The notes under the pieces: generated by a model
Told to the model about the DNA's origin: nothing
Seen by the model: the letters and a program-made list of their open reading frames with translations, nothing else
Databases searched by the model: none
Translations under genes and position numbers: made by a program
Source of the DNA: Bradyrhizobium diazoefficiens
GTDB taxonomy: Bacteria; Pseudomonadota; Alphaproteobacteria; Rhizobiales; Xanthobacteraceae
Direction of reading: 5' to 3'
Length of the DNA: 64,000 nucleotides
NCBI RefSeq assembly: GCF_016616235.1
Contig: NZ_CP067100.1
Location: 7,437,001 to 7,501,000, forward strand
Shown here: piece after piece, positions 1 to 64,000 of the stretch
Position numbering within the stretch: the stretch's first letter is position 1
Layout of the letters: the number at the start of each line of letters is the position of its first letter

Positions 1-464
1 AGCAGCGCGACCATCAGCGCGACGACGATGATGGCGAGGCGATAGGCAGGATAGTGGATGCCGGGCAGGATCGGCACCGGCACGGTGAGCCAGGGCGGCA
101 GCGGCAGCGCCAGGCCGGCCGGGCCCCAGATCAGCCGCACGGCTTCGTTGAAGAACAGGATCAGGCCGAAGGTCGCGAGCACGTGGTCGAGATGATCGCG
201 CCCGTAGAGATGCCGCAGCGCACTCATCTCCAGCACGATGCCAAGCACGAGCGTGGCTCCCAACGCCAGCAGCGCACCGAGCAGGAAGCTGCCGGTCCAC
301 GCCGCGAAGGTCGCGGCGAAATAGGCGCCCATCATGTAGAGCGAGCCGTGCGCGAGGTTGACGAGATCCATGATCCCGAACACCAGCGTCAGGCCTGCGG
401 CCAGCAGGAACAGCAGCAGGCCGAACTGCAATCCGTTCAGGAACTGTTCGACGACGAGCAGCAT
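1..464 (-). CDS. Branched-chain amino acid-type ABC transporter permease (LivH family), 3' part outside the window
   Basis: Reading leftward from the ATG at 464, about 154 codons stay open to the window edge. The N-terminus MLLVVEQFLNGLQFG, the following hydrophobic helices and the motif FGIMDLVNLAHGSLYMMGAY are typical of LivH-type inner-membrane permeases of the HAAT family. The gene is complete at its 5' end and truncated by the window. A weak purine-rich ribosome site (GAAAGAG) lies 6-12 nt upstream. It is probably the first gene of a leftward operon, because no same-strand gene lies close upstream. The substrate cannot be told from a permease alone. Confidence 0.85.
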   Translation of the reverse strand, partial: MLLVVEQFLNGLQFGLLLFLLAAGLTLVFGIMDLVNLAHGSLYMMGAYFAATFAAWTGSFLLGALLALGATLVLGIVLEMSALRHLYGRDHLDHVLATFGLILFFNEAVRLIWGPAGLALPLPPWLTVPVPILPGIHYPAYRLAIIVVALMVAL

Positions 465-606
465 CAGAACTCTTTCAGGCGCACGCGAAATCGCGCCGAT
501 GTTCGAACACGGTCGCCATCAGTGAAAGAGCCCCCCTGCCTCTACAAGGCGGAAAAATGGGTAATGGCAGTATCGTTCCGAGGCAAGAGCGATTCGACAC
601 CAAACA

Positions 607-630
607 TGCACTTTGTTGCATGCGGGTGCA
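607..630. promoter_or_regulatory. Three TGCA half-sites at exact 10-nt spacing upstream of the livH-like gene
   Basis: TGCA occurs at 607-610, 617-620 and 627-630, so the sites fall on one face of the helix. They lie about 145 bp upstream of the livH start in the only long non-coding stretch there (465-758). This is a pattern observation; the regulator is unknown. Confidence 0.3.
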
Positions 631-698
631 TGCGGTCGCGAACTGCCCTGCAAGAAGGTTGCCGGGCGGTATGAGGCAACCTGCCGCACCCAAACGAT

Positions 699-729
699 CG
701 CCCTCTCCTCGGTAACCGAGGAGAGGGCG
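699..729 (-). terminator. Near-perfect 15-bp hairpin downstream of the bjaRI unit
   Basis: Arms 699-713 and 715-729 (CGCCCTCTCCTCGGT and its complement) are perfectly complementary around one base. It begins 30 nt after the leftward stop codon at 759 and could end the quorum-sensing transcript. No clear U-run follows, so it may instead be a short member of the palindromic repeat families common in this window. Confidence 0.45.
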
Positions 730-758
730 CGAACGTCGTTGCAATGGAGAGGATGCGT

Positions 759-977
759 CTAGTGCGACGTCATCTGCTGGGGAAGATCATCGGCGTCGGC
801 GAGCACGCTGTTGGCTGTCGAGGCCTCCAGCGCCGCCATCCGGAACAGATAAGCCAGCGTCGCCAATCCGGAGTCCTCCGCCATCTGCGCCAGTTCGAGC
901 GCCATGTCGGACATGTAGCCGAGATTCTCGTCGTTGGTCTGCGCCATGATCTGGCTGTCCCGCATCATGTTCGACAT
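759..977 (-). CDS. Small acidic protein coupled to the AHL synthase gene, function unknown
   Basis: This is a 72-residue protein starting MSNMMRDSQIMAQTNDENLG and ending DDLPQQMTSH. It is acidic, methionine-rich, lacks a signal peptide and looks all-helical (MALELAQMAEDSGLATLAYLFRM). The ATG at 977 follows the stop codon of the AHL synthase by one base, so the two are very likely translationally coupled. A longer upstream reading would overlap bjaI and has no support. I do not recognise the family. The position suggests a quorum-regulated or quorum-modulating accessory protein; that is inference. Confidence 0.65.
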   Translation of the reverse strand: MSNMMRDSQIMAQTNDENLGYMSDMALELAQMAEDSGLATLAYLFRMAALEASTANSVLADADDLPQQMTSH

Positions 978-978
978 C

Positions 979-1638
979 TCAGGCGCTCTTTCGTTGCGCG
1001 GCAGCGAGGCCGCAGAGGTTGGCACGGGCGACGGCGTCCAGGCGCGGGCCGTCCTGTTGCACGACAGAAGCCATGCCGATGCGATCATGCAGCGCATCGA
1101 CGGTCTGCCGACGAATGTCGATGGTGGCAGCCATGGTCCAAGCGTTCTCCACCAGGGCCGGCAGGCCAAGCGGGGTCACGACGAAGCCGGCCTCGTGGAA
1201 CCGCGGCAGCCACCAGGTTTCCATGATCGCGCTGACCTGCGCGATGCCCTGGCCGAGGCAGAACTCCTGCACCGCCGCCATCAATTGCAGATTGAGCGCG
1301 CCGTCGCGGCGATCGCGGACGACGAAATAGCGCGACCATTCCCAGACCAGCGGATCCGCGGGGCAGCCGCGAACCGACGCCAGGTGCGGGAAAACCTCGC
1401 TCATCATCGAAGGCTTGGTGGTGGGATAAAGCCGGTGACCGCCGACGACGCGCCGGCCCTCCAGCGCGAGCAGGTAGACGGTATCCTCGTCATCATAGGA
1501 GTCGATCTCGCGGCCATCCGGCCGGCGCAGCGTCTCCCAGTGCCGCTCCTCGACGAAGATGTCGTGGCGCAGCCGGAAGTGCTGCTCGAGTACGTCTTCG
1601 TAAAGGTGGCGATTGACCGAGGAAATTGCGTGGATCAT
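979..1638 (-). CDS. bjaI: Acyl-homoserine-lactone synthase, BjaI-like
   Basis: LuxI-family enzyme that makes an acyl-homoserine lactone from S-adenosylmethionine and an acyl donor. The 219 residues carry the family's invariant positions: R24, F28 and W34 in RLRHDIFVEERHW, E44/D46, R69, and E100/R103 in EWSRYFV. BjaI of Bradyrhizobium is known to use isovaleryl-CoA and the related BraI uses cinnamoyl-CoA; sequence alone does not tell me which applies here. I chose the ATG at 1638 (MIHAISSVNR) over one at 1650 because the latter lies inside a palindrome and adds only MGVF. It follows bjaR on the same strand and is followed one base later by a small gene. Confidence 0.85.
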   Translation of the reverse strand: MIHAISSVNRHLYEDVLEQHFRLRHDIFVEERHWETLRRPDGREIDSYDDEDTVYLLALEGRRVVGGHRLYPTTKPSMMSEVFPHLASVRGCPADPLVWEWSRYFVVRDRRDGALNLQLMAAVQEFCLGQGIAQVSAIMETWWLPRFHEAGFVVTPLGLPALVENAWTMAATIDIRRQTVDALHDRIGMASVVQQDGPRLDAVARANLCGLAAAQRKSA

Positions 1639-1643
1639 GAAAA

Positions 1644-1666
1644 CCCCCATTGAGCCTCAATGGGGG
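1644..1666. repeat. 23-bp palindrome covering the bjaI ribosome-binding region
   Basis: Arms CCCCCATTGAG (1644-1654) and CTCAATGGGGG (1656-1666) are perfectly complementary around one base. On the bjaI strand the G-run that would serve as ribosome site is inside one arm, 6-10 nt before the ATG at 1638. It could be an operator or an RNA hairpin that masks translation initiation. Confidence 0.6.
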
Positions 1667-1696
1667 GCAGAATCTGCGAAAAGAGGCGGGTTCGAT

Positions 1697-1714
1697 ATTG
1701 GGAAATTTCCCAGT
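1697..1714 (-). promoter_or_regulatory. Candidate lux box upstream of bjaI
   Basis: On the bjaI strand the site reads ACTGGGAAATTTCCCAAT, an 18-bp dyad that fits the lux-box pattern CTG-N10-CAG except for the last base. Its core TGGGAAATTTCCCA is a perfect 14-bp palindrome. It lies between the bjaR stop and the bjaI start, centred about 67 bp before the ATG at 1638, a workable position for BjaR activation. Confidence 0.55.
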
Positions 1715-1721
1715 GCGCCGC

Positions 1722-2450
1722 CTAGGGATTGATGATCTTGTGGCGAATTGCCAGCGCGACCGCATGCGTGCGGTTGACGGCGCCGAGCTTGCGCGCAGCG
1801 GTTGCAAGATGCTCTTCGGCGGTGCGCTGCGTGATATGCAGGATCTCGCCGATCTCCCAGGCCGACTTGCCCTGCGAGGCCCAGGCGATCACCTCGCGCT
1901 CGCGCGGAGTGAGACGCGTCGACTGATAGGACGGCGGCTGGAGCAGGCGGCGGATGTGGTCGAAGCCATACATCGCCATCAGGTGCAGCGCCGGCTTGCT
2001 GCGGGCGTTGAGGTCGAGATGGACGCCGCCGAGCGACACCGCGGCCTCGTAGCCGGTGAGCCCGTGGATCGGCACGATGAATCCGCGCGACATGCGAAAA
2101 TCGGCGGCGCGGTTCATCACCTCGGCCGCATTCGGCTCGAGATCGGCATCATAGGGCGCTTCCGACCATTCGAACGGATTGACCGATTGCCGGCACAATC
2201 GCACCACCGGATCGAAGCGATCGTAATTCTTGTCGGTGTAGAGGCTGAACCATCCAGCCGGCCAGCGCTTGGCGAGCACCATCTGGGCGAAGCGCTGATC
2301 GGGATTCGGCAAGCCGGTCACGATGATGGTTTCGAAGCCGAAGCGACCGAACGCCCCCTCGAGCGCATTCATGGCGTCCGGAACCCTGGCATAGGCTCCC
2401 AGCCCCTCGATGAAGTCGAGCGCTTCCCGGCCATAATCGACGGCGGACAT
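1722..2450 (-). CDS. bjaR: LuxR-family quorum-sensing regulator, BjaR-like
   Basis: A 242-residue AHL-responsive transcription factor. Residues about 20-170 form the autoinducer-binding domain (WFSLYTDKNYDRFDPV, NPFEWSEAPY), and residues about 175-240 the LuxR helix-turn-helix (LTPREREVIAWASQGKSAWE, then EILHITQRTAEEHL). I chose the ATG at 2450 (MSAVDYGREALDF), which gives the family's normal length. It lies upstream of bjaI on the same strand with 83 bp between them, where a candidate lux box sits; an autoinduction loop is likely. The symbol depends on the close resemblance of the pair to Bradyrhizobium BjaRI; BraR is the alternative name. Confidence 0.8.
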   Translation of the reverse strand: MSAVDYGREALDFIEGLGAYARVPDAMNALEGAFGRFGFETIIVTGLPNPDQRFAQMVLAKRWPAGWFSLYTDKNYDRFDPVVRLCRQSVNPFEWSEAPYDADLEPNAAEVMNRAADFRMSRGFIVPIHGLTGYEAAVSLGGVHLDLNARSKPALHLMAMYGFDHIRRLLQPPSYQSTRLTPREREVIAWASQGKSAWEIGEILHITQRTAEEHLATAARKLGAVNRTHAVALAIRHKIINP

Positions 2451-2617
2451 CAGTGCGTTTCCTGACCTTCGCCGTCCGCTATAGCACGTATTTGGGGGCA
2501 CTCTCAATTCGCCGTTCCCGTAGTTTTCCGGCTGCCGTGTGCTCTGAAGATTTAATCTACTTGTGGAAGAAGTGACGTCAAGATACACCTGAAGACGTCC
2601 TAAGCGGGAACACCACG

Positions 2618-2794
2618 ATGGAAGACGAGGACATCGCCCTCAACAGCGTGCTCGGCCTGGAATTGAACCGCGTGTTTTTTGCCGTTCGCGATACGGCGAA
2701 CAAGCAGAAGATCATCGAGTTCGCGCGCGAGGTGCTGCAAGGCGAGCGCGCGGAACGGCCCGGCAGCGTATCGCCGGAGGGACCGGCGAGTTGA
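2618..2794 (+). CDS. Small conserved-looking hypothetical protein, 58 aa
   Basis: Starts MEDEDIALNSVLGLELNRVF and ends VSPEGPAS. The charged helical core (FFAVRDTANKQKIIEFAREVLQ) and the GGGA 10 nt before the ATG support it as a real gene. It is divergent from bjaR, sharing the 167-bp gap 2451-2617 as promoter region, so it may share regulation. It has no signal peptide or membrane segment. I do not recognise the family. Confidence 0.55.
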   Translation: MEDEDIALNSVLGLELNRVFFAVRDTANKQKIIEFAREVLQGERAERPGSVSPEGPAS

Positions 2795-2940
2795 AGCGCA
2801 GGTGCAACAAACGCGACGCCGATCAAGCAGATCGCGGCGCCGTCGCCCTTCCATTTGACCGCGCAGATTTTAGTCGAAACACGCTGACCGCGAAGTTACG
2901 CCGCAGTTCGTTGCCTGTGAGCGCGCTGCGCTCTGCACCC

Positions 2941-4414
2941 TCCCCCTCCAGGCTAAGGCGTGCACACTTCTCGGAGCCTCCAACCGAGAGCCATCTGCTC
3001 GAAGCGGTGCCAACCTCTTCGCATGGTGATGGGGCCGGGCGGCCGCTCGGAGGCGTAGCCGGTCCATCCTCCGAGCCGAGCAATGATCCATGCAAGCCAA
3101 GCGATGGAGTGCTCGGGATGAGGGTTCTTTTGCTTGACGGTTTTGCCTTCGAGCTTGACCTGCAAGGTTTTGAGTATCGGCAGCTGGTCCGCCGGCACTA
3201 CGTCAGTGGCCGGACGGTCGACCGTGCCGTCGCGGGCGAGGACGAGTTGCATGATCTTGATAGCTGCCATCACCGCGATGGCGGCGAGCTTGAACAGCGC
3301 CTCGGCCGCCTCGACCTGGCTGCTCTCGATGTCGAGCCCTTGGCTTTTGCTGGTGCGGAACAGCTGCTCGATGTGCCAGCGCTGACGGTACCAAGCGACA
3401 ATCTGCAGCGCTTGCTCAACCGTCGTCACCGCATGAGTAGTAACAAGGCGCCAGTGGATCGGCTCTTCGACAGAGGGATCGAGTTCCTTCACCTCTACCA
3501 AACGCAACGTCAATTGATGCGCCGCTTTCCGGTCGCTGCAGTTGGCCGGGCGCTTGATGGTCACCTCGCCAAAGCGCAGTGCGATCTTGGCCGTTCGGGC
3601 CGGACGGCCGGGCTGTGCCCGAACCTCCAAATCGAAGCGATGCTGGACCGGCCAGTTCTGGGCAATATCAAACAACCTTCCGCCACCCACCAAGGCGCGA
3701 TCGCGACAGACGCGCGTGAGCAAATGGGTCCGAGCGTCAGGAATCCGGTCAAATTCTTCGTAAATGTCGCTCTCACGGTCGCCAATCACCGTGATCATCG
3801 CCGCCGCAGCAAGCGCACTCTTGGCGCCCGCAGCGCCCTTGATCCAACGATAGGACTCCTTCTCTTCGATCGGCTGGTTTCGGTAATCAGGCGATGCAGG
3901 CCCCCGGCGCGTCCAAATCTGCATCCCAGCGAGCCCGAGCAAGGCTCCGCTCCCGGCGTCAACTGCCAATACCGGATGCACAAACAAGCCCGGGTCAATC
4001 CCGTTACCGGAAGGGCCAAGGCCCCGGACCCGGCCGGCATGCCTCGCATAGTTCAGTTCCGTCGTGTCCTGGATCGCAAGCGCATGCAGCCCTGCAACCC
4101 GCTCCGACAGCACCTCTGCGCCATGCCCGGCGATCTCATCCACTGTCACGCTCGGATTGTTCAGCCAGCGGCTGAACCCCACCCATTCGGCACGGCCATC
4201 GGCGGCTGCGCGCAGGTTCATCGTGACGCGTTCGACGGCGCGCTGCAACAACAGCGCCCCCTTTTGGCCAGTCGAACGTCACCAAAACGGCCGACTGACC
4301 AATCCATTCCTGCCTTCAATGCGGTTATCCTTCTTGCAAACCGCACCGCAAGGAATCAGACTCGATTCCCTCAAGGCAAGAAAAATCGTGTGCACGCCTT
4401 AGCCTGGAGGGGGA
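2941..4414 (-). mobile_element. IS4-family insertion sequence, copy A
   Basis: About 1.47 kb bounded by 27-bp terminal inverted repeats at 2941-2967 and 4388-4414 (outer bases TCCCCCTCCAGGCTAAGG). It is identical to copy B at 16235-17708, so transposition or recombination is recent. The outermost part of each repeat continues into flanking palindromic-repeat sequence (ACCC before, AGGT after), so the true element may start nearer CTAAGG with the element lying at the centre of a palindrome. No target-site duplication is visible at the ends defined here. Confidence 0.85.
2953..4307 (-). CDS. IS4-family transposase (copy A), apparently needing a -1 frameshift
   Basis: DDE transposase. The main frame (2953-4251, up to 432 residues) has the first Asp in QDTTELNY, the second in VIGDRESD, and the family signature Y-2-R-3-E-6-K in YRQRWHIEQLFRTSK. 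The conserved N-terminal motif FGDVRLAKRG is in a different frame, starting at the ATG at 4307, which has a good ribosome site (GAAGGCAGGA). The frames join only by a -1 shift at the AAAAGGGGG run (4265-4257). This may be programmed frameshifting as in many insertion sequences, or a fixed mutation bypassed by a TTG start at 4251. Copy B is identical. Confidence 0.8.
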
Positions 4415-4560
4415 AGGTGCAGCGCATGGAGCAAAGCGGAATGCGATGCGGGGTGGGGTGATCTCTCCACACGGGCACCATTCGCGTGGAGAGATCACCC
4501 CACCCCGCTCGCGCTGCGCGCGATCGACCCTCCCCCTCCCAAGGGAAGGTGAAGCACCCT
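4415..4560. repeat. Palindromic intergenic repeat with long inverted arms
   Basis: A strong stem pairs 4446-4480 (GGGGTGGGGTGATCTCTCCA) with 4488-4510 (TGGAGAGATCACCCCACCCC); a second smaller palindrome (CCTCCCCCTCCC...GGGAAGG) follows near 4515-4550. A close relative lies at 17709-17860. The IS element sits in the adjacent small palindrome in both places. Confidence 0.75.
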
Positions 4561-4648
4561 TGCTCTGATCGTAGCGACTTGTCGCTGGCTGACACCGCAG
4601 CTCTCGTGAGATGATCGCTGTCGCGATGATCAAACGGATGCCAGGACA

Positions 4649-5587
4649 ATGATGACGCTGCGCCAGGTGGAAGTGATCCGCGCCGTGATGGTGACGGGCA
4701 CCATTGGCGGTGCAGCAAAACTGCTCAATGTCTCGGCGCCTGGGATCAGCCGCCTCGTCAAATACACCGAGCGCTCGCTCGGCATCCGCTTCTTCCAGCG
4801 CCAGAACGGCCGCTATTTCCCGACGCCGGAAGCCGAGAATATTTTCGAGCAGATCAACGGCGTCTACAAGAAGGTCGACGACCTCTCCGAGATCATTTCC
4901 AAGATCGGCCGCGGCGGATTGTCGGAATTGCGCATCGGCTCGGTGCCGAGCATCTCGCAGGTGATGGTGCCGCGCGCGATCGAGCGGGTCCGCCGCCGCT
5001 ATCCCGATCTCGGCATCGACATCAACATCCTCAAGCTCGAGGAAGCGATCGACTACCTCATGCTCGGCCGCGGCGAGTGCGTGGCGATGAGCTACCGTCT
5101 CGAGCATTCCGGGCTCGACTTCATGCCGCTCGCCTCGGGCGAGCTCTACTGCATCGTGCCGCCCGACCACGAACTCGCCGGCCGCAAGCAGGTCTCAGCC
5201 GCCGAAATCACCCGCTACCCGCTGATCGGCATCGATCCCAACGATCCCTACGGCCGGATCATGGCCGAGATCTTCGCGCGCAACCGGCTCGACTACAACA
5301 TCACCATCCGCGCGCGCTTCGGCACCACCGTCTGCGCGCTGGTGAAGGCCGGGCTCGGCATCGCCATCATCGACCAGTTCACGGTGGCCCATGGCGGCTA
5401 TCCCGGAATCGAGCTGTTGAAGATCACCGAGCCGACGCGCTTCGACACCTACATCGCGGTCAAGCGCGGCACGCCGCTCTCGCTGCATGCCGAACATTTC
5501 ATCGAGTCCCTGCGTGCCGAGATGCGCGCGGTCGAACCGGCCCGCGGCAACGGCAGGACCGCCCCGGCGCGCGGACGGAGGAAATAA
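4649..5587 (+). CDS. LysR-family transcriptional regulator
   Basis: 312 residues. The N-terminal winged helix (LRQVEVIRAVMVTGTIGGAA, then LLNVSAPGISRLVKYTE) is followed by a periplasmic-binding-protein-like effector domain (about 93-300). It stands immediately upstream of the shikimate-dehydrogenase-like gene on the same strand and probably controls the import and dehydratase genes that follow; such regulators usually respond to a pathway intermediate. A small dyad (ATCGC-TGTC-GCGAT, 4614-4627) lies 22 bp before the start and may be an autoregulatory site. A second ATG at 4652 is an equally possible start. Confidence 0.9.
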   Translation: MMTLRQVEVIRAVMVTGTIGGAAKLLNVSAPGISRLVKYTERSLGIRFFQRQNGRYFPTPEAENIFEQINGVYKKVDDLSEIISKIGRGGLSELRIGSVPSISQVMVPRAIERVRRRYPDLGIDINILKLEEAIDYLMLGRGECVAMSYRLEHSGLDFMPLASGELYCIVPPDHELAGRKQVSAAEITRYPLIGIDPNDPYGRIMAEIFARNRLDYNITIRARFGTTVCALVKAGLGIAIIDQFTVAHGGYPGIELLKITEPTRFDTYIAVKRGTPLSLHAEHFIESLRAEMRAVEPARGNGRTAPARGRRK

Positions 5588-5588
5588 C

Positions 5589-5629
5589 ATTGTGTTAGGT
5601 TTGCCGGATAAATGGGTAATTGTGTTAGG
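5589..5629 (+). promoter_or_regulatory. Two 11-bp direct repeats 30 bp apart before the shikimate-type operon
   Basis: ATTGTGTTAGG occurs at 5589-5599 and 5619-5629, exactly 30 bp (close to three helical turns) apart. The sites lie between the lysR stop and the dehydrogenase start at 5732. The arrangement suggests binding sites for an activator, possibly the adjacent LysR protein, but the half-sites are not a textbook T-N11-A motif. Confidence 0.4.
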
Positions 5630-5731
5630 CAGGGGAAAGGCTATCGTCGCACCTGGAAGCCCCCTTGGAATTGCACGCATTTCGCGGCTAATGGCCGGAA
5701 ATCACCGCTCACCATCAGGCGATCGTCGATC

Positions 5732-6610
5732 ATGTCAAAGCGCGGACCTGCCGCATCCCAGAAACTCCTGACCGGGCTGATCGGCGCGCCGATTGCGCAT
5801 TCCGCCTCCCCCGCCATGCATGAGCGCGCCGCCGAGGCGCTTGGCCTGCGCGGCCATTACCAGCTCATCGAGGTCGCCGGCGCCGATGCGGCCGGGCTCC
5901 GCATGATGCTCGAGGGCGTGCGGCGGCTCGGCTTTGCCGGCGTCAACGTCACCTATCCCTACAAGGAAGCGGTGGTGCCGCTGCTCGACGCGCTGGCGCC
6001 GGGCGCCGCTGCCATGGGCGCGGTCAACACTGTCGTGGTCAGAGACGGCCGGCTCACCGGCCATAACACCGACACGACCGGCTTTGCGCGCGCGGTGGCG
6101 CCGCTGCTGGCGCCGTCCGGCAATGCAATCGCTGTGATCGGCGCCGGCGGCGTCGGCAAGGCGATCGCGTTTGCGCTGGCGAGCCGCGACGTCACCGACA
6201 TCCGCATTTTCGACAGCGAGCCGGCACGCGCCGCGACGCTGGCCGCCCTCCTTGCCCCGCGCGGCGGCGCCCGTGTCGCTTCAAGCGTCGAGGATGCGCT
6301 GCATGGCGCGACCGGTCTCGTCAACGGCACACCGGTCGGCATGCTGCCGAACCGCGGCATGCCGGTTCCGGCCGCGCTGCTGCATGACAAATTGTGGGTG
6401 GCGGATGCCGTCTATTCGCCGCTGATCACGCCGCTGCTTGCGGCGGCACAAGAGCGCGGCGCGAAGATCATGACTGGGCGCGAGCTTGCGATCTACCAGG
6501 CCGCCGATGCCTTCGAATTGTTCACCGGCCTTGCCCCGTCGACCGAGATCATGGGAGAGGCTTTCGACGAGGTGATGGCGGCGCGACGCCCGGCCTATTA
6601 CGCAGCGTAA
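5732..6610 (+). CDS. Shikimate/quinate dehydrogenase-like oxidoreductase, probably catabolic
   Basis: 292 residues of the AroE/YdiB family, which interconverts shikimate (or quinate) and 3-dehydroshikimate (or 3-dehydroquinate). Visible: substrate serines in HSASP (24-26), catalytic Lys78 in NVTYPYKEA, Asp114 in NTDTTGF, and the dinucleotide loop GAGGVGKA (137-144). After the second strand it has an acidic residue (IFDSEPARA, Asp161) instead of the basic NRT patch of NADP-dependent AroE, which suggests NAD use and hence oxidation of shikimate. The downstream Liv-type transporter and dehydroshikimate dehydratase support this. Start chosen at MSKRG; upstream codons lack family similarity. Confidence 0.8.
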   Translation: MSKRGPAASQKLLTGLIGAPIAHSASPAMHERAAEALGLRGHYQLIEVAGADAAGLRMMLEGVRRLGFAGVNVTYPYKEAVVPLLDALAPGAAAMGAVNTVVVRDGRLTGHNTDTTGFARAVAPLLAPSGNAIAVIGAGGVGKAIAFALASRDVTDIRIFDSEPARAATLAALLAPRGGARVASSVEDALHGATGLVNGTPVGMLPNRGMPVPAALLHDKLWVADAVYSPLITPLLAAAQERGAKIMTGRELAIYQAADAFELFTGLAPSTEIMGEAFDEVMAARRPAYYAA

Positions 6611-6668
6611 CGGAAGCGGCCGGAGACAAGGCCGCGGACAACCATCAACGGACATGGGAGGAGAGACG

Positions 6669-7799
6669 ATGAAATCGACCATTCTGGCAGGCGCGCTGCT
6701 TGCCTTCGCAACTGCAACCGGCGTTCACGGGCAGGCGATCAAGCTCGCCGACGTCGCCGAGCTCTCGGGCGGCGGCGCCACCGTCGGCACCAACTGGAAG
6801 AACGGCATTGACCTCGCGATCGAGGAGATCAACGCCAAGGGCGGCGTGCTCGGGCGCAAGCTCGAAGTCACCCACGCCGACTCGCAGTCCAACCCGGGCG
6901 TTGCGCGCGCGCAGGTGCAGAAGGCGCTTGATGCCGAGCCCTATGTGCTGCTCGGACCTGGCTATTCCGGCTCGGTGAAGGTCACCGCGCCGCTCGCGGC
7001 CGAAGCCGGCATCACCCAGATCATGGGCGGCGAAGCCGCCGAGCTGACGCAGGCCGGCAACAAGTATCTATTCCGCACCTCGTTCGGCCAGCAATCCTCG
7101 ATGCCAAAGGTCGCAAAATACATCCATGACGAGATGAAGGCGAAGACGGTCGCCGTGGTCTGGGTCAACAATGATTTTGGTCGGGGCGGACGCGACGTCG
7201 TGGTCAAGGAGCTCGACCGGCTCGGCTCCAAGGTCGTCGCCGATCTCTCCACCGAGGCGGGCCAGGCCGACTTCGCCGCCGACGTCGGCAAGATCAAGGC
7301 TGCCAATCCCGATGCCGTGTTTGTCTACCTCAACGAGGAAGAGAGCGCGCGCATCCTCAAGGAGCTGAAGCGCCAAGGCGTCACCGCGCCGCTGATGGGC
7401 GAGACCACGCTGATCGGCCAGAAGGTGATCGAGCTCGCCGGCGATGCCGCCAACGGCGCGCGCGGCCATGTCGGCCTCACCACCGACGCGCCGGTCGACC
7501 TGATCAAGGCATTCCGCGAGAAGTTCTCCAAGAAGTACAATTACGTGCCCGACCATAACGGCCTGAAGGGCTATCTCGCGGTCTACATGGTGAAAGCCAC
7601 CACCGAGAAGATGGGCAAGGTCGATCCCAAGGCATTCGCCGATACGCTGCACGGCTTGACGATCAAGGCCGCGGACGAGCCCGGCATCCTGATGGACGTC
7701 ACCTTCGACCAGAACGGCGACATCGATCGCCAGAGCTTTCTGGTCGAAGTGGTCGAAGGCAAGCAGGTGGTGAAGCAGGTGCTGCCGAAGGTGAAGTGA
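6669..7799 (+). CDS. ABC transporter solute-binding protein, branched-chain amino acid type
   Basis: 376 residues with a signal peptide (MKSTILAGALLAFATATGVHG). The mature protein is a type I periplasmic binding protein of the LivJ/HAAT family (IKLADVAELSGGGATVGTNW, later PDHNGLKGYLAVYMVKATT). A strong ribosome site (GGGAGGAGAG) precedes the ATG at 6669. It is the first component of a complete Liv-type transporter (permeases, then ATPases) framed by a shikimate-type dehydrogenase and a dehydroshikimate dehydratase. Its ligand may therefore be a hydroaromatic or aromatic acid rather than an amino acid; family members bind both classes. Confidence 0.85.
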   Translation: MKSTILAGALLAFATATGVHGQAIKLADVAELSGGGATVGTNWKNGIDLAIEEINAKGGVLGRKLEVTHADSQSNPGVARAQVQKALDAEPYVLLGPGYSGSVKVTAPLAAEAGITQIMGGEAAELTQAGNKYLFRTSFGQQSSMPKVAKYIHDEMKAKTVAVVWVNNDFGRGGRDVVVKELDRLGSKVVADLSTEAGQADFAADVGKIKAANPDAVFVYLNEEESARILKELKRQGVTAPLMGETTLIGQKVIELAGDAANGARGHVGLTTDAPVDLIKAFREKFSKKYNYVPDHNGLKGYLAVYMVKATTEKMGKVDPKAFADTLHGLTIKAADEPGILMDVTFDQNGDIDRQSFLVEVVEGKQVVKQVLPKVK

Positions 7800-7802
7800 C
7801 TG

Positions 7803-8013
7803 TCTTCGCCTCTCCCCGCGCTTGTCCCGCCGAAGCTTTAGCGAAGGTGGATGCGGGGAAAGATATCTCCTCTCCCCGTTCTTACGGGGAGAGGGCGGGG
7901 CGAGGGGCCGCCTCCGCAATGGCGGTGACAGTTGAATTCGCGGAGATAGCCCTTCACCCCGCCCTCTCCCCGCAAGTGCGGGGAGAGGGCGACGAGAGAG
8001 CGGAGCGGGGAAG
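7803..8013. repeat. Palindromic repeat between the binding protein and first permease gene
   Basis: At least two palindromes of the CTCTCCCCG...CGGGGAGAG type (7869-7907 and 7963-7991) fill the 229-bp gap inside this operon. In other bacteria such elements downstream of a binding-protein gene stabilise its mRNA and raise its level over the permeases; that role is inferred here. Confidence 0.75.
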
Positions 8014-8028
8014 AGCAAAGAGGGGAAA

Positions 8029-8904
8029 ATGTCCAATCTGTTCGATCTTCTGGTCGCAGGGTTAGCCACCGGCGCGATCTACGCGCTGGTCGCAGTCGGC
8101 TTCACGCTGCTGTGGCAGACCTCGCAGACCATCAATTTCGCGCAAGGCGAGTTCGTGATGCTGCCGGCGTTCTTGATGCTGGCGGCGATGCATGCCGGCG
8201 CGCCGTTCTGGCTCGCGATCATCCTCGGTATCCTGCTGTCGATGCTCCTGCTCGGCCTCGCTTTCAAGCTGCTGCTGGTCGACCCCATGATGCGCCACGG
8301 CGTGCTGCCGCTCGCGATCGCGACCATGGCGCTCGCCATCGGCATCAAGGAAGCCGTCAAGCAGTTCTTCAGCGCCGAGGCCTCGCCTTTCCCCTCGATC
8401 GTGCCGACCGGTGACATCTCCCTCCTCGGCCACGCGGTCTCGCTGCAAAGCATCGGCGTGCTCGTCCTCGCCATTCTCGCCGTCTTCGGCCTGACCACGC
8501 TGCTCAACCGTACCTCGCTGGGCCACCAGATGCAGGCGGCGGCGCAGAATCCAACGGTGGCGCGCATCATCGGGGTGCCGGTCGAGCGCATGATCCTGCT
8601 GACCTTCCTGATCAACGCTTTCCTGGTCGCGCTGGCCTCACTGCTGATCACGCCGATCTATCTCGCAAAGTTCTCCTCCGGCGAGGTGCTGGGCCAGGCC
8701 GCCTTCGTCGCGGCGATCGTCGGCGGCTTCAACCAGGTGCGCGGGGCCATCGCCGGCGGCCTGCTCATCGGCGTGCTCGACAATCTCGCGGCATCTTATG
8801 TTTCGACGCAGTATCGCGCCGCAGTGCCACTGATTTTCCTGATCGTCGTCATCCTGTTCCGACCGCAAGGATTGCTCGGCCGCGCCGAGGAGCGCACGGT
8901 ATGA
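8029..8904 (+). CDS. Liv-type ABC permease (LivH family)
   Basis: 291 residues, about eight hydrophobic helices. The N-terminal FDLLVAGLATGAIYALVAVG and TINFAQGEFVMLPAFLM, and the C-terminal VAAIVGGFNQVRGAIAGGLL, are hallmarks of the family. It forms the membrane channel with the LivM-like protein encoded next, whose ATG overlaps this stop by four bases (ATGA, 8901-8904). The inferred substrate is a shikimate/quinate-type or aromatic acid, from context only. Confidence 0.9.
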   Translation: MSNLFDLLVAGLATGAIYALVAVGFTLLWQTSQTINFAQGEFVMLPAFLMLAAMHAGAPFWLAIILGILLSMLLLGLAFKLLLVDPMMRHGVLPLAIATMALAIGIKEAVKQFFSAEASPFPSIVPTGDISLLGHAVSLQSIGVLVLAILAVFGLTTLLNRTSLGHQMQAAAQNPTVARIIGVPVERMILLTFLINAFLVALASLLITPIYLAKFSSGEVLGQAAFVAAIVGGFNQVRGAIAGGLLIGVLDNLAASYVSTQYRAAVPLIFLIVVILFRPQGLLGRAEERTV

Positions 8905-9899
8905 CCGGCTTTGCCAAACCCCTGAAGATCGGGCTCGGCCTCATCGTCATCGCGGGCCTGATCGTCGTCCCCATGAACTTCAACCGCTACGGCCTGTTCA
9001 TCCTGAGCCAGTGGGCTGTGATGACCATCGCCGCGATGGGCCTCAACCTCACCCTCGGCTATGCTGGCCAGGTCTCGCTGGCGCAGGGCGCATTCGTCGG
9101 CATCGGTGCCTATGCGGCGGCGATCATGACGACGCATGGCTGGCCGCTGCCGGCGGCAATCGTCGTCGCGATTGCCTTGAGCTTCGCCGTCGGCTGGGTG
9201 CTCGGCTATCCGGCGCTGCGGGTGCAGCACCACTATCTCGCCTTCGTCACGCTCGCCTTCTCCACCCTCGCCTTCCTGGTGTTCCGCAACGAGAGCTGGC
9301 TCACCGGCGGCATCTACGGCATCTCCAACATTCCGCGCCCGCACATCTTCGGGCTGGCGACCAACAAGCCGCTGCCGTTCTACTATGTCTGCCTCGGCTC
9401 GCTCGCGATCGTGTCGGTCGCCGTGTGGTGGCTGATCCGTTCGCCCTGGGGCCGCGCCTTCATGGCGCTGCGCGAAAATCCGCTGCGCGCGCAATCGCTC
9501 GGCATCGACACGCGCCGTTACACGCTGATGGCGTTCGCGATCGGCTCGGCGCTCGGCGGTGTCGCCGGCGCGCTCTATGCGCCACTGACGCAATATATCG
9601 ATCCCGTTCCCTTCAACCTGTCGCTCTCGCTCGACCTCCTGATGATGGTGATCGTCGGCGGCGCCGGCTTCTATTTCGGTCCCTTCCTCGGCGCGATGAT
9701 CGCGGTGCTGCTGCCGGAATGGCTGCGCTTCACCGAAGGTTACTATCTGATGCTCTACGCGATTGCGGTGATGCTGCTGCTGATCTGGTCGCCCACCGGC
9801 ATTCTGGGAATCCTCGACCGCTATATGACCGCGCGCCGCACCAAGGTCGCGTCCGCCTTGCGCGCCGTGGCAAAATCACGCCTGGAGACGGTGCAATGA
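8901..9899 (+). CDS. Liv-type ABC permease (LivM family)
   Basis: 332 residues of polytopic inner-membrane protein. LNLTLGYAGQVSLAQGAFVG and the ATPase-contact region RENPLRAQSLGIDTRRYTL are typical of LivM. Start overlaps the previous gene and stop overlaps the next ATG (9896), so translation is coupled through three genes. It partners the LivH-type protein at 8029. Confidence 0.9.
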   Translation: MTGFAKPLKIGLGLIVIAGLIVVPMNFNRYGLFILSQWAVMTIAAMGLNLTLGYAGQVSLAQGAFVGIGAYAAAIMTTHGWPLPAAIVVAIALSFAVGWVLGYPALRVQHHYLAFVTLAFSTLAFLVFRNESWLTGGIYGISNIPRPHIFGLATNKPLPFYYVCLGSLAIVSVAVWWLIRSPWGRAFMALRENPLRAQSLGIDTRRYTLMAFAIGSALGGVAGALYAPLTQYIDPVPFNLSLSLDLLMMVIVGGAGFYFGPFLGAMIAVLLPEWLRFTEGYYLMLYAIAVMLLLIWSPTGILGILDRYMTARRTKVASALRAVAKSRLETVQ

Positions 9900-10639
9900 G
9901 TGCGGTCCTCGAAGTCACCGACATCAAGAAGAACTTTGGCGGCATCAGCGCCGTCGACGGCGTCTCCTTCGACGTCCGCGAGGGCGAGATCCTCGGTCTG
10001 ATCGGCCCGAACGGCTGCGGCAAGTCCACCCTGTTCAACTGCATCCTCGGCCAGCTCACGCCGTCGGGCGGCGAGGTCAAGCTCGACGGCAAGGTGGTCA
10101 CGGGCCTGCGCCCCGCCGAACTCAACAAGCTCGGCGTCAGCCGCACCTTCCAGCTGTTGCAGGTGTTTCCAAAACTTTCGGTGCGCGAGAACCTGATCCT
10201 CGCAGGCCAGGAGCACCAGGGCAACATGGCATCGCGCCTGGTCGGCCGTTCCGATGCCGGGCTGACTGATACCGCCAACCAGATGATCGGCTTCTTCAAG
10301 CTCGACCATCTCGCCGACGAACCTGCCGGCGGCCTCTCCTACGGCCAGCAGAAACTGCTCGATGCCGCCATGGCCTTCATGGGCGGGCCGCGGCTGGTGC
10401 TGCTCGACGAGCCCGCCGGCGGCGTCAACCCGTCGATGCTGGCGGACCTCAAGGACCGCCTGGTCGCGATCAACCGCGAGAAGAACGCGACTTTCGTCGT
10501 GATCGAGCACAACATGGAATTCGTGATGTCTCTGTGCTCGCGCGTGATGGTGATGGCGGAAGGCAAGGTGCTGGCGATGGGACGGCCGGACGAGGTGCGC
10601 AAGAACCCCGCCGTGATCGAAGCCTATCTCGGACATTGA
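9896..10639 (+). CDS. Liv-type ABC ATPase (LivG family)
   Basis: 247-residue nucleotide-binding subunit. Walker A GPNGCGKST (about 38-46), signature LSYGQQK in place of the common LSGGQ, and Walker B RLVLLDEPAGGVNP followed by the switch His in VVIEHNME. The Y in the signature is frequent in LivG proteins. The ATG overlaps the LivM stop by four bases. It energises the adjacent permeases together with the LivF-type ATPase. Confidence 0.9.
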   Translation: MSAVLEVTDIKKNFGGISAVDGVSFDVREGEILGLIGPNGCGKSTLFNCILGQLTPSGGEVKLDGKVVTGLRPAELNKLGVSRTFQLLQVFPKLSVRENLILAGQEHQGNMASRLVGRSDAGLTDTANQMIGFFKLDHLADEPAGGLSYGQQKLLDAAMAFMGGPRLVLLDEPAGGVNPSMLADLKDRLVAINREKNATFVVIEHNMEFVMSLCSRVMVMAEGKVLAMGRPDEVRKNPAVIEAYLGH

Positions 10640-10651
10640 GGAGAGCGAGCC

Positions 10652-11389
10652 ATGGGCGACCCGATCCTCTCGGTTCACAATCTCGTCGGCGGCTACGGCA
10701 AGATGACGATCCTGAACGGCACGACCTTCGCCGTGCCGCAGGCGAGCATCACCACCATCATCGGCCCGAACGGTGCCGGCAAGTCCACCGTGTTCAAGGC
10801 GATCTTCGGCCTGCTCAAGCTGCGCGAGGGCAAGATCAGCTTTGCGGGCCGCGACGTCACCAATTTGAGCCAGCGCGCGCTGCTCAATGCCGGCATCTGC
10901 TACGTGCCGCAGGGCCGCAACATCTTTCCCGAGTTGTCGGTGCGCCACAATATCGAGCTCGGCGGCGTCGCCGCCGGCAAGGGTCTCGACCTGCCCAAGC
11001 GGATCGAAGCCGCGCTCGACCTGTTTCCCGCGCTGCGCCGCAAGTCGGCGCAGCAGGCTTCCACGCTCTCGGGCGGCGAGCAGAAGCAGCTCGAGATCGC
11101 ACGTTCGCTGCTGCTCGAACCAAAACTCGTGCTGATCGACGAGCCCTCGATCGGCCTGTCGCCGCTGATGGTGCAGCAGACCTTCGACATCCTCAAATCC
11201 CTGCGTGATCGCGGCGTCACCATCCTGATGATCGAGCAGAACGCGCGCTCGGCGCTGGAAATCTCCGATTTCGGCATCGTGCTCGAACTCGGTCAGACCC
11301 GCATGGTCGACAAGGCGGAGCGCATCCTGAACGATCCACGCATCGGCCAATTGTTCCTCGGCGGCGCCATGGAGGACAATGCAGCATGA
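10652..11389 (+). CDS. Liv-type ABC ATPase (LivF family)
   Basis: 245 residues. Walker A GPNGAGKST, family-specific YVPQGRNIFPELSVRHNIELG, signature LSGGEQKQLEIAR, Walker B LVLIDEPSIGLSP. The start lies 12 bp after the LivG stop with GAGGAGAGCG upstream. The stop overlaps the start of the dehydroshikimate dehydratase gene by four bases, which ties transport and catabolism into one transcript. Confidence 0.9.
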   Translation: MGDPILSVHNLVGGYGKMTILNGTTFAVPQASITTIIGPNGAGKSTVFKAIFGLLKLREGKISFAGRDVTNLSQRALLNAGICYVPQGRNIFPELSVRHNIELGGVAAGKGLDLPKRIEAALDLFPALRRKSAQQASTLSGGEQKQLEIARSLLLEPKLVLIDEPSIGLSPLMVQQTFDILKSLRDRGVTILMIEQNARSALEISDFGIVLELGQTRMVDKAERILNDPRIGQLFLGGAMEDNAA

Positions 11390-13257
11390 ACAAGCGCTCG
11401 ATCGCGACCGTCTCTCTGTCGGGGGCCTTGGACGAAAAGCTCCGCGCCATCGCAGCCGCCGGCTTCGATGCCGTCGAGATTTTCGAGAACGACCTGCTCT
11501 CGTTCGGCGCAGGCCCGCGCGACATCGCAAAGCTCTGTCGCGACCTTAATCTCGAGATCTGCGCGTTCCAGCCGTTCCGTGATTTCGAGGGTATGCCGGA
11601 GCCGCAGCGCGCGCGCAATTTTGCCCGCGCCGAGCGCAAGTTCGATCTGATGCAGGAGCTCGGCACCGACCTCTTGCTGATCTGTTCCAACGTCTCGCCT
11701 CACTCGCTCGGCGGCATCGATCGCGCCGCGGCCGATTTTCGCGAGCTCGGCGAGCGCGCCGGCAAACGTAACTTGCGCGTCGGCTACGAGGCACTGGCCT
11801 GGGGACGCCACGTCAACGACTACCGCGACGCCTGGGAGATCGTGCGCCGCGCCGATCATGCCGCGATCGGCGTCATCCTCGACAGCTTTCACGCGCTGGC
11901 GCCCGGCTTCCCGGTCCGCGCGATGGCTTCGATCCCCGGCGACAAGATCTTTCTGGTGCAGCTCGCCGATGCGCCCAAGCTCGAACTCGATATCCTGTCG
12001 TGGAGCCGGCACTTCCGCTCCTTTCCCGGCCAGGGCGATCTGCCGGTCGCCGAGTTCATGGCAGCGATCGCAGCGACCAGCTATGCCGGACCGCTGTCGC
12101 TGGAAATATTCAATGACCAGTTCCGCGCCGGCTCGGCCGCACAGACGGCAGTCGATGGCCTGCGCTCGCTGATCCTGCTGGAGGACCAGCTCGCGCCGGA
12201 CTGGCCGGAATTTGCCGGCGAGCCGCTGGCGCCGAAGGCCAAGAGCGGCGGCACTGGGTTCATCGAGTTCGCGGTCAACGAGACCAAGGCCGGCGATCTC
12301 GCCCGCCTGTTCTCCCAGCTCGGTTTCCGCAAGTCCGGCAAGCACCGCAGCAAGGCGGTGGAGCGCTGGTCGCAGGGCAAGATCGAGCTCGTCACCAATT
12401 GCGAGACCGACAGCTTTGCGCATTCGCACTACGTCACCCATGGCCCCGGCGTCTGCGCCATCGCAATCGACGTCGACAATGCCGGCCTCGCCATGCAGCG
12501 CGCCGAAACCCTGAAGGCGCGCACCTTCTACCAGCCGGTCGGACCGGGTGAGCTGGAGATCCCCGCGATCCACGGCGTCGGCGGCAGCCTTCTGTATTTC
12601 CTCGATCAGGCCGGCAAGAACTGGGACACGGATTTCGAGCCTGTCACCAGCACTGCCGGCAGCGGCGCCCTGCTCGCCGTCGACCACATCGCGCAGTCGA
12701 TGCCCTATGACGAGATGCTGTCGTGGCTGTTGTTCTACACCGGCATCCTCGACCTCAAGCGCCTGCCGCAGATGGAGATCGCCGATCCCAGGGGCCTCGT
12801 GCAGAGCCAGGCCATTATCAATGCGGACCAGAGCCTGCGCTTCGTGCTCAACGGCTCCTCCGCCAACCGTACCCTGCCGTCGCGCTTCATCTCGGAGTTT
12901 TTCGGTTCAGGCGTGCAGCACGTCGCGTTCTCCTGCAACGACATCTTCGTGGCAGTCGCGGAGATGCGCAAGCGCGGCGCGGACTTCCTGGATATCCCCG
13001 ATAACTACTACGACGACATCGAAGCCAAATACGACCTCGCCCCCGAGCTGATGGCGCAGCTCCGTGCCAACCACATCCTCTACGACCGCGAAGGCGGCGG
13101 CGAGTTCTTCCAGGTCTACACCCACATCTTCGACGAGCGGTTCTTCTTCGAGATCGTCGAGCGCAGGAATTACCAGGGCTTTGGCGCGGCCAATGCCGGC
13201 ATCAGGCTGGCAGCACAGGCCCGCGAGGTGCGGCCTGCCAGCATGCCGCGGGTGTAG
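11386..13257 (+). CDS. quiC: 3-Dehydroshikimate dehydratase fused to an HPPD-like domain (QuiC-type)
   Basis: 623 residues. The N-terminal TIM barrel (about 1-280) is a sugar-isomerase-like dehydroshikimate dehydratase, converting 3-dehydroshikimate to protocatechuate. Metal ligands of the characterised Pseudomonas enzyme fit with an offset of one: E135 (GYEAL), D166 (ILDSFH), Q192 (VQLADA) and E240 (LSLEIF). The C-terminal half (about 290-610) is two vicinal-oxygen-chelate modules like 4-hydroxyphenylpyruvate dioxygenase, with candidate metal ligands in VDHIAQS, VQHVAFS and FFFEIVE. What that half does catalytically is unclear even for characterised fusions. Translation is coupled to the Liv-type ATPase gene. 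Confidence 0.85.
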   Translation: MNKRSIATVSLSGALDEKLRAIAAAGFDAVEIFENDLLSFGAGPRDIAKLCRDLNLEICAFQPFRDFEGMPEPQRARNFARAERKFDLMQELGTDLLLICSNVSPHSLGGIDRAAADFRELGERAGKRNLRVGYEALAWGRHVNDYRDAWEIVRRADHAAIGVILDSFHALAPGFPVRAMASIPGDKIFLVQLADAPKLELDILSWSRHFRSFPGQGDLPVAEFMAAIAATSYAGPLSLEIFNDQFRAGSAAQTAVDGLRSLILLEDQLAPDWPEFAGEPLAPKAKSGGTGFIEFAVNETKAGDLARLFSQLGFRKSGKHRSKAVERWSQGKIELVTNCETDSFAHSHYVTHGPGVCAIAIDVDNAGLAMQRAETLKARTFYQPVGPGELEIPAIHGVGGSLLYFLDQAGKNWDTDFEPVTSTAGSGALLAVDHIAQSMPYDEMLSWLLFYTGILDLKRLPQMEIADPRGLVQSQAIINADQSLRFVLNGSSANRTLPSRFISEFFGSGVQHVAFSCNDIFVAVAEMRKRGADFLDIPDNYYDDIEAKYDLAPELMAQLRANHILYDREGGGEFFQVYTHIFDERFFFEIVERRNYQGFGAANAGIRLAAQAREVRPASMPRV

Positions 13258-13262
13258 GCCTT

Positions 13263-13466
13263 CGCCTCTCCCCGTGTGCGGAGAGAGGCCGGAATTCGAG
13301 CGCAGCTTGAATTCCGCGTGAGGGGGAGTCTCCGCGGGTCGCATGACAATTAGGAGCAACGCTCTCTCAACACGTCATTGCGAGCCATCGAGGAATTCGT
13401 CTCGCTCTGTCCCCGCGGAGACTCCCTCTCACCCTAACCCTCTCCCCGCAAGCGGGGAGAGGGAGA
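13263..13466. repeat. Palindromic repeat cluster between convergent genes
   Basis: Palindromes of the CTCTCCCC...GGGGAGAG type at both ends (about 13265-13290 and 13440-13464) enclose a fragment (about 13371-13402) that starts like the 'GTCATTGCGAG' repeat family seen at 48904 and 52949. It occupies the whole gap between the dehydratase gene and the leftward binding-protein gene. Confidence 0.65.
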
Positions 13467-13470
13467 GACC

Positions 13471-14643
13471 TCACTTCATCGGGCACTTGTCGTGGAAGCG
13501 GTCCTGGTCATCAGTGACGATGGTGGCAACGGTCTTCAGCGAAAGCTCACCACCGGCGCCCTTCACCACGTCCTGCAAATAGAAATTCTGGATCGGTATG
13601 TGGTTATTGCCGAATTTGAAGGGGCCGCGCAGCGACTTGAAATTAGCCTTCTCCATCTCGGCCTTCATCGCGTCCTTCTTGCTGGTGTCGCCCTTCACCG
13701 CGACGACCGCGCTGTTGATGAGCTGGGCTGCGTCATAGGCTTGCGCGCCGTAATAGGTCGGACGCAGGCCAGGATACTTCTTGCGATAGTCGGCGACAAA
13801 GCGCTTGTTCTGCTCGTTGGGGAGATCGTTGACCCACTCCTGCGCGCCGGGAACGCCGAGCGCGTTCTCCTTCTGGAGCGGCAGCGACAGCTCGTCGACG
13901 GTGAAGGCGGTGTAGAGCGGCATCGTGCTCTTCAGGCCGGCCTGCGCATATTGGTTGAGGAACTGCACGCCGGCAGCACCCGGATAGAACACGAAGATCG
14001 ACTCGGCCCCGGAGGCGCGCGCCTTGGAGAGCTCGGCGGAGAAATCGAGCTGGCTCGGCCAGACCGTATATTCCTCGCCCTTGATTTCGCCCTTGAAGGT
14101 GCTCTTGAGGCCGGCGAGCATGTCCTTGCCGGCGGCATAGTTCGGGCCGATCAGGAACACGCTCTTGACGCCGTTCGCGTTCATGTAGAGGCCCACGGCG
14201 GCCGGCGTCTGGTCGTTCTGCCAGGAAGTCGAGAACACGTAAGGCGAACACAGCTCGCCCGCGAGCTGCGACGGGCCGGCATTGGCCGAGATCAGGAAGG
14301 TCTGGGAGTCGACCGCGGTCTTGAGCGAGGCCAGCAGCACGTTCGACCAGATGTAGCCGACGATGAAGTCGACCTTGTCGGACTGCACCAACTTCTCGGT
14401 CTTCTGTTTGCCGACGTCAGGCTTTTGGCCGTCGTCCTCGTAGATCACCTCGACCGGCTTGCCATCCATCTTGCGCCCGAGATGATCGAGCGCGAGCTCG
14501 AACGAGTTGCGCATGTCGTTGCCGATCACGGCGGTCGGGCCGCTGAAGGTCGAGACGAAACCGATCTTGATGGTGTCGCCGGCGGATGCCGGACTTGCCA
14601 GTGCGAGCGCAGCCGCCCCCGCCAGCCAGAATGCTGTCTTCAT
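13471..14643 (-). CDS. Orphan ABC solute-binding protein, branched-chain amino acid type
   Basis: 390 residues with a clear signal peptide (MKTAFWLAGAAALALASPAS, cleaved near ASAGD). Mature protein of the LivJ/HAAT family (TIKIGFVSTFSGPTAVIGND). The ATG at 14643 has a strong ribosome site (GGAGGGGAG). No permease or ATPase lies beside it. It faces the dehydroshikimate dehydratase gene and could feed the transporter at 8029-11389 as an alternative receptor; this is inference. Confidence 0.85.
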   Translation of the reverse strand: MKTAFWLAGAAALALASPASAGDTIKIGFVSTFSGPTAVIGNDMRNSFELALDHLGRKMDGKPVEVIYEDDGQKPDVGKQKTEKLVQSDKVDFIVGYIWSNVLLASLKTAVDSQTFLISANAGPSQLAGELCSPYVFSTSWQNDQTPAAVGLYMNANGVKSVFLIGPNYAAGKDMLAGLKSTFKGEIKGEEYTVWPSQLDFSAELSKARASGAESIFVFYPGAAGVQFLNQYAQAGLKSTMPLYTAFTVDELSLPLQKENALGVPGAQEWVNDLPNEQNKRFVADYRKKYPGLRPTYYGAQAYDAAQLINSAVVAVKGDTSKKDAMKAEMEKANFKSLRGPFKFGNNHIPIQNFYLQDVVKGAGGELSLKTVATIVTDDQDRFHDKCPMK

Positions 14644-14954
14644 AACCACTCCCCTCCTTATTATTGATCCCGGAAACGGGGTGATTGCCGCCCCCGGGTC
14701 TGTCTCTATTGAACGCAAAATCTGTCGCGCCGCCAATGGCTCAATGCCCGCCCCTGCACCATATTTCGCCCCAATCGCCGATGGCAAGAAATATAATTCT
14801 ACTCACTTCGGCCAAGGCCTTATTAAGCCTGCGGCGCTTTTTCGCGCCTGATCGATACACCGGGCCTATGCAGCGATTGATGACGGCTATTGGACCGCGG
14901 CGGCCAATCCGCACTTAAATGGGTAAGAGCAGCAGTGAGATTCGGGGACGCATC
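14644..14954. other. Divergent promoter region, no gene seen
   Basis: 311 bp between the leftward binding-protein gene and the rightward NADH dehydrogenase gene. It holds no convincing open frame and no repeat of the window's families. It includes a relatively AT-rich stretch around 14785-14825 that probably carries promoters for both genes. Confidence 0.4.
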
Positions 14955-16217
14955 ATGACTACGACACCGCATCGCGTCGTCATCGTCGGAGCCGGCTTCG
15001 GCGGGCTTGAGACGACCTACCGGCTCGCGGGCGCGCCGGTCGAGATCACGCTGATCGACCGCCGCAACCACCATCTGTTTCAGCCGCTGCTCTATCAGGT
15101 CGCGACCGCCTCGCTCGCGACCAGCGAAATCGCCTGGCCGGTCCGGCATCTCATGCGCGATCGGCGCGAGGTGACGACGCTGTTTGCGACCGTTAGCGGC
15201 GTCGATGCCGGCAGGCGCTGCGTGCTGATCGATGACGGCAGCGAGGTGCCCTACGACACGCTGGTGCTCGCCACCGGCGCGCGGCACGCCTATTTCGGCC
15301 ATGACGAATGGGAGCAGTTCGCGCCCGGCCTGAAGACGCTGGAGGATGCCACCACCTTGCGCCGGCACATCCTGGTGGCGTTCGAACGCGCCGAGCGTGA
15401 GACCGATCCGGCCAGGCGCGCGGCGCGGCTGACGTTTGTGATCGTCGGCGCCGGCCCGACCGGCGTCGAGCTCGCCGGCACCATCGCGGAGATGGCCCAC
15501 CGCACCTTGCCGGGTGATTTCCGCAACATCGACACGACCAAGGCGCGCGTGGTGCTGATCGAGGCCGGTCCGCGCGTGCTGGCGGGCTTTGCGGATGATC
15601 TGTCGGCCTATGCGCAGGCCTCGCTCGAGAAGATTGGCGTCGAGGTCGTGCTGGGGCAGGCGGTGACCGAGATCGATCGCGACGGTGTCGTGTTCGGCGG
15701 ACAACGCTTGAATGCGAAGACAAGGATCTGGGCCGCCGGCGTGCGCGCTTCGCCCGCAGCGGAATGGCTGGGCGCGCCAAGCGATCGCGCCGGACGCGTG
15801 CAGGTCGAGGACGACCTGACGATTCCCGGCCATCCCGAGATCTTTGCGATCGGCGACACAATTTCGATCAACGCCTGGGACGGCAAGCCGGTACCCGGCA
15901 TCGCGCCGGCGGCGAAGCAGCAGGGGAAGCACGTCGCCGAAACGATCAAGGCGCGGCTGCGCGGCGCGCCGACCGCCCCTTTCCGCTACAAGCACGCCGG
16001 CAGCCTCGCCCAGATCGGCAAGCGGCTCGCAGTGATCGATTTTGGCAAGATCAAGCTGCGCGGCACCATCGCGTGGTGGATCTGGGGCATCGCCCACATC
16101 TATTTCCTGATCGGCCTTCGCCACCGCCTCAGCGTTGCGCTGAGCTGGCTGTGGACCTACGCGCGAGATCAGCGCGCAGCGCGGCTGATCACGCAGGGAT
16201 CAAGCAAGGTGGTGTAG
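14955..16217 (+). CDS. ndh: Type II NADH dehydrogenase (NDH-2), FAD-dependent
   Basis: 420 residues. FAD-binding GAGFGG at 12-17, NAD-binding VIVGAGPTGVELAG near 161-174, the FAD motif IFAIGDT near 297, and a C-terminal amphipathic or membrane segment (IAWWIWGIAHIYFLIGLRHR). It oxidises NADH and passes electrons to quinone without pumping protons. ATG at 14955 chosen over one at 14919 because GGGGACG precedes it and the family begins at the FAD strand. The stop is 17 bp before the second IS copy. Confidence 0.85.
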   Translation: MTTTPHRVVIVGAGFGGLETTYRLAGAPVEITLIDRRNHHLFQPLLYQVATASLATSEIAWPVRHLMRDRREVTTLFATVSGVDAGRRCVLIDDGSEVPYDTLVLATGARHAYFGHDEWEQFAPGLKTLEDATTLRRHILVAFERAERETDPARRAARLTFVIVGAGPTGVELAGTIAEMAHRTLPGDFRNIDTTKARVVLIEAGPRVLAGFADDLSAYAQASLEKIGVEVVLGQAVTEIDRDGVVFGGQRLNAKTRIWAAGVRASPAAEWLGAPSDRAGRVQVEDDLTIPGHPEIFAIGDTISINAWDGKPVPGIAPAAKQQGKHVAETIKARLRGAPTAPFRYKHAGSLAQIGKRLAVIDFGKIKLRGTIAWWIWGIAHIYFLIGLRHRLSVALSWLWTYARDQRAARLITQGSSKVV

Positions 16218-16234
16218 CGAGACTTCTCTTACCC

Positions 16235-17708
16235 TCCCCCTCCAGGCTAAGGCGTGCACACTTCTCGGAGCCTCCAACCGAGAGCCATCTGCTCGAAGCG
16301 GTGCCAACCTCTTCGCATGGTGATGGGGCCGGGCGGCCGCTCGGAGGCGTAGCCGGTCCATCCTCCGAGCCGAGCAATGATCCATGCAAGCCAAGCGATG
16401 GAGTGCTCGGGATGAGGGTTCTTTTGCTTGACGGTTTTGCCTTCGAGCTTGACCTGCAAGGTTTTGAGTATCGGCAGCTGGTCCGCCGGCACTACGTCAG
16501 TGGCCGGACGGTCGACCGTGCCGTCGCGGGCGAGGACGAGTTGCATGATCTTGATAGCTGCCATCACCGCGATGGCGGCGAGCTTGAACAGCGCCTCGGC
16601 CGCCTCGACCTGGCTGCTCTCGATGTCGAGCCCTTGGCTTTTGCTGGTGCGGAACAGCTGCTCGATGTGCCAGCGCTGACGGTACCAAGCGACAATCTGC
16701 AGCGCTTGCTCAACCGTCGTCACCGCATGAGTAGTAACAAGGCGCCAGTGGATCGGCTCTTCGACAGAGGGATCGAGTTCCTTCACCTCTACCAAACGCA
16801 ACGTCAATTGATGCGCCGCTTTCCGGTCGCTGCAGTTGGCCGGGCGCTTGATGGTCACCTCGCCAAAGCGCAGTGCGATCTTGGCCGTTCGGGCCGGACG
16901 GCCGGGCTGTGCCCGAACCTCCAAATCGAAGCGATGCTGGACCGGCCAGTTCTGGGCAATATCAAACAACCTTCCGCCACCCACCAAGGCGCGATCGCGA
17001 CAGACGCGCGTGAGCAAATGGGTCCGAGCGTCAGGAATCCGGTCAAATTCTTCGTAAATGTCGCTCTCACGGTCGCCAATCACCGTGATCATCGCCGCCG
17101 CAGCAAGCGCACTCTTGGCGCCCGCAGCGCCCTTGATCCAACGATAGGACTCCTTCTCTTCGATCGGCTGGTTTCGGTAATCAGGCGATGCAGGCCCCCG
17201 GCGCGTCCAAATCTGCATCCCAGCGAGCCCGAGCAAGGCTCCGCTCCCGGCGTCAACTGCCAATACCGGATGCACAAACAAGCCCGGGTCAATCCCGTTA
17301 CCGGAAGGGCCAAGGCCCCGGACCCGGCCGGCATGCCTCGCATAGTTCAGTTCCGTCGTGTCCTGGATCGCAAGCGCATGCAGCCCTGCAACCCGCTCCG
17401 ACAGCACCTCTGCGCCATGCCCGGCGATCTCATCCACTGTCACGCTCGGATTGTTCAGCCAGCGGCTGAACCCCACCCATTCGGCACGGCCATCGGCGGC
17501 TGCGCGCAGGTTCATCGTGACGCGTTCGACGGCGCGCTGCAACAACAGCGCCCCCTTTTGGCCAGTCGAACGTCACCAAAACGGCCGACTGACCAATCCA
17601 TTCCTGCCTTCAATGCGGTTATCCTTCTTGCAAACCGCACCGCAAGGAATCAGACTCGATTCCCTCAAGGCAAGAAAAATCGTGTGCACGCCTTAGCCTG
17701 GAGGGGGA
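16235..17708 (-). mobile_element. IS4-family insertion sequence, copy B
   Basis: Identical in sequence and orientation to copy A, with inverted repeats at 16235-16261 and 17682-17708. The left flank ends ACCC and the right flank starts GGGT, so the inverted repeat extends into the flanking palindrome. The two copies bracket 11.8 kb containing a regulator, transporter and catabolic genes, in composite-transposon geometry. Confidence 0.85.
16247..17601 (-). CDS. IS4-family transposase (copy B), apparently needing a -1 frameshift
   Basis: Same protein as copy A, including the YREK signature and the split N-terminus. The ATG with ribosome site is at 17601; the main frame opens at 17545; the slippery AAAAGGGGG run is at 17559-17551. 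That both copies keep the same frame break, yet one must descend from a transposition event, argues that the arrangement is compatible with activity, either by frameshifting or by transposase supplied from elsewhere. Confidence 0.8.
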
Positions 17709-17860
17709 GGGTCGCTACGCATGCAGCGAAGCGAAATGCGTAGCGGGGTGGGGTGACGGTCTCTCCACCTCCAACAGTGTCCGTGTGGAGAGATCACCCC
17801 ACCCCGCTCGCGCTGCGCGCGATCGACCCCTCCCCTCCAGGGGAGGGTGAAGGAGACCGC
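17709..17860. repeat. Palindromic intergenic repeat, relative of 4415-4560
   Basis: A long stem pairs 17740-17768 (GGGGTGGGGTGACGGTCTCT) with 17784-17806 (GGAGAGATCACCCCACCCC); a compact palindrome CCCCTCCCCTCC-A-GGGGAGGG follows at about 17827-17849. The latter shows what the palindrome occupied by the IS probably looked like before insertion. Confidence 0.75.
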
Positions 17861-17869
17861 GCCCACGGC

Positions 17870-19081
17870 TTACTTTACCAATTCGCACCCACCCTCCGCC
17901 AGCGGCCGGAACGCCTGGTCCGCCGGTATTGTCGAGACCAGCTTGTAATAGTCGTAGGGATATTTCGACTCCTCCGGCTTCTTCACCTCGAACAGGTACA
18001 TGGGATGCACGACGCGGCCGTCCTGGCGGATCGTGGTGTCGCCGAACAGCTTGTCCTTGCCCCTGAACTTCTTCATCTCGGGCACGACCTCCTTCGCATT
18101 GTCGCTGCCGGTTGCCGCGACCGCATTGAGATAAGCGAGCGTAGAGGCATAGACGCCGGCCTGGTTGCCGCTCGGCATCTTGCCATTCATGCCCGGCCGC
18201 GCCGCAAAGCGTTTTGCAAACGCGCGGGTGTCGTCGTTCATGTCCCAATAGAAGGCTTCCATCAGCTGGAGGCCCTGCGCGACCTTGATGCCCATGCCGT
18301 GGACGTCGTTGATGAAGAGCAGGAAGGCGACGAGCTTCTGCCCGCCCTGCTGGATGCCGAACTCTGCGGCCTGCTTCACCGCGTTGATGGTGTCGCCGCC
18401 GGCGTTGGCAAGGCCGATCACTTGCGCCTTCGAGCCCTGCGCCTGCAACAGGAAGGAGGCGAAGTCGGAGGTGCCGAGCGGATGTTTGGATGAGCCGAGC
18501 ACCTTGCCGCCATGCGCTTCGATATACTTTTGCGCTTCCGCCTCGATGCCCTTGCCGAGCGCGTAGTCGACCGTCAGAAAATACCAGTCCTTGCCACCAC
18601 GGGACATCATCGCCGCCGCCGTGGTGTTGCCGGTCGCCCAGGCGTCGTTGACCCACTGGATGGTGTTGGGCGAGCAGGCCTTGCCGGTGAGATCCGAGCT
18701 TGCCGTGGATGACGCCAGGAACGTCATGCGGCTGTCGCGCAAGAGCGTGTTGATGGAAAGGCCGACGGCCGAGTTCGGCACGTCGACGATGGCATCGACG
18801 CCTTCGACATCAAGCCATTTGCGCGCAATCGCATTGCCGACGTCCGCCTTGTTCTGATGATCGGCATAGACGATCTCGACCTTGATGCCTTTGCCGCCGC
18901 CGTTGAAGTCCTCAGCCGCCATGCGCGCGGCCTCGACGGACCCCATGCCGTTGGTGTCCTGGAAGATGCCTGAGATGTCGTTGAGCACGCCGACACGCAC
19001 GACATTGTCGGAAATCTCCGCGCCTGCTGAACTAGCCGCAAGGCTCGCGGCCAGCGCGAGCGTCCACTTCAGATGTTTCAT
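17870..19081 (-). CDS. ABC solute-binding protein, branched-chain amino acid type, linked to P450
   Basis: 403 residues with a signal peptide (MKHLKWTLALAASLAASSAG, cleavage near AGAE). HAAT-family binding protein (VVRVGVLNDISGIFQDTNGM). It starts 33 bp after the P450 stop on the same strand with GGGAGGGAG upstream, so the two are very likely co-transcribed. Family members in related bacteria bind aromatic acids, so it may capture the P450's substrate. No membrane components are adjacent. Confidence 0.85.
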   Translation of the reverse strand: MKHLKWTLALAASLAASSAGAEISDNVVRVGVLNDISGIFQDTNGMGSVEAARMAAEDFNGGGKGIKVEIVYADHQNKADVGNAIARKWLDVEGVDAIVDVPNSAVGLSINTLLRDSRMTFLASSTASSDLTGKACSPNTIQWVNDAWATGNTTAAAMMSRGGKDWYFLTVDYALGKGIEAEAQKYIEAHGGKVLGSSKHPLGTSDFASFLLQAQGSKAQVIGLANAGGDTINAVKQAAEFGIQQGGQKLVAFLLFINDVHGMGIKVAQGLQLMEAFYWDMNDDTRAFAKRFAARPGMNGKMPSGNQAGVYASTLAYLNAVAATGSDNAKEVVPEMKKFRGKDKLFGDTTIRQDGRVVHPMYLFEVKKPEESKYPYDYYKLVSTIPADQAFRPLAEGGCELVK

Positions 19082-19114
19082 CGCTCCCTCCCCTGTTTTG
19101 ACTTGCCGCCGCGG

Positions 19115-20323
19115 TCAGGCCGGTGTGATGGTCACCGGCAGGCTGTCCAGCCCGCGTAGCGTATTGTTGAAGCGGCGCTTCGGCTCGCCCGTGATCTCGA
19201 TGCTGGCGACGCGGCGGGCCAGCGCCGTAAGCATCGTCTCGCCTTCCAGGCGCGCCACGAGCTGGCCGACGCACATGTGGATGCCGGAGCCGTAGCCGAC
19301 ATGACCGGAGGTGCGGCGCGTGATGTCGTAATCGTCCGGCCTGTCCCAGCGCCGCGGATCGCGATTGGCGGCGGCGAGGAACATCAGCACCTTCTCGCCC
19401 TCGCCGATCGTCGCGCCGGAGAGCTCGACATCGCGCGTGGTGGTGCGGAAGAACGTCTGCACCGGACTCTCAAACCGCACCGCCTCCTCGAAAGCGTTAC
19501 GGGCCAGTGTGAGATCGGCACGCAAGCGCTGCCATTGCTCCGGGAAGCGCGCGAGGCAGTAGACCGCCGCACCGATGCCATTGACGGTGGTGTCCAGGCC
19601 GGCCGACAGCAATGATCGCACCAGCAGCGGCGCCTCTTCCGCCGTGATCGCACCCTCGTCCACATGGGCGTGAATGCAGGCTCCGATGCCGGCGGGCGTG
19701 AGGTTATCGCGCTGGCACTGCGCGGTGACATAGGCCTGGTGCGGCGCCGAGCGCGCAATGGCCTCCTGGCGCAGCTCGTTGGGCGGGCCGAACGCATTGA
19801 ACACGACGCTCGCGTAGGGAATCAGATGTTCGCGGCCCTCCGGCTTCAGGCCCAGCGCATCCGGAAAGATCGAGAGCGGATAGGCTTCCGCGAGATCCGT
19901 GATCGCGTCGAAGCTGCGCTTCTCCAGCAGCGCATCGACCCGCTTCTCGGCTGCCGCTGCAAAGCGGTCGCGCAGCCCTTTCATCACGGTCGGCGACAGC
20001 ACCTTTGACAACACGGCCCGCGTGCGGGTGTGCGCAGGCGGATCGGCTTCGAGAATCAGGCTCGGCGGCCGCCAGGGCGCCTCCTTCTTGAAGTCCGAGA
20101 GACCAACGCCGCGGCTGGAGCAGAACGTCGCGGGATCGTTCAGGACAGCATGGACCTCGGCATGGCGCGCCACGCCGTAGACGTTCCACTTATCGAGATA
20201 GACGATCGGCCCCGCCTCCCGCAGCAGCTCATGCACAGGATAGGGATCGGCAAAAAAATTCATCGCGAAGGGATCGACGTCGAGATGCGGGACGCCTGAA
20301 GCAGGGGAGCCGGATGCGCTCAT
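19115..20323 (-). CDS. Cytochrome P450, CYP199A-like
   Basis: 402 residues, soluble bacterial P450. I-helix AGLDTT (241-246), ExxR at E280-R283, haem-ligand region GYGSGIHMCVGQ with Cys351. The stretch WRPPSLILEADPP contains Arg85 and Ser88, matching the Arg/Ser pair that anchors the carboxylate in CYP199A2/A4 of Rhodopseudomonas palustris, enzymes that demethylate 4-methoxybenzoate to 4-hydroxybenzoate. A para-substituted benzoate is therefore the likely substrate. No ferredoxin or reductase partner gene is in the window. Divergent from a MarR gene and followed by a binding-protein gene. Confidence 0.85.
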   Translation of the reverse strand: MSASGSPASGVPHLDVDPFAMNFFADPYPVHELLREAGPIVYLDKWNVYGVARHAEVHAVLNDPATFCSSRGVGLSDFKKEAPWRPPSLILEADPPAHTRTRAVLSKVLSPTVMKGLRDRFAAAAEKRVDALLEKRSFDAITDLAEAYPLSIFPDALGLKPEGREHLIPYASVVFNAFGPPNELRQEAIARSAPHQAYVTAQCQRDNLTPAGIGACIHAHVDEGAITAEEAPLLVRSLLSAGLDTTVNGIGAAVYCLARFPEQWQRLRADLTLARNAFEEAVRFESPVQTFFRTTTRDVELSGATIGEGEKVLMFLAAANRDPRRWDRPDDYDITRRTSGHVGYGSGIHMCVGQLVARLEGETMLTALARRVASIEITGEPKRRFNNTLRGLDSLPVTITPA

Positions 20324-20406
20324 TGAAGTCCTCCCTCATTTTGATCTTGTGAAAGGGCGGCGCTTGCCCTTAGGTCTGCCGGCACGCCACGAGCCAGAAG
20401 CCCGAC

Positions 20407-20913
20407 ATGCCGCCTTCGACCAGAGCCCGCCAGAAAACTGCGACTGCCGAGGCAGGGCCGACGCTCGACCTCGACCGTTACGTCCCGGCCTTCATCACCT
20501 TCATCGCCAACAAGCTCTCGAACAGCGCGACCGCGTTCTATCAGAAGCAGTTCGGCGTCAACGTCACGGAATGGCGGATCATGTCGCTGCTGGCGATCGA
20601 GCCCGGCATCCCGGCCTCGCGCATCTGCCACGTCATCGGCTTCGACAAGGGCCCGGTGAGCCGAACGTTGGCGGGACTGGAGAAGCGCGGGCTGGTGTCG
20701 ATCCGCACCGATCCGAACGATGGCCGCACCCACTCGATCTCGCTGACGGCGAAGGGCCGCGCCACCCATGACAAGGTGATCGTCGCGGCGTTCGAGCGCG
20801 AGCGGCGGCTGTTGTCGTGCCTGAGCAAGGATGAGCGCGAGGTGCTGATCGATCTGCTCCGCCGGCTGCACGAAAATCTCGGCGCGGTGACGGACGGCAG
20901 CACCGAGGCCTGA
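20407..20913 (+). CDS. MarR-family transcriptional regulator
   Basis: 168 residues. Winged helix about 60-135, with recognition region PASRICHVIGFDKGPVSRTL and wing TDPNDGRTHSISLTAKGR. Divergent from the P450 gene across an 83-bp gap, so a repressor of the P450 unit that responds to an aromatic acid or its CoA ester is the simplest reading. It points toward the convergent feruloyl-CoA synthase gene. Candidate operators with GTTGC/GCAAC symmetry lie downstream near 21070 rather than in the divergent gap. Confidence 0.85.
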   Translation: MPPSTRARQKTATAEAGPTLDLDRYVPAFITFIANKLSNSATAFYQKQFGVNVTEWRIMSLLAIEPGIPASRICHVIGFDKGPVSRTLAGLEKRGLVSIRTDPNDGRTHSISLTAKGRATHDKVIVAAFERERRLLSCLSKDEREVLIDLLRRLHENLGAVTDGSTEA

Positions 20914-21062
20914 CACGCCGCGCGCCGGGCGCCATCCCCCCTCATTCCCAGGCATGGCCCGGCGTCTGCCGACGGTGCCATTGCGACCGAGCATTGTTTC
21001 CTCCGAGATCAGACGCGGCAGTTCCTTCGCCGTCATTCTTCTCCGGCAGGGTTCGCATAACT
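20914..21062. other. Gap after marR; possible remnant of a leftward gene start
   Basis: On the minus strand two start codons with good ribosome sites occur, ATG at 21036 (GGAGAAGA) and ATG at 20994 (GGAGGAAACA), but the reading frame runs antisense through marR and has no plausible product. It may be the 5' end of a gene whose body was deleted. No other content seen. Confidence 0.25.
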
Positions 21063-21080
21063 TAGTTGCTTAGGCAACAA
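21063..21080. promoter_or_regulatory. Candidate MarR-type operator, with a second half-matching site at 21273-21290
   Basis: GTTGCTTAGGCAAC at 21065-21078 is a dyad with six of seven pairs matched. AGTTG-N6-CAACT at 21274-21289 resembles it and overlaps the stop of the feruloyl-CoA synthase gene. Both flank a 140-bp inverted repeat. MarR proteins often bind TTGC-N-GCAA dyads, and a MarR gene is adjacent, but neither site precedes an intact gene. Confidence 0.35.
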
Positions 21081-21130
21081 AAGAATCGACAAAGATATTG
21101 CGGCAGGCTGACTGGCCTATTGGCCATTGC

Positions 21131-21270
21131 CGCTCTCGTGTCCCGGACGCGGCGCGGCATGAAATGACGCGACGCAGAGCCGGGATCCACGCACCCATGT
21201 GTACGACGAGAGATGGGTCGGCTCTGCAGCACATCACTGCGTGCTGCGCTGCGTCCGGGGCACGGGAGCG
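21131..21270. repeat. 140-bp element with 20-bp inverted ends
   Basis: The ends CGCTCTCGTGTCCCGGACGC (21131-21150) and GCGTCCGGGGCACGGGAGCG (21251-21270) pair at 18 of 20 positions. An inner pair (GCAGAGCCGGGATCC near 21175 and GGTCGGCTCTGC near 21217) extends the fold. It belongs to a different repeat family from the others in the window. Confidence 0.65.
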
Positions 21271-21288
21271 ATTAGTTGAGCAGGCAAC

Positions 21289-23148
21289 TCAGCCGTTGCA
21301 ACCGATCCAGTCGCCCGCCGCATCATCGTTCAACCGCGCCACCGCCTCCGCACGCCGTGTCAGCACGGCGCGCTGATTGATGTAGCCCTTGTCGGTGATC
21401 TCGCCGCCATCGACCGAGGGCGGCTCGGCGAGCAGCAGTGCGCGGGTGGCGTGGCCGGAGGAATTGCCGCTCTGCTGCTTCAGTCTTGCGAGCCCCTGCG
21501 CGATCGCGACCCTGACCTTGTCATGCGCCAGCACGTCGTTCACATCTGCCGTTTCGGGCAGACCGGCATGGGCCCGACAGGCACCAAGGCTCGGGAACAC
21601 CAGGAAGCGTACTTCGTCGCCGCCATGGCCGGCAACAACAATGTCCTGCGCAAGCGGCGCCAGTGCGGCGATGCCGGCAACGCGCAGCGTGCCGACGCTG
21701 ACCCAGGTGCCGGAATTGAGCTTGAAATCTTCGGCAACGCGGCCGTCGAAGAACAGCCCGCGTTCAGGCCGCACGGGATCCGCGAATTTCACCGCGTCGC
21801 CGATGAGATAGAAGCCCTCCTCGTCAAAGGCCTGTCTGGTCAGCTCCGGCGCCTTCCAATAGCCCGGCGTGACGTTGGGGCCGCGCACCCGCACCTCCAG
21901 CTTGTCGCCTGACGTGACGAGCTTCAGCTCGGTGCCGGGAATCGGCACGCCAATATTGCCGGAGCGCTCGGCCAGGAAATGGCAGTCTGTGGCGAGCGGC
22001 GACGTTTCCGTCGAGCCCCAGGCCGAGACCATCGGCAATGCACGGCCGACGGTCTCGATGGAAAGCTCCTCTAACGCGTCCCAGAGATTCTGCGGCAAGG
22101 CGGCGCCGGCATAGAAGGCGAACTTCACCTCCCTGAAGAAGCGGCGACGCAACTCGTCATCGCCGCGCAGCGCCGCGATCAGTATGTCAAAGCCGCGCGG
22201 CACGTTGAAATAGACTGTCGGCATCACGCTCTTCAAGTTGGCGAGTGACGTCGCAAAGAGACCGGGTGCCGGCTTGCCACTATCGATGTAGAGCGAGCCG
22301 CCATTGCGCAGCACGAGATTGAAATTGTGGTTGGCACCGAAGGTATGACTCCAGGGCAGCCAGTCGAGAATGACCAGGTCGCCGCGGCCTGGCTCGAGGA
22401 AGGTCCAGGTCTGCGCCTTGGCCTGCTGGCTCGAGGTCAGCATGCGCTGGGTGTTGATGACCGCCTTGGGCGTTCCGGTGGAGCCCGAGGTGAACAGGAA
22501 TTTTGCGATCGTATCCGGCGTCACTGCGGTGAACGCCTTTGCGACCTCGGGCGTCTCCGGCGTCGCCGCGACGGTGCGGAACGCCAACGCATCGGCATCA
22601 TCGGCATTGCCGCTGATGATCTGCGCATTGTGGAATGGCTTGATCGCGGCCAGGGCCGCCGCAAACGGCTTTGTCGCGGAGACATAGATCGCGCCGGGTT
22701 CGAGCAACGCGATCATGCTCTTCAGCTTGTCGAAGTCTTTCGACATCAGCGAATAAGCCGGCGAGATCGCGGCTGAGGGCACGCCGACATGCTGGGCGGC
22801 GAGCGCCAGCAGCGCATGGTCGATGCTGTTGTCGGAGAGAATCACGAGCGGACGCTCGGCGCTGAGCCCCTGCGCCAGGATCCAGGACGCAGCCGCACGC
22901 ACCTGCCGCAACGCCTGGGCATAGGTCACGGTGGTCCAGGGCGCGTCGGCATTGCCGCGCTCGGCAAGGAAGATCATGTCGGGCGTCTGCCGCGCAAAAT
23001 GCTCCAGCCAGTCGCCGATGCAGCCCGCGCTCTCGCGCAAGGGCTCCGGCGAGCGCAGCACGATGCTGCCGTCGGCGCGGTGCTCGGCGACGGTTCTTGG
23101 CGTTGCGAACAGGTGAGAGGCGTCACCGCGGTGGGCGGCCGTCGTCAT
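21289..23148 (-). CDS. fcs: Feruloyl-CoA synthase (acyl-CoA synthetase of the ANL superfamily)
   Basis: 619 residues. AMP-binding motif FTSGSTGTPKAV near 217-228, adenylate-forming motif AWGSTETSP, and C-terminal GLFFDGRVAEDFKLNSGTWV with EITDKGYINQRAVL, which is characteristic of feruloyl-CoA synthases of side-chain-shortening hydroxycinnamate pathways. It activates ferulate or related hydroxycinnamates with ATP and CoA. The ATG at 23148 has a perfect AGGAGG site. The usual partner, enoyl-CoA hydratase/aldolase, is not in the window. Neighbouring MarR and P450 genes fit plant-aromatic catabolism. Exact substrate range is uncertain. Confidence 0.8.
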   Translation of the reverse strand: MTTAAHRGDASHLFATPRTVAEHRADGSIVLRSPEPLRESAGCIGDWLEHFARQTPDMIFLAERGNADAPWTTVTYAQALRQVRAAASWILAQGLSAERPLVILSDNSIDHALLALAAQHVGVPSAAISPAYSLMSKDFDKLKSMIALLEPGAIYVSATKPFAAALAAIKPFHNAQIISGNADDADALAFRTVAATPETPEVAKAFTAVTPDTIAKFLFTSGSTGTPKAVINTQRMLTSSQQAKAQTWTFLEPGRGDLVILDWLPWSHTFGANHNFNLVLRNGGSLYIDSGKPAPGLFATSLANLKSVMPTVYFNVPRGFDILIAALRGDDELRRRFFREVKFAFYAGAALPQNLWDALEELSIETVGRALPMVSAWGSTETSPLATDCHFLAERSGNIGVPIPGTELKLVTSGDKLEVRVRGPNVTPGYWKAPELTRQAFDEEGFYLIGDAVKFADPVRPERGLFFDGRVAEDFKLNSGTWVSVGTLRVAGIAALAPLAQDIVVAGHGGDEVRFLVFPSLGACRAHAGLPETADVNDVLAHDKVRVAIAQGLARLKQQSGNSSGHATRALLLAEPPSVDGGEITDKGYINQRAVLTRRAEAVARLNDDAAGDWIGCNG

Positions 23149-23442
23149 GGGTTTCCTCCTCGCCCGGTCGGGACCCGGGATCGTCCGCAGCCTCGTTCCG
23201 GGCTGCTTTGGCCGTAATGTTGAGCACAGCAACCGTTGTCGTCACACGACCGGCAGGGCGAAGACAAGATCAGCTCCTGTGGATTCTGTCCTGCTCCGCC
23301 CGACCCAGCTGCTCAAAACATATGCAAATGCCCTCGAACGGGCGCTAGGGCTGCGACACATCGGCTGGTCGAAATATCCTATAACTGCATGATAGCTCGA
23401 CAATATCCGGAGCACTGGTCGCTGCCCCGGTAATGTACACAA

Positions 23443-23459
23443 TGGCACGTCGCTTGCTT
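23443..23459 (+). promoter_or_regulatory. Sigma-54 promoter for atzF
   Basis: TGGCACGTCGCTTGC is an exact match to the -24/-12 consensus TGGCACG-N4-TTGC. It ends 41 bp before the atzF ATG at 23498, giving a leader of about 30 nt. RpoN dependence would fit nitrogen-limitation control through NtrC. I did not find a clear NtrC box upstream; the rest of the 349-bp divergent gap (23149-23497) shows only an AT-rich stretch near 23372-23408. Confidence 0.8.
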
Positions 23460-23497
23460 CAATCCAGGCGAGGACAAGTTGCCGGAGTTTTGTCGCT

Positions 23498-25312
23498 ATG
23501 GGGGCTGAGCAGCCTGAAACGATCGCCGCGATCGTGGCCGCGCATCGTGCGGGCACGATGACGCCGGCGCAGACGATCACGCGGACTTATCAGCGCATCC
23601 GCGACCACAACGACCCCGCCGTCTTCATCAGCCTGCGCGACGAGCAGGACGCGATTGCGGAAGCCGAAAAGCTCGCCACGAAGGACGCGGCCGGCCTACC
23701 GCTCTATGGCGTGCCGGTCGCAGTGAAAGACAATATCGACGCCCTCGGATTTCCCACCACCGCGGCCTGCCCCACCTTCTCCTATACGCCGACGCACGAT
23801 TCGACCGCGGTCGAACGGCTGCGCGCAGCGGGCGCGATCATCATCGGCAAGACCAATCTCGACCAGTTCGCGACCGGCCTCGTCGGCGTGCGCTCGCCCT
23901 ACGGCATCCCGAAGAACCCGATCCGCGAGGATCTCATCCCCGGCGGATCGAGCTCGGGCTCCGCCGTGGCGGTCGGCGCTGGCCTCGTGCCGCTGTCGCT
24001 CGGCACCGACACCGCCGGCTCAGGCCGCGTGCCGGCGATGCTCAACAATATCGTCGGGCTGAAGCCGAGCCTCGGCATGATCTCGACCGCGGGCCTGGTG
24101 CCGGCCTGCCGCACGCTCGACTGCATCTCGGTGTTCGCGCTGACGGTGGACGACGCCGCGCTCGCGCTCTCCGTCTTGGCCGGCCCCGACCAGGCCGATC
24201 CGTTCTCGCGCGACCGGCCGCTCGGCGCGATCACGACGTTTCCGGCGAACCTGCGCCTCGGCGTGCCGCGCAGCGGCCAACTGATTTTCTTCGGCGACAA
24301 GACGGCGGAGGCCGCCTATGGCGAGGCGCTGAAGCGCTGGACCGCGCTCGGTGCTGGCCTGGTCGAGTTCGACCTCGAGCCGCTCTACGAGACGGCGCGG
24401 CTGCTGTATGAGGGACCGTGGGTCGCCGAGCGCTATCTCGTGATCAAGGGTCTGCTGGCGTCCGCGCCTGATTCGATTCATCCGGTGACGCGCGATATCA
24501 CCGCGGCGGGCGCGCGGCTCACGGCCGCAGAAACCTTCTCCGCGCTGTATCGCCTGCAGGGACTGCGCAAGATCGCCGAGCGCACCTTCGCAAACGTCGA
24601 CGCGCTGGTGCTGCCGACGGCGCCGACGGCGTATACGACTGCGCAGGTGCTGGCCAATCCGATCGAGCTCAACAGCCGGCTCGGCACCTACACCAACTTC
24701 GTCAACCTGCTCGACCTGTGCGGTCTTGCGGTGCCGGCATCGATGCGTGCGGACGGCATTCCGTTCGGCATTACGCTGCTCGCGCCGGCTGGACGCGATG
24801 CGCTGCTCGCCAGCATCGGACGCGTCTTCCACGCGGATACGGAGCTGACCATGGGTGCAAAGCGCGTGGCGCAACCTGCGCTCGCGCCACTGCCAGCAAG
24901 GGGCACCGACGAAATTCCGATCGCGGTGGTCGGTGCGCATCTCTCCGGCATGGCACTCAACGGCGAATTGACGGCGCTGAACGCAAAGCTGGTCGAAGCG
25001 ACCAGGACCGCCCCCGATTACAAGCTCTATGCACTCAAGACCACGCCGCCGAAGCCGGGCCTGCTGCGCGTCGAGGCCGGGACAGGCGCCTCGATCGAGC
25101 TGGAGATCTGGTCACTGTCATCCTCCGCCTTCGGCAAGTTCGTCAACGCGATCCCCGCGCCGATGGCGATCGGCACCATCAGGCTAGCCGATGGCCCCCG
25201 CGTGAAGGGATTTCTGGTCGAGCCGGAAGTGTTGGGTGACGCCCGCGATATCACGGCGTATGGCGGATGGCGCGCCTATATGAAGGAAGCCGCGGCGAGG
25301 CAAGTCTCGTAG
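23498..25312 (+). CDS. atzF: Allophanate hydrolase (AtzF type)
   Basis: 604 residues. N-terminal amidase-signature domain with the Ser-cisSer-Lys triad: Lys77 (GVPVAVKDNID), the cis-Ser in GGSSSGSA (about 151) and nucleophile Ser175 (GTDTAGSGR). The C-terminal domain (about 460-604; IAVVGAHLSGMALNGEL, KGFLVEPEVLGDA) is typical of allophanate hydrolases and removes the second carboxyl group. It splits allophanate into two ammonia and two CO2. It faces the operon encoding AtzG/AtzE-like proteins, whose product would be allophanate, and has its own sigma-54 promoter. No urea carboxylase gene is in the window. Confidence 0.9.
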   Translation: MGAEQPETIAAIVAAHRAGTMTPAQTITRTYQRIRDHNDPAVFISLRDEQDAIAEAEKLATKDAAGLPLYGVPVAVKDNIDALGFPTTAACPTFSYTPTHDSTAVERLRAAGAIIIGKTNLDQFATGLVGVRSPYGIPKNPIREDLIPGGSSSGSAVAVGAGLVPLSLGTDTAGSGRVPAMLNNIVGLKPSLGMISTAGLVPACRTLDCISVFALTVDDAALALSVLAGPDQADPFSRDRPLGAITTFPANLRLGVPRSGQLIFFGDKTAEAAYGEALKRWTALGAGLVEFDLEPLYETARLLYEGPWVAERYLVIKGLLASAPDSIHPVTRDITAAGARLTAAETFSALYRLQGLRKIAERTFANVDALVLPTAPTAYTTAQVLANPIELNSRLGTYTNFVNLLDLCGLAVPASMRADGIPFGITLLAPAGRDALLASIGRVFHADTELTMGAKRVAQPALAPLPARGTDEIPIAVVGAHLSGMALNGELTALNAKLVEATRTAPDYKLYALKTTPPKPGLLRVEAGTGASIELEIWSLSSSAFGKFVNAIPAPMAIGTIRLADGPRVKGFLVEPEVLGDARDITAYGGWRAYMKEAAARQVS

Positions 25313-25437
25313 GATGGGCAAAGCAACTTGTCCGCCGTAGCTCAAAGAGCGAAGGCGGAAGCGTGCCCACCCTCATCATTCGTCGAGATAGGTAGTGGAC
25401 ACGGCGCTTCGCACCTTTTGCCCATCCTACGGCACTG
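25311..25437. repeat. GTAGGATGGGCAAAG-type inverted repeat
   Basis: Outer arms GTAGGATGGGCAAAG (25311-25325) and CTTTTGCCCATCCTAC near 25416-25432 are complementary; inner GAAGGCGGAAGCGTGCCCACC has a matching partner. A degenerate relative is at 42756-42850. It lies between the convergent atzF and the small leftward gene and may help end both transcripts. Confidence 0.7.
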
Positions 25438-25444
25438 ATTTCAT

Positions 25445-25660
25445 TCACGCCGATTTGCGCCAGGCGGCTTCGTTCTTCTTTTCGTAATCGTCGAATGCCT
25501 TGACAAGGCCGGACAGGACTTCGGCCGAGGTTTCAAACATCGCGGCGAGCTGCGGCTCGTCGACCTTGCGGATGTCTTCGCGCAGATGCGTCACCGTCTC
25601 CTGGAGACGCTGCTTCATCTTCTGGGTGTGATGGCGAGGATCTTTCTCGGAGGATGCCAT
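25445..25660 (-). CDS. Small charged helical protein, function unknown
   Basis: 71 residues starting MASSEKDPRHHTQKMKQRLQ and ending NEAAWRKSA. It is rich in charged residues and likely a helical or coiled-coil protein (ETVTHLREDIRKVDEPQLAAM). A strong AAGGAG site precedes the ATG at 25660. It follows the GntR gene by 109 bp on the same strand and could be the last gene of the operon. I do not recognise the family precisely. Confidence 0.65.
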   Translation of the reverse strand: MASSEKDPRHHTQKMKQRLQETVTHLREDIRKVDEPQLAAMFETSAEVLSGLVKAFDDYEKKNEAAWRKSA

Positions 25661-25769
25661 GAGGTTTCTCCTTTTCGGATCGATGGTGGGAAACAATCGA
25701 GGCAAAGCCCGGTTCCTGGCAGCAGACGGCGCGCCTTCACCTCATGGTGAACGTGCAACGGTGCGGAAC

Positions 25770-26492
25770 TCAGACCGAGACCGCGTAGATCTCGTATTCG
25801 CCGCGCACCAATTCGATATGCGCGCGCATCGCCGCGGCGGCGCCCTGCTTGTCGCCGCGCATGATGGCGACAACGATGCGGTCGTGCTCGGCCTGCGATT
25901 TTGCCAATCGGCCGAGATTGCGGAACTGGGCGCGACGGAACGGCTGCACGCGCACGCGGGTGGCGAGCGTGATCTCGGCGATGTAGCCATTCTGCGATCC
26001 CGCATAGATCGCGTTGTGGAAGCGCTCGTTGACCTCGTGGAAGCGATCGGGATTGCCGGCGTAGCTCAAAACTCGCAGCTCTTCGTGAACAGCCTCGAGA
26101 CCATGACGCTCGGCGGCGGACATGCGCTCGGCCGCAAGGCCGGCGCACAATGCCTCCAGCTCCGCCATCGCGTCGAACATGCTCTTGAGCCGCTCGATCG
26201 AGGGCTGCGCCACCACCGCCCCGCGATGCGGCCGTGCCTCGACGAGGCCGCTTGCGACCAGCTGGCGCAGCGCCTCGCGCACCGGCGTGCGCGAGACGTT
26301 GAAGCGGCGCGCGATGTCGGTCTCGTCCAGCGGCGCACCGGGGGCCAGGGTCCCGCGCACGATCTCGTCGGCGAGCTGCAGGCGCAATTCTTCGGCGCGC
26401 GTGACCTTGTGCACGCTGGGCTGCGCCCGGTCGACCCGTGGCACCACCGGCTCGGCCGGCAACGTCCCGCGCGGAAGATCGTCAAGCGTCAT
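25770..26492 (-). CDS. GntR-family (FadR/FCD subfamily) transcriptional regulator
   Basis: 240 residues. N-terminal winged helix about 33-100 ([40 protein letters not shown]) and an all-helical FCD ligand-binding domain with metal-type residues in [14 protein letters not shown] and [10 protein letters not shown]. The ATG overlaps the stop of the HpxZ-like gene by four bases, so it is the regulatory tail of the import and hydrolysis operon and probably senses its substrate or an intermediate. Confidence 0.9.
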
Positions 26493-26884
26493 ACGGTCTC
26501 TTTCGGCTCGTCGATGATGCTGACATGGGCGGCGACGACGCGCCAGCCCTCCGGGAAGCGAATCCAGGTCTGCATCTGCCGGCCGACCTTGCCCGGCAAG
26601 GTCTCGCGATAGAAAAGCGTCGAGGCGACGGCCGTGTCGCGGCCATAGCTGGTGATGACGGTCTTCGCAGTGCGACGATTGAGGCCGACCGGCGAGCGGG
26701 CGGCGCGGAAGCCGGCGATCGCCTGGTAGCCGTAGAGGTTCTCGCCGATGCCGTAGCGCAGGGTGCGGGAATCATTGCGGAACAGCTCGCCGAGCACGGC
26801 GACGTCGTTGCTGACGAGGGCCTGCTCATAGCGTTCGAACGCGGCTTTGACTTCCGCGATCACGTCAGGGAGATCGACCTCCAT
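26489..26884 (-). CDS. hpxZ: HpxZ/AtzH-like NTF2-fold protein
   Basis: 131 residues of the HpxZ (DUF3225) family with a SnoaL/NTF2-like fold ([20 protein letters not shown], then [13 protein letters not shown]). HpxZ is linked to oxalurate breakdown; from memory, AtzH of cyanuric-acid degraders, a decarboxylating amidohydrolase acting on 1,3-dicarboxyurea, is of the same type. The gene lies between atzE and the GntR gene, one base after the atzE stop. In this context it most likely removes or prevents a dead-end intermediate before allophanate. Confidence 0.75.
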
Positions 26885-26885
26885 C

Positions 26886-28280
26886 TCAAAGTCCTCTCGA
26901 CGCGGGCGCAGCGACGACGCCCATCTTTTCCAACGTGTACGCGACGCGCAGCGCGATGTCCTCGCGCCAGGGCGCGACGATGATCTGCACGCCGATTGGC
27001 AGCGGCTCGAGCGGCACGGGAACTGCGACCACAGGCAGGCCGATGAAGGAGATCGGCTGGGTGTGGATGCCGATGTTGGCGCGCACCGGCAGCTCGACGC
27101 CGTCGAGGTTGAAATTCACCTGACCGAGCTTTGGCGCGGTGCAGGGTGTCGCCGGCGCAATCAGCACGTCGACCGATTTGAATATCTCGGCGAACTGGGC
27201 GCGATACCAGCGGCGGAATTTTTGTGCGCGGTCGACCAGCGGCGCCGGCACCATCGCGCCTGCGATCAGCCGGTCGCGCACCGCCGGATCGAAATCGTTC
27301 GGCCGCTTGCGCAGGCGATCGAGATGCAGCGAGGCGCCTTCGGTGGTGGTGATGACATAAGCCGCCGCGCGGGCGCGCGCGGCTTCGGGAATATCGACCA
27401 CCTGCGTTGCGCCAAGCGCCTTGGCGACGCGGCTGACGGCCTCGACAGCTTCCGGAAACACGTTCTTCTGGAAGTAGCCGCCGGCGATCGCAATGCGCAG
27501 GTCCGAAACCGGATTGCCAAGCAGCGGCAGCGTCGGCTCGAGCCCACGCGTCGCGCAGGCGCTGTCGTCGGCATCCGGGCCCTGCATCACGTCATAGGCG
27601 AGCGCAAGGTCGGTGACGGAGCGCGCGAACGGACCGAGATGATCGAGGCTCGCGACGAACGGGAACGAGCGCGCGCGCGATAGCCGGCCATAGGTCGGCT
27701 TCAGGCCAAAGATGCCGCAGAACGAGGACGGCACCCGGATCGAACCATTGGTGTCCGAGCCGAGCGCAATCGGCACCAGCGCGCCGCCCACGGCGCTGCC
27801 GGAGCCGCCGGAGGAGCCGCCGGTCATCCGCGTGGTGTCGTGCGGATTGCGCGAGGGACCGTCATGGACGTTCTCGCCGGTGAAGTCATAGGCGTATTCA
27901 CCCATGTTGAGCGCGCCGACGAGCACGGCGCCGGCCGCTTCCATCCGCTCGATCAGCGTGGCGTCACGCTTGGCCGGCGCGAGGTCGCGGTTGATCCTGG
28001 AGCCGGCCCGGGTCGGAAGTCCGGCGACATCGAACAGGTTCTTCACCGCGAAGGGCACACCGGCGAGCGGACCGACGGTCTTGCCCGCGGCGATATCGGC
28101 ATCGATCGCGCGCGCTTTCGCACGAGCCCGCTCGGCCGTGACGTCGGTGAAGGCATTGAGGATGGTGTCGTGCTGCTTGATGCGTGCAAGAGCCGCTTCG
28201 ATGGCATCGCGCGCTGACATCTTGCGGCCGGCAACCGCGGTGGCGATCTCTGCGCCCGTCATCTCTGGCTTGGCGGTCAT
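26886..28280 (-). CDS. atzE: AtzE-type amidohydrolase (amidase signature family)
   Basis: 464 residues. Catalytic triad Lys80 ([10 protein letters not shown]), cis-Ser in GGSSGGS (about 156) and Ser180 ([10 protein letters not shown]). The start [19 protein letters not shown] and overall form match AtzE, the 1-carboxybiuret hydrolase, and related Hpx amidohydrolases. AtzE works as a complex with the small AtzG protein, encoded immediately upstream here. The true substrate cannot be read from the sequence: carboxybiuret, oxalurate and other acyl-ureas are open. Confidence 0.8.
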
Positions 28281-28287
28281 GGCAGCA

Positions 28288-28479
28288 TCAGGCCGTAAAG
28301 ACCGGCGCCGGCTCGGTCTCGTCCGGCAGCGCGAATTCGTCGACGAGGCGGCCGAGCCGCAGCGAGACTTCCAGATTGGCACGCACCGCGGGCCGCCAAG
28401 CCTCCTCGACCGGCAGCGCCAGCGCTTTCGATACGGCGTCGATATAGTCGTGGATATGATTGTCTTGCGGCTCGGCCAT
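28288..28479 (-). CDS. atzG: AtzG/HpxX-like small subunit (DUF4089, GatC-like)
   Basis: 63 residues starting MAEPQDNHIHDYIDAVSKAL. It matches AtzG, a GatC-like partner that binds and stabilises AtzE (LPVEEAWRPAVRANLEVSLR is the typical core). I used the ATG at 28479; a TTG upstream is less likely. It lies 15 bp after the ABC ATPase stop and 7 bp before atzE, so ATPase, AtzG and AtzE are made from one transcript. Confidence 0.8.
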   Translation of the reverse strand: MAEPQDNHIHDYIDAVSKALALPVEEAWRPAVRANLEVSLRLGRLVDEFALPDETEPAPVFTA

Positions 28480-28494
28480 CACGTTTCCAAACAA

Positions 28495-30330
28495 TCAGTG
28501 CACCGGCAACGACGGATGCGGGATCGCCGTCAGCAGCTCCTTGGTGTAGTCGTCCCTGGGATCGCTGAGGACCTGCTCGGAAGGGCCCTCTTCGACGATC
28601 CGCCCCGTCCGCATCACAATGACACGATCGCACAGCAATCGCACCACATTCAAATCATGCGAGACGAACAAATAACTCATGCCTAGCCGCTGCTTGAGAT
28701 CCTGTAGCAGATTGAGGACCACGGCCTGGACCGAGACGTCCAGCGCCGCGGTCGGCTCGTCCAGGATGACGAGTTTCGGATGCAGCGCAACGGCGCGAGC
28801 GATGCCGACGCGAGCCTTCTGGCCACCCGACAATTGGTGCGGGAAGCGATCCAGCAGATCGTGCGGCAGGCCGACCATCGTGGCCAGTTCCTCGCAGCGG
28901 GCGCGGAGCGCGTCTCGCCCTCTGATGCCGCCGAGCTGCATGATCGGATCGGCGATGGCGCGCGCGGCGGTGAAGCGCGGGTTGAGGCTGTCGGTCGGGT
29001 CCTGGAACACCATCTGGATACGGCTGCGCTGCGGCAGGCGGGCGAAGGCGGCAGGTGCGATGCCGGAGATCGCCTCGCCGTCGAACTGGATCAGGCCGGA
29101 GGTCTGGTCGAGCAGCCGCATCACCATCATCGAGGTGGTCGATTTGCCGCAGCCGGATTCGCCGACGAGGCCGACGCTTTCGCCGTGGCCGATCGAGAAG
29201 CTGATGGCGTCGACGGCGCGGAAGACGTCAGGCTCCGCCGGCGGCTTGCGGCCGAATAGCTTTCCGAGCGTCGCGGTGGCGCCCTGACGGGGGTATTCCT
29301 TGACGAGCTTTTCGATGAGGAGGAGAGGCTGCTGATTCTTCTCCCTTTCCCCGTCCTTCACGGGGAGAGGGTTGGGGTGAGGGGCCGCCTCAGCGAGCAC
29401 GGTGCGTGGAGAGTCCCCCTCATCCGCCGCACCCTGGAGCGCAATTGCGCTCCCGGATGCGTCGGCCTCTCCCCGCGCGCGGGGAGAGGCGAAGGCAGCG
29501 CCCTCCTCCTCTGGTAACAGATCCCGCAAGGACACACCAAGCCGCGGCGTGGCGCGCATCAGCTTCTTCGTGTAGGGGTGCTGCGGGCTCGCGAAGATGT
29601 CGGCGGCCTTCGCGGTCTCGACCACCCTTCCCTTCTCCATCACCACGACGCGGTCGCAATAGGCGGCGGCGAGGCCGAGATCGTGGGTGATCAGGATGGT
29701 CGACATCGCGCGCCGCCTGGTCAGCTCGACGATCAGGTCCATCACCGCCTTCTGGGTGGTGACGTCGAGGCCGGTGGTCGGCTCGTCCGCCATCAGCAGC
29801 TGCGGGTTGCAGGCCAGCGCAAGCGCGATGACGACGCGCTGGCACATGCCCCCCGAAAGCTCGAACGGATAGGCGTGGTAGCGCTCGCGGGGGCGGGCGA
29901 TCTTGACCTGCTCCAGCGCCTCGATCGCTTTCTCTCCGTGGTCGGCGACCTGGGCCTGCTGGACATGGGTGCGCAGCACGTCCTCGATCTGGTCGCCGAC
30001 TTTGCGGATCGGATTGAGCGCCGCGCGCGGGTTCTGGAAGATCATCGAGACTTCGCGGCCGCGCAGATCGCGCATCTGGTCTTCGGTCGCGGCCTTGACG
30101 TCGATGCCCGAGAACATCACCGAGCCCTCGGCGATCCGCCCGGCACGGTCGAGGATGCGCATCACCGCATAGGACGTCACCGACTTGCCGGAGCCGGACT
30201 CGCCGACGATGGCGAGTGTCTCGCCCTTGCCCACGGAGATGTCGACGTGCTGCACGGCTTTGACGATGCCGCGGCGGGTGGTGAATTCGACGGTGAGGTC
30301 GTGGATGTCGAGCAGGCGCTGGGCGGTCAT
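28495..30330 (-). CDS. Double ABC ATPase of oligopeptide-type transporter (DppD-DppF fusion)
   Basis: 611 residues containing two complete nucleotide-binding domains. Domain 1: Walker A GESGSGKS (43-50), signature LSGGMCQ (158-164), Walker B LLMADEP. Domain 2: Walker A GESGCGKS (390-397), signature LSGGQKAR (500-507), Walker B LVILDEP. Such fusions serve peptide/nickel-type (PepT family) importers. The linker, about 277-331, is encoded by a palindromic repeat kept in frame and contains HPNPLPVKDGERE. The ATG at 30330 follows the DppC-like permease gene. Confidence 0.9.
   Translation of the reverse strand: MTAQRLLDIHDLTVEFTTRRGIVKAVQHVDISVGKGETLAIVGESGSGKSVTSYAVMRILDRAGRIAEGSVMFSGIDVKAATEDQMRDLRGREVSMIFQNPRAALNPIRKVGDQIEDVLRTHVQQAQVADHGEKAIEALEQVKIARPRERYHAYPFELSGGMCQRVVIALALACNPQLLMADEPTTGLDVTTQKAVMDLIVELTRRRAMSTILITHDLGLAAAYCDRVVVMEKGRVVETAKAADIFASPQHPYTKKLMRATPRLGVSLRDLLPEEEGAAFASPRARGEADASGSAIALQGAADEGDSPRTVLAEAAPHPNPLPVKDGEREKNQQPLLLIEKLVKEYPRQGATATLGKLFGRKPPAEPDVFRAVDAISFSIGHGESVGLVGESGCGKSTTSMMVMRLLDQTSGLIQFDGEAISGIAPAAFARLPQRSRIQMVFQDPTDSLNPRFTAARAIADPIMQLGGIRGRDALRARCEELATMVGLPHDLLDRFPHQLSGGQKARVGIARAVALHPKLVILDEPTAALDVSVQAVVLNLLQDLKQRLGMSYLFVSHDLNVVRLLCDRVIVMRTGRIVEEGPSEQVLSDPRDDYTKELLTAIPHPSLPVH
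29341..29490. repeat. Palindromic repeat inside the ABC ATPase coding sequence
   Basis: Contains CCCCGTCCTTCACGGGG within 29347-29366 and CCTCTCCCCGCGCGCGGGGA with its completing bases at 29466-29490, the same arms as the intergenic repeats near 7900 and 13270, plus the usual GGTTGGGGTGAGGGG tail. The whole element is read without stop as the interdomain linker. Confidence 0.8.
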
Positions 30331-30424
30331 GCCGGCCTCCCGCCACTCAAAGCGTCGAAAACAACCCCATGCACAGTAGAGACCGCTTTGGAATCCTTGG
30401 GGATTTTTTGACGGCAATTGGCCA

Positions 30425-31324
30425 TCACGTCCTCCGCTGGGGGTCGACGATATCGCGCAGGCCGTCGCCGAGGAGGTTGAAGCAGAACACGGCGATCATC
30501 AGCGCGAGGCCGGGGAACAGCGCGATCCACCATTCGCCTGAGACCATGAAGCCCGCGCCTTCGGCGACCATGATGCCCCATTCGGCGGTCGGCGGGCGGA
30601 CGCCGAGGCCGATGAAGGACAGGCCGGCGGCATTGAGGACGGCGTAGCCCATGGTCAGCGACATCTGCACGATCATGATCGGCATGATGTTCGGCAAAAT
30701 GTGCACCAAGAGGATGCGAAATTCGCCGTTGCCGGAAAGCCGCGCGGCCTGCACGAAGCCGGCGTTGCGGCGCACATTGGCCTCGGCGCGTGCGACGCGG
30801 GCATAGAGCGGGAAGTTCACGATGGCCGTGGCCAGAATAATGTTCTGCACGGTGTTGCCGAGGGCGGCGACGATACCCATCGCCAGCACGAACAGCGGGA
30901 AAGCCATGATGGTGTCGGCGATACGGCCGACGATGCGGTCGGTCCAGCCGCCGAAATAGCCGGCGGCGATGCCGGCGAGGCCGCCCATCAGGAACACCAG
31001 CGCGACGGAGGCGACCGCAATGAAGGTGTCGAGCCGGGTTGCGACGATGACGCGGCTAAAGATGTCGCGGCCGAGCTGGTCGGTGCCGAACCAGTGCGCG
31101 GCCGATGGCGGCTTCAACGAGGCCGCCGTGTCGGATGCGAGCGGATCGTATGGCACCACATAGGGGCCGAAGATCGCGGCAATGAGGATCATGATCAGCA
31201 GGGCGAAGGCGAAGCCGGTGACCCTGTTCTCGCCGAGCACGTAGCGGGTCTGGTCGAGGATGGCGACAAGCCCGGACGTGCGGGCGGGAGCGACAGGTTC
31301 AACAGCAGGCGCAACGGAGCTCAT
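30425..31324 (-). CDS. Oligopeptide-type ABC permease (DppC family)
   Basis: 299 residues, about six membrane helices, N-terminal cytoplasmic extension. HWFGTDQLGRDIFSRVIVAT and the ATPase-contact motif YARVARAEANVRRNAGFV are typical of DppC/OppC. It starts 3 bp after the DppB-like stop; the ATPase gene follows after 94 bp. Substrate is inferred from the linked hydrolases: a small nitrogen-rich amide or peptide-like compound. Confidence 0.9.
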   Translation of the reverse strand: MSSVAPAVEPVAPARTSGLVAILDQTRYVLGENRVTGFAFALLIMILIAAIFGPYVVPYDPLASDTAASLKPPSAAHWFGTDQLGRDIFSRVIVATRLDTFIAVASVALVFLMGGLAGIAAGYFGGWTDRIVGRIADTIMAFPLFVLAMGIVAALGNTVQNIILATAIVNFPLYARVARAEANVRRNAGFVQAARLSGNGEFRILLVHILPNIMPIMIVQMSLTMGYAVLNAAGLSFIGLGVRPPTAEWGIMVAEGAGFMVSGEWWIALFPGLALMIAVFCFNLLGDGLRDIVDPQRRT

Positions 31325-31327
31325 GAT

Positions 31328-32341
31328 TTAGCCCTCCAGCCGCACGCGCGGATCGATCACGCCGTAGAGAATGTCGATGACGAGATTGAGCAGCACGTAC
31401 ATCACCGCCATGGTCAGCACGAAGCCCTGCACCGGCGCGAAGTCCGACGCGATCAGCGCCTCCACCGCGTAGGAGCCGATGCCGGGCCAGGCGAACACTT
31501 TTTCCACCAGCACGTTGGCGCCGAGCAGGAACGAGAACACCATACTCAGCGTGGTGATGACGGGCAGCATCGCGTTGCGGAAGGCGTAGGTGACGATGAC
31601 GGTCGCAGGCGACAGGCCACTGGCGCGTGCGGTGCGGACGAATTCGCTTGCGAGCACGGCCAGCATCGAGGCGCGGGTCATGCGCGCGATCGGCGCCAGC
31701 GAAAAGATCGCCAGCGTCGTCGCCGGCAGAATCAGCTGGCTCAGCGCCGAGCGGAACGCCTCGACGTCTCGCGCGATCAGCGTGTCGATCAGATAGAAAC
31801 CGGTCACCGTCGGTGGTGCGCTATAGAACACATCGAGCCGGCCGAGCGGCGCGGGCGACCAGCCGAGCCGGAAATAGAAGACGTAGACCAGCACGAGGCC
31901 GGTGAAGAACACCGGCAGCGAGACGCCGGCTGTCGTCGTCACCCGACAGAGATGATCAATCCATGATCCCGGCCGCGTTGCCGCGAGAACGCCGAGCGGG
32001 ATGGCTATGACGATCGAAACGATCAGGCCGAGCAGCGTCAGCTCGGCGGACGCGGGCAGACGATTGCGGATTTCGGCCGCGACCGGCTGGCCCGTGGTCA
32101 GCGAGTTGCCGAAATCGCCACGGGCGAGATCGCCCGTGTAGCGGAAGAACTGCTCGATCAGCGGCCTGTCAAGGCCGAGTTTTTTCCGGATCTGCTCGAC
32201 GGCTTCCTTGGTCGCGGCGGGGCCGGCGAAGTAGGCGGCAGGATCGCCGGGCAGCGCCCGCGTCAGCAGGAAGGTGACGATGACGACCCCGACCAACGAG
32301 GGAATCGCGAACATCAGCCGCTTGCCGATCATGGTGAACAT
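31328..32341 (-). CDS. Oligopeptide-type ABC permease (DppB family)
   Basis: 337 residues with the family opening MIGKRLMFAIPSLVGVVIVT and TRALPGDPA, and the loop EFVRTARASGLSPATVIVTY. I placed the start at the ATG at 32341 because GGAG lies 6 nt upstream; ATGs at 32353 and 32332 are possible. It follows the binding-protein gene across a 197-bp gap containing a palindromic repeat. Confidence 0.85.
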   Translation of the reverse strand: MFTMIGKRLMFAIPSLVGVVIVTFLLTRALPGDPAAYFAGPAATKEAVEQIRKKLGLDRPLIEQFFRYTGDLARGDFGNSLTTGQPVAAEIRNRLPASAELTLLGLIVSIVIAIPLGVLAATRPGSWIDHLCRVTTTAGVSLPVFFTGLVLVYVFYFRLGWSPAPLGRLDVFYSAPPTVTGFYLIDTLIARDVEAFRSALSQLILPATTLAIFSLAPIARMTRASMLAVLASEFVRTARASGLSPATVIVTYAFRNAMLPVITTLSMVFSFLLGANVLVEKVFAWPGIGSYAVEALIASDFAPVQGFVLTMAVMYVLLNLVIDILYGVIDPRVRLEG

Positions 32342-32397
32342 GCGGTGCTCCATCCGCCTTGCGTCTGTGAGCACGCCCGCCCCGCACGCACCGCTGC

Positions 32398-32510
32398 GTT
32401 CCCTCCCCCCTTGTGGGGGAGGGCTAGGGAGGGGGGTGGCTCCGGGAGAGGTCTGAGTTCGTGGCTACCCCTCTCCCCAACCCTCCCCCACAAGGGGGGA
32501 GGGAGCCTGA
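32398..32510. repeat. Palindromic repeat between binding-protein and permease genes
   Basis: CCCTCCCCCCTTGTGGGGGAGGG (written here as arms CCCTCCCC and GGGGAGGG, 32402-32424) and CTCCCCCACAAGGGGGGAG around 32481-32505. As in the Liv-type operon, it directly follows a solute-binding-protein gene, a place where such elements can protect the upstream mRNA. Confidence 0.75.
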
Positions 32511-32538
32511 AGAGCGTGCTCACGTCGCCCATGTTCCC

Positions 32539-34161
32539 TCACCCCTTCGCCATCGCGCGGTAGTCGAGCCTCCGGTGGAACCAGTATTGGTAGCCGCTGA
32601 TGTTCTTCTGCATCGCGACGTTGACGAAGGGCTGGTACAGCGGAATCCGCGGGATGTCGGTGTAGGCGAGATCGATGAAGCCTTTCACGTCGGTGTCGTA
32701 GGCCGCCATGTCGCCGGCAGCTGCTGCAACGCGCGCGCCGTCGATCAGTCTGTCCATCTCCGCCGACTTGTAGCTCATGGTGTTGAAGACGGAATTGTTG
32801 CCGTGATAGCACCAGTAGAAGAAGTATTCGGGGTAATCGAGCCAGCCCGAGAACACGTTGGTGAAGAGCGGCATCTCCTTCTTGTTCAGCTCGGTGCGCC
32901 AATTGGCGCCGGGCACCTTGTTGATGGTGGTCTTGATGCCGATCTGCGCGAGGCTCTCCTGGACCAGCACGCAGAGCGGCTCGTTGACGCCGGCAAAATT
33001 GAGGTCGAACGAGATCGTGGTCTCGAAACCGTTGGCGTAACCGGCTTCCGCCATCAACGCCTTCGCCTTGTCCATGTCGGTGTTGTATTTGTGCGGCTGC
33101 GGCCAGGCGACTTCGGTCGGCTTGTCCTTGGGTGCGCCGAACATCGGGTTGGCGAGGCCGAACATCACCGCGTCCATGATCTTCTGATAGGGCAGCGCGT
33201 AGGCCACTGCCTGCCGCACCTTCGGATTGTCGAACGGCGGCCTGGTGACGTTCATGCCGATATACTGGATGCCGTTGGAGAACGGCAGCGACACCACGTT
33301 GAGCTTGCCGTTGGCCTTCATCTCCTGAAAGTCCTTGTTCGGCAATTCGTAGGAGATGTCGGCGTCGCCGCGCTCGAGCAGCGCGCGACGGTTGCCGGCC
33401 TGCGGCACCATGCGCCAGATCACGCGCTTGATCTTCGGCAGCGGACCGCAGACCCAATCCTCGTTGCGCTCCATGATCACTTCGGTGCCGGCGGTCCACT
33501 TCGTCACCTTGTAGGCGCCGGAGCCTGCGGTCTGCTGTTTCGTGAACTCGAGACCCCAGGGATCCTTTTCGCTGGCGTTCTTCTTGACCAGCTCCGAGTT
33601 GACGATGCAGGGCACGATGACCGCGAGATCAGGGATCGTCAGCCTGTCGTTCTTCAGAAAGTCGACGCGCACGGTGTGGTCATCGATCACCACGAACTGC
33701 TCCGGCTTGGTGAGAGAGCCCGCGCTCATCTGGAAGGTCGGAAAGCCGCCGACGCTGACGGCGCGGTCGAGCGACCATTTCACGTCTTTTGCCGTGACAG
33801 GCGTGCCGTCGTGGAATTTGGCATTCTTGCGCAGCTTGAAGGTGACCGACATGTCGTCGAGCCTAAAGTCCTCGGCGAGCTCACCCCTAAACTTGTCGCG
33901 GTCGTAATACGGCACGCCGCCGGGGCCGCTCTTCATCTCATGGCTGATCAGCCGGTCGTAGCAATTCCAGGACACCTCGTAGCCGGGCACGTTGGTGCCG
34001 ACGCCGTGGATGTCGAGATTGTTTGGGCCGCCTTCCGACACGATCAGCAGCGTCTCCGAGCGCGCGTCGGCGTAGGCGGAGGAGATCACCTGCGGCACCG
34101 CCGGAAGCGCTGCGCCTGCGGCCAATCCGGACACGGACTTGAGGAAATCGCGGCGCTTCAT
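32539..34161 (-). CDS. ABC solute-binding protein, family 5 (peptide/nickel/opine type)
   Basis: 540 residues. A twin-arginine signal (MKRRDFLKSVSGLAAGAALP) implies folded export. SBP_bac_5 fold: FKLRKNAKFHDGTPVTAKDV near the start and QYIGMNVTRPPFDNPKVRQA in the middle. It is the first gene of the leftward operon with a sigma-54 promoter 44-58 bp upstream. It selects the compound that the AtzGE-type enzymes attack; the ligand pocket cannot be read from sequence. Confidence 0.9.
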   Translation of the reverse strand: MKRRDFLKSVSGLAAGAALPAVPQVISSAYADARSETLLIVSEGGPNNLDIHGVGTNVPGYEVSWNCYDRLISHEMKSGPGGVPYYDRDKFRGELAEDFRLDDMSVTFKLRKNAKFHDGTPVTAKDVKWSLDRAVSVGGFPTFQMSAGSLTKPEQFVVIDDHTVRVDFLKNDRLTIPDLAVIVPCIVNSELVKKNASEKDPWGLEFTKQQTAGSGAYKVTKWTAGTEVIMERNEDWVCGPLPKIKRVIWRMVPQAGNRRALLERGDADISYELPNKDFQEMKANGKLNVVSLPFSNGIQYIGMNVTRPPFDNPKVRQAVAYALPYQKIMDAVMFGLANPMFGAPKDKPTEVAWPQPHKYNTDMDKAKALMAEAGYANGFETTISFDLNFAGVNEPLCVLVQESLAQIGIKTTINKVPGANWRTELNKKEMPLFTNVFSGWLDYPEYFFYWCYHGNNSVFNTMSYKSAEMDRLIDGARVAAAAGDMAAYDTDVKGFIDLAYTDIPRIPLYQPFVNVAMQKNISGYQYWFHRRLDYRAMAKG

Positions 34162-34204
34162 GGCAGGTGCTCCAACACAAAAGTCTTTGGTTGGAGCTGG
34201 CTTC

Positions 34205-34219
34205 GCAAGGTTCGTGCCA
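34205..34219 (-). promoter_or_regulatory. Sigma-54 promoter for the import-hydrolysis operon
   Basis: On the minus strand TGGCACGAACCTTGC is an exact TGGCACG-N4-TTGC match. It ends 44 bp before the ATG at 34161, leaving a leader of about 33 nt. Spacing and strength mirror the atzF promoter at 23443. The upstream region 34220-34387 is AT-rich near 34258-34277, as is common where IHF bends DNA for NtrC-type activation. Confidence 0.8.
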
Positions 34220-34387
34220 AGGCTTAACGAGGCATTATCCTCGCACCAAGCTACTGAAATGATGAATTATTTTTCCTATTTTCGCGTCACGCTGCAAGAG
34301 GCGGCAATGCTATTGCTTGCATACAAAGCTGCGAGATTGACTAAATAATAAGCTGACAAGGAGTAGAGCCCATTCGGAAGGCGGCGC

Positions 34388-35338
34388 TCACTCCGCCCAG
34401 ATCAGATCCTGAAGCTCCACGAGATCGTCCGCCCTCTCCTGCCAGCCCTCGATGCAGATGTGGCTGTCGAGGTCGCTGGCGTGGTGCAGCAGCATCAGGG
34501 CCATCAAGCGCCGCTTCAGCGTGTAGTCCGGCTTCGCATAGCCAAAACCTTCGAGCAGGCTGCGCACCCGCCCCGGCCGGCCCGCCGCCATGAACGCGCC
34601 GGGGCCGAGCAGGTCATAGTCGCGCCATCCGGCGCGGACGTCACCGAAGTCGAACAGGCCGCCGAGCGACCATTGATCGTCATGACAGGCGAGCAAAAAG
34701 TTCTCCGGGATGTATTCGCCGATCAGGATCACGGGCGGCGCATCCATCGGGATCAGCTCGGCCGCATCGCGCAGGAGATCGTCGAGGCCGGCCAGAAATT
34801 TCGGCGCAAGGCCGAGACGGGTGTGCCTGGCGCGGCAACCCTGCATCTGCTGGCGCATGAACGCATCCCAGCGCGGCTCGATCTCCGCGAGCGGGCCGAG
34901 CGGCGCGCGCTGGACGGCGGCAATGGTCTTGCCGATCTGGCGCAGCACGCGCTCCTTCTGGTCCTCCGGAAGGTGTGGCCAGACTTCCGAGCCTAGCGTG
35001 CCGGCGAGGCGCGTGATGATCAGATAGGGCCAGCCGTCGCGCTCCCCTTCGGCGACGATCTCGGGAATCGGCAGAGGAAGACGTCCCGCGAGCTGCGTCA
35101 GCGAGCCACGCTCGGAGACGAATTGCGCGCGGAGTAGCCGCGGGAATATCTTCAGGATCAACTTTTCACCGAGACCCACGACGAGATTGGTGCCGGTCGC
35201 AAACACATGTGGCGAGCCGACATCGAGGCGATGGCTGCGCGCGATGTCGATGGCGACGGGCAGCCATTGCGCGGACGAGTTCCGAAAGGCACGAAAGCTT
35301 TCGTCGTCGGTGAAGTCCGGCAATGGAGCGATGGTCAT
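34388..35338 (-). CDS. APH/choline-kinase-fold phosphotransferase with altered catalytic loop
   Basis: 316 residues. Kinase-like fold: nucleotide-side Lys63 (EKLILKIF), YLIITRLAG hinge region, and metal-binding DFGD (230-233). The catalytic loop, normally HGDxxPxN, reads LIGEYIPENFLL: the His is Ile206 and the catalytic Asp is Glu208, while Pro and Asn are kept. The protein may have a modified or lost kinase activity. Its target, perhaps an antibiotic or a small alcohol or amine, is unknown. It stands alone, pointing away from the sigma-54 operon. Confidence 0.75.
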   Translation of the reverse strand: MTIAPLPDFTDDESFRAFRNSSAQWLPVAIDIARSHRLDVGSPHVFATGTNLVVGLGEKLILKIFPRLLRAQFVSERGSLTQLAGRLPLPIPEIVAEGERDGWPYLIITRLAGTLGSEVWPHLPEDQKERVLRQIGKTIAAVQRAPLGPLAEIEPRWDAFMRQQMQGCRARHTRLGLAPKFLAGLDDLLRDAAELIPMDAPPVILIGEYIPENFLLACHDDQWSLGGLFDFGDVRAGWRDYDLLGPGAFMAAGRPGRVRSLLEGFGYAKPDYTLKRRLMALMLLHHASDLDSHICIEGWQERADDLVELQDLIWAE

Positions 35339-35362
35339 CGGCGCAAGCCCAGCAAACGGTGC

Positions 35363-35495
35363 ACCTCTCCCGCTTGCGGGAGAGGTCGCGCCGAAGGCGC
35401 GGGTGAGGGCTCTCTCCTCTTGGGGGTTCTCGATTGCGGAGACACCCTCTCCCCAACCCTCCCCCGCAAGCGGGGGAGGGAGCGCACCTCACTCG
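35363..35495. repeat. Palindromic repeat, CTCTCCCGCTTGCGGGAGAGG type
   Basis: 5' palindrome with arms CCTCTCCCGC and GCGGGAGAGG at 35364-35387, a middle GCGCCGAAGGCGCGGGTGAGG segment, and a 3' palindrome CCCTCCCCCGC/GCGGGGGAGGG at 35457-35481. The same three-part unit recurs near 43985, 44170, 46893 and 58070. Confidence 0.8.
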
Positions 35496-35524
35496 CAGTC
35501 GCAGCGATGTCTAAACGCAACATC

Positions 35525-36850
35525 CTACCGCTCCGGGCTGGCGCGCTCGAACTGGCGCAGGAGCTTGTTGCCGCGCTCGGCGGCGGCCTCCAACGCAGCC
35601 TGCGCGATCTTGTGGCCGGCAAAGGCCTGCTCCAGCTCGTCTTCGATCGCGCCGCGGATCAGCACGAAGGAGCCGAGCCTGATGCCCTTCGAATTTTCCG
35701 TCGGCGGATGCAGCGTGATCTCCTCGAACGAGATCGCCGTGCCCGGATTGCGCTCGTAAAAGCCTTGCGCGCGCGTCAGCTCAAAGGCGGCGCGGGTAAC
35801 AGGCAAGTACCCGGTGTTCTGGTGCCAGGCCGCCTGCACGCCGGGCTGCGACAAATAGGCGAAGAATCGCGCCACGCCCTTGTATTCCTCGCGCGGCCGG
35901 TCGCGCAGCACCCACAGCGTGGCGCCGCCGATGATCGAGTTCTGCGGCGCGCCTTTCACATCGGGCCAGTACGGCATCATGCCGTAGCCGATCTCGAATT
36001 TTGAATTGGCCTTGATGTCGGCGCGCGTCGCCGAAGAGCCGATGAAGATGCCGCATTCGCCGTTCTGGAAGCGCGGCTCGGCCGCCTGGCCGCGGCCGCT
36101 GTAGTCGAACACCTTGGTCTTCTGCCACTCGGCGAGCTGGGCGACGTGCCTGACTACGACGGGGTTGTTGATGGTCAATTCGGCATCGAGCCCGGCAAAG
36201 CCGTTGGCGCGCGTCGCCAGCGGCAGATTGTGGAAGGCGGAGAAATTCTCGATGTGGATCCAGGACGGCCATGACGTCGTGAAGCCGCACGCCGCGCCGC
36301 GCTCGCGCAACCGCTTGGCCGCCAGCCCGAGCTCGGGCCAGGTCTTCGGCGGCGTCTCCGGATCGAGGCCGGCGTCGCGGAACATGGTCTTGTTGTAGTA
36401 GAGGATCGGCGTCGAGGAATTGAACGGGAACGACAGCAGATTGCCGCTCGCGTCGGTGTAGTAGCCGGAGACAGCGGGCAGGTAATCGTCGCGCGAGAAC
36501 GGCTCGTTCATGTCCCGCATCAGGCTGAACACCGGATAGATCGCGCCCCTGGCCGCGGTCATCGTCGCGGTGGCGACCTCGTTGACCTGGACGATGGCGG
36601 GCTGGCTGCGCGAGCGGAAGGCGAAGATCGCCGCCGTCACCGTCTCCGTGTAATTGCCCTTGTAGGTCGGGACGATGCGGTAATCGGATTGCGCGGCGTT
36701 GAAATCGGCGGCGAGCTTTTCCAGCTGCTTGCCGAGCTCGCCGGACATGGCGTGCCACCACGCGATGTCGGTGGCCGCCTGCGCCTGTGACGTGAACGTG
36801 AGGACCGCGGAGGCGGCGAGGGCCTGCATGAGACGCAATGCTGAAGTCAC
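35525..36850 (-). CDS. ugpB: Glycerol-3-phosphate-type ABC solute-binding protein (UgpB-like), orphan
   Basis: 441 residues, family 1 binding protein. Signal peptide LMQALAASAVLTFTSQAQA, then TDIAWWHAMSGELGKQLEKL and FPFNSSTPILYYNKTMFRDA, which are UgpB hallmarks. I chose the GTG at 36850, preceded by GGGAAGAG, to keep the whole signal peptide. The ugpAEC transporter genes are not beside it. It is divergent from a TRAP binding-protein gene. Confidence 0.8.
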   Translation of the reverse strand: MTSALRLMQALAASAVLTFTSQAQAATDIAWWHAMSGELGKQLEKLAADFNAAQSDYRIVPTYKGNYTETVTAAIFAFRSRSQPAIVQVNEVATATMTAARGAIYPVFSLMRDMNEPFSRDDYLPAVSGYYTDASGNLLSFPFNSSTPILYYNKTMFRDAGLDPETPPKTWPELGLAAKRLRERGAACGFTTSWPSWIHIENFSAFHNLPLATRANGFAGLDAELTINNPVVVRHVAQLAEWQKTKVFDYSGRGQAAEPRFQNGECGIFIGSSATRADIKANSKFEIGYGMMPYWPDVKGAPQNSIIGGATLWVLRDRPREEYKGVARFFAYLSQPGVQAAWHQNTGYLPVTRAAFELTRAQGFYERNPGTAISFEEITLHPPTENSKGIRLGSFVLIRGAIEDELEQAFAGHKIAQAALEAAAERGNKLLRQFERASPER

Positions 36851-37051
36851 GATGGCTCTTCCCGTATCGCAAGACCAAAGCGGCCGCCCCTGCTTAAGGC
36901 CCGGCCTCTGCGGTTTCAACCGGGAATGAGCGCCGACCGCGCCGCACAATCATCACGCAAGCCTGGTGCGGGATGGCCTTCCCTCAACCATCTGCTAGAT
37001 TGCATTGAACCTTTTGGTCCCGCCATAGACTCCACCACTGAGGGGTTGAGT

Positions 37052-38047
37052 GTGCCAGTGCTGAACCGTGCCGAACTCTCGCGGACCGGGGCGATCTTCG
37101 TTGCGCTTCTGCTCGCCGTCTGCGCGACGGGCGCTGCTGCGCGCGAATTCCGCGCCGCCGACACCCAGACCGAGGATTACCCGACCGTCCAGGCGCTGCG
37201 CTACATGGGCGCCCTGATCGCCGAGCGAACCAATGGCCGGCACGAGATCAAGGTATTCCACTCCCGCCAGCTCGGTGAGGAAAAGGAGACCATCGAGCAG
37301 ACCCGGGCCGGCGCGATCGACCTCAACCGGACCAATGTGGCGCTGATCGGCAATTTCGTTCCGGCCATGAACGTGCTCGCCATGCCGTTCCTGTTCCGGT
37401 CCATCGAGCACATGCAGAAAGTGCTGGACGGGCCTGTTGGCAACGAGATCCTCGGCAGCTTCGAGCCCTACGGCTTCGTCGGGCTTGCCTTCTACGATTC
37501 CGGCGCGCGGTCGATCTATAACGGTCTCCGCCCGGTCAGGAGCATCGCCGATCTCAAGGGATTGCGGATCCGGGTGCAGCAGTCCGAATTGATGAGCGAG
37601 ATGATCCGCTCGCTCGGCGCCGAGCCGGTCGAGCTTCCCTACGGGCAGGTGCTCACCGGACTTGCGACCCGTCTGATCGATGGCGCGGAAAACAACTGGC
37701 CATCCTTCGTGACGACGGACCATTACAAATATGCCGGCTATTACACGCTGACCGAACACACGATGAGCCCCGAAGTGCTGGTGATCTCGCTCAAGGCCTG
37801 GCAGAGCCTCTCCGCGGACGATCAGACGATCTTCCGGGAGGCGGCGCTGCGCTCCAGCCGCTTCATGCGCGAGAAGTGGCGCGACCTCGAGGAGCAGTCG
37901 CAGCGCAAGGCGGAGGCCGCCGGCATCACCGTCATCAAGGGCATCGACCGCAAGCCGTTCGAGGACGCGATGGCCGGCATCTACGCCAAGGCCGGCCGCG
38001 ATCCCGCCGCGGCCGCGCTGATCGAACGCATTCGCAAGGTGGAGTGA
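37052..38047 (+). CDS. TRAP-type solute-binding protein (DctP family) linked to a sensor kinase
   Basis: 331 residues with signal peptide (GAIFVALLLAVCATGAAA). DctP fold: QTEDYPTVQALRYMGALIAE, and the family motif GLRIRVQQSELMSEMIRSLG followed by EPVELPYGQVLTGLATRLID, with the Arg that binds a carboxylate. Start GTG at 37052 after GAGGGG. The small and large TRAP membrane proteins are absent; instead a histidine kinase gene starts 7 bp after the stop. This suggests the protein presents a ligand, probably an organic acid, to the kinase rather than to a transporter. Confidence 0.8.
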   Translation: MPVLNRAELSRTGAIFVALLLAVCATGAAAREFRAADTQTEDYPTVQALRYMGALIAERTNGRHEIKVFHSRQLGEEKETIEQTRAGAIDLNRTNVALIGNFVPAMNVLAMPFLFRSIEHMQKVLDGPVGNEILGSFEPYGFVGLAFYDSGARSIYNGLRPVRSIADLKGLRIRVQQSELMSEMIRSLGAEPVELPYGQVLTGLATRLIDGAENNWPSFVTTDHYKYAGYYTLTEHTMSPEVLVISLKAWQSLSADDQTIFREAALRSSRFMREKWRDLEEQSQRKAEAAGITVIKGIDRKPFEDAMAGIYAKAGRDPAAAALIERIRKVE

Positions 38048-38053
38048 GCCGCG

Positions 38054-40180
38054 TTGGCTGCACCTGGACATAGCCTTGGACCGAGCCCTGGACCCAGCCT
38101 TGGACCCAGGCCTGGACACAGCGAGCGGGCAGACCGGGCGCCCGGCCCGGCCGGGCGGCTGCGCGCGCGTCTCGTCGGCCTGCTTCGCGCGGTACCGATC
38201 CGCTGGCGCATCCTGTCGATTGCGGCCCTGAACTCCGCCGTGGTGGTGGTGCTGGTGGGGCTGATCTGGAACGGCGCCCAGGTGCTGAGCTCCGCCTGGG
38301 ACGACGTGCGCCAGGTGCGCGAGTCCGACCGGATCCTGGCGCTGCTCGAGAGCGAGACCGGACGGCTGCAGAACCTGATCCACCGCTACATCAACCAGCC
38401 GAGCCCGGACCTGTTCGCCGAGATCCTGCTGCTGCGCGAGGCGGTGCTGGGTACGCTGACGGGCCGCGCCGCCAAGGACCCGATGCTGTCGGGCTCGGTC
38501 GAGGAGCTCGAGCGCACCACGGACCGCTTCCTCAACGGTTTTGGCGAGCTGCGCAGCGTGCAGGCCACCATCGCCAGGACCTATGAGGAGCAGGTGCAGG
38601 GCCCGGCCAAGGACATGGCCGGCCTCTATTCCATCATTGAAGGGGCCACCGGCCATCGCGACGCGCTGATCTGGCCCTCGCTCGGCAAGTCCCGCGAGGC
38701 CTTCACCGCGATGCTGGTCGCGGCCAACTCCTATTATCTGTCGCTGTCGCCGGCGGCCGCCGACGATGCGCGCCGCAACACCGAGACGATCGAGAAGACC
38801 ATTCCGGTGATGATCGACCTCGCCGACAACGACCTCCAGAAGATGGCGCTGCAAAAGCTCAGGGCCCGCACCGCGGCGCTGCGCGAGGGCTTTGCAAAAC
38901 TTTCCGAGCAGCTGACGAACCGCACCGAGCTCTTGCGCAACACCATCGACGCCAGCCAGGCCGAGGCGATCGGCGCCATCGACGACCTCTCGACCAAGAT
39001 GCGCCAGCGCGAGCAGAAAGCGCAGGAGACTTTTGATCGGACCCTCGCCGATATCTCTCGCCGCGTCCTCTCTATCGCCGTGATCTTCCTCGGCATCATC
39101 CTCACCGCCGGCGTGCTGATCGCGCTCTCGATCCGCCTGCCGCTGCAGCAGATCATGGCGGCGATGCGCGCCATCACCCTCGGCGATCTCGACCGCGAGG
39201 TGCAGGGCACCAAAGCCCGCGACGAGGTCGGCGCCATGGCGCGCGCGGTGGAAGTATTCCGCGAGAACGCGATCGCGAAACGCCAGACCGAGGACGAGCT
39301 GCGGGCGTCGAAGGAAAAGGCCGAGAGCGCGCTGCTCGAGCTCAACACCGCCCAGCAGAACCTGATCGACGCCGAACGGCTCGCCGCGCTCGGCGGCCTC
39401 GTCGCCGGCGTCGCCCACGAGGTCAACAACCCGATCGGCATCAGCCTGACCGTTGCCTCGAGCTTTGCCCGGCGCACCGAGATCTTCGAGGCCCAGCTCA
39501 AGGGTGACGGCGGCTTGCGCCGCTCGCAGCTGGAGGAATTCGTGCAGTCCTCGCGTGACGCCTCGCAGCAGCTCGTCGCCAACCTCACCCGCGCCGGCGA
39601 GCTGATCCAGTCGTTCAAGCAGGTCGCGGTCGACCGCTCCCATGCCGAGCGGCGGCAATTCTCGCTCAGCGAAGCCACCGACCAGATCATCGCCAGCCTG
39701 CGGCCCGTGCTGAAGCGCTCGCCGATCACGCTCGAGGTCGACGTGCCCGAGGGGCTTCTGCTCGACGGCTATCCCGGCTCCTACGGCCAGATCCTGACCA
39801 ACCTCTTCCTCAACGCCGCCAACCATGCCTTCGCCGACGGCCGCGCCGGCACCATCACGATCTCGGCGCGGCCGCGCGGCACCGAGGACATCGAGATCAT
39901 CTTCAGCGATGACGGCGCCGGCATGACCCCCGACGTGCAGCGCCAGGCCTTTGACCCATTCTTTACCACGCGGCGCAACGAAGGTGGCACGGGACTTGGC
40001 CTGCATATCGTCTATAACCTCGTGACCCAGCAGCTTGGCGGGCGGATGATGCTGGAATCCAAGCTGGGACAAGGCACTACTTTTCGCATTATCATGCCGC
40101 GGGTCGCCAGGGGCGGCGCGCAAAGCACAGAGACTGACGGGACTTCTCAATGGCCGAACAGGACGATGTCCTCCACCTGA
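38054..40180 (+). CDS. Membrane sensor histidine kinase with HAMP domain
   Basis: 708 residues from a TTG start (GGAG 9 nt upstream). N-terminus is a Pro/Gly/Ser repeat, then TM1 about 51-72, a roughly 265-residue helical periplasmic domain, TM2 about 337-359 (IAVIFLGIILTAGVLIALSI), HAMP about 360-415, phospho-accepting His455 (GVAHEVNNP) and ATPase motifs NLFLNAANHA, DDGAGM, GGTGLGL. It is co-transcribed with the DctP-like protein and overlaps the next gene by 31 bp. A leader of only cytoplasmic repeats before TM1 is unusual. Confidence 0.85.
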   Translation: MAAPGHSLGPSPGPSLGPRPGHSERADRAPGPAGRLRARLVGLLRAVPIRWRILSIAALNSAVVVVLVGLIWNGAQVLSSAWDDVRQVRESDRILALLESETGRLQNLIHRYINQPSPDLFAEILLLREAVLGTLTGRAAKDPMLSGSVEELERTTDRFLNGFGELRSVQATIARTYEEQVQGPAKDMAGLYSIIEGATGHRDALIWPSLGKSREAFTAMLVAANSYYLSLSPAAADDARRNTETIEKTIPVMIDLADNDLQKMALQKLRARTAALREGFAKLSEQLTNRTELLRNTIDASQAEAIGAIDDLSTKMRQREQKAQETFDRTLADISRRVLSIAVIFLGIILTAGVLIALSIRLPLQQIMAAMRAITLGDLDREVQGTKARDEVGAMARAVEVFRENAIAKRQTEDELRASKEKAESALLELNTAQQNLIDAERLAALGGLVAGVAHEVNNPIGISLTVASSFARRTEIFEAQLKGDGGLRRSQLEEFVQSSRDASQQLVANLTRAGELIQSFKQVAVDRSHAERRQFSLSEATDQIIASLRPVLKRSPITLEVDVPEGLLLDGYPGSYGQILTNLFLNAANHAFADGRAGTITISARPRGTEDIEIIFSDDGAGMTPDVQRQAFDPFFTTRRNEGGTGLGLHIVYNLVTQQLGGRMMLESKLGQGTTFRIIMPRVARGGAQSTETDGTSQWPNRTMSST
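38063..38122 (+). repeat. Five tandem 12-bp repeats at the start of the kinase gene
   Basis: Units CCTGGACATAGC, CTTGGACCGAGC, CCTGGACCCAGC, CTTGGACCCAGG and CCTGGACACAGC follow each other without gaps and encode PGHS-LGPS-PGPS-LGPR-PGHS. Copy number could change in whole codons without breaking the frame. Confidence 0.9.
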
Positions 40181-41895
40181 TCGACGACACCGGTATCGCA
40201 CCGGAGGACCAGAACGTACGGAAATGGAAGATCGCCGTCATCGACGACGATCCGGCCGTGCATGACGGCACGCGTTTTGCGCTCTCGGATTATTCCCTCA
40301 ACGGCCAGGGCCTGGAGATTCTCTCCGCCCATTCCGCGGCCGAAGGCCGCAAGCTGATGGCCGCGCATAGCGACATCGCCGCGGTGCTGCTCGACGTCAT
40401 CATGGAGACCGACGTCGCCGGACTGGAGCTGGTCGAATATATCCGCAACGAGCTCAAGAACGAGACGGTGCGCATTATCCTGCGCACCGGCCAGCCCGGC
40501 CAGGCGCCGGAGCGGCGCGTGATCGTGCAGTACGACATCAACGACTACAAGGCCAAGACCGAGCTCACCGCCGACAAGCTGTTCACCTCGCTGACCGCCG
40601 CGCTGCGCTCCTATCAGCAGCTCGAGCGCATGCTGCAGACGAGGCGCGGACTCGAGATCATCATTGACGCCGCCTCGACCCTGTACGACTTCAAGTCGAT
40701 GCAGCGGCTCGCCGAGGGCGTGCTGACCCAGCTCGCCTCGCTGCTCAATGTCGATTGCGCCGGCATCCTGGTGCTGCGCGACAATGGCGGCGTCGATCCC
40801 GAGCTCTCGGTGCTGGCGGGAAGCGGCTGCTATAGCCGCTTCATCGGCACCACCTCCTCGAAGGCGCTCGATCCTGATTTGCGCGAGATGGTCGAAGCCG
40901 CGTTCCAGCGCCGCAAGAACGAATTCGCCGACCACCGTAGCGTGATTTACCTGCGCACCGGATCCGGCCGCGAGGTCGTGGTGCTGCTCCAGGCCGAGCG
41001 CGAGCTGTCCGAGACCGACCGCTCGCTGGTCGAGATCTTCTCCAGCCGGCTCTCGATCGCGTTCGACAACGTCATCCTCTACCAGCAGCTCCAGGACGCC
41101 AACTCCCAGCTGGAAGACCGCGTCGCCCAGCGCACCCGGGCGCTGATGCAGGCCAACCGCCGGCTGTCGGCGCAATGGCTGCGGCTGCAGCGCGCCAACG
41201 GCTTCAAGAACGAGATTCTGGGCACCGTCGCGCACGATTTGAAGAACCCGCTCGGCGTCATTCTCGGCCGTACCGAGATGCTGAAGGAGCTGATCTCGAC
41301 CGGCGCGTCGGAAAGCGGCGTGGTCGCCCAGATCGACCACATCCGCGACGCCACCAAGCGGCTGACCACGATGGTCGATCACCTGATCTCGGACGCAATG
41401 GCCGATGCCTTCGACATCACCATCCGCCGCGAGCCGGTCGACGTCGCGGCCCTGGTCAAGGAGGTCACCGAAGCCAACCAGCCGCTCGCCGTCAACAAGC
41501 AGCAATCGATCAGCGTCACCGCGCCTGCCAACATCGTCACCATGTGCGACACCGACCGCATTCGCGAGGCGATCGACAACCTCATCAGCAACGCGATCAA
41601 ATATTCGCCGATCGGCGGCAAGATCGGCGTCGCCGTCAGCCATGAGGGCAGCGACACCATCATCCGCGTCAGCGACGAGGGCGCGGGCCTGTCACCGGAA
41701 GACCTCGGCCGCCTGTTCGGCCGGTTCCAGCGGCTGTCCGCCAAGCCGACCGCGGGCGAGAGCTCGACGGGGCTTGGGTTGTCGATCGTCAAGCGTATTG
41801 TCGACATGCATGGCGGCGAGGTGACGGCCGAGAGCGACGGCCCCGGCAAGGGCTCGACCTTCACAATCACCCTGCCCGCGACCGAGACGCCGTGA
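40150..41895 (+). CDS. Response-regulator/histidine-kinase hybrid with DUF3369 domain
   Basis: 581 residues. N-terminal receiver domain (acidic IDDD 31-34, phospho-acceptor Asp82 in LLDVIM), DUF3369 sensor region about 150-320, coiled coil about 320-350, phospho-accepting His362 (VAHDLKNPLGV) and ATPase motifs NLISNAIKYS, DEGAGL, STGLGLSIVKRI. The soluble layout (receiver first) suggests it takes phosphate from the membrane kinase encoded upstream and passes it on. It overlaps the kinase gene by 31 bp. Confidence 0.85.
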   Translation: MAEQDDVLHLIDDTGIAPEDQNVRKWKIAVIDDDPAVHDGTRFALSDYSLNGQGLEILSAHSAAEGRKLMAAHSDIAAVLLDVIMETDVAGLELVEYIRNELKNETVRIILRTGQPGQAPERRVIVQYDINDYKAKTELTADKLFTSLTAALRSYQQLERMLQTRRGLEIIIDAASTLYDFKSMQRLAEGVLTQLASLLNVDCAGILVLRDNGGVDPELSVLAGSGCYSRFIGTTSSKALDPDLREMVEAAFQRRKNEFADHRSVIYLRTGSGREVVVLLQAERELSETDRSLVEIFSSRLSIAFDNVILYQQLQDANSQLEDRVAQRTRALMQANRRLSAQWLRLQRANGFKNEILGTVAHDLKNPLGVILGRTEMLKELISTGASESGVVAQIDHIRDATKRLTTMVDHLISDAMADAFDITIRREPVDVAALVKEVTEANQPLAVNKQQSISVTAPANIVTMCDTDRIREAIDNLISNAIKYSPIGGKIGVAVSHEGSDTIIRVSDEGAGLSPEDLGRLFGRFQRLSAKPTAGESSTGLGLSIVKRIVDMHGGEVTAESDGPGKGSTFTITLPATETP

Positions 41896-41947
41896 TTTAA
41901 GTGCCAATATCTGAATGAGAAGACTTGAATAAGAAGACTTGAGTGAC

Positions 41948-42685
41948 ATGACCCAAAGCCAGCACATCATGATCGTCGACGACGAGGCCCCGGCCCGGGA
42001 GATGGTCGGCGATTACCTCAAGATGCACGGCTTCACCGTGACGCTATGCGACGGCGGCAAGTCGCTGCGCGCGGCGATTGACGGCAGCATGCCCGATCTC
42101 GTCGTGCTCGATCTCAACATGCCCGAGGAAGACGGGCTCTCGATCATCCGCGACCTCAAGAGCCGCATCAACGTGCCGGTCATCATGCTCACGGCCACCG
42201 CGAGCCCGATCGACCGCGTCGTCGGCCTCGAGCTCGGTGCCGACGATTACGTGGCAAAGCCCTGCGAGCTGCGCGAATTGATGGCCCGCATCCGATCGGT
42301 GCTGCGGCGGAGCGCGCCGGTGAAGGTCGTGGCCGCGGAAAGCGCCGCGGCGAAATCCGACAAGGAGCAATTGGTGCGGTTCGGCACCAAATGGCTCGAC
42401 CTCGAAGCCCAGGCGCTGCGCGACGACGAAGGCAACGAGCATCCGCTGACCGCATCCGAGTTCGGGCTATTGAAAGTGTTCGCGGCCAATCCGAAGCGGG
42501 TGCTGTCGCGCGAACGCCTGCTCGAGCTTGCCAATGCGCGCGACGCCGAGGCCTTCGACCGCGCCGTCGACCTGCGCATCATGCGCATCCGCCGCAAGAT
42601 CGAGCCCGATCCGACCAAGCCCGCCGTGATCCGCACCATCCGCGGCGGTGGCTATTTATTCTCGCCTCAGGGCGAGAAGGCATAA
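41948..42685 (+). CDS. OmpR-family response regulator
   Basis: 245 residues. Receiver domain with acceptor Asp55 (LVVLDLNMPEEDG) and Lys in YVAKPCELRELMARI; C-terminal winged helix (LTASEFGLLKVFAANPKRVL, RTIRGGGYLF). Last gene of the DctP-kinase-hybrid-regulator set, 52 bp after the hybrid kinase. I chose the ATG at 41948; a TTG at 41939 is possible. Target genes are unknown. Confidence 0.88.
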   Translation: MTQSQHIMIVDDEAPAREMVGDYLKMHGFTVTLCDGGKSLRAAIDGSMPDLVVLDLNMPEEDGLSIIRDLKSRINVPVIMLTATASPIDRVVGLELGADDYVAKPCELRELMARIRSVLRRSAPVKVVAAESAAAKSDKEQLVRFGTKWLDLEAQALRDDEGNEHPLTASEFGLLKVFAANPKRVLSRERLLELANARDAEAFDRAVDLRIMRIRRKIEPDPTKPAVIRTIRGGGYLFSPQGEKA

Positions 42686-42755
42686 GGCGCCGCGGAGGTG
42701 CGGCCGCGCACGCAACGCAAGCCCCGGAAATTGGTTCCTACCTGTCCAAGTGCCG

Positions 42756-42850
42756 TAGGGTGGGCGAAGCCGAAGACGTGCTCACCAGTCTCTCGATAAA
42801 GCTGCGAAAGATCGTGGGCACGGCGTTTCGCGCCTTTGCCTTCCCTACGA
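42756..42850. repeat. Degenerate GTAGGGTGGGCGAAG-type inverted repeat
   Basis: CCGTAGGGTGGGCGAAGCC at 42755-42773 and CGCCTTTGCCTTCCCTACG near 42832-42850 are imperfect inverted copies, with GTGGGCACGGCGTTTCGCGCC inside (its right half at 42816-42834). Same family as 25311-25437. It lies within a 460-bp gap (42686-43145) that holds no gene I can support. Confidence 0.6.
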
Positions 42851-42998
42851 AACCGCTGTCTTGGCGACGGGCGCTCCGGACAAAAAGGCGGTGTGCATCG
42901 CGCGACCAAACGCAATCCCCCGAAATACGTTCCCTGGCCAGATAATCTCCACCCCGCATTTTCCGTGCATTGAAATTCCACGACTTTTTGCCGGGAAT

Positions 42999-43025
42999 GT
43001 TTCGTCGCGCCCGGCGCGACGAAAC
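42999..43025. repeat. 27-bp palindrome upstream of the ECF sigma gene
   Basis: Arms GTTTCGTCGCGCC (42999-43011) and GGCGCGACGAAAC (43013-43025) pair perfectly around one base. It stands 121 bp before the sigma-factor start, in an otherwise AT-richer stretch. It could be an operator or a transcription terminator for the upstream region. Confidence 0.55.
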
Positions 43026-43145
43026 AATTTGGCGCCGCACGAAACCATTTTCCGCATTTCGTGCAGACGTCCCGAAACGTTGGCTCATTAACAGTTTGGC
43101 CCAAGGAAACGCCGCTCGGTTGCGGCGCTACGGGGAGCCAAGTCC

Positions 43146-43757
43146 ATGCCGAACGTCATCGCCATCAACGCCCAAGCCAGCCAGAGCATCATCGCCGCTC
43201 AGGCGACCTCGGACGACATGCTTCTCGAAAGCATTGCCGACGGCAACCGGACGGCCATGCACATCCTCTATTGCCGTCACAACGTGCGGGTCTATCGCTT
43301 CATCCTGCGCATCGTGCGCGATGCCACGACGGCGGAAGACCTCGTCAGCCAGGTGTTTCTGGACGTGTGGCGGACCGCCGGCCAGTTTCAGGGCCGTTCA
43401 CAGGTCTCGACCTGGCTGCTCTCGATCGCCCGGTTCAAGGCGCTGACCGCAATGCGCCAGCGCCGCTTCGAGGACATCGACCAGGAGGACGTGCGCCAGA
43501 TCCCTGATGATACCGACACGCCCGAGACCTCGCTCGACCGCAATGATACCAGCGCCATCCTGCGCGCCTGCGTCGCAAAACTGTCACCCGCGCATCGCGA
43601 GATCATCAATCTCGTCTACTACCACGAGAAGTCGGTGGAGGAGGTCGGTCGGATCATCGGCATCCCCCAGAGCACGGTGAAGACCCGCATGTTCTATGCC
43701 CGCAAGCAACTGGCCGATTTGCTGAAGGGCGCCGGCGTCGACCGTTTCGCTGCGTAA
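43146..43757 (+). CDS. ECF-type RNA polymerase sigma factor
   Basis: 203 residues. Region 2 (about 20-95: NRTAMHILYCRHNVRVYRFI, AEDLVSQVFLDVWRTAGQF) and region 4 (about 135-195: LSPAHREIINLVYYHEKSVE, IIGIPQSTVKTRMFYARKQL). It redirects RNA polymerase to a small regulon. GGGGAG lies 8-13 nt before the ATG. No recognisable anti-sigma gene is adjacent. The next real genes are a CcdA-like protein and a thioredoxin, after a 731-bp gap, so a link to thiol or oxidative stress is possible but not shown. Confidence 0.88.
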   Translation: MPNVIAINAQASQSIIAAQATSDDMLLESIADGNRTAMHILYCRHNVRVYRFILRIVRDATTAEDLVSQVFLDVWRTAGQFQGRSQVSTWLLSIARFKALTAMRQRRFEDIDQEDVRQIPDDTDTPETSLDRNDTSAILRACVAKLSPAHREIINLVYYHEKSVEEVGRIIGIPQSTVKTRMFYARKQLADLLKGAGVDRFAA

Positions 43758-43771
43758 GATAAGGGATTTCA

Positions 43772-43876
43772 ATGGGACAGGGCCGAAACTCCGGCCTGTT
43801 CCACACGGAAGTGTTACCGCCGACGAAACAATTGAAACGAAGCACAACATCAGGCGGAAAAACTTCTCTCCTATAA
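43772..43876 (+). CDS. Possible small basic peptide after the sigma factor, 34 aa
   Basis: MGQGRNSGLFHTEVLPPTKQ and so on, ending GGKTSLL. It starts 14 bp after the sigma-factor stop with AAGGGA upstream, so it could be translated from the same mRNA. It is short, basic and of unrecognised type; it may be chance. Confidence 0.3.
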   Translation: MGQGRNSGLFHTEVLPPTKQLKRSTTSGGKTSLL

Positions 43877-43918
43877 AGCTCACATACGGTTTTCGTTAAA
43901 CCTCCCAAGGACCTCCAG

Positions 43919-43960
43919 CGACCCGGACGGGATGCCCCCCTCCGGGTCGTTTTGTGTTTT
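43919..43960 (+). terminator. Strong Rho-independent terminator
   Basis: Stem CGACCCGGA (43919-43927) and TCCGGGTCG (43941-43949) followed by TTTTGTGTTTT. It ends transcription 160 nt after the sigma-factor stop. The preceding AAACCTCCCAAGGACCTCC carries two CCUCC anti-ribosome-site motifs, so the same hairpin may close a small RNA. Confidence 0.85.
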
Positions 43961-43984
43961 GGGCCTCGGTGGCCGCGGCGGACC

Positions 43985-44395
43985 CGCCTCTCCCGCTTGC
44001 GGGAGAGGCCGATGCGCGGCGGGCGATGCGGAGCATCGTCCCGCGCGCAGCGGGTGAGGGTTCTCTCCTCTGGGGGATGTCCCGTTGCGGAGATACCCTC
44101 TCCCCAGCCCTCCCCCGCAAGCGTAGGGCAATCGCATATGGATTTCACGAGGACTGTCCGCGGGCTTGCCCCGCCTCTCCCGCTTGCGGGAGAGGCCGAC
44201 GCGCTCGCAGAGCGCGGCGGGTGAGGGCTCTCGCCACGCAGGGACGTCCTCCGCAATTTCCTGGAATCCCGACGCGGAGAGACCCCCACCCCAGCCCTCC
44301 CCCGCAAGCGGGAGAGGGAGTCCAGCGCCGATGCCGCCGCATCGTCCGCGCCATATGCGATTGCCCTACCCGCAAGCGGGGGAGGGAGCGCACCA
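43985..44395. repeat. Array of palindromic intergenic repeats
   Basis: At least two full units (43987-44130 and 44173-44322) and a third partial one to about 44390, each with CTCTCCCGCTTGCGGGAGAG and CCCTCCCCCGCAAGCG arms. The segment AGGGCAATCGCATATGG (44126-44142) recurs inverted as CCATATGCGATTGCCCT at 44351-44367, framing two units. No gene is seen in 43961-44488. Confidence 0.8.
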
Positions 44396-44488
44396 TTGCC
44401 CTGCACTCCCGTCACGAACACGTGACGCTGCGTAACGACCGGAGCGTTCATCGCGAACAATCCTCGTGACCTCCCTCACGAGTGCCCC

Positions 44489-45187
44489 ATGCTCGACCTC
44501 CTCTTCGCTCTCCTCGCTGGCATCCTCACGATCGCGGCGCCGTGCACGCTGCCGATGCTGCCGATCCTGCTCGGCGCCTCGATCGGGCGCAACTCGCAAC
44601 TGCGGCCGGCGATGATTGCGCTCGGCTTCGTCGTCTCCTTCTCCGCCGTCGCGTTGCTGCTCGGTGCATTGACGCGCCTGTTCGATTTCGATCCGAACGT
44701 GCTGCGCGAGGCGGCCGCGATCCTGCTGCTCGGCTTTGGCCTGCTGATGCTGTGGCCGGCGCCGTTCGAATGGCTGTCGATCCGGCTCAATGGCTGGCTC
44801 GATCTTGGCGCTGCGAGCTCCGTGAAGCGCGAGGGCGCGCTCGGCGGCCTCCTGCTCGGCGCCACGTTGGGCCTGGTGTGGACGCCCTGCGCAGGCCCCG
44901 TGCTCGGCTCGATCCTGACGCTGGTTGCGACCTCGAAGAATCTTGTCTGGGCCGGCACGCTGCTGGTCGCCTACGCCATCGGCGCGGCGATCCCGATGCT
45001 GGCGATCGCCTATGGCGGTCAGGCCGCCACCACACGCGTACGCAGCCTCGCACGGCTCTCGCCGCGGCTGCAGCAGGGCTTTGGTATCGTCGTGATCGCC
45101 TTCGCGCTCGCCGCCTATTTCCAATACGACACGCTGATCCTGGCGTGGCTCACCGGCTTCTATCCCACCGGCCAGATCGGCCTTTGA
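44489..45187 (+). CDS. ccdA: CcdA/DsbD-type thiol-disulfide membrane transporter
   Basis: 232 residues, about six membrane helices. The two conserved cysteines are Cys19 (AAPCTLPMLPILLG) and Cys134 (WTPCAGPVLG), the pair that carries reducing equivalents across the inner membrane. The thioredoxin-like protein encoded 30 bp downstream is its likely periplasmic partner. CcdA proteins serve cytochrome c maturation or periplasmic thiol repair; which applies here is not decided. Confidence 0.85.
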   Translation: MLDLLFALLAGILTIAAPCTLPMLPILLGASIGRNSQLRPAMIALGFVVSFSAVALLLGALTRLFDFDPNVLREAAAILLLGFGLLMLWPAPFEWLSIRLNGWLDLGAASSVKREGALGGLLLGATLGLVWTPCAGPVLGSILTLVATSKNLVWAGTLLVAYAIGAAIPMLAIAYGGQAATTRVRSLARLSPRLQQGFGIVVIAFALAAYFQYDTLILAWLTGFYPTGQIGL

Positions 45188-45217
45188 TCGCCTCGCATCC
45201 CAACGGAGAACACGTCC

Positions 45218-45781
45218 ATGACTTTCAAGCTGCTCGCCGTCTCCGCCGCCCTGGTCGGCATCGCCGTGACCGGCGCCGTCATTCCCGGCATCTGCGACGA
45301 AGCTTCGCGCGCAGCGCCGATCACGGTCGCCGCAGCAACGCAATCGACCGCGCCCGACTTCACCGGCATCACCAACTGGTTCAACTCGAAGCCGCTGAGC
45401 CTCGCCGACCTGCGCGGCAAGGTCGTGCTGGTCGATTTCTGGACCTATGGCTGCGTCAACTGCGTCAACACGCTGCCGCACGTCACCGAGCTCTATGCCA
45501 AGTACAAGGACCGCGGTCTCGTCGTGGTCGGCGTGCACACGCCGGAATTCCCGTTCGAGCGCTCGGCGTCCAACGTGCAGGCGGCGCTGAAGCGCCACGG
45601 CATCACCTATCCGGTGGCGCAGGACAATGAGTCCAAAACCTGGAACGCCTACAGCAACCAGTATTGGCCGGCGCAATACATCGTCGACCAGAACGGCAAG
45701 ATCGTGTTCCAGCATGCAGGCGAAGGCCGTTACGACGAGATCGACCGCACCGTGGCCAAGCTGCTGAACGCCAGCAGCTGA
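45218..45781 (+). CDS. Periplasmic thioredoxin-like protein (TlpA/ResA type)
   Basis: 187 residues with an N-terminal export signal or anchor (KLLAVSAALVGIAVTGAVIP). AhpC/TSA-type thioredoxin fold: LVDFWTYGCVNCVNTLPHV holds the active site C79-V-N-C82 instead of the common CPPC. Later TYPVAQDNESKTWNAYSNQY and WPAQYIVDQNGK fit the family. It probably receives electrons from the CcdA-like protein encoded just upstream. Confidence 0.85.
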   Translation: MTFKLLAVSAALVGIAVTGAVIPGICDEASRAAPITVAAATQSTAPDFTGITNWFNSKPLSLADLRGKVVLVDFWTYGCVNCVNTLPHVTELYAKYKDRGLVVVGVHTPEFPFERSASNVQAALKRHGITYPVAQDNESKTWNAYSNQYWPAQYIVDQNGKIVFQHAGEGRYDEIDRTVAKLLNASS

Positions 45782-45865
45782 GGCGGCATCAGCGGCGTGC
45801 GGTTGCAGCTTGACTCCACGGACCCGTCCGTGGAGTTTCGCGGGCGACGGAATCAGCCGCCCGCA

Positions 45866-46840
45866 ATGGACGACGCGATCACCAGCACCGACATCCGCCT
45901 TCGTGAAGGCGCCTCGATCGCGCAGCGGCTGGTCACGGCCGGCTTTGCGGCCGCGGTTGCGCTGTGCTTCACGCCGGGCCTGTTCACGCACGATCCTCTC
46001 GAAATCATTATCTCGGTGGTCGCGCTGCTCGTGGGCGCAGGGTTCGTCCTCGGCATCATGATGACGCCAGCGGTGGTGTGGATCATCACGCCGAACGAAA
46101 TCCTGATTGGGCATCAGCGTCCGTTCGGAAAGCTGCAGACGCGGGTCGTCGGGAAGGACGACATCAGCGGATTGCAGGTCCCCGGCAGCAAGCGGGTGAA
46201 AGCCCGCTTTCAGCTCGTCTTCACGCTGGCTTCAGGGGAACGCCTGACCTCCCCGCCGATCTCCGACGTCAGGCATGTCCACGACACCGTGGCGCGGATC
46301 GCCGCGCAGTTCGACGTCCCCAATGTCGAGGCACCCGTCAATCCGCTCGATGCCAGCAATCCCGAGATGCATCTCGGCGAGCCGCTCGAGCCGTTTTCCG
46401 CGCGCGACATCCGCATCGTCGCGCTGATCGCTGTCGCACTGTCCGCCGTACCCTACGCCTATAAGCTCTGGCGCGGATGGCCGCCCAGCCATGTCGATAT
46501 CCTGCTGCTGCCGCTCGGCGCAATCGCGGCGTTCGCCGTCTATCGATACGCCAATCTCGTGACCGGCGCGTTCTGGATCATCCGCGAGGGCGACATCCGT
46601 GTCGAACGCCTGTGGGGCGACGGCACGCCGCGCACGGATCATATCGAGGGGCGCGATGTGAAGACGATCACCGTCGAACGCCGCGGCCGGTCCGAGGACG
46701 AGCATTGCATCGTCGTGATCCGGCTGCACTCCGGCCGGCGGTTTCGCAGCCCCCGCATCGGCTCGCGGCCCGAGGCCCGCGCGGTGGGAGCCGAAATCGT
46801 GCGGCGGCTCGGGATCGGGGCGGAGAGCAACAGGATCTAG
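45866..46840 (+). CDS. Hypothetical membrane protein with two helix pairs
   Basis: 324 residues from the ATG at 45866; a GTG at 45797 would add 23 residues and has little support. Helices about 22-40 and 47-68, then a soluble beta-rich domain (RVVGKDDISGLQVPGSKRVK), a second helix pair about 185-235, and another similar beta-rich segment at the C-terminus (IREGDIRVERLWGDGTPRTD). The repeated helix-pair plus PH-like module suggests internal duplication. I do not recognise a function. Confidence 0.6.
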   Translation: MDDAITSTDIRLREGASIAQRLVTAGFAAAVALCFTPGLFTHDPLEIIISVVALLVGAGFVLGIMMTPAVVWIITPNEILIGHQRPFGKLQTRVVGKDDISGLQVPGSKRVKARFQLVFTLASGERLTSPPISDVRHVHDTVARIAAQFDVPNVEAPVNPLDASNPEMHLGEPLEPFSARDIRIVALIAVALSAVPYAYKLWRGWPPSHVDILLLPLGAIAAFAVYRYANLVTGAFWIIREGDIRVERLWGDGTPRTDHIEGRDVKTITVERRGRSEDEHCIVVIRLHSGRRFRSPRIGSRPEARAVGAEIVRRLGIGAESNRI

Positions 46841-46892
46841 CCGGCATCCCGCGACAGTTGTCGACGTTGATCTCACCGCGAGTTCGGTCTGA

Positions 46893-47016
46893 GCCTCTCC
46901 CGCTTGCGAGACAGGTCGCGCCGAAGGCGCGGGTGAGAGTTCTCTCCTCTGGGGGAGTGTCCCATTGCGGAGACACCCTCTCCCCAGCCCTCCCCCGCAG
47001 GCGGGGGAGGGAGTGC
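46893..47016. repeat. Palindromic intergenic repeat
   Basis: CCTCTCCCGCTTGCGAGACAGG, a mutated version of the usual palindrome (46895-46916), GCGCCGAAGGCGCGGGTGAG, and CCCTCCCCCGCAGGCGGGGG (46988-47007) with its completing bases. The remaining gap to 47205 shows no gene and presumably holds the promoter of the transpeptidase gene. Confidence 0.75.
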
Positions 47017-47205
47017 ACCACGCCCAGTCGCGACAATCTTCGCTTTTCGCGCCATCCCCTGTTTGTGGCATTGCGTGGGGCCCGTCAAAAAACCAAAGGC
47101 ATTCTCGTGACATACCAGTTGAGCGCGCCTTGAACTTGCCACGAAGCTGCCCCTGAGTTCAGATGGTTCCGAATGATTTGCGCTGTGGCAGCGGGGAGAG
47201 ATTGA

Positions 47206-47799
47206 ATGACGGATTTTCGTCGCCTGACCGGGACGCTTGTGGCTGCAATCGGCTTGATGCTGTCCGCCTCGCAAGCGATCGCCCAGCAGCCGGACCGCGG
47301 CGACGAGCCGGGCCTGATCGCCGACGACAGCTACGAGCTCGATCCCGAATGGCAGAAGCAGGTGGTCTATTTCCGCACCACCGAACCGCCGGGCACGATC
47401 ATCGTCTCGACCGCCGAACGGCACCTCTATCTGGTGCAGCCCGGCGGGCGGGCGATCCGCTACGGCATCGGCGTCGGCCGCGACGGTTTTCAGTGGCAGG
47501 GGCTGGTGACCATCACCAACAAGAAGGAATGGCCGGACTGGACGCCGCCGCCGGAGATGATCCAGCGCCAGCCCTATCTGCCGCGCTTCATGGCTGGGGG
47601 CCCCGGCAATCCGCTCGGCGCGCGCGCCATGTATCTCGGCACCACCGTCTACCGCATCCACGGCACCAACCGTCCCGATACGATCGGCACCAAGGTGTCC
47701 TCGGGCTGCTTCCGCCTCGTCAACAACCACGTCGCCGATCTTTACGATCGCGTCCCTGTCGGCACCAAGGTCGTGATCCGGCAGAAGCCCGAACTCTAG
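47206..47799 (+). CDS. L,D-transpeptidase (YkuD family)
   Basis: 197 residues with signal peptide (LVAAIGLMLSASQAIA). The catalytic motif runs from His152 (IHGTNRPDTIG) to Cys168 (SSGCFRL). Such enzymes form 3-3 peptidoglycan cross-links or attach proteins to peptidoglycan in the periplasm. GGGGAG precedes the ATG. It shares its strand with the binding-protein gene 54 bp downstream, but a functional link is not evident. Confidence 0.88.
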   Translation: MTDFRRLTGTLVAAIGLMLSASQAIAQQPDRGDEPGLIADDSYELDPEWQKQVVYFRTTEPPGTIIVSTAERHLYLVQPGGRAIRYGIGVGRDGFQWQGLVTITNKKEWPDWTPPPEMIQRQPYLPRFMAGGPGNPLGARAMYLGTTVYRIHGTNRPDTIGTKVSSGCFRLVNNHVADLYDRVPVGTKVVIRQKPEL

Positions 47800-47853
47800 G
47801 TCCTCCCCCTTCTTCAATATTCCTTTTCCCGATTATTTCGAGAGAGAGACATC

Positions 47854-48891
47854 ATGCGCAGTTTTCGAGGCGGCCTGCTGATCGGGCTCGCGGTCGCCGT
47901 GCTGGTCGCCGTTCTGGCCGTCGTCTATGAATTCTATGACACCCGCACCCTGAAGCGCACCGTGCGCCGCGGCGAGGTGCTGTGCGGCGTCAACAAGGGC
48001 CTGCCGGGCTTCTCGATTCCCGACGACAAGGGCAACTGGACCGGCTTCGACGTCGATTTCTGCCGCGCGGTGGCGGCTGCGATCTTCAACGATCCGGGCA
48101 AGGCGCGGTTCGTGCCGCTCGACGCCAGCGAGCGCTTCAAGGAATTGCAGAGCCGGAAGGTGGACATCCTCTCGCGCAACTCGACCTGGAGCATGGCGCG
48201 CGAGCTCGATTACGACCTCTATTTCCCGGCGGTGGCCTATTACGACGGCGCAGGCTTCATGCTGCCGCGGTCGCGCAACAAGGAGACTGCACTCGACCTG
48301 ACCGGCAGCAAGGTCTGCGTGCAGGCCGGCACCACCACGGCACTCAACGTCGCCGACTACTTCCGCGCCAACAACATGAAGTATGACGAGGTGAAGTTCG
48401 ACAAGCTCGACGACGTGGTGAAGGCCTACGACACCGGCAAGTGCGACACGCTCTCCGCCGACGTCTCCCAGCTCTACGCGCTCAGGCTGAACCTCGGTAA
48501 GCCCGGCGACCACATGATCCTGCCGGAGATGATCTCCAAGGAGCCGCTCGCCCCCGTCGTGCGCCAGCGCGACGACGACTGGATGATGATCGTGAAATGG
48601 ACGCTCTATGCGATGATCAACGCCGAAGAGCTCGGCGTCTCCTCGGAGAACGTCGATGAGGCCCTCAAGTCGAAAAAGCCGGAGGTGATGCGCCTCGTCG
48701 GCACCGAGGGCAATTATGGCGAGCAGCTCGGCCTCACCAAGGACTGGGCCGTCCGCATCATCCGCCATGTCGGCAATTACGGCGAGATGTACGAGCGCAA
48801 CATCGGCGAGAAATCCAAGCTGAAGATCCCGCGCGGCATGAACCAGCTGTGGAATGCGGGCGGCGTGCAGTACGCGCCGCCGATGCGGTAA
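47854..48891 (+). CDS. aapJ: Amino acid ABC solute-binding protein (AapJ-like), orphan
   Basis: 345 residues. N-terminal membrane segment (GLLIGLAVAVLVAVLAVVYE) acts as signal or anchor. Family 3 binding protein: VLCGVNKGLPGFSIPDDKGN, GFDVDFCRAVAAAIF, and LSRNSTWSMARELDYDLYFP, typical of the general L-amino-acid receptor AapJ. The aapQMP genes are not adjacent. The symbol rests on family resemblance. Confidence 0.8.
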   Translation: MRSFRGGLLIGLAVAVLVAVLAVVYEFYDTRTLKRTVRRGEVLCGVNKGLPGFSIPDDKGNWTGFDVDFCRAVAAAIFNDPGKARFVPLDASERFKELQSRKVDILSRNSTWSMARELDYDLYFPAVAYYDGAGFMLPRSRNKETALDLTGSKVCVQAGTTTALNVADYFRANNMKYDEVKFDKLDDVVKAYDTGKCDTLSADVSQLYALRLNLGKPGDHMILPEMISKEPLAPVVRQRDDDWMMIVKWTLYAMINAEELGVSSENVDEALKSKKPEVMRLVGTEGNYGEQLGLTKDWAVRIIRHVGNYGEMYERNIGEKSKLKIPRGMNQLWNAGGVQYAPPMR

Positions 48892-48903
48892 CGGCTCTCT
48901 CCG

Positions 48904-48989
48904 GCGTCATTGCGAGGAGCGAAGCGACGAAGCAATCCAGAATCCCTTCGCGGTGACAGACTGGATTGCTTCGCTTCGCTCGCAATGAC
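48904..48989. repeat. GTCATTGCGAG-type inverted repeat
   Basis: CGTCATTGCGAGGAGCGAAG (48904-48923) with AAGCAATCCAG, and inverted CTGGATTGCTTCGCTTCGCT plus CGCAATGACG ending at 48989. The same family occurs at 52949-53037 and, in part, near 13371. Confidence 0.8.
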
Positions 48990-49025
48990 GAGCTTGGGGC
49001 GAGCCCTCTCTACACCCTCAACTGT

Positions 49026-49130
49026 CATCGCCCGGCTTGGCCGGGCCATCCAGTATTCCAGAGACAGTTGTTGGTAATCGAGAAGCCGCGGCGTACTGGG
49101 TCGCCCGGTCAAGCCGGGCGACGACACTGA
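49026..49130. repeat. CGCCCGGCTTGGCCGGGC-type inverted repeat
   Basis: GTCATCGCCCGGCTTGGCCG (49026-49045) is mirrored by CCCGGTCAAGCCGGGCGACG (49107-49126), separated by about 60 bp. A related element is at 54310-54425. Together with the preceding repeat it fills the gap 48892-49165. Confidence 0.75.
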
Positions 49131-49165
49131 CTGTGAGGTGGCGTCTCCCGCCTCACAGTCAACCC

Positions 49166-50305
49166 TCAATACCCCCGCGCCCGCGCCAACTGCTCGGTAT
49201 GGTAATTCGCGTCCCCAAACAATTCCTCGCACACCCGGGCGCGCTTCATGAAGAAGCCGATGTCGAACTGGTCGGTCATGCCCATGCCGCCATGCATCTG
49301 CACGCCCTCCTGCACCGCGCGGGTGGCGGTGGTGCCGGCGCGGGCTTTTGCCACGGCCACGCTTGATGCAGCCTTGGCGACGTCGGCGTCGAGCGCCTGA
49401 AGCGCCTTCATGGTGGCGGCGCGGGTGATCTCGATGTCGACGTAGAGCTGCGCGGCGCGGTGCTGCAGTGCCTGGAATTCGCCGATCAGCTTGCCGAACT
49501 GCTTTCTGCTCTTGAGGTATTCGACGGTGCGGCCAAAGACTTCGTCGCTGAGGCCGACCATTTCGGCGGCGACCGCGCCGCGGCCGATGTCGAGCACGCC
49601 ATCGAGCAGGCTGGCTGCCTGATCCACCTCGCCGAGCACGCTGTCGGCATTGACCTCGACATTGGCGAAATCGATCCGCGCTGCATTGTGCGAATCGACC
49701 ATGATGGTGCGCTCGATCGCAACGCCCTTCGCCTTGGGGTCGACCAGGAACAGAGTCAGCCCCTCGCGCTCCCCGGCCGAGCCGGCGGTGCGCGCGGCAA
49801 CGATGAGCAAGTCGGCGACGTGACCATCAACCACCAACGCCTTGGCGCCGGAAAGTCTAAAACCGTTACCGGCGCGCACGGCCTGCAAGCTGGTCTGCAG
49901 TGGACGGTGCTTGGCGCCCTCGTCGACCGCGAGCGTTGCGAGCAGCGAGCCGCTGGCGATCTTCGGCAACACGTCCGATTTCTGCGCGGCATTGCCGCCG
50001 CGGTTCAGGGCCGAGGCCGCGACCACGCTGGTGGCGAGGAAGGGCGACGGCATCAGGGTGCGGCCGATCTCCTCCATGACGATGCCGGCCTCCATGAAGC
50101 CGAGACCGCTGCCGCCGAACTCCTCCGGCACCAGCAGGCCGGCAAATCCCATCTCGGCGAAGGCGTGCCAGAGCTCCTTGGAGAAGCCGGCGGGATCCTT
50201 GGAGTCGCGCAAGCTGCGCAGGTGCGACACCGGCGCCTTGTCGCTGATCAATCCGCGCGCAGAGTCGCGGAGCATCGATTGTTCTTCGGTGAGGACGAGG
50301 GCCAT
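49166..50305 (-). CDS. Acyl-CoA dehydrogenase
   Basis: 379 residues, FAD-dependent. N-terminal helical domain (LTEEQSMLRDSARGLISDKA, GFAGLLVPEEFGGSGLGFME), middle beta domain, and C-terminal helices with GVQMHGGMGMTDQFDIGFFM. Substrate binding in this subfamily is less canonical, and it is paired with a second acyl-CoA dehydrogenase gene immediately upstream. Such pairs often form mixed complexes acting on bulky or branched acyl-CoAs. Start ATG at 50305. Confidence 0.85.
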   Translation of the reverse strand: MALVLTEEQSMLRDSARGLISDKAPVSHLRSLRDSKDPAGFSKELWHAFAEMGFAGLLVPEEFGGSGLGFMEAGIVMEEIGRTLMPSPFLATSVVAASALNRGGNAAQKSDVLPKIASGSLLATLAVDEGAKHRPLQTSLQAVRAGNGFRLSGAKALVVDGHVADLLIVAARTAGSAGEREGLTLFLVDPKAKGVAIERTIMVDSHNAARIDFANVEVNADSVLGEVDQAASLLDGVLDIGRGAVAAEMVGLSDEVFGRTVEYLKSRKQFGKLIGEFQALQHRAAQLYVDIEITRAATMKALQALDADVAKAASSVAVAKARAGTTATRAVQEGVQMHGGMGMTDQFDIGFFMKRARVCEELFGDANYHTEQLARARGY

Positions 50306-50344
50306 GGGTGATCCCAGAACTTGACGGTCAATTTGATGATTGCA

Positions 50345-50462
50345 TCGGCTCCCTCCGCCTGAAAGGGGGAGGATCGGGGTGGGGGTCTGCCACACGCTCG
50401 GTGCCCGTGGCTGACCCTCACCCGGCGCTACGCGCCGACCTCTCCCTTGCAGGGAGAGGTGA
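50345..50462. repeat. Palindromic intergenic repeat between the two dehydrogenase genes
   Basis: Contains GGGGGAGGATCGGGGTGGGG (50366-50385) and the palindrome CGGCGCTACGCGCCG followed by ACCTCTCCCTTGCAGGGAGA (50440-50459). It occupies most of the 162-bp gap. Confidence 0.7.
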
Positions 50463-50467
50463 ACACT

Positions 50468-51667
50468 TTATGCCCCCGGCAGATCCAGGATGCGCTTGGC
50501 GACGATGCCGAGCATCACCTCGCTGGTGCCGCCCTCGATCGAGTTGGCCTTGGTGCGCAGCCAGGCGCGCGGGCGGGCGCCTTGCCGCGAGCGCTCGCTT
50601 TCCCATTCCAGCGCATCGACGCCGCCGGCCGACATCAGGATCTCGTAGCGGCGCTTATTGAGCTCGGTGCCGTAATATTTCATCGCAGAGGAGAACGCCG
50701 GATGCGCCTGCCCAGCCTTGGCGAGGTCGACGGCGCGCTCGGCGCAAGCCGCGAGCGCGGCTTCATCGACGTCGAAGCTGGCGATCTGGCCGCGCAGCAT
50801 GGAATCGTCGAGCTTCCCTTGCGCATCGGTGCCGACGGAATCGGCCGCGATCTGGCCGAGCGGACGGCCGACGCCGCGCTCGCCCATACCCGAGATCATC
50901 GCCCGCTCGTGCTGGAGCAGATATTTCGCGACGTCCCAGCCGCGATTGATCTGACCCACGACGTGCGACTTCGGCACGCGAACGCCGTCGAAGAAAGTTT
51001 CGCAGAACGGCGAATAGCCGGAGATCAAGAGGATCGGCCTGGTCGAGACGCCCTTCGAGGTCATGTCGAACAGGATGAAGCTGATGCCGTCGTGTTTCTT
51101 GGCAGTGGGATCGGTGCGGACGAGGCAGAAGATCCAGTCGGCGTAGTTGGCGTACGACGTCCAGATCTTCTGGCCGGTGATGATGAAGTCGTCGCCGTCG
51201 CTCTCGGCGCGGGTCTGGAGCGAAGCGAGGTCGGAGCCGGCGTTGGGTTCGGAATAGCCCTGGCACCAGCGGATTTCGCCCGCGGCGATCTTCGGCAGAT
51301 GCTCTTTCTTTTGCGCTTCGTTGCCGTATTTCAACAGCGCCGGCCCGAGCATCCAGATGCCGAAACTCGACAGCGGCGGACGCGCGCCGATCCTGGCCAT
51401 CTCGGCGCGCAGCACCTTGTGCTCGGCGGCATTCAGACCACCGCCGCCGTACTCCTTCGGCCAGTCCGGCACGGTCCAGCCCTTGTCGCGCATGCGCTCG
51501 AACCAGATGCGCTGCGGCTCGGAGGAGAACTTTGCGTTGCGTCCGCCCCAGAACACGTCGGCGTCGGAGGTTGCGGGCTTGCGCATTTCCGGCGGACAAT
51601 TGGCTTCCAGCCAGGCGCGCGTCTCGCTGCGGAGTGTCTCGAGATCGGCGGTCTCAGATTCGCTCAT
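50468..51667 (-). CDS. Acyl-CoA dehydrogenase
   Basis: 399 residues. WTVPDWPKEYGGGGLNAAEH, flavin-binding WCQGYSEPNAGSDLASLQTR, and WIFCLVRTDPTAKKHDG are typical. The C-terminal NSIEGGTSEVMLGIVAKRIL closes the fold. Start ATG at 51667 chosen because GGAAACG precedes it; an ATG at 51679 lacks a ribosome site. It is first of the leftward pair with the dehydrogenase at 49166. Length and paired layout resemble the two-gene enzymes of side-chain oxidation; the substrate is unknown. Confidence 0.87.
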   Translation of the reverse strand: MSESETADLETLRSETRAWLEANCPPEMRKPATSDADVFWGGRNAKFSSEPQRIWFERMRDKGWTVPDWPKEYGGGGLNAAEHKVLRAEMARIGARPPLSSFGIWMLGPALLKYGNEAQKKEHLPKIAAGEIRWCQGYSEPNAGSDLASLQTRAESDGDDFIITGQKIWTSYANYADWIFCLVRTDPTAKKHDGISFILFDMTSKGVSTRPILLISGYSPFCETFFDGVRVPKSHVVGQINRGWDVAKYLLQHERAMISGMGERGVGRPLGQIAADSVGTDAQGKLDDSMLRGQIASFDVDEAALAACAERAVDLAKAGQAHPAFSSAMKYYGTELNKRRYEILMSAGGVDALEWESERSRQGARPRAWLRTKANSIEGGTSEVMLGIVAKRILDLPGA

Positions 51668-51803
51668 GGTCGTTTCCATCAATCAAATTCGACTTGTTGG
51701 ACGCGACTCTGGGCCATCGCCCGGTGGAATTCAACCACTTCCGTAGCCCGCATTCGGCTATAGTCGCCGCCATGGCGAGCTTGAAAACAAAGAGGAAACA
51801 ACA

Positions 51804-52349
51804 ATGCGCCTAAAACTCCTTTCGCCTGGCGAAATGAACGAGAGCCAGCGGCAGACCTATGACGAGTCGATTGCGGGCAAGCGCGGCAAGCCGCCGGCGC
51901 CGATGATGGCCTGGCTCAACAGCCCCGACATGGCCCGGCACGCCACGCGGCTCGGCGAAGTGCTGCGCTACGACACGATCTTCCCGGCAAAGCTCTCGGA
52001 GATCGCAATCCTGGTGACGGCGCGGCACTGGACTGCGCACTACGAATGGTATGCGCATAAGCGCCTCGCGATCGCCGGCGGCATGGATCCGAAAATCATC
52101 GACGCGATTCGCGACCGCCGCACGCCCGAGTTCGACGATCCCAAGGGGAAGATGATCTACGATCTCGCGAGGTCGCTGCACGAGGGCCACGGCGTCGAGA
52201 AGGGGCTCTATGACGAGGCAGTGAAGCTGCTCAGCGAGCGCGGCGTGGTCGAGGTGATCGGGCTGTGCGGTTACTACACGATGGTGTCGATGACGCTGAA
52301 CACGTTCGAGTTCGAGCTGCCCGAGGGCGAGGCACGGGAGCTGTCATAG
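51804..52349 (+). CDS. Carboxymuconolactone-decarboxylase-family protein lacking the Cys pair
   Basis: 181 residues, all-helical CMD fold (LGEVLRYDTIFPAKLSEIAI, LVTARHWTAHYEWYAHKRLA). The redox CxxC of AhpD-type members is absent and only one Cys remains, so peroxidase activity is unlikely; a decarboxylase or hydrolase-like role is possible. Divergent from the acyl-CoA dehydrogenase pair and 90 bp before a VOC-family gene on the same strand. The reaction is not predictable. Confidence 0.75.
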   Translation: MRLKLLSPGEMNESQRQTYDESIAGKRGKPPAPMMAWLNSPDMARHATRLGEVLRYDTIFPAKLSEIAILVTARHWTAHYEWYAHKRLAIAGGMDPKIIDAIRDRRTPEFDDPKGKMIYDLARSLHEGHGVEKGLYDEAVKLLSERGVVEVIGLCGYYTMVSMTLNTFEFELPEGEARELS

Positions 52350-52439
52350 TTTCGCATCTGGAAACGATGGGTTTCGGAATGGGCCGGTAGCGCCGTTCCG
52401 AAGCCGGACTTAAGTGGAGTTCAGAAACGGAGCAGTCAC

Positions 52440-52934
52440 ATGTCGCAAACATCCGCCGTTGTCGCCGGCACCAGGATCGGCCACGTCCATCTCAAGGTCG
52501 CCGATCTCGATCGCGCGCTCGGCTTCTATTGCGGCGTGCTCGGCTTCGAGCTGATGCAGCGGATGGGCTCGGGCGCGGCGTTCATCTCGGCCGGCGGCTA
52601 TCATCATCACATCGGGCTCAACACCTGGGAGAGCAAGGGCGGCTCGCCACCGCCACCGGGCACCACCGGATTGTTTCACACCGCGATCCTCTATCCGACG
52701 CGCCCTGCACTGGCGGACGCGCTGCATCGCGTGCTCTCCGCCGGCATCGCGCTGGATGGCGCCAGCGACCACGGCGTCAGCGAGGCGCTGTACTTGCGCG
52801 ATCCGGATCAGAACGGCGTGGAGCTGTATTGGGACAGACCGCGGGAGCAATGGCCGTTCGGGCCGGATGGGAAGCTGGCGATGTTCACGAAGCGGCTGGA
52901 TGTGGATGGGCTGCTGAAGCAGCGGGAGGGGTGA
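52440..52934 (+). CDS. VOC-family protein (glyoxalase/extradiol dioxygenase type)
   Basis: 164 residues, two beta-alpha-beta-beta-beta modules. Likely metal ligands: His15 (GHVHLKVADLDRALGFY, first or second His), His78-region LFHTAILYP and Glu near 127 in GVELYWDRP. Close in form to single-domain catechol-2,3-dioxygenase-like proteins (CatE). GGAG lies 7 nt upstream of the ATG. The substrate is unknown; location beside acyl-CoA dehydrogenases and a CMD protein hints at an aromatic or cyclic catabolic set. Confidence 0.75.
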   Translation: MSQTSAVVAGTRIGHVHLKVADLDRALGFYCGVLGFELMQRMGSGAAFISAGGYHHHIGLNTWESKGGSPPPPGTTGLFHTAILYPTRPALADALHRVLSAGIALDGASDHGVSEALYLRDPDQNGVELYWDRPREQWPFGPDGKLAMFTKRLDVDGLLKQREG

Positions 52935-52948
52935 ACTCCGCTCTCTCC

Positions 52949-53037
52949 CCGTCATTGCGAGCGAAGCGAAGCAATCCAGATTTTCTCCACAGCGGCAGTC
53001 TGGATTGCTTCGTCGCAAGGGCTCCTCGCAATGACGG
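52949..53037. repeat. GTCATTGCGAG-type inverted repeat
   Basis: GTCATTGCGAGCGAAGCGAA (52952-52971) with GCAATCCAG, and the inverted CTGGATTGCTTCGTCG and CTCCTCGCAATGACGG ending about 53037. Same family as 48904-48989. It lies between convergent genes. Confidence 0.8.
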
Positions 53038-53059
53038 AGTATGTTTAAGCGTCGCGCAC

Positions 53060-54295
53060 CTACGACGTCTTCGCGCGCGGCCTTCCCCGCATCATGATCA
53101 GCGCGGCCGCCGCCACCTCCAATGCGATGCAGAGATAGAACGGCAGTGAATAACCGCCGGACCAATCGCGCAAGGCCCCGACCACACCCGGGCCGAACGC
53201 GTAGGTCACCTGGTTGATTGCGGTGTTGAGGCTGATCAGCACGCCGAACGAGGCGCTGTCGAATTCCTGCTGCACGATCAGCGACGGCAGCGTGATGAGA
53301 TTGCCGACCGAGAAGCCGAACACTGCGCAGGCCGCGATCAGCACATAGTCGTTGTGCAGGTTGATGACGGCGCATAGCGCCGCCGCCTGGCTGAGGAACG
53401 ACAGCGCCGACGCCAGCCGCTGGTTGAGGCGATCAATCACCAGCGAGAACAGCACCCGGCCGACCACGGCCATCGCCGTCAGCACCGCGACCGCAACAGC
53501 GGCGCGCTCGCGGCCGATCACGGGATCGAGGAACGAGATCAGGTGCACGATGAAGCCGACCTGCGCGAACAGCACCAGCGCGAACGCAATCGTCACCGTG
53601 AGGAAGCCGACGTCGCGTAGCGCCCAGCTGCGGATCTCAGTCGACGATTGCGGCTTCGCTTTCGCCGCCGTCCGGCCGCCATGAAGATCGGGCGGCCGGC
53701 CGACGACGAGGAGGATCACCGGCACGAGCAGCACCAGCATCGCGCCGGCCGCGGCGTACATCGCGTTGGCAAAACCGATATGGCCGATCAATGTCACCAG
53801 CAAGGGCACGCCGACGATGCCGCCAAAACTGGCGCCGTTCAGCGCCAGGCTGATCGCCATGCCGCGCTTGTGGTCGAACCACAGGCTGATGATGTTGGTG
53901 ATCAGGGCAAGGCTGGTGCCGGCCCAACCGAAGGCGAGCACCGCATTGGCGAGATAAAGCTGCCAGGGCTCGCGCACGGCGCCGATCGCAACCGCCGCGG
54001 CCGACATCGCCAGCGTTCCTGCAATCAGACCGAACCGCGGCCCATATTTCCTGACGGCCTCGCCGACGAAGACGACCAGCACTGCGCCGAACAGGTAGAA
54101 GAACGTCGTGGCCGAGGAGATCAGCGAGGCCGACCAGCCGTGGGCGCGCTGGAGCTCGGCGACGTAGACGCTCTGGCCGTAGAAGCCGAGCCCCCAGCCG
54201 AAGGTCGCGAGCAGGAAGCAGACCGCGACGATGCGCCAGCCTTCGTAGCGGAAGGAGGATTCGTCGATCCGGGGCGGTTGAGGATTATCGAGCAT
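53060..54295 (-). CDS. MFS transporter (monocarboxylate/oxalate-formate-antiporter-like)
   Basis: 411 residues, twelve predicted helices. SFRYEGWRIVAVCFLLATFG with GWGLGFYGQSVYVAELQ at the start and the loop VGEAVRKYGPRFGLIAG between helices 2 and 3 fit the monocarboxylate-type MFS subfamily. ATG at 54295 with AGGTGG upstream. Neighbouring genes do not fix the substrate; an organic acid is likely. Confidence 0.8.
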   Translation of the reverse strand: MLDNPQPPRIDESSFRYEGWRIVAVCFLLATFGWGLGFYGQSVYVAELQRAHGWSASLISSATTFFYLFGAVLVVFVGEAVRKYGPRFGLIAGTLAMSAAAVAIGAVREPWQLYLANAVLAFGWAGTSLALITNIISLWFDHKRGMAISLALNGASFGGIVGVPLLVTLIGHIGFANAMYAAAGAMLVLLVPVILLVVGRPPDLHGGRTAAKAKPQSSTEIRSWALRDVGFLTVTIAFALVLFAQVGFIVHLISFLDPVIGRERAAVAVAVLTAMAVVGRVLFSLVIDRLNQRLASALSFLSQAAALCAVINLHNDYVLIAACAVFGFSVGNLITLPSLIVQQEFDSASFGVLISLNTAINQVTYAFGPGVVGALRDWSGGYSLPFYLCIALEVAAAALIMMRGRPRAKTS

Positions 54296-54309
54296 GCCAC
54301 CTACTCCGT

Positions 54310-54425
54310 CATGCCCGGGCATAGCCGTCTGAAGGACGGCGTCGCTTCCGCTCGCCTATGCCGGGCATCCACGTTTTTCGATCCGCGCGCCTAAGACGTG
54401 AATGGCCGGGACAAGCCCGGCCATG
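54310..54425. repeat. CCCGGGCATAGCC / GGCCGGGACAAGCCCGGCC repeat pair
   Basis: GTCATGCCCGGGCATAGCCG (54309-54328) is mirrored by CTATGCCGGGCATCC (54356-54370), and GGCCGGGACAAGCCCGGCC (54404-54422) is a compact palindrome. Related to 49026-49130. The gap to 54506 shows nothing else. Confidence 0.7.
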
Positions 54426-54506
54426 AGGCATCAACTAATATCTCGCACCCAAAAATCACTTCGACCTGGATCGAAGCATCAACACTGCTGACAGGCTCCT
54501 GCCAGT

Positions 54507-55760
54507 TCAGATCGCATCCGGGAACTCGCCCATCGCCGCGTCCAGCCGCGCCTTGCGGCGGCGCGCCCTGGATGCCAGCGAGAGCACGGCAAGACCGAAC
54601 AGCACCGGCGGGAATACGACCATGTTGACCGCGGACCAGCCGTAATTAGCCAGCAGCTGGCCCGACGAGAACGAGCCGATCGCCATCATCCCGAACACCA
54701 GGAAATCGTTGAAGGCCTGCACCTTGTTGCGCTCCTGCGGACGGTGCGTCTCCAGCACCAGCGCGGAGGCGCCGATGAAGGAGAAATTCCACCCCACACC
54801 CAGCACGATCAGCGTCGCCCAGAAGTGCATCGCGGTGATGCCGGAGAGGCCGATACCGGCCGCCCCCGCTTCCAGCAGCAGGCCGGCGGCGACGATCACG
54901 GGCGCGCCGAAACGGGCGATCAACGCGCCGGTGAAGAAGCTCGGGCCGTACATGGCGACGATGTGCCATTGAATGCCGAAATTGGAATCGGACACGCTAA
55001 GGCCGCACATCTTCATGGCGAGCGGCGCCGAGGTCATGACGAGATTCATCATGGGATAAGAGATGACGCCGCACAGCGCCGCCGCGACGAAGCGGGGCTG
55101 GCTGACGATCTCGAGCAGCGGCCGGCCGCCATGGAGATCGGCCGGCGCGGGCTTCGGCATATCGACGCCGGCGACGATGCCCATCGCGACCAGCGCGACG
55201 GCGGCCTGCACCAGGAAGCTGAAGGCGAACAGATAAGGCGACCAGACGTCCATGGTCCATTGCACGAGCTGCGGACCGAGCACACCGGCGAACACGCCGC
55301 CGGCCATCACCCAGGACACGGCTTTCGGCCGGTAGGCGGCGCTGGCGCCATCGGCCGCGGCGAAGCGATAGGATTGCGCGACCGCGCCGTAGAGGCCGCC
55401 GAGGAAGGTCGCGATGCAGAACAGCGCGAACGAGGCGTGCAGGATCGCGAACGAGCCGAGCAGACCGGTGAGCGCACCGAGACCCGTGCCGATCACGAAG
55501 GCCCAGCGGCGGCCGAAGCGGCGCGAGATCGCGCCGGTCGGCAAGGTGCCGGCCGCAAGCCCCAGCACATACATCGACAGCGGCACGGTCGCGAGCGACA
55601 TGTCCGGCGCCAGCGTCGCCCCGACGATCGAGCCGGTGGCGAAGATCACCGCCGAGTTGGCCCCGGTCAGCGCCTGCGCCGCGGCAAGGCGCACCACATT
55701 GGCACGCGCGCGGGCGTCGTCGGCGATCTCATTGACTGTCGTCACGTCCAGCATCGGCAT
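54507..55760 (-). CDS. MFS transporter, drug/metabolite efflux type
   Basis: 417 residues, twelve helices. The helix 2-3 loop GAISRRFGRRWAFVIGTGLG is the MFS signature. The fold is typical of YfmO/EmrD-like exporters. It lies on the same strand as the first MFS gene but 211 bp away with repeats between them, so a common transcript is uncertain. Substrate unknown. Confidence 0.8.
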   Translation of the reverse strand: MPMLDVTTVNEIADDARARANVVRLAAAQALTGANSAVIFATGSIVGATLAPDMSLATVPLSMYVLGLAAGTLPTGAISRRFGRRWAFVIGTGLGALTGLLGSFAILHASFALFCIATFLGGLYGAVAQSYRFAAADGASAAYRPKAVSWVMAGGVFAGVLGPQLVQWTMDVWSPYLFAFSFLVQAAVALVAMGIVAGVDMPKPAPADLHGGRPLLEIVSQPRFVAAALCGVISYPMMNLVMTSAPLAMKMCGLSVSDSNFGIQWHIVAMYGPSFFTGALIARFGAPVIVAAGLLLEAGAAGIGLSGITAMHFWATLIVLGVGWNFSFIGASALVLETHRPQERNKVQAFNDFLVFGMMAIGSFSSGQLLANYGWSAVNMVVFPPVLFGLAVLSLASRARRRKARLDAAMGEFPDAI

Positions 55761-55962
55761 TTCCGCCCAGGGGCACTAAAGGGTCTCGTTGATTCCCGGC
55801 ACTATGGAGGGGCGCGGGAGGCCGGGCAACCGGCGCAAACGGGCGCGGGCCATGCCTCCGACGCAATCACGCCGATGACACGGGAACGTGCCCTTGACGG
55901 CTTGCGTTCGATCAAATCCTATCCGCCGCGAATCTTGGGAGTTTCTCTTGGGAGTTTCGTTC

Positions 55963-58029
55963 ATGTCCGTCGACGACAGGCCCACGCTCAGCGCTCCCGA
56001 CGACGATCCCTGGCTCTGGGTGGAGGAGATCGAAGGCAAGCAAGCGCTCGATTTCGTCGCGCGGCAGAACGAGCTCACGCTCGCAGCGTTCGGCGGGGCG
56101 GCCTTCGCGCACGACCGCGACATCCTCGCGGCGATCTACGATCGTCCCGACAACATTCCCTATGTGGGACGTCGCGGCGATCATCTCTACAATCTCTGGA
56201 AGGACGCAGGGCATCCGCGCGGACTGTGGCGGCGCACGACACTTGCGGAGTTTCGCAAACCCGCGCCGGCCTGGGAGACCCTGCTCGACATCGACGAGCT
56301 CGCTGCGAGCGAGGGCGAGGATTGGCTGCTGAACTGGATCAGCTCGAGTCCGAAGCACCAGCATGTCATCCTGAGCCTGTCGCGCGGCGGCAGCGATGCC
56401 GTGACCCTGCGCGAGTTCGACATCGGTACGAAGAGTTTCGTCGCCGACGGCTTCACTCTGCCGGAGGCCAAGGGCAGCGTCGACTGGCTGGACACAGATA
56501 CGCTGGTGCTCTCCAGCGCCTATGGCGCGGACAAGGCGACAACGTCAGGCTATGCCAGAACGATCCGGCTGTGGCGGCGCGGCCAGCCGGTCGAGCAGGC
56601 CGAGGTGATCTTCGAGACCGCGGCCGACCGGATGCGCGTTTATTGCGGCGTCGACGACACCGGTCTGGAGCCGCGCGCCTGGATTGTCGATCAGGTCGAC
56701 TTCTTCAATTTCGCGATCTGGCTTCGCGACGCGGCCGGCGTGCTCACGAAGCTGGATCTGCCGACCGGCATCTGGATGCAGGCACACGGCGACTGGTTTG
56801 CCATCAAGCTGCGGCAGCCCTGGACCGTTGCAGGACGGACGTTCGCAGCAGACAGCGTGCTCGGCATCTCGCTCTCGGCCTTCCTCGCAGGCGATCGTGA
56901 TTTCACCGTGCTGTTCGAGCCCGGCCCGCGCCGTGCGCTGCAGGGCCTGTTCTGGACGGCGGGCAGGCTCGTGCTTCCGATCCTCGATGAATTGCGACCG
57001 GTGCATGAGGTCTGCACGCCGTCGCCGACCGGCTGGGCCCGCGCGACGCTGCGGGGGCTTCCCACGATCGGTGTGGTCGACGTCTGGCGCCTCGATCATC
57101 ATGAATCCGCAAGCAATGGCGATTTGCTCGCCAATGTGCAGGATCCGCTCACACCGCCCTCGCTGCTCCTGATCGAGCGCGGCGTGGAAAGTCCCGTTGT
57201 GCTGAAGCAGGCGCCGAGGACGTTCACCGCCGATGGTCTCGTGGTGACGCAGCACGAGGCGATCTCGATCGACGGCGAGCGCATTCCCTATGTGCAGACG
57301 GGTCCCGCGACCGAGACCGGCGATGCGCCGGTCTATATGAGCGCCTATGGCGGCTTCGGCCATTCGGTTAAGCCGTACTACAACGCCTCGCTCGGCAAGC
57401 TGTGGCTGGAGCGCGGCGGCACCGTTGTGCAGGCGAATTTGCGCGGCGGCGGCGAGTTCGGCACGCGCTGGCACGATGCCGGCCGGCTCGCCGGCAAGAA
57501 GCTGTCGCACGACGATTTCGCCGCCGTCGCCGCCGATCTCGTCCGCCGCGGCGTGACCCGCGCAAAGCGCATCGCCGCGCAGGGCGGATCGAACGGCGGC
57601 ATTCTCATCACCAACATGCTGGTGCGTTACCCCGAGCGCTTCGGCGCGCTGTTCTGCACCATCCCGCTGATCGACATGCGCCGCTACACAAAACTGGTCG
57701 CGGGCGCGAGCTGGATCGCCGAATACGGCGACCCCGACAAGCCCGAAGAGTGGGAGTGGCTGAAGACGTATTCGGCCTATCACAACGTCAAGCCCGGCCA
57801 GTCCTACCCGCCGATCCTGATCGCCACCACACGGCGCGACGACCGCGTCCATCCCGGCCACGCGCGCAAGATGGCGGCAAAGCTCCAGGCGATGGGCTAT
57901 GAAGCCTGGTTCTACGAACCCGAAGCCGGCGGCCACGGCTACGGCAAGGACAACAAGGAGCGGGCGGGGTTTGAGGTGCTGGGTTTTCGATTCTTGAAGG
58001 AGAAGATCGGGTGGAAGGACGAGAGGTGA
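55963..58029 (+). CDS. Prolyl-oligopeptidase-family serine peptidase (S9)
   Basis: 688 residues. N-terminal seven-bladed propeller domain (about 70-400), C-terminal alpha/beta hydrolase with Ser543 in QGGSNGG, Asp626 or 627 in RRDDRVHPGH and His658 in GGHGYG. Lacks a signal peptide, so it acts in the cytoplasm on short peptides. The ATG at 55963 has GGGAG upstream; in-frame codons before it show no family similarity. Convergent with nothing; the downstream gap leads into an interrupted repeat and IS. Confidence 0.85.
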   Translation: MSVDDRPTLSAPDDDPWLWVEEIEGKQALDFVARQNELTLAAFGGAAFAHDRDILAAIYDRPDNIPYVGRRGDHLYNLWKDAGHPRGLWRRTTLAEFRKPAPAWETLLDIDELAASEGEDWLLNWISSSPKHQHVILSLSRGGSDAVTLREFDIGTKSFVADGFTLPEAKGSVDWLDTDTLVLSSAYGADKATTSGYARTIRLWRRGQPVEQAEVIFETAADRMRVYCGVDDTGLEPRAWIVDQVDFFNFAIWLRDAAGVLTKLDLPTGIWMQAHGDWFAIKLRQPWTVAGRTFAADSVLGISLSAFLAGDRDFTVLFEPGPRRALQGLFWTAGRLVLPILDELRPVHEVCTPSPTGWARATLRGLPTIGVVDVWRLDHHESASNGDLLANVQDPLTPPSLLLIERGVESPVVLKQAPRTFTADGLVVTQHEAISIDGERIPYVQTGPATETGDAPVYMSAYGGFGHSVKPYYNASLGKLWLERGGTVVQANLRGGGEFGTRWHDAGRLAGKKLSHDDFAAVAADLVRRGVTRAKRIAAQGGSNGGILITNMLVRYPERFGALFCTIPLIDMRRYTKLVAGASWIAEYGDPDKPEEWEWLKTYSAYHNVKPGQSYPPILIATTRRDDRVHPGHARKMAAKLQAMGYEAWFYEPEAGGHGYGKDNKERAGFEVLGFRFLKEKIGWKDER

Positions 58030-58069
58030 CGGCCGCTTGGTTGAATCAGCATCAGCGGTGCTGGTGATG

Positions 58070-58173
58070 CACCTCTCCCGCTTGCGGGAGAGGTCGCGGC
58101 GCGAAGCGACGCGGGTGAGGGCTTTCTCCTCTTGGGGATTGTCCCGATGCGGACGCACCCTCTCCCCAGCCCT
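58070..58173. repeat. Palindromic repeat split by the third IS
   Basis: The 5' part (CCTCTCCCGCTTGCGGGAGA at 58072-58091, then CGCGGGTGAGGGCTTTCTCC) ends at 58173; the missing CCCTCCCCCGCAAGCGGGGG arm resumes beyond the IS at about 59540-59564. The element was whole before insertion. Confidence 0.85.
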
Positions 58174-59532
58174 CATAGGCGCTAGGTTTAGCTCTGGACA
58201 CGAAGAATCTCGATATGATTCAAACTTGGGATGAAGATTCGTCCTGAGATTCTGGATCATTGGCCGGAGGTGAGTGCGCGACTTCCGGGAGGCTTCGACC
58301 TGGAAGCCACGGCGCGGTTACGCGGAGCCTTTACCCGGGCGCGGGAGATTAAGAACGCCGAGACGCTGTTGCGGTTGGCGCTTGCCTATGGCGGCTTGGG
58401 CATGTCGCTGCGTGAGACGTGTGTGTGGGCGGAAGCCGGCGGCATCGTCCGTTTGTCCGATCCATCACTGCTCGATCGGCTGTGTAAAGCCGCGCCCTGG
58501 CTTGGTGACATTGTGGCTGCGCTGATCGCCGAACAGGCCAAAATGACGGCGGGGAGCTGGGTTGGGTATCGCCTGCGTGCACTCGACGGAACCTCGATCT
58601 GCGAACCGGGAGCTGACCGTACGACGTGGCGGCTGCACGTCGGCTACGATCTGGCAACGGGTCAGGTTGATCAGCTTGAGCTAACCGACGTGCATGGCGC
58701 GGAGAATCTTCAGCGCCTCACCTACGCACACGGCGATATCGTGCTGGGCGACCGCTATTATGCGAGGCCGCGCGATCTGCGGCCGGTGATCGAAGCCGGT
58801 GCAGACTTCATCGTGCGGACTGGCTGGAACTCGTTGCGCCTGTTGCAGGCCAATGGCGAGCCCTTTGATCTGTTTGCCGCTCTCGCGGCTCAGTCGGAAC
58901 AGGAAAGCGAGCTGCAAGTTCGCGTCCACGAGGGCCAGACAAAGACTCCACCGCCGGAGCCGCTGATCCTGCGCCTCGTCGTGCGACGCAAGCCGCCGGA
59001 GCAGGCCGAAACCGAGCGAAAGCGCCTGCTCAAGGATGCCAAGAAGCGCGGCAAGCAACCCGATCCACGCAGTCTCGAGGCGGCGAAGTACATTCTTCTC
59101 CTTACCTCGCTGCCAGTCGCCACCTTCCCACCGGCCGATGTCCTCGCCCTCTATCGCTTCCGCTGGCAGATCGAGCTGGCATTCAAGCGGTTCAAGAGCT
59201 TAGCCGGGCTCGACATGCTGCCAGCCAAGAAGCCTGAACTTGCGCGGGCGTGGATCTACGCCAGACTGATCGTCGCCATCATCGCTGAACAGATCGCCGG
59301 GCAAGTCCCGGACTCTTTCCCCTCTGAGTTCGGAACCACCACAAGCAAGCCCATCGCGTTGGCGCCTCATGAAGATCGCCCTGGCGACCGTTCGTGCCGC
59401 CATTCGTGGACCACTTCTCTGGCAGGCTTTCTGTAATCTCTTCACCCGAGCCCGCCGGCACTTCTGCGAACCGCCACGCCGGCGCAGAAAACAATGCGAC
59501 TATCTACACAAACGCATAACCTAGCGCCCATG
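58174..59532 (+). mobile_element. IS4-family insertion sequence with 11-bp target duplication, copy C
   Basis: 1359 bp. Terminal inverted repeats CATAGGCGCTAGGTT (58174-58188) and its complement at 59518-59532 match at 14 of 15 positions. The direct repeat TCCCCAGCCCT flanks it at 58163-58173 and 59533-59543. An 11-bp duplication and the transposase type fit IS4. It is not related in sequence to copies A and B beyond family level. Confidence 0.9.
58231..59524 (+). pseudogene. IS4-family transposase with a C-terminal frameshift
   Basis: The first frame encodes 401 residues with the YREK signature intact (YRFRWQIELAFKRFKS) and DDE acids in ALDGTSICEP and GDRYYA. From about 59325-59360 the reading quality drops (EFGTTTSKPIALAPHED). 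In the +1 frame a typical IS4 tail (RWRLMKIALATVRAAIRG, PLLWQAF, ending KRIT) runs to a TAG at 59522-59524 inside the terminal repeat. A single-base indel near 59325-59355 therefore probably truncated the protein. The residual activity is unknown. Confidence 0.75.
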
Positions 59533-59582
59533 TCCCCAGCCCTCCCCCGCAAGCGGGGGAGGGAGCGCACTGCCTTCGTGGC

Positions 59583-60254
59583 CTAGCGCGCAAACACCAG
59601 CGTCAGATTGTTCGCAGGCATCTCGATCGTATCGACGAGCCTCAAGCCCACACCTCGTGCCAACGTCTCGACATCGCCGATGTCGCGCACGCCCCAGTCG
59701 GGATTGCCTTCGCGCAAGGACGTGTCGAACACGGCATTGCTCAGCGCGGTGTGCCTGCCGTCGCGCTTGAAGGGGCCGTAGAGAAACAGCTTGCCGTCGG
59801 CACGCAAATAGCGGCCGGCGCCGGCGAACAGGCCCTCGGCCACGTTCCAGGGCGCGATGTGGATGACATTGGCGCAGAACACGGCCGCAAAACTTGTCGG
59901 CGCCTGCCCGCTTTTCATCTCCGGACACCAGTCGGGATCGGTCAGATCGATCCGCAGCGGACTGCGGATGTTTTGCAGGCCCGAATGGACGCGCCAGGCC
60001 TCGATGCTCTTCAGATGCCGCTGGTTGAGGTCGCTCGGCCACCAGGTCAGGCCCGGCGTATGGCGGGCGAAATGGACCACATGCTGGCCGGTTCCGCTAC
60101 CGAGCTCGACCACATTGCCCGTCAGCCCTGCGAGATGCTTCTCCAGCGCCGCCCAGAGCGGCTCGTGATTGCGATGAAAGGCCGGCGCATCGAGCCGCCC
60201 ATCGGGCTCGATCCGTCCGCCATCCTTGCCAAATTCGACGACATAGTCAGCCAA
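59583..60254 (-). CDS. DUF938 SAM-dependent methyltransferase-like protein
   Basis: 223 residues from a TTG at 60254 with AGGGGA 6 nt upstream; longer readings lack support. RNHEPLWAALEKHL, the glycine-rich SAM motif VVELGSGTGQHVVHFA, PSDLNQRHLKSIEAWR and IHIAPWNVAEGLFAGA mark the DUF938 family. Target unknown. It is divergent from the sox operon across about 245 bp that presumably holds promoters for both. Confidence 0.78.
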   Translation of the reverse strand: MADYVVEFGKDGGRIEPDGRLDAPAFHRNHEPLWAALEKHLAGLTGNVVELGSGTGQHVVHFARHTPGLTWWPSDLNQRHLKSIEAWRVHSGLQNIRSPLRIDLTDPDWCPEMKSGQAPTSFAAVFCANVIHIAPWNVAEGLFAGAGRYLRADGKLFLYGPFKRDGRHTALSNAVFDTSLREGNPDWGVRDIGDVETLARGVGLRLVDTIEMPANNLTLVFAR

Positions 60255-60498
60255 GTCAGGTCCCCTTGAAAAACCGAGAACGCGATGAAAACAAGATGAG
60301 CGCCCGAACGCGCTCGAAATTGGAGGCCCGCGCCCCGGGCCGTATCTGCCGAACAAATAGTCTCAATGGTTGCAATGCGGAAGATATTAACTCCAATTTG
60401 TCGCATGCATAGTCTTGATTGTCAGGCGCGGCCCTTTGTGCTTTGGAACGCGTGTGTTTCGCGACGCGACCATCGACATAACGCCTTGGAATGACGTC

Positions 60499-60852
60499 TT
60501 GACCGCTCGTCCCCGGACGCCCGTCCTGTTCCTCCTGCTCGCCATTGGCGCCGGCCTCGCCGGCCCTGCGCGGGCGCAGTCCGCTGTCGCCGAGGGCCAG
60601 AAGCTGGCTTTCGACCGCGGCAAGGGCAATTGCCTGACCTGCCATGTCATCAAGGGCGGCGATCTGCCGGGAACGATCGGCCCGGAGCTGAAAGACCTCA
60701 AGTCGAAATACCCCGATCGCAACGAGCTGGTTGCGATCATCTTCGACGAGACCAGGCGCAACCCGCAGACCATGATGCCGCCGTTCGGCCGGAACCGGAT
60801 TTTGACCGAACAGGAGATCAGCGCGATCGTTGATTTCCTGCAAACGCTCTAA
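60499..60852 (+). CDS. soxX: SoxX, c-type cytochrome of the thiosulfate-oxidising Sox system
   Basis: 117 residues from a TTG at 60499 (GGAATG upstream), which gives a normal signal peptide (TPVLFLLLAIGAGLAGPARA); longer in-frame starts exist back to 60415. One haem site CLTCH (C45, C48, H49) and a Met ligand in TMMPPFG. SoxX pairs with SoxA to couple thiosulfate to the SoxY cysteine and passes electrons on to cytochrome c. First gene of soxXYZAKB. Confidence 0.88.
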   Translation: MTARPRTPVLFLLLAIGAGLAGPARAQSAVAEGQKLAFDRGKGNCLTCHVIKGGDLPGTIGPELKDLKSKYPDRNELVAIIFDETRRNPQTMMPPFGRNRILTEQEISAIVDFLQTL

Positions 60853-60874
60853 CGGCCGGCCAGGAGAATTTGAG

Positions 60875-61366
60875 ATGACCATGACCACCGGCCCTCATCC
60901 GACGCGGCGCCTGATCCTTCAGGGCGCAGCCGGCGTTGCGCTGCTCGGCCTCGGCAATCTGCCGTTCGGCAGCCAGCCTGCGCGCGCGGCGGCGAACGAC
61001 AAATATCCCGAAGAGGCGTTCAAGCTGAAGAACGAGGCCGACGCGATCAAGGCGCTCTACGGCAAGACCGCCGAGCCGTCCGACAAGGTCAAGCTTGACG
61101 CGCCCGAGATCGCCGAGAATGGCGGCGTGGTGCCGATCTCGGTGACGACGACGCTCGACAAAGTCACCTCGATCTCGTTGTTCGTGGCCGAGAATCCGAA
61201 CGCGCTCGCAGCAAGCTACAGGATTCCCGAGGGCACGCTGCCGAGCGTTGCCAACCGCCTGAAGATGGCCAAGACCACCAACGTGACCGCGATCGTGGAA
61301 GCCGACGGCAAGCTCTACAGCGCGACCAAAGAGGTCAAGGTCACCGTCGGCGGCTGCGGCGGTTAG
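60875..61366 (+). CDS. soxY: SoxY, sulfur-carrier protein
   Basis: 163 residues. Twin-arginine signal (TRRLILQGAAGVALLGLG) and the hallmark C-terminal VGGCGG, whose Cys161 carries the sulfur intermediates. Mature domain KYPEEAFKLKNEADAIKALY is typical. Exported folded together with SoxZ, which lacks its own signal. AGGAG lies upstream of the ATG at 60875, 22 bp after soxX. Confidence 0.95.
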   Translation: MTMTTGPHPTRRLILQGAAGVALLGLGNLPFGSQPARAAANDKYPEEAFKLKNEADAIKALYGKTAEPSDKVKLDAPEIAENGGVVPISVTTTLDKVTSISLFVAENPNALAASYRIPEGTLPSVANRLKMAKTTNVTAIVEADGKLYSATKEVKVTVGGCGG

Positions 61367-61376
61367 GAGAATCAAG

Positions 61377-61688
61377 ATGGCATCCAGCATTCGCGTACGC
61401 GCCACGGCGAGCGGCGACATCACCGAGGTGCAGGCGCTGATCCAGCACCCGATGGATACCGGCCTCGTCAAGGATTCCAAGGGCGAGGTGATTCCCGCGC
61501 ATTACATCCAGAAGCTGAAGTTCGAATGTAACGGCAAGGATGTCTTCGTCGCCAATTGGGGCACCGCGGTCTCCAAGGACCCCTATGTGAAATTCAGCTT
61601 CAAGGGCGCCAAGAAGGGCGACGAGCTCAAGATTTCCTGGACCGACAACAAGGGTGCGTCGGACACGACCACCGCAAAGATCGCATGA
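61377..61688 (+). CDS. soxZ: SoxZ, partner of SoxY
   Basis: 103 residues without signal peptide. The family pattern is clear: IRVRATASGDITEVQALIQH, MDTGLVKDSKGEVIPAHYI, and WTDNKGASDTT. Forms the SoxYZ heterodimer on which sulfur is oxidised. Starts 10 bp after soxY; its stop overlaps the soxA start. Confidence 0.95.
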   Translation: MASSIRVRATASGDITEVQALIQHPMDTGLVKDSKGEVIPAHYIQKLKFECNGKDVFVANWGTAVSKDPYVKFSFKGAKKGDELKISWTDNKGASDTTTAKIA

Positions 61689-62551
61689 TGAAGGCCCGCT
61701 CCGCCCTCCTGCTTGGCTCGCTCAGCGCCGCGCTGGTCGCGTTCGCGCTGAGCTCGCCGCGCGTGATCGCGGCGGACAAGGTCGATCCGGTGGCTGACGC
61801 CAAGGCGTTCCAGAACTTTTTCTTCCAGAGGTTTCCGACGGTAAAGCACGAGGACTTCGTCAACGGTCCGTATTCCATGAACGCGGATATGAAGCGGCAG
61901 TGGCAGGAGAAGGAGGAATTCCCGCCCTACGAGTTCGCGCTCGATGCCGGCAAGGAGATGTTTTCGACGCCGTTCAGGAACGGCAAGACCTATGCCGACT
62001 GCTTCCCGAACGGCGGCATCGGCATCCGCCAGAACTATCCCTATTTCGACACTGGGGAGGGCAAGGTCGTCACGCTGGAGCTCGCGCTCAACCGCTGCCG
62101 CGAGGCCAATGGCGAAGCGCCCTACTCCTATGTCAAGGACGAGATGGCCTCGCTGACGGCGTACATGGCCTACACCTCGCGCGGCAAGCCGATGGACATC
62201 AAGATTCCCGATGATCCGCGCGCGTTAGAGGCCTTCGAGAATGGCAAGCGCTATTTCTACACCCGCCGCGGCCAGTTGAACTTCTCCTGCGCCAGCTGCC
62301 ACGTACAGAGCCCGGGCGAGCGCATCCGCGCCGAGATCCTGGCGCCGGCGCTCGGCATCTTGAACGCGATGCCGATCTACCGCTCCGAATGGAGCGGCAT
62401 GGGCACGATCAGCCGCCGCTTCGTCACCTGCAACAGCCAGACCCGCGCGGTTCCGCTGGAGCCGCAATCGGACGAATATCGTGACGTCGAATATTTCCTG
62501 TCGTACGTCGCCAACGGCCTGCCGATTTCCGGCCCGGGAGCGCGGCCATGA
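61685..62551 (+). CDS. soxA: SoxA, apparently a monohaem form
   Basis: 288 residues with signal peptide (LLLGSLSAALVAFALSS). The catalytic haem site is CASCH (C202-H206) and the distal Cys ligand is in RRFVTCNSQ. The N-terminal half has DCFPNGG and LNRCREANGE, cysteines that in monohaem SoxA proteins form a disulfide in place of the first haem of dihaem forms. Forms SoxAX with SoxX and starts the cycle by joining thiosulfate to SoxY. ATG at 61685 overlaps the soxZ stop. Confidence 0.92.
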   Translation: MMKARSALLLGSLSAALVAFALSSPRVIAADKVDPVADAKAFQNFFFQRFPTVKHEDFVNGPYSMNADMKRQWQEKEEFPPYEFALDAGKEMFSTPFRNGKTYADCFPNGGIGIRQNYPYFDTGEGKVVTLELALNRCREANGEAPYSYVKDEMASLTAYMAYTSRGKPMDIKIPDDPRALEAFENGKRYFYTRRGQLNFSCASCHVQSPGERIRAEILAPALGILNAMPIYRSEWSGMGTISRRFVTCNSQTRAVPLEPQSDEYRDVEYFLSYVANGLPISGPGARP

Positions 62552-62853
62552 AGCCGTCACTTCCCCTTGCCATTCTGCTCAGCCTGAGCTTCGCGCCGGC
62601 CGCGCGCGCGGCAAACGAGGCGGACTACAAGGCGGCCTATGCCGCAGCGGAGGCCGCCTCCAAGGAGGCAGCCGGCATGCGCAACCAGTGGACCGTGACC
62701 GTCTCGGCGCTGGCGGCCGCCAGGAAGGCGGCCGACGGCGGCGATTTCGACCGCGCAATTGCCGCTTCAAAGGAGGCCGAAGCGCTGGCGAAGGCCTCCA
62801 TCTTCCAGGCGACGTCCGAAAAAGACGCCTGGAAGGCGATGGAAATCCGGTAG
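62548..62853 (+). CDS. soxK: SoxK, SoxAX-binding small protein
   Basis: 101 residues with signal peptide (LAILLSLSFAPAARA). The mature part is alanine-rich and helical (KAAYAAAEAASKEAAGMRNQ, AARKAADGGDFDRAI). Such proteins bind SoxAX of the monohaem type and raise its activity. ATG overlaps the soxA stop by four bases. Position between soxA and soxB is conserved for this protein. Confidence 0.85.
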   Translation: MKPSLPLAILLSLSFAPAARAANEADYKAAYAAAEAASKEAAGMRNQWTVTVSALAAARKAADGGDFDRAIAASKEAEALAKASIFQATSEKDAWKAMEIR

Positions 62854-62904
62854 GCTTGAGCGCGTTGACCTGTCGCAGCCGAGAATAGGCGCGGAGAATC
62901 TGGG

Positions 62905-64000
62905 ATGGCCATCCGCCGCCGCGATTTCCTGAAGAGGACAGCCGCTGTCGCCACCTCGCTCAGCCTGCCCCGGCTCGCGCGCGGCGCCGAGACCGCGAGC
63001 GTCTACGACCTCGAGCGGTTCGGCAATGCGCGGATTCTGCACACCACCGACACGCATGCGCAGCTCAACCCGGTCTATGTCCGCGAGCCCAGCGTCAATA
63101 TCGGCATCGGCGAGATGGCGGGGCGGCCGCCGCATCTGGTTGGGCGCGCCTTTCTCGATCGGTTCGGCATTCGGCCCGACAGCGCCGATGCCTACGCCTT
63201 CAGCTGCGTCGAGTTCGAGAAGTCCGCGGGCCGCTTCGGCAAGCTCGGCGGTTTCGCCCATCTCAAGACGCTGATCGACCGCCTGCGCAGCGATGCCGGC
63301 GACAAGCATTCCATGCTCGTCGACGGCGGCGACCTCTGGCAGGGCACCGGGCTCGCCAACGTCATGCAGGGCCGCGACATGGTCGAGGTTGCCAATCTGC
63401 TCGGCATCGAGGCGATGACCGGGCATTGGGAATTCACCTATGGCGAGCAGGCGCTGCGCGACAATCTCGCGCGCTTCAAGGGCGAGTTCCTGGCGCAGAA
63501 CGTTTTTCTGACCGAGGAAGCCGCGTTCAACGATGCCGCCGCCTTCGACAAGGCGAGCGGACGCGTGTTCAAGCCGTCCGTGATCAAGGAGCTCGGCAGC
63601 CGCCGCGTCGCAATCATCGGCCAGGCCTTTCCTTACGTGCCGATCGCGCATCCCAAGCGGTTCACGCCGGACTGGACCTTTGGCATCCGCGAGGAAGAGC
63701 TGCAGAAGCACGTTGATGGCCTCCGCGGCGCCGACAAGGTCGATGCGGTCATCCTGCTGTCGCACAACGGCATGGATGTCGACCTCAAGCTCGCAAGCCG
63801 CGTCAACGGCATCGACGTCATCCTCGGCGGCCATACCCATGACGCCGTGCCGCAGCCGATCCCGGTCAAGAACGCCGGCGGCACCACACTCGTCACCAAT
63901 GCCGGCTCCAACGGGAAATTCCTGGGCGTGCTCGATCTCGCGCTCGAGAAGGGCAAGGTCGGCGAGGTCAGATATCACCTGCTGCCGGTTTATTCCGAGC
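62905..64000 (+). CDS. soxB: SoxB, thiosulfohydrolase, 3' end outside the window
   Basis: About 365 codons visible; the gene continues past the window end. Twin-arginine signal (RRRDFLKRTAAVATSLSL). Dinuclear-metal phosphoesterase-like motifs in order: LHTTDTHAQL, VDGGDLWQGTG, GHWEFTYG, LSHNGMDVD, GGHTHDAV. SoxB hydrolyses sulfate off the SoxY-bound intermediate in the periplasm, using manganese. GGGATGG context at 62905 is preceded by GGAGAATC. Confidence 0.95.
   Translation, partial: MAIRRRDFLKRTAAVATSLSLPRLARGAETASVYDLERFGNARILHTTDTHAQLNPVYVREPSVNIGIGEMAGRPPHLVGRAFLDRFGIRPDSADAYAFSCVEFEKSAGRFGKLGGFAHLKTLIDRLRSDAGDKHSMLVDGGDLWQGTGLANVMQGRDMVEVANLLGIEAMTGHWEFTYGEQALRDNLARFKGEFLAQNVFLTEEAAFNDAAAFDKASGRVFKPSVIKELGSRRVAIIGQAFPYVPIAHPKRFTPDWTFGIREEELQKHVDGLRGADKVDAVILLSHNGMDVDLKLASRVNGIDVILGGHTHDAVPQPIPVKNAGGTTLVTNAGSNGKFLGVLDLALEKGKVGEVRYHLLPVYSE

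Follow-up and report, generated by a model that had tools for sequence, protein, structure and literature searches.

Two facing units lie in the 64-kb window, by which we mean the whole stretch of DNA analysed. On the plus strand, atzF (23498..25312) encodes an allophanate hydrolase of 604 amino acids, which matches TIGR02713 above its cut-off with 808 bits and combines an amidase domain (PF01425) with a C-terminal allophanate hydrolase domain (PF21986). The operon on the minus strand begins with the gene for a family 5 substrate-binding protein (32539..34161; PF00496, 278 bits), followed by genes for a DppB-type permease (31328..32374; PF00528, PF19300), a DppC/DdpC-type permease (30425..31324; PF00528, PF12911) and a Dpp/Gsi-type double ATPase (28495..30333; PF00005 twice, PF08352), and the profile matches assign this importer to the Dpp/Opp type of the dipeptide/glutathione kind. 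Also encoded are AtzG, a small subunit of 63 amino acids (28291..28479; PF13318, 62 bits), together with the AtzE-type amidase, predicted to be the catalytic subunit of 1-carboxybiuret hydrolase (26886..28280; TIGR02715, 764 bits), the HpxZ-type protein AtzH, a predicted 1,3-dicarboxyurea decarboxylating amidohydrolase (26489..26884; PF11533, 195 bits), and, as the last clear gene, an FCD-type GntR regulator (25770..26492; PF00392, PF07729). AtzE is 53% identical to AtzE of pADP-1 and reaches 502 bits with 6c62, an entry listed as 'Biuret hydrolase' that we take to be the AtzE of Pseudomonas ADP. Similarly, AtzH reaches 150 bits with AtzH 6bjt, and its residues Y19 and R43 each pair with the identical residue of 6bjt, both shifted by the same number of positions, so that they probably correspond to the catalytic Tyr22 and Arg46 of AtzH. 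The same protein also exceeds the cut-off of the NCBIfam HpxZ equivalog (199 versus 135 bits). No gamma-glutamyltransferase-like HpxW was found in the 10 cluster reading frames scanned by profile, and atzD is absent from the cluster, the only PF09663 match of the genome being located at 1.566 Mb. These matches bear out the gene calls of the preliminary description (importer, AtzG, AtzE, AtzH/HpxZ, GntR and AtzF).

An exact sigma-54 site had been described before each unit, and both were recovered: TGGCACGTCGCTTGC for atzF (23443..23457, plus strand) and TGGCACGAACCTTGC for the importer-atzGEH-gntR operon (34205..34219, minus strand), with 40 and 43 nt, respectively, between site and ATG (23498 and 34161), where 41 and 44 bp had been counted before. 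The pattern TGGCACG-N4-TTGC occurs exactly twice in the window, as compared to 0.06 matches expected from dinucleotide shuffles, and none of 100 shuffles contained two. In the whole genome of 7.67 Mb there are 18 exact matches versus 9 for a reversed control pattern, and a single exact genomic match is therefore weak evidence; both window sites are taken as real because they are conserved. In Bradyrhizobium and close kin, TGGCAC-N5-TTGC was found with at least 9 of 11 positions in 124/125 atzF upstream regions (the exception being L166) and in 114/114 regions upstream of the binding-protein gene, compared to 4/239 base-shuffled regions, where the shuffles preserve base content and not dinucleotides and the genus loci share descent. 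A G at position 7, as in the atzF site of this strain, is uncommon: 116 of the 125 upstream regions have TGGCACA and only 4 have TGGCACG. In other families, a sigma-54 site directly precedes the binding-protein gene in five of the seven loci that have the importer, with differing gene orders. Two loci that have lost the importer (L166 and L161) keep the site 75 and 82 nt before atzG, respectively.

An NtrC-like dyad is present upstream of both promoters. The dyad TGCTCAAAACATATGCA (23310..23326, plus strand) precedes the -24 element of atzF by 133 bp and agrees with TGCYYA-N5-TRRGCA at 11 of 12 positions, and AGCTTATTATTTAGTCA (34338..34354, minus strand) lies 135 bp upstream of that of the importer operon, where it is degenerate in this strain (10/12). 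A dyad of at least 10/12 is present at 120-139 bp upstream in 120/124 atzF regions and 92/114 importer-operon regions, and overall in 122/124 and 109/114, as compared to 9/124 and 7/114 after base shuffling. A 17-mer dyad in the same TGC-N11-GCA frame, some 100-170 bp upstream of -24, is common to these promoters and glnK, although the one at the importer promoter is imperfect; upstream of glnK it matches 11-12 of 12 positions in 30/30 loci, while shuffled sequences reach 10/12 in 2/30. Among the 16 other exact sigma-54 sites of the genome, three have a dyad of at least 10/12, all at 131-135 bp, and these belong to trtA (see below), urtA (TIGR03407 over its cut-off; dyad 10/12) and a formate/nitrite-transporter gene. 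The sigma-54 sites of nifH and nifD have no such dyad (best 9/12 and 8/12), and the strict combination of sigma-54 site and TGC-N11-GCA recovered only atzF and urtA in the genome. Both glnK and urtA are textbook NtrC targets. The dyad at matched distance, together with its presence before glnK, urtA and the formate/nitrite-transporter gene, lends indirect support to nitrogen control of both units, and NtrC presumably binds to these dyads.

A second shared element is the palindrome TTGTRYRCAA. At atzF, ATGTACACAA (23433..23442, plus strand; 9/10) abuts the -24 element, and in the importer operon TTGTATGCAA (34317..34326, minus strand), the only exact match in the window, lies about 105 bp upstream. 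At least 9/10 positions are retained at the exact atzF offset in 113/124 loci, with a displacement of 2 bp in six more, and the importer element is identical in 105/114 loci, with one mismatch in the remaining nine. The palindrome occurs at all three promoters considered here, including trtA, where it again abuts -24, and in 20 loci from elsewhere in the class 14 exact copies were counted (in nine loci) versus 1.0 in base shuffles, mostly before the importer, atzF, trtA, atzG or a Bmp transporter. Genome-wide there are 40 strand matches (33 places) versus 21 for the reversed control, only a two-fold excess. TTGTRYRCAA is probably the operator of the GntR protein encoded in the operon, to which this regulator would bind.

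In a transcriptome of Bradyrhizobium DOA9, recorded under nitrogen-fixing conditions where indirect effects are possible, atzF, atzE and an 'isochorismatase' gene (41390) are reported to be down in rpoN mutants, and the sigma-54 site listed for the latter is TGGCACGGCGCTTGC at -37 (PMC13207237). This sequence is identical to the site that we locate 36 nt before the ATG of DOA9 trtA (L317). The passages of PMC13207237 considered here do not group these genes as a pathway and call isochorismatases 'infection- or virulence-like'; in its main text GntR is not mentioned and NtrC appears once, in the title of a reference. RpoN dependence of the single genes is already published; the identity of TrtA, the shared operator and the AtzEG/AtzH branch seem to be new. 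Genus-wide promoter conservation, the five of seven loci elsewhere and the RpoN dependence in DOA9 (PMC13207237) make the earlier proposal that the importer-atzGEH-gntR unit and atzF form a single sigma-54 regulon a well supported one.

The gene trtA (G000:C1 5792534-5793229, about 5.793 Mb) lies 1.67 Mb away from the two facing units. Its product has the catalytic residues D24, K129 and C162 as well as F35, N41, A134, E160, Y187, Q202 and I205, which discriminate TrtA according to PMC7948467, and judged by all diagnostic residues tested it is a triuret hydrolase. It scores 290 bits against TrtA 6xix compared to 230 bits against BiuH 6azo, and with 265 bits does not reach the cut-off of the BiuH equivalog, 370 bits. 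In 30/30 close loci the trtA promoter combines the sigma-54 site, TTGTACACAA abutting -24 and the dyad, and in 20 more divergent loci the sigma-54 site was found in 20, the operator in 17 and the dyad at 131-132 bp in 17. With the same three-part promoter as the two units of the window, trtA is the likely third member of the regulon. The preliminary description contained neither this member nor the second layer of control via the local GntR protein nor the likely origin of the AtzEG substrate. Among 242 Bradyrhizobium genomes, matches were obtained in 234 for AtzE (E<=1e-80), in 230 for the TrtA query (E<=1e-40) and in 146 for the AtzD family (E<=1e-60), where three of the 230 TrtA matches (G175, G219 and G241) have E-values like that of BiuH from the present genome. 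A gene for an NCS2-like permease adjoins trtA in the majority of the genus loci read.

Elsewhere, trtA and atzE are linked more closely. Out of 20 further loci from Alphaproteobacteria, seven have a trtA free of stops and with full diagnostic residues at 0.3-8 kb from atzE, as does one Bradyrhizobium locus (L166), and the two genes are also near each other on plasmids of Terrarubrum and Paroceanicella, where no sigma-54 or operator match was detected. In Terrarubrum, the genes for two Dpp-type permeases and the associated ATPase form an uninterrupted row with trtA, atzF and atzGEH, and in L166 trtA, a permease gene and atzF follow one trtA-type promoter beside atzGEH-gntR. Within the stretch analysed, atzF was seen in only two of the seven linked class loci (L208 and L214) and a Dpp-type importer in just one of them, L214; a BiuH-type match is absent from the stretch in six, L208 having both. 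Two isochorismatases beside atzGEH of Salipiger were considered as TrtA and rejected, as they lack the TrtA residues. In a tree of 45 AtzE sequences, in which support is poor at some deep nodes (0.0 and 0.48), trtA-linked members appear in several separate clades and the ADP AtzE falls inside a group containing trtA-linked loci (support 0.94).

Triuret is a urea-like fertiliser impurity and a product of uric acid oxidation. We consider it likely that a dispersed NtrC/sigma-54 regulon under additional GntR control serves the use of triuret/carboxybiuret nitrogen through TrtA, AtzEG, AtzH and AtzF. The two facing units would form two thirds of this regulon for oligouret nitrogen and trtA the third. 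In each promoter, a -24/-12 element some 40 bp before the ATG is joined by a candidate TTGTRYRCAA operator and, about 130 bp upstream, by an NtrC-type dyad. Upon nitrogen limitation, NtrC would activate the sigma-54 polymerase, and the GntR protein of the cluster would add control by substrate. TrtA is predicted to convert triuret to carboxybiuret and NH3 and in this way probably supplies AtzEG; AtzEG would then form 1,3-dicarboxyurea and NH3, AtzH would remove one carboxyl group to give allophanate, and AtzF would release 2 NH3 and 2 CO2. This chemistry was shown by others in Pseudomonas ADP (PMC6219798) and Herbaspirillum (PMC7948467); for Bradyrhizobium, we infer substrate, reaction order, importer cargo and a role of the enzymes in triuret use. 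Since the same genome also encodes BiuH (L250) and an AtzD-family protein, other suppliers for AtzF exist.

The same regulon might instead import and process another acyl-urea by way of AtzGEH (oxalurate, which has been suggested for HpxXYZ, or else a ureido- or carbamoyl-peptide), with trtA in a parallel branch that joins at allophanate via spontaneous decarboxylation to biuret and BiuH. We regard this as unlikely, although the importer is of the peptide kind, where known triuret operons have one of the Bmp type, and accompanies trtA in only one of the seven linked class loci, AtzH exceeds the HpxZ cut-off, the tree places Klebsiella HpxY as sister to ADP AtzE, the present genome encodes a BiuH paralog, and eight of the 234 atzE-bearing genus genomes have no trtA match. 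However, trtA lies near atzE without a BiuH-type match in six of the seven stretches, the Terrarubrum gene row joins Dpp-type permeases to trtA, atzF and atzGEH, HpxW is absent from the scanned frames, and the 3.6-kb BiuH locus has no sigma-54 site above 9/11.

The enteric NtrC consensus is TGCACC-N5-GGTGCA, from which the inner bases of the dyad differ, and a different enhancer-binding protein might recognise TGCYYA-N5-TRRGCA. This seems improbable, as the TGC-N11-GCA frame is that of NtrC and the dyad precedes glnK and urtA but not nifH or nifD. There is very little to be said for a split cyanuric acid pathway, in which the AtzD-family protein (G000:C1 1566364-1567461) would supply carboxybiuret to AtzGEH and AtzF as in Pseudomonas ADP: the protein does score higher with cyanuric acid hydrolases (up to 436 bits) than with barbiturases (up to 312 bits) and the downstream genes are those of pADP-1, but its family is found in far fewer genus genomes than AtzE or TrtA and no sigma-54 site of at least 9/11 exists within 1.7 kb of its gene. 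Chance matches to the sigma-54 consensus, conceivable from the two-fold genomic excess, are practically negligible given that both sites are present in 110/110 loci with both regions readable and that RpoN dependence is published for DOA9 (PMC13207237).

If the triuret reading is true, it assigns a naturally occurring substrate and a regulatory scheme to the widespread atzGEH clusters, whose role was left open in PMC6219798. More tentatively, and with somewhat less than even confidence, carboxybiuret processing in triuret catabolism may be the original role of AtzG-AtzE-AtzH, under NtrC/sigma-54 and a dedicated GntR protein in Alphaproteobacteria, the cyanuric acid (s-triazine) operon having recruited the set later. 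TrtA would then be the missing carboxybiuret maker, which would answer the question posed in PMC6219798 of why atzGEH clusters are so frequent without atzD. Most Bradyrhizobium, important soil bacteria and legume symbionts, are predicted to be able to draw nitrogen from triuret, the formation of which in plants has been proposed as possible (PMC7948467), and the 'infection- or virulence-like' RpoN-dependent isochorismatase of DOA9 (PMC13207237) would be re-read as a nitrogen-scavenging enzyme.

Among known systems, the DOA9 RpoN regulon already includes atzF, atzE and the isochorismatase gene that carries the trtA promoter (PMC13207237). Klebsiella hpxWXYZ resembles the cluster in that HpxX, HpxY and HpxZ are homologous to AtzG, AtzE and AtzH, whereas the Bradyrhizobium frames scanned contain no HpxW and have a link to AtzF, and in other families the set is linked to TrtA. 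With atzDGEHF of Pseudomonas sp. ADP (PMC6219798), the cluster shares the AtzG-AtzE-AtzH-AtzF set and the predicted chemistry; there, atzD is part of the operon, the neighbour is a LysR gene and the location is a catabolic plasmid, whereas the Bradyrhizobium cluster has no atzD, includes the importer, combines sigma-54 with GntR and belongs to a genus with AtzE in 234/242 genomes. The TrtA-TrtB-BiuH-AtzF pathway by which Herbaspirillum BH-1 and nitrifiers use triuret (PMC7948467, PMC12625717) has in common TrtA with all specificity residues, AtzF as end point and the scavenging of organic nitrogen. In the parts of these two papers considered, it runs through TrtB and BiuH and uses BmpA-NupABC, whereas in Bradyrhizobium AtzEG and AtzH appear to yield allophanate from carboxybiuret without biuret, a Dpp-type importer and mostly an NCS2-like permease beside trtA take the place of the transporter, and the triuret genes, unlike those described there, are dispersed and share the parts of their promoters.

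A search of the window for the motif TGGCACG-N4-TTGC revealed the two sigma-54 sites of the preliminary description, one upstream of atzF at 23443-23457 (+) and one upstream of the binding-protein gene at 34205-34219 (-), and no others, with 0.06 expected from shuffles. Its account of the genes in the two facing units was equally accurate: the assignment of atzF, the plus-strand unit, was checked, and the minus-strand unit encodes a binding protein, two permeases, a double ATPase, AtzG, AtzE, AtzH and an FCD-type GntR. Genome-wide (7,668,734 bp, one contig), 18 exact sigma-54 matches were obtained versus 9 in the reversed control, so that an exact match alone is weak evidence. Conservation was therefore decisive, and was studied in 60 regions of the genus and 80 loci from Bradyrhizobium and, in a few cases, relatives including Tardiphaga and Afipia (their AtzE DNA distinguishes 134 of them), most of which retain the gene set; AtzE is present in 234/242 genus genomes. 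A sigma-54 score of at least 9/11 was found upstream of atzF in 124/125 readable loci and upstream of the binding-protein gene in 114/114, whereas base-shuffled upstream regions, which preserve base content only, scored 9 in 4/239. In the alignment the -24/-12 bases are almost invariant and the flanking bases variable; the atzF site reads TGGCACA in 116/125 loci, and the G of the window recurs in only 3 others. Given the conservation of both sites, chance matches were rejected as an explanation.

Downstream of gntR lies a 71-aa ORF (25445-25660, -), which had no Pfam match at E ≤ 0.001 and is found in 6/140 relative loci at 95-99% identity. By eye, two stretches resemble each other in their proline-rich, repeat-like character: the ATPase linker (~29300-29500, -) and the gap that follows the binding-protein gene (32376-32538, -). 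They may be an intergenic repeat that, in the linker, was inserted in frame within the double ATPase.

An NtrC-like dyad lies in each of the two upstream regions that the preliminary description had proposed to scan for NtrC sites, the one of the importer being degenerate in the window's strain. Among relatives, the 17-bp dyad TGCYYA-N5-TRRGCA reaches at least 10/12 upstream of the -24 element in 122/124 atzF and 109/114 importer regions (9 and 7 in shuffled regions), and it lies 120-139 bp upstream of -24 in 120 and 92 of them, respectively. In 30/30 glnK loci a dyad of 11-12/12 precedes the gene, at a distance of ~121 or ~160 bp. TGC-N11-GCA is the frame of NtrC sites, and because the dyad has this frame we read it as the putative NtrC site of the genus. 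The literal pattern occurred at 4 places in the genome versus 2 in the reversed control and is too strict, since the sites of the window and of trtA have mismatches; a strict joint pattern of sigma-54 site and dyad frame matched only atzF and urtA. Three of the 16 other exact genomic sigma-54 sites carry a dyad of 10/12 or better, all at 131-135 bp, and belong to urtA, a formate/nitrite-transporter gene and the isochorismatase-fold hydrolase trtA. In L176 and L186, the loci of the formate/nitrite-transporter gene and urtA, sigma-54 site and dyad are combined at 132 and 135 bp. No dyad of 10/12 or better was present at the sigma-54 sites of nifH and nifD (urtA, nifH and nifD were assigned by NCBIfam).

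A further element, the palindrome TTGTRYRCAA, is a candidate operator for the GntR of the cluster and is similar to operators of the GntR/FadR subfamily. It occurs as exact TTGTATGCAA in 105/114 importer regions; in 113/124 atzF regions a match of at least 9/10, nearly always NTGTACACAA, adjoins the -24 element. The genome has 33 such places (40 strand matches, versus 21 for the reversed control).

The distant hydrolase gene (8531-9229 of its locus, L197) encodes a protein that scores 290 bits to TrtA 6xix versus 230 bits to BiuH 6azo and has the residues that distinguish triuret from biuret hydrolase according to PMC7948467. In 30/30 close loci its promoter combines the three elements found at the window's two promoters, with a sigma-54 site of 10-11/11, TTGTACACAA adjoining -24 and a dyad at 131-133 bp. 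All of 20 more divergent trtA loci keep the sigma-54 site, 17 have the operator and 17 a dyad at 131-132 bp. A TrtA query matches 230/242 genus genomes; in three of these the E-value resembles that of the own-genome BiuH. Both atzE and a TrtA-query match occur in 226 genomes, atzE only in 8, the match only in 4 and neither in 4 (Fisher p 2e-4), a significant co-occurrence that is confounded by incomplete genomes and is not the main evidence. The window's genome has a second isochorismatase (2768540-2769154 of its contig) with, by eye, the BiuH-type residues Y35, Y41, S134, D160 and T187, in whose locus no sigma-54 site above 9/11 was detected. Among 291 matching plasmid records, 78 from Escherichia and 15 from Klebsiella carry a gene for a relative of the TrtA of the window's genome, and those listed are 65% identical.

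In 29/30 close Bradyrhizobium loci (L220-L249) trtA is adjoined by a gene for an NCS2-like membrane protein of ~530 aa, 78-87% identical to a Terrarubrum protein, and in 14/20 short divergent loci (L317-L336) likewise; unlike those 29, the window's own genome (L197, L220) lacks it beside trtA. Scanned relatives had no match in Pfam, NCBIfam or PDB. The Terrarubrum protein is annotated as a 'regulator'. An identification as TrtB was set aside: since the annotation of several relatives on plasmids is NCS2/xanthine permease, the protein is more likely a transporter.

Expression data exist for Bradyrhizobium DOA9, in whose rpoN mutants, according to the available part of PMC13207237, atzF is by gene name among the strongly downregulated and atzE among the downregulated genes, with dppB/D/F, ddpB/C, oppF and gsiA/B, again by gene name, also down. 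The isochorismatase BRADOA9_v1_41390 is down as well, with a listed RpoN site TGGCACGGCGCTTGC at -37 (PMC13207237). Because the identical site TGGCACGGCGCTTGC stands 36 nt 5' of the ATG of trtA in the DOA9 genome (locus L317; DOA9 is also the genome of L094), BRADOA9_v1_41390 is very probably trtA.

TrtA converts triuret to carboxybiuret and NH3 (PMC7948467). Carboxybiuret is in turn deaminated by AtzEG, giving dicarboxyurea, from which AtzH is believed to make allophanate for AtzF (PMC6219798). From this chemistry we infer the order TrtA, AtzEG, AtzH, AtzF for Bradyrhizobium, by which all four triuret nitrogens would be released as ammonia and biuret bypassed. The closest solved or named relatives of the importer carry peptides, glutathione and similar compounds. 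Cyanuric acid degradation with AtzD as the main role was rejected: the AtzD family is present in 146/242 genus genomes, and no sigma-54 site lies near the AtzD-family gene of the window's genome. One AtzD-family ring-opening amidohydrolase (L173:9361-10461) adjoins an amidase-like ORF, with no sigma-54 promoter nearby.

Within the class, 31 of 385 genomes had AtzE at E ≤ 1e-100, and 20 regions from other genera were examined, with approximate gene calls from codon scoring. The stretch containing atzE also holds atzF in 11/20 and a Dpp-type importer in 7/20 loci. Seven encode a TrtA that has no internal stop and all diagnostic residues, its distance to atzE being 7.7 kb in L208 and 0.3-2.8 kb in the other six; among these seven, atzF is in the stretch read only in L208 and L214 and absent from the other five, and a Dpp-type importer is found only in L214. 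Sigma-54 sites occur in 10/20 loci, in 5 just 5' of the binding-protein gene. Exact operators number 14 in 9/20 loci versus 1.0 in shuffles; they lie upstream of importer genes and atzF (L201, L203, L211, L214), at or just 5' of the trtA start (L215, L216, L218, L219), upstream of atzG (L213) and upstream of a Bmp-type transporter (L214), the placement of one in L213 and two in L215 being less clear. In Terrarubrum flagellatum, genes for two permeases, an ATPase, trtA, the NCS2-like protein, atzF, atzG, atzE and atzH are consecutive; neither this locus nor that of Paroceanicella had sigma-54 or operator matches. The two isochorismatases adjoining atzGEH in Salipiger do not have the TrtA residues.

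Within the genus, Bradyrhizobium sp. S69 (L166) is without the importer, and the importer's sigma-54 site now stands 75 nt 5' of atzG; trtA, a permease gene and atzF share an orientation and follow a single promoter of the trtA type. A scar of the binding-protein gene, its initial codons, is left in this locus. L161 has also lost the whole importer, with the sigma-54 site retained 82 nt 5' of atzG, and L159 has lost the site. L166 and L161 are thus natural importer losses with the sigma-54 promoter retained before atzG.

RpoN dependence of single genes is already published, and no paper containing both 'triuret' and 'Bradyrhizobium' was found in open-licence PMC. According to the discussion of PMC7948467, the product of TrtA can be processed by AtzEG. 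The PMC12625717 abstract names trtA, biuH and atzH together in nitrifiers, the paper's body referring to atzF; the available portions of these two papers do not describe trtA and atzGEH as one pathway. The Bmp-type transporter found in L208 and L214 is as in the known triuret operons (PMC12625717).
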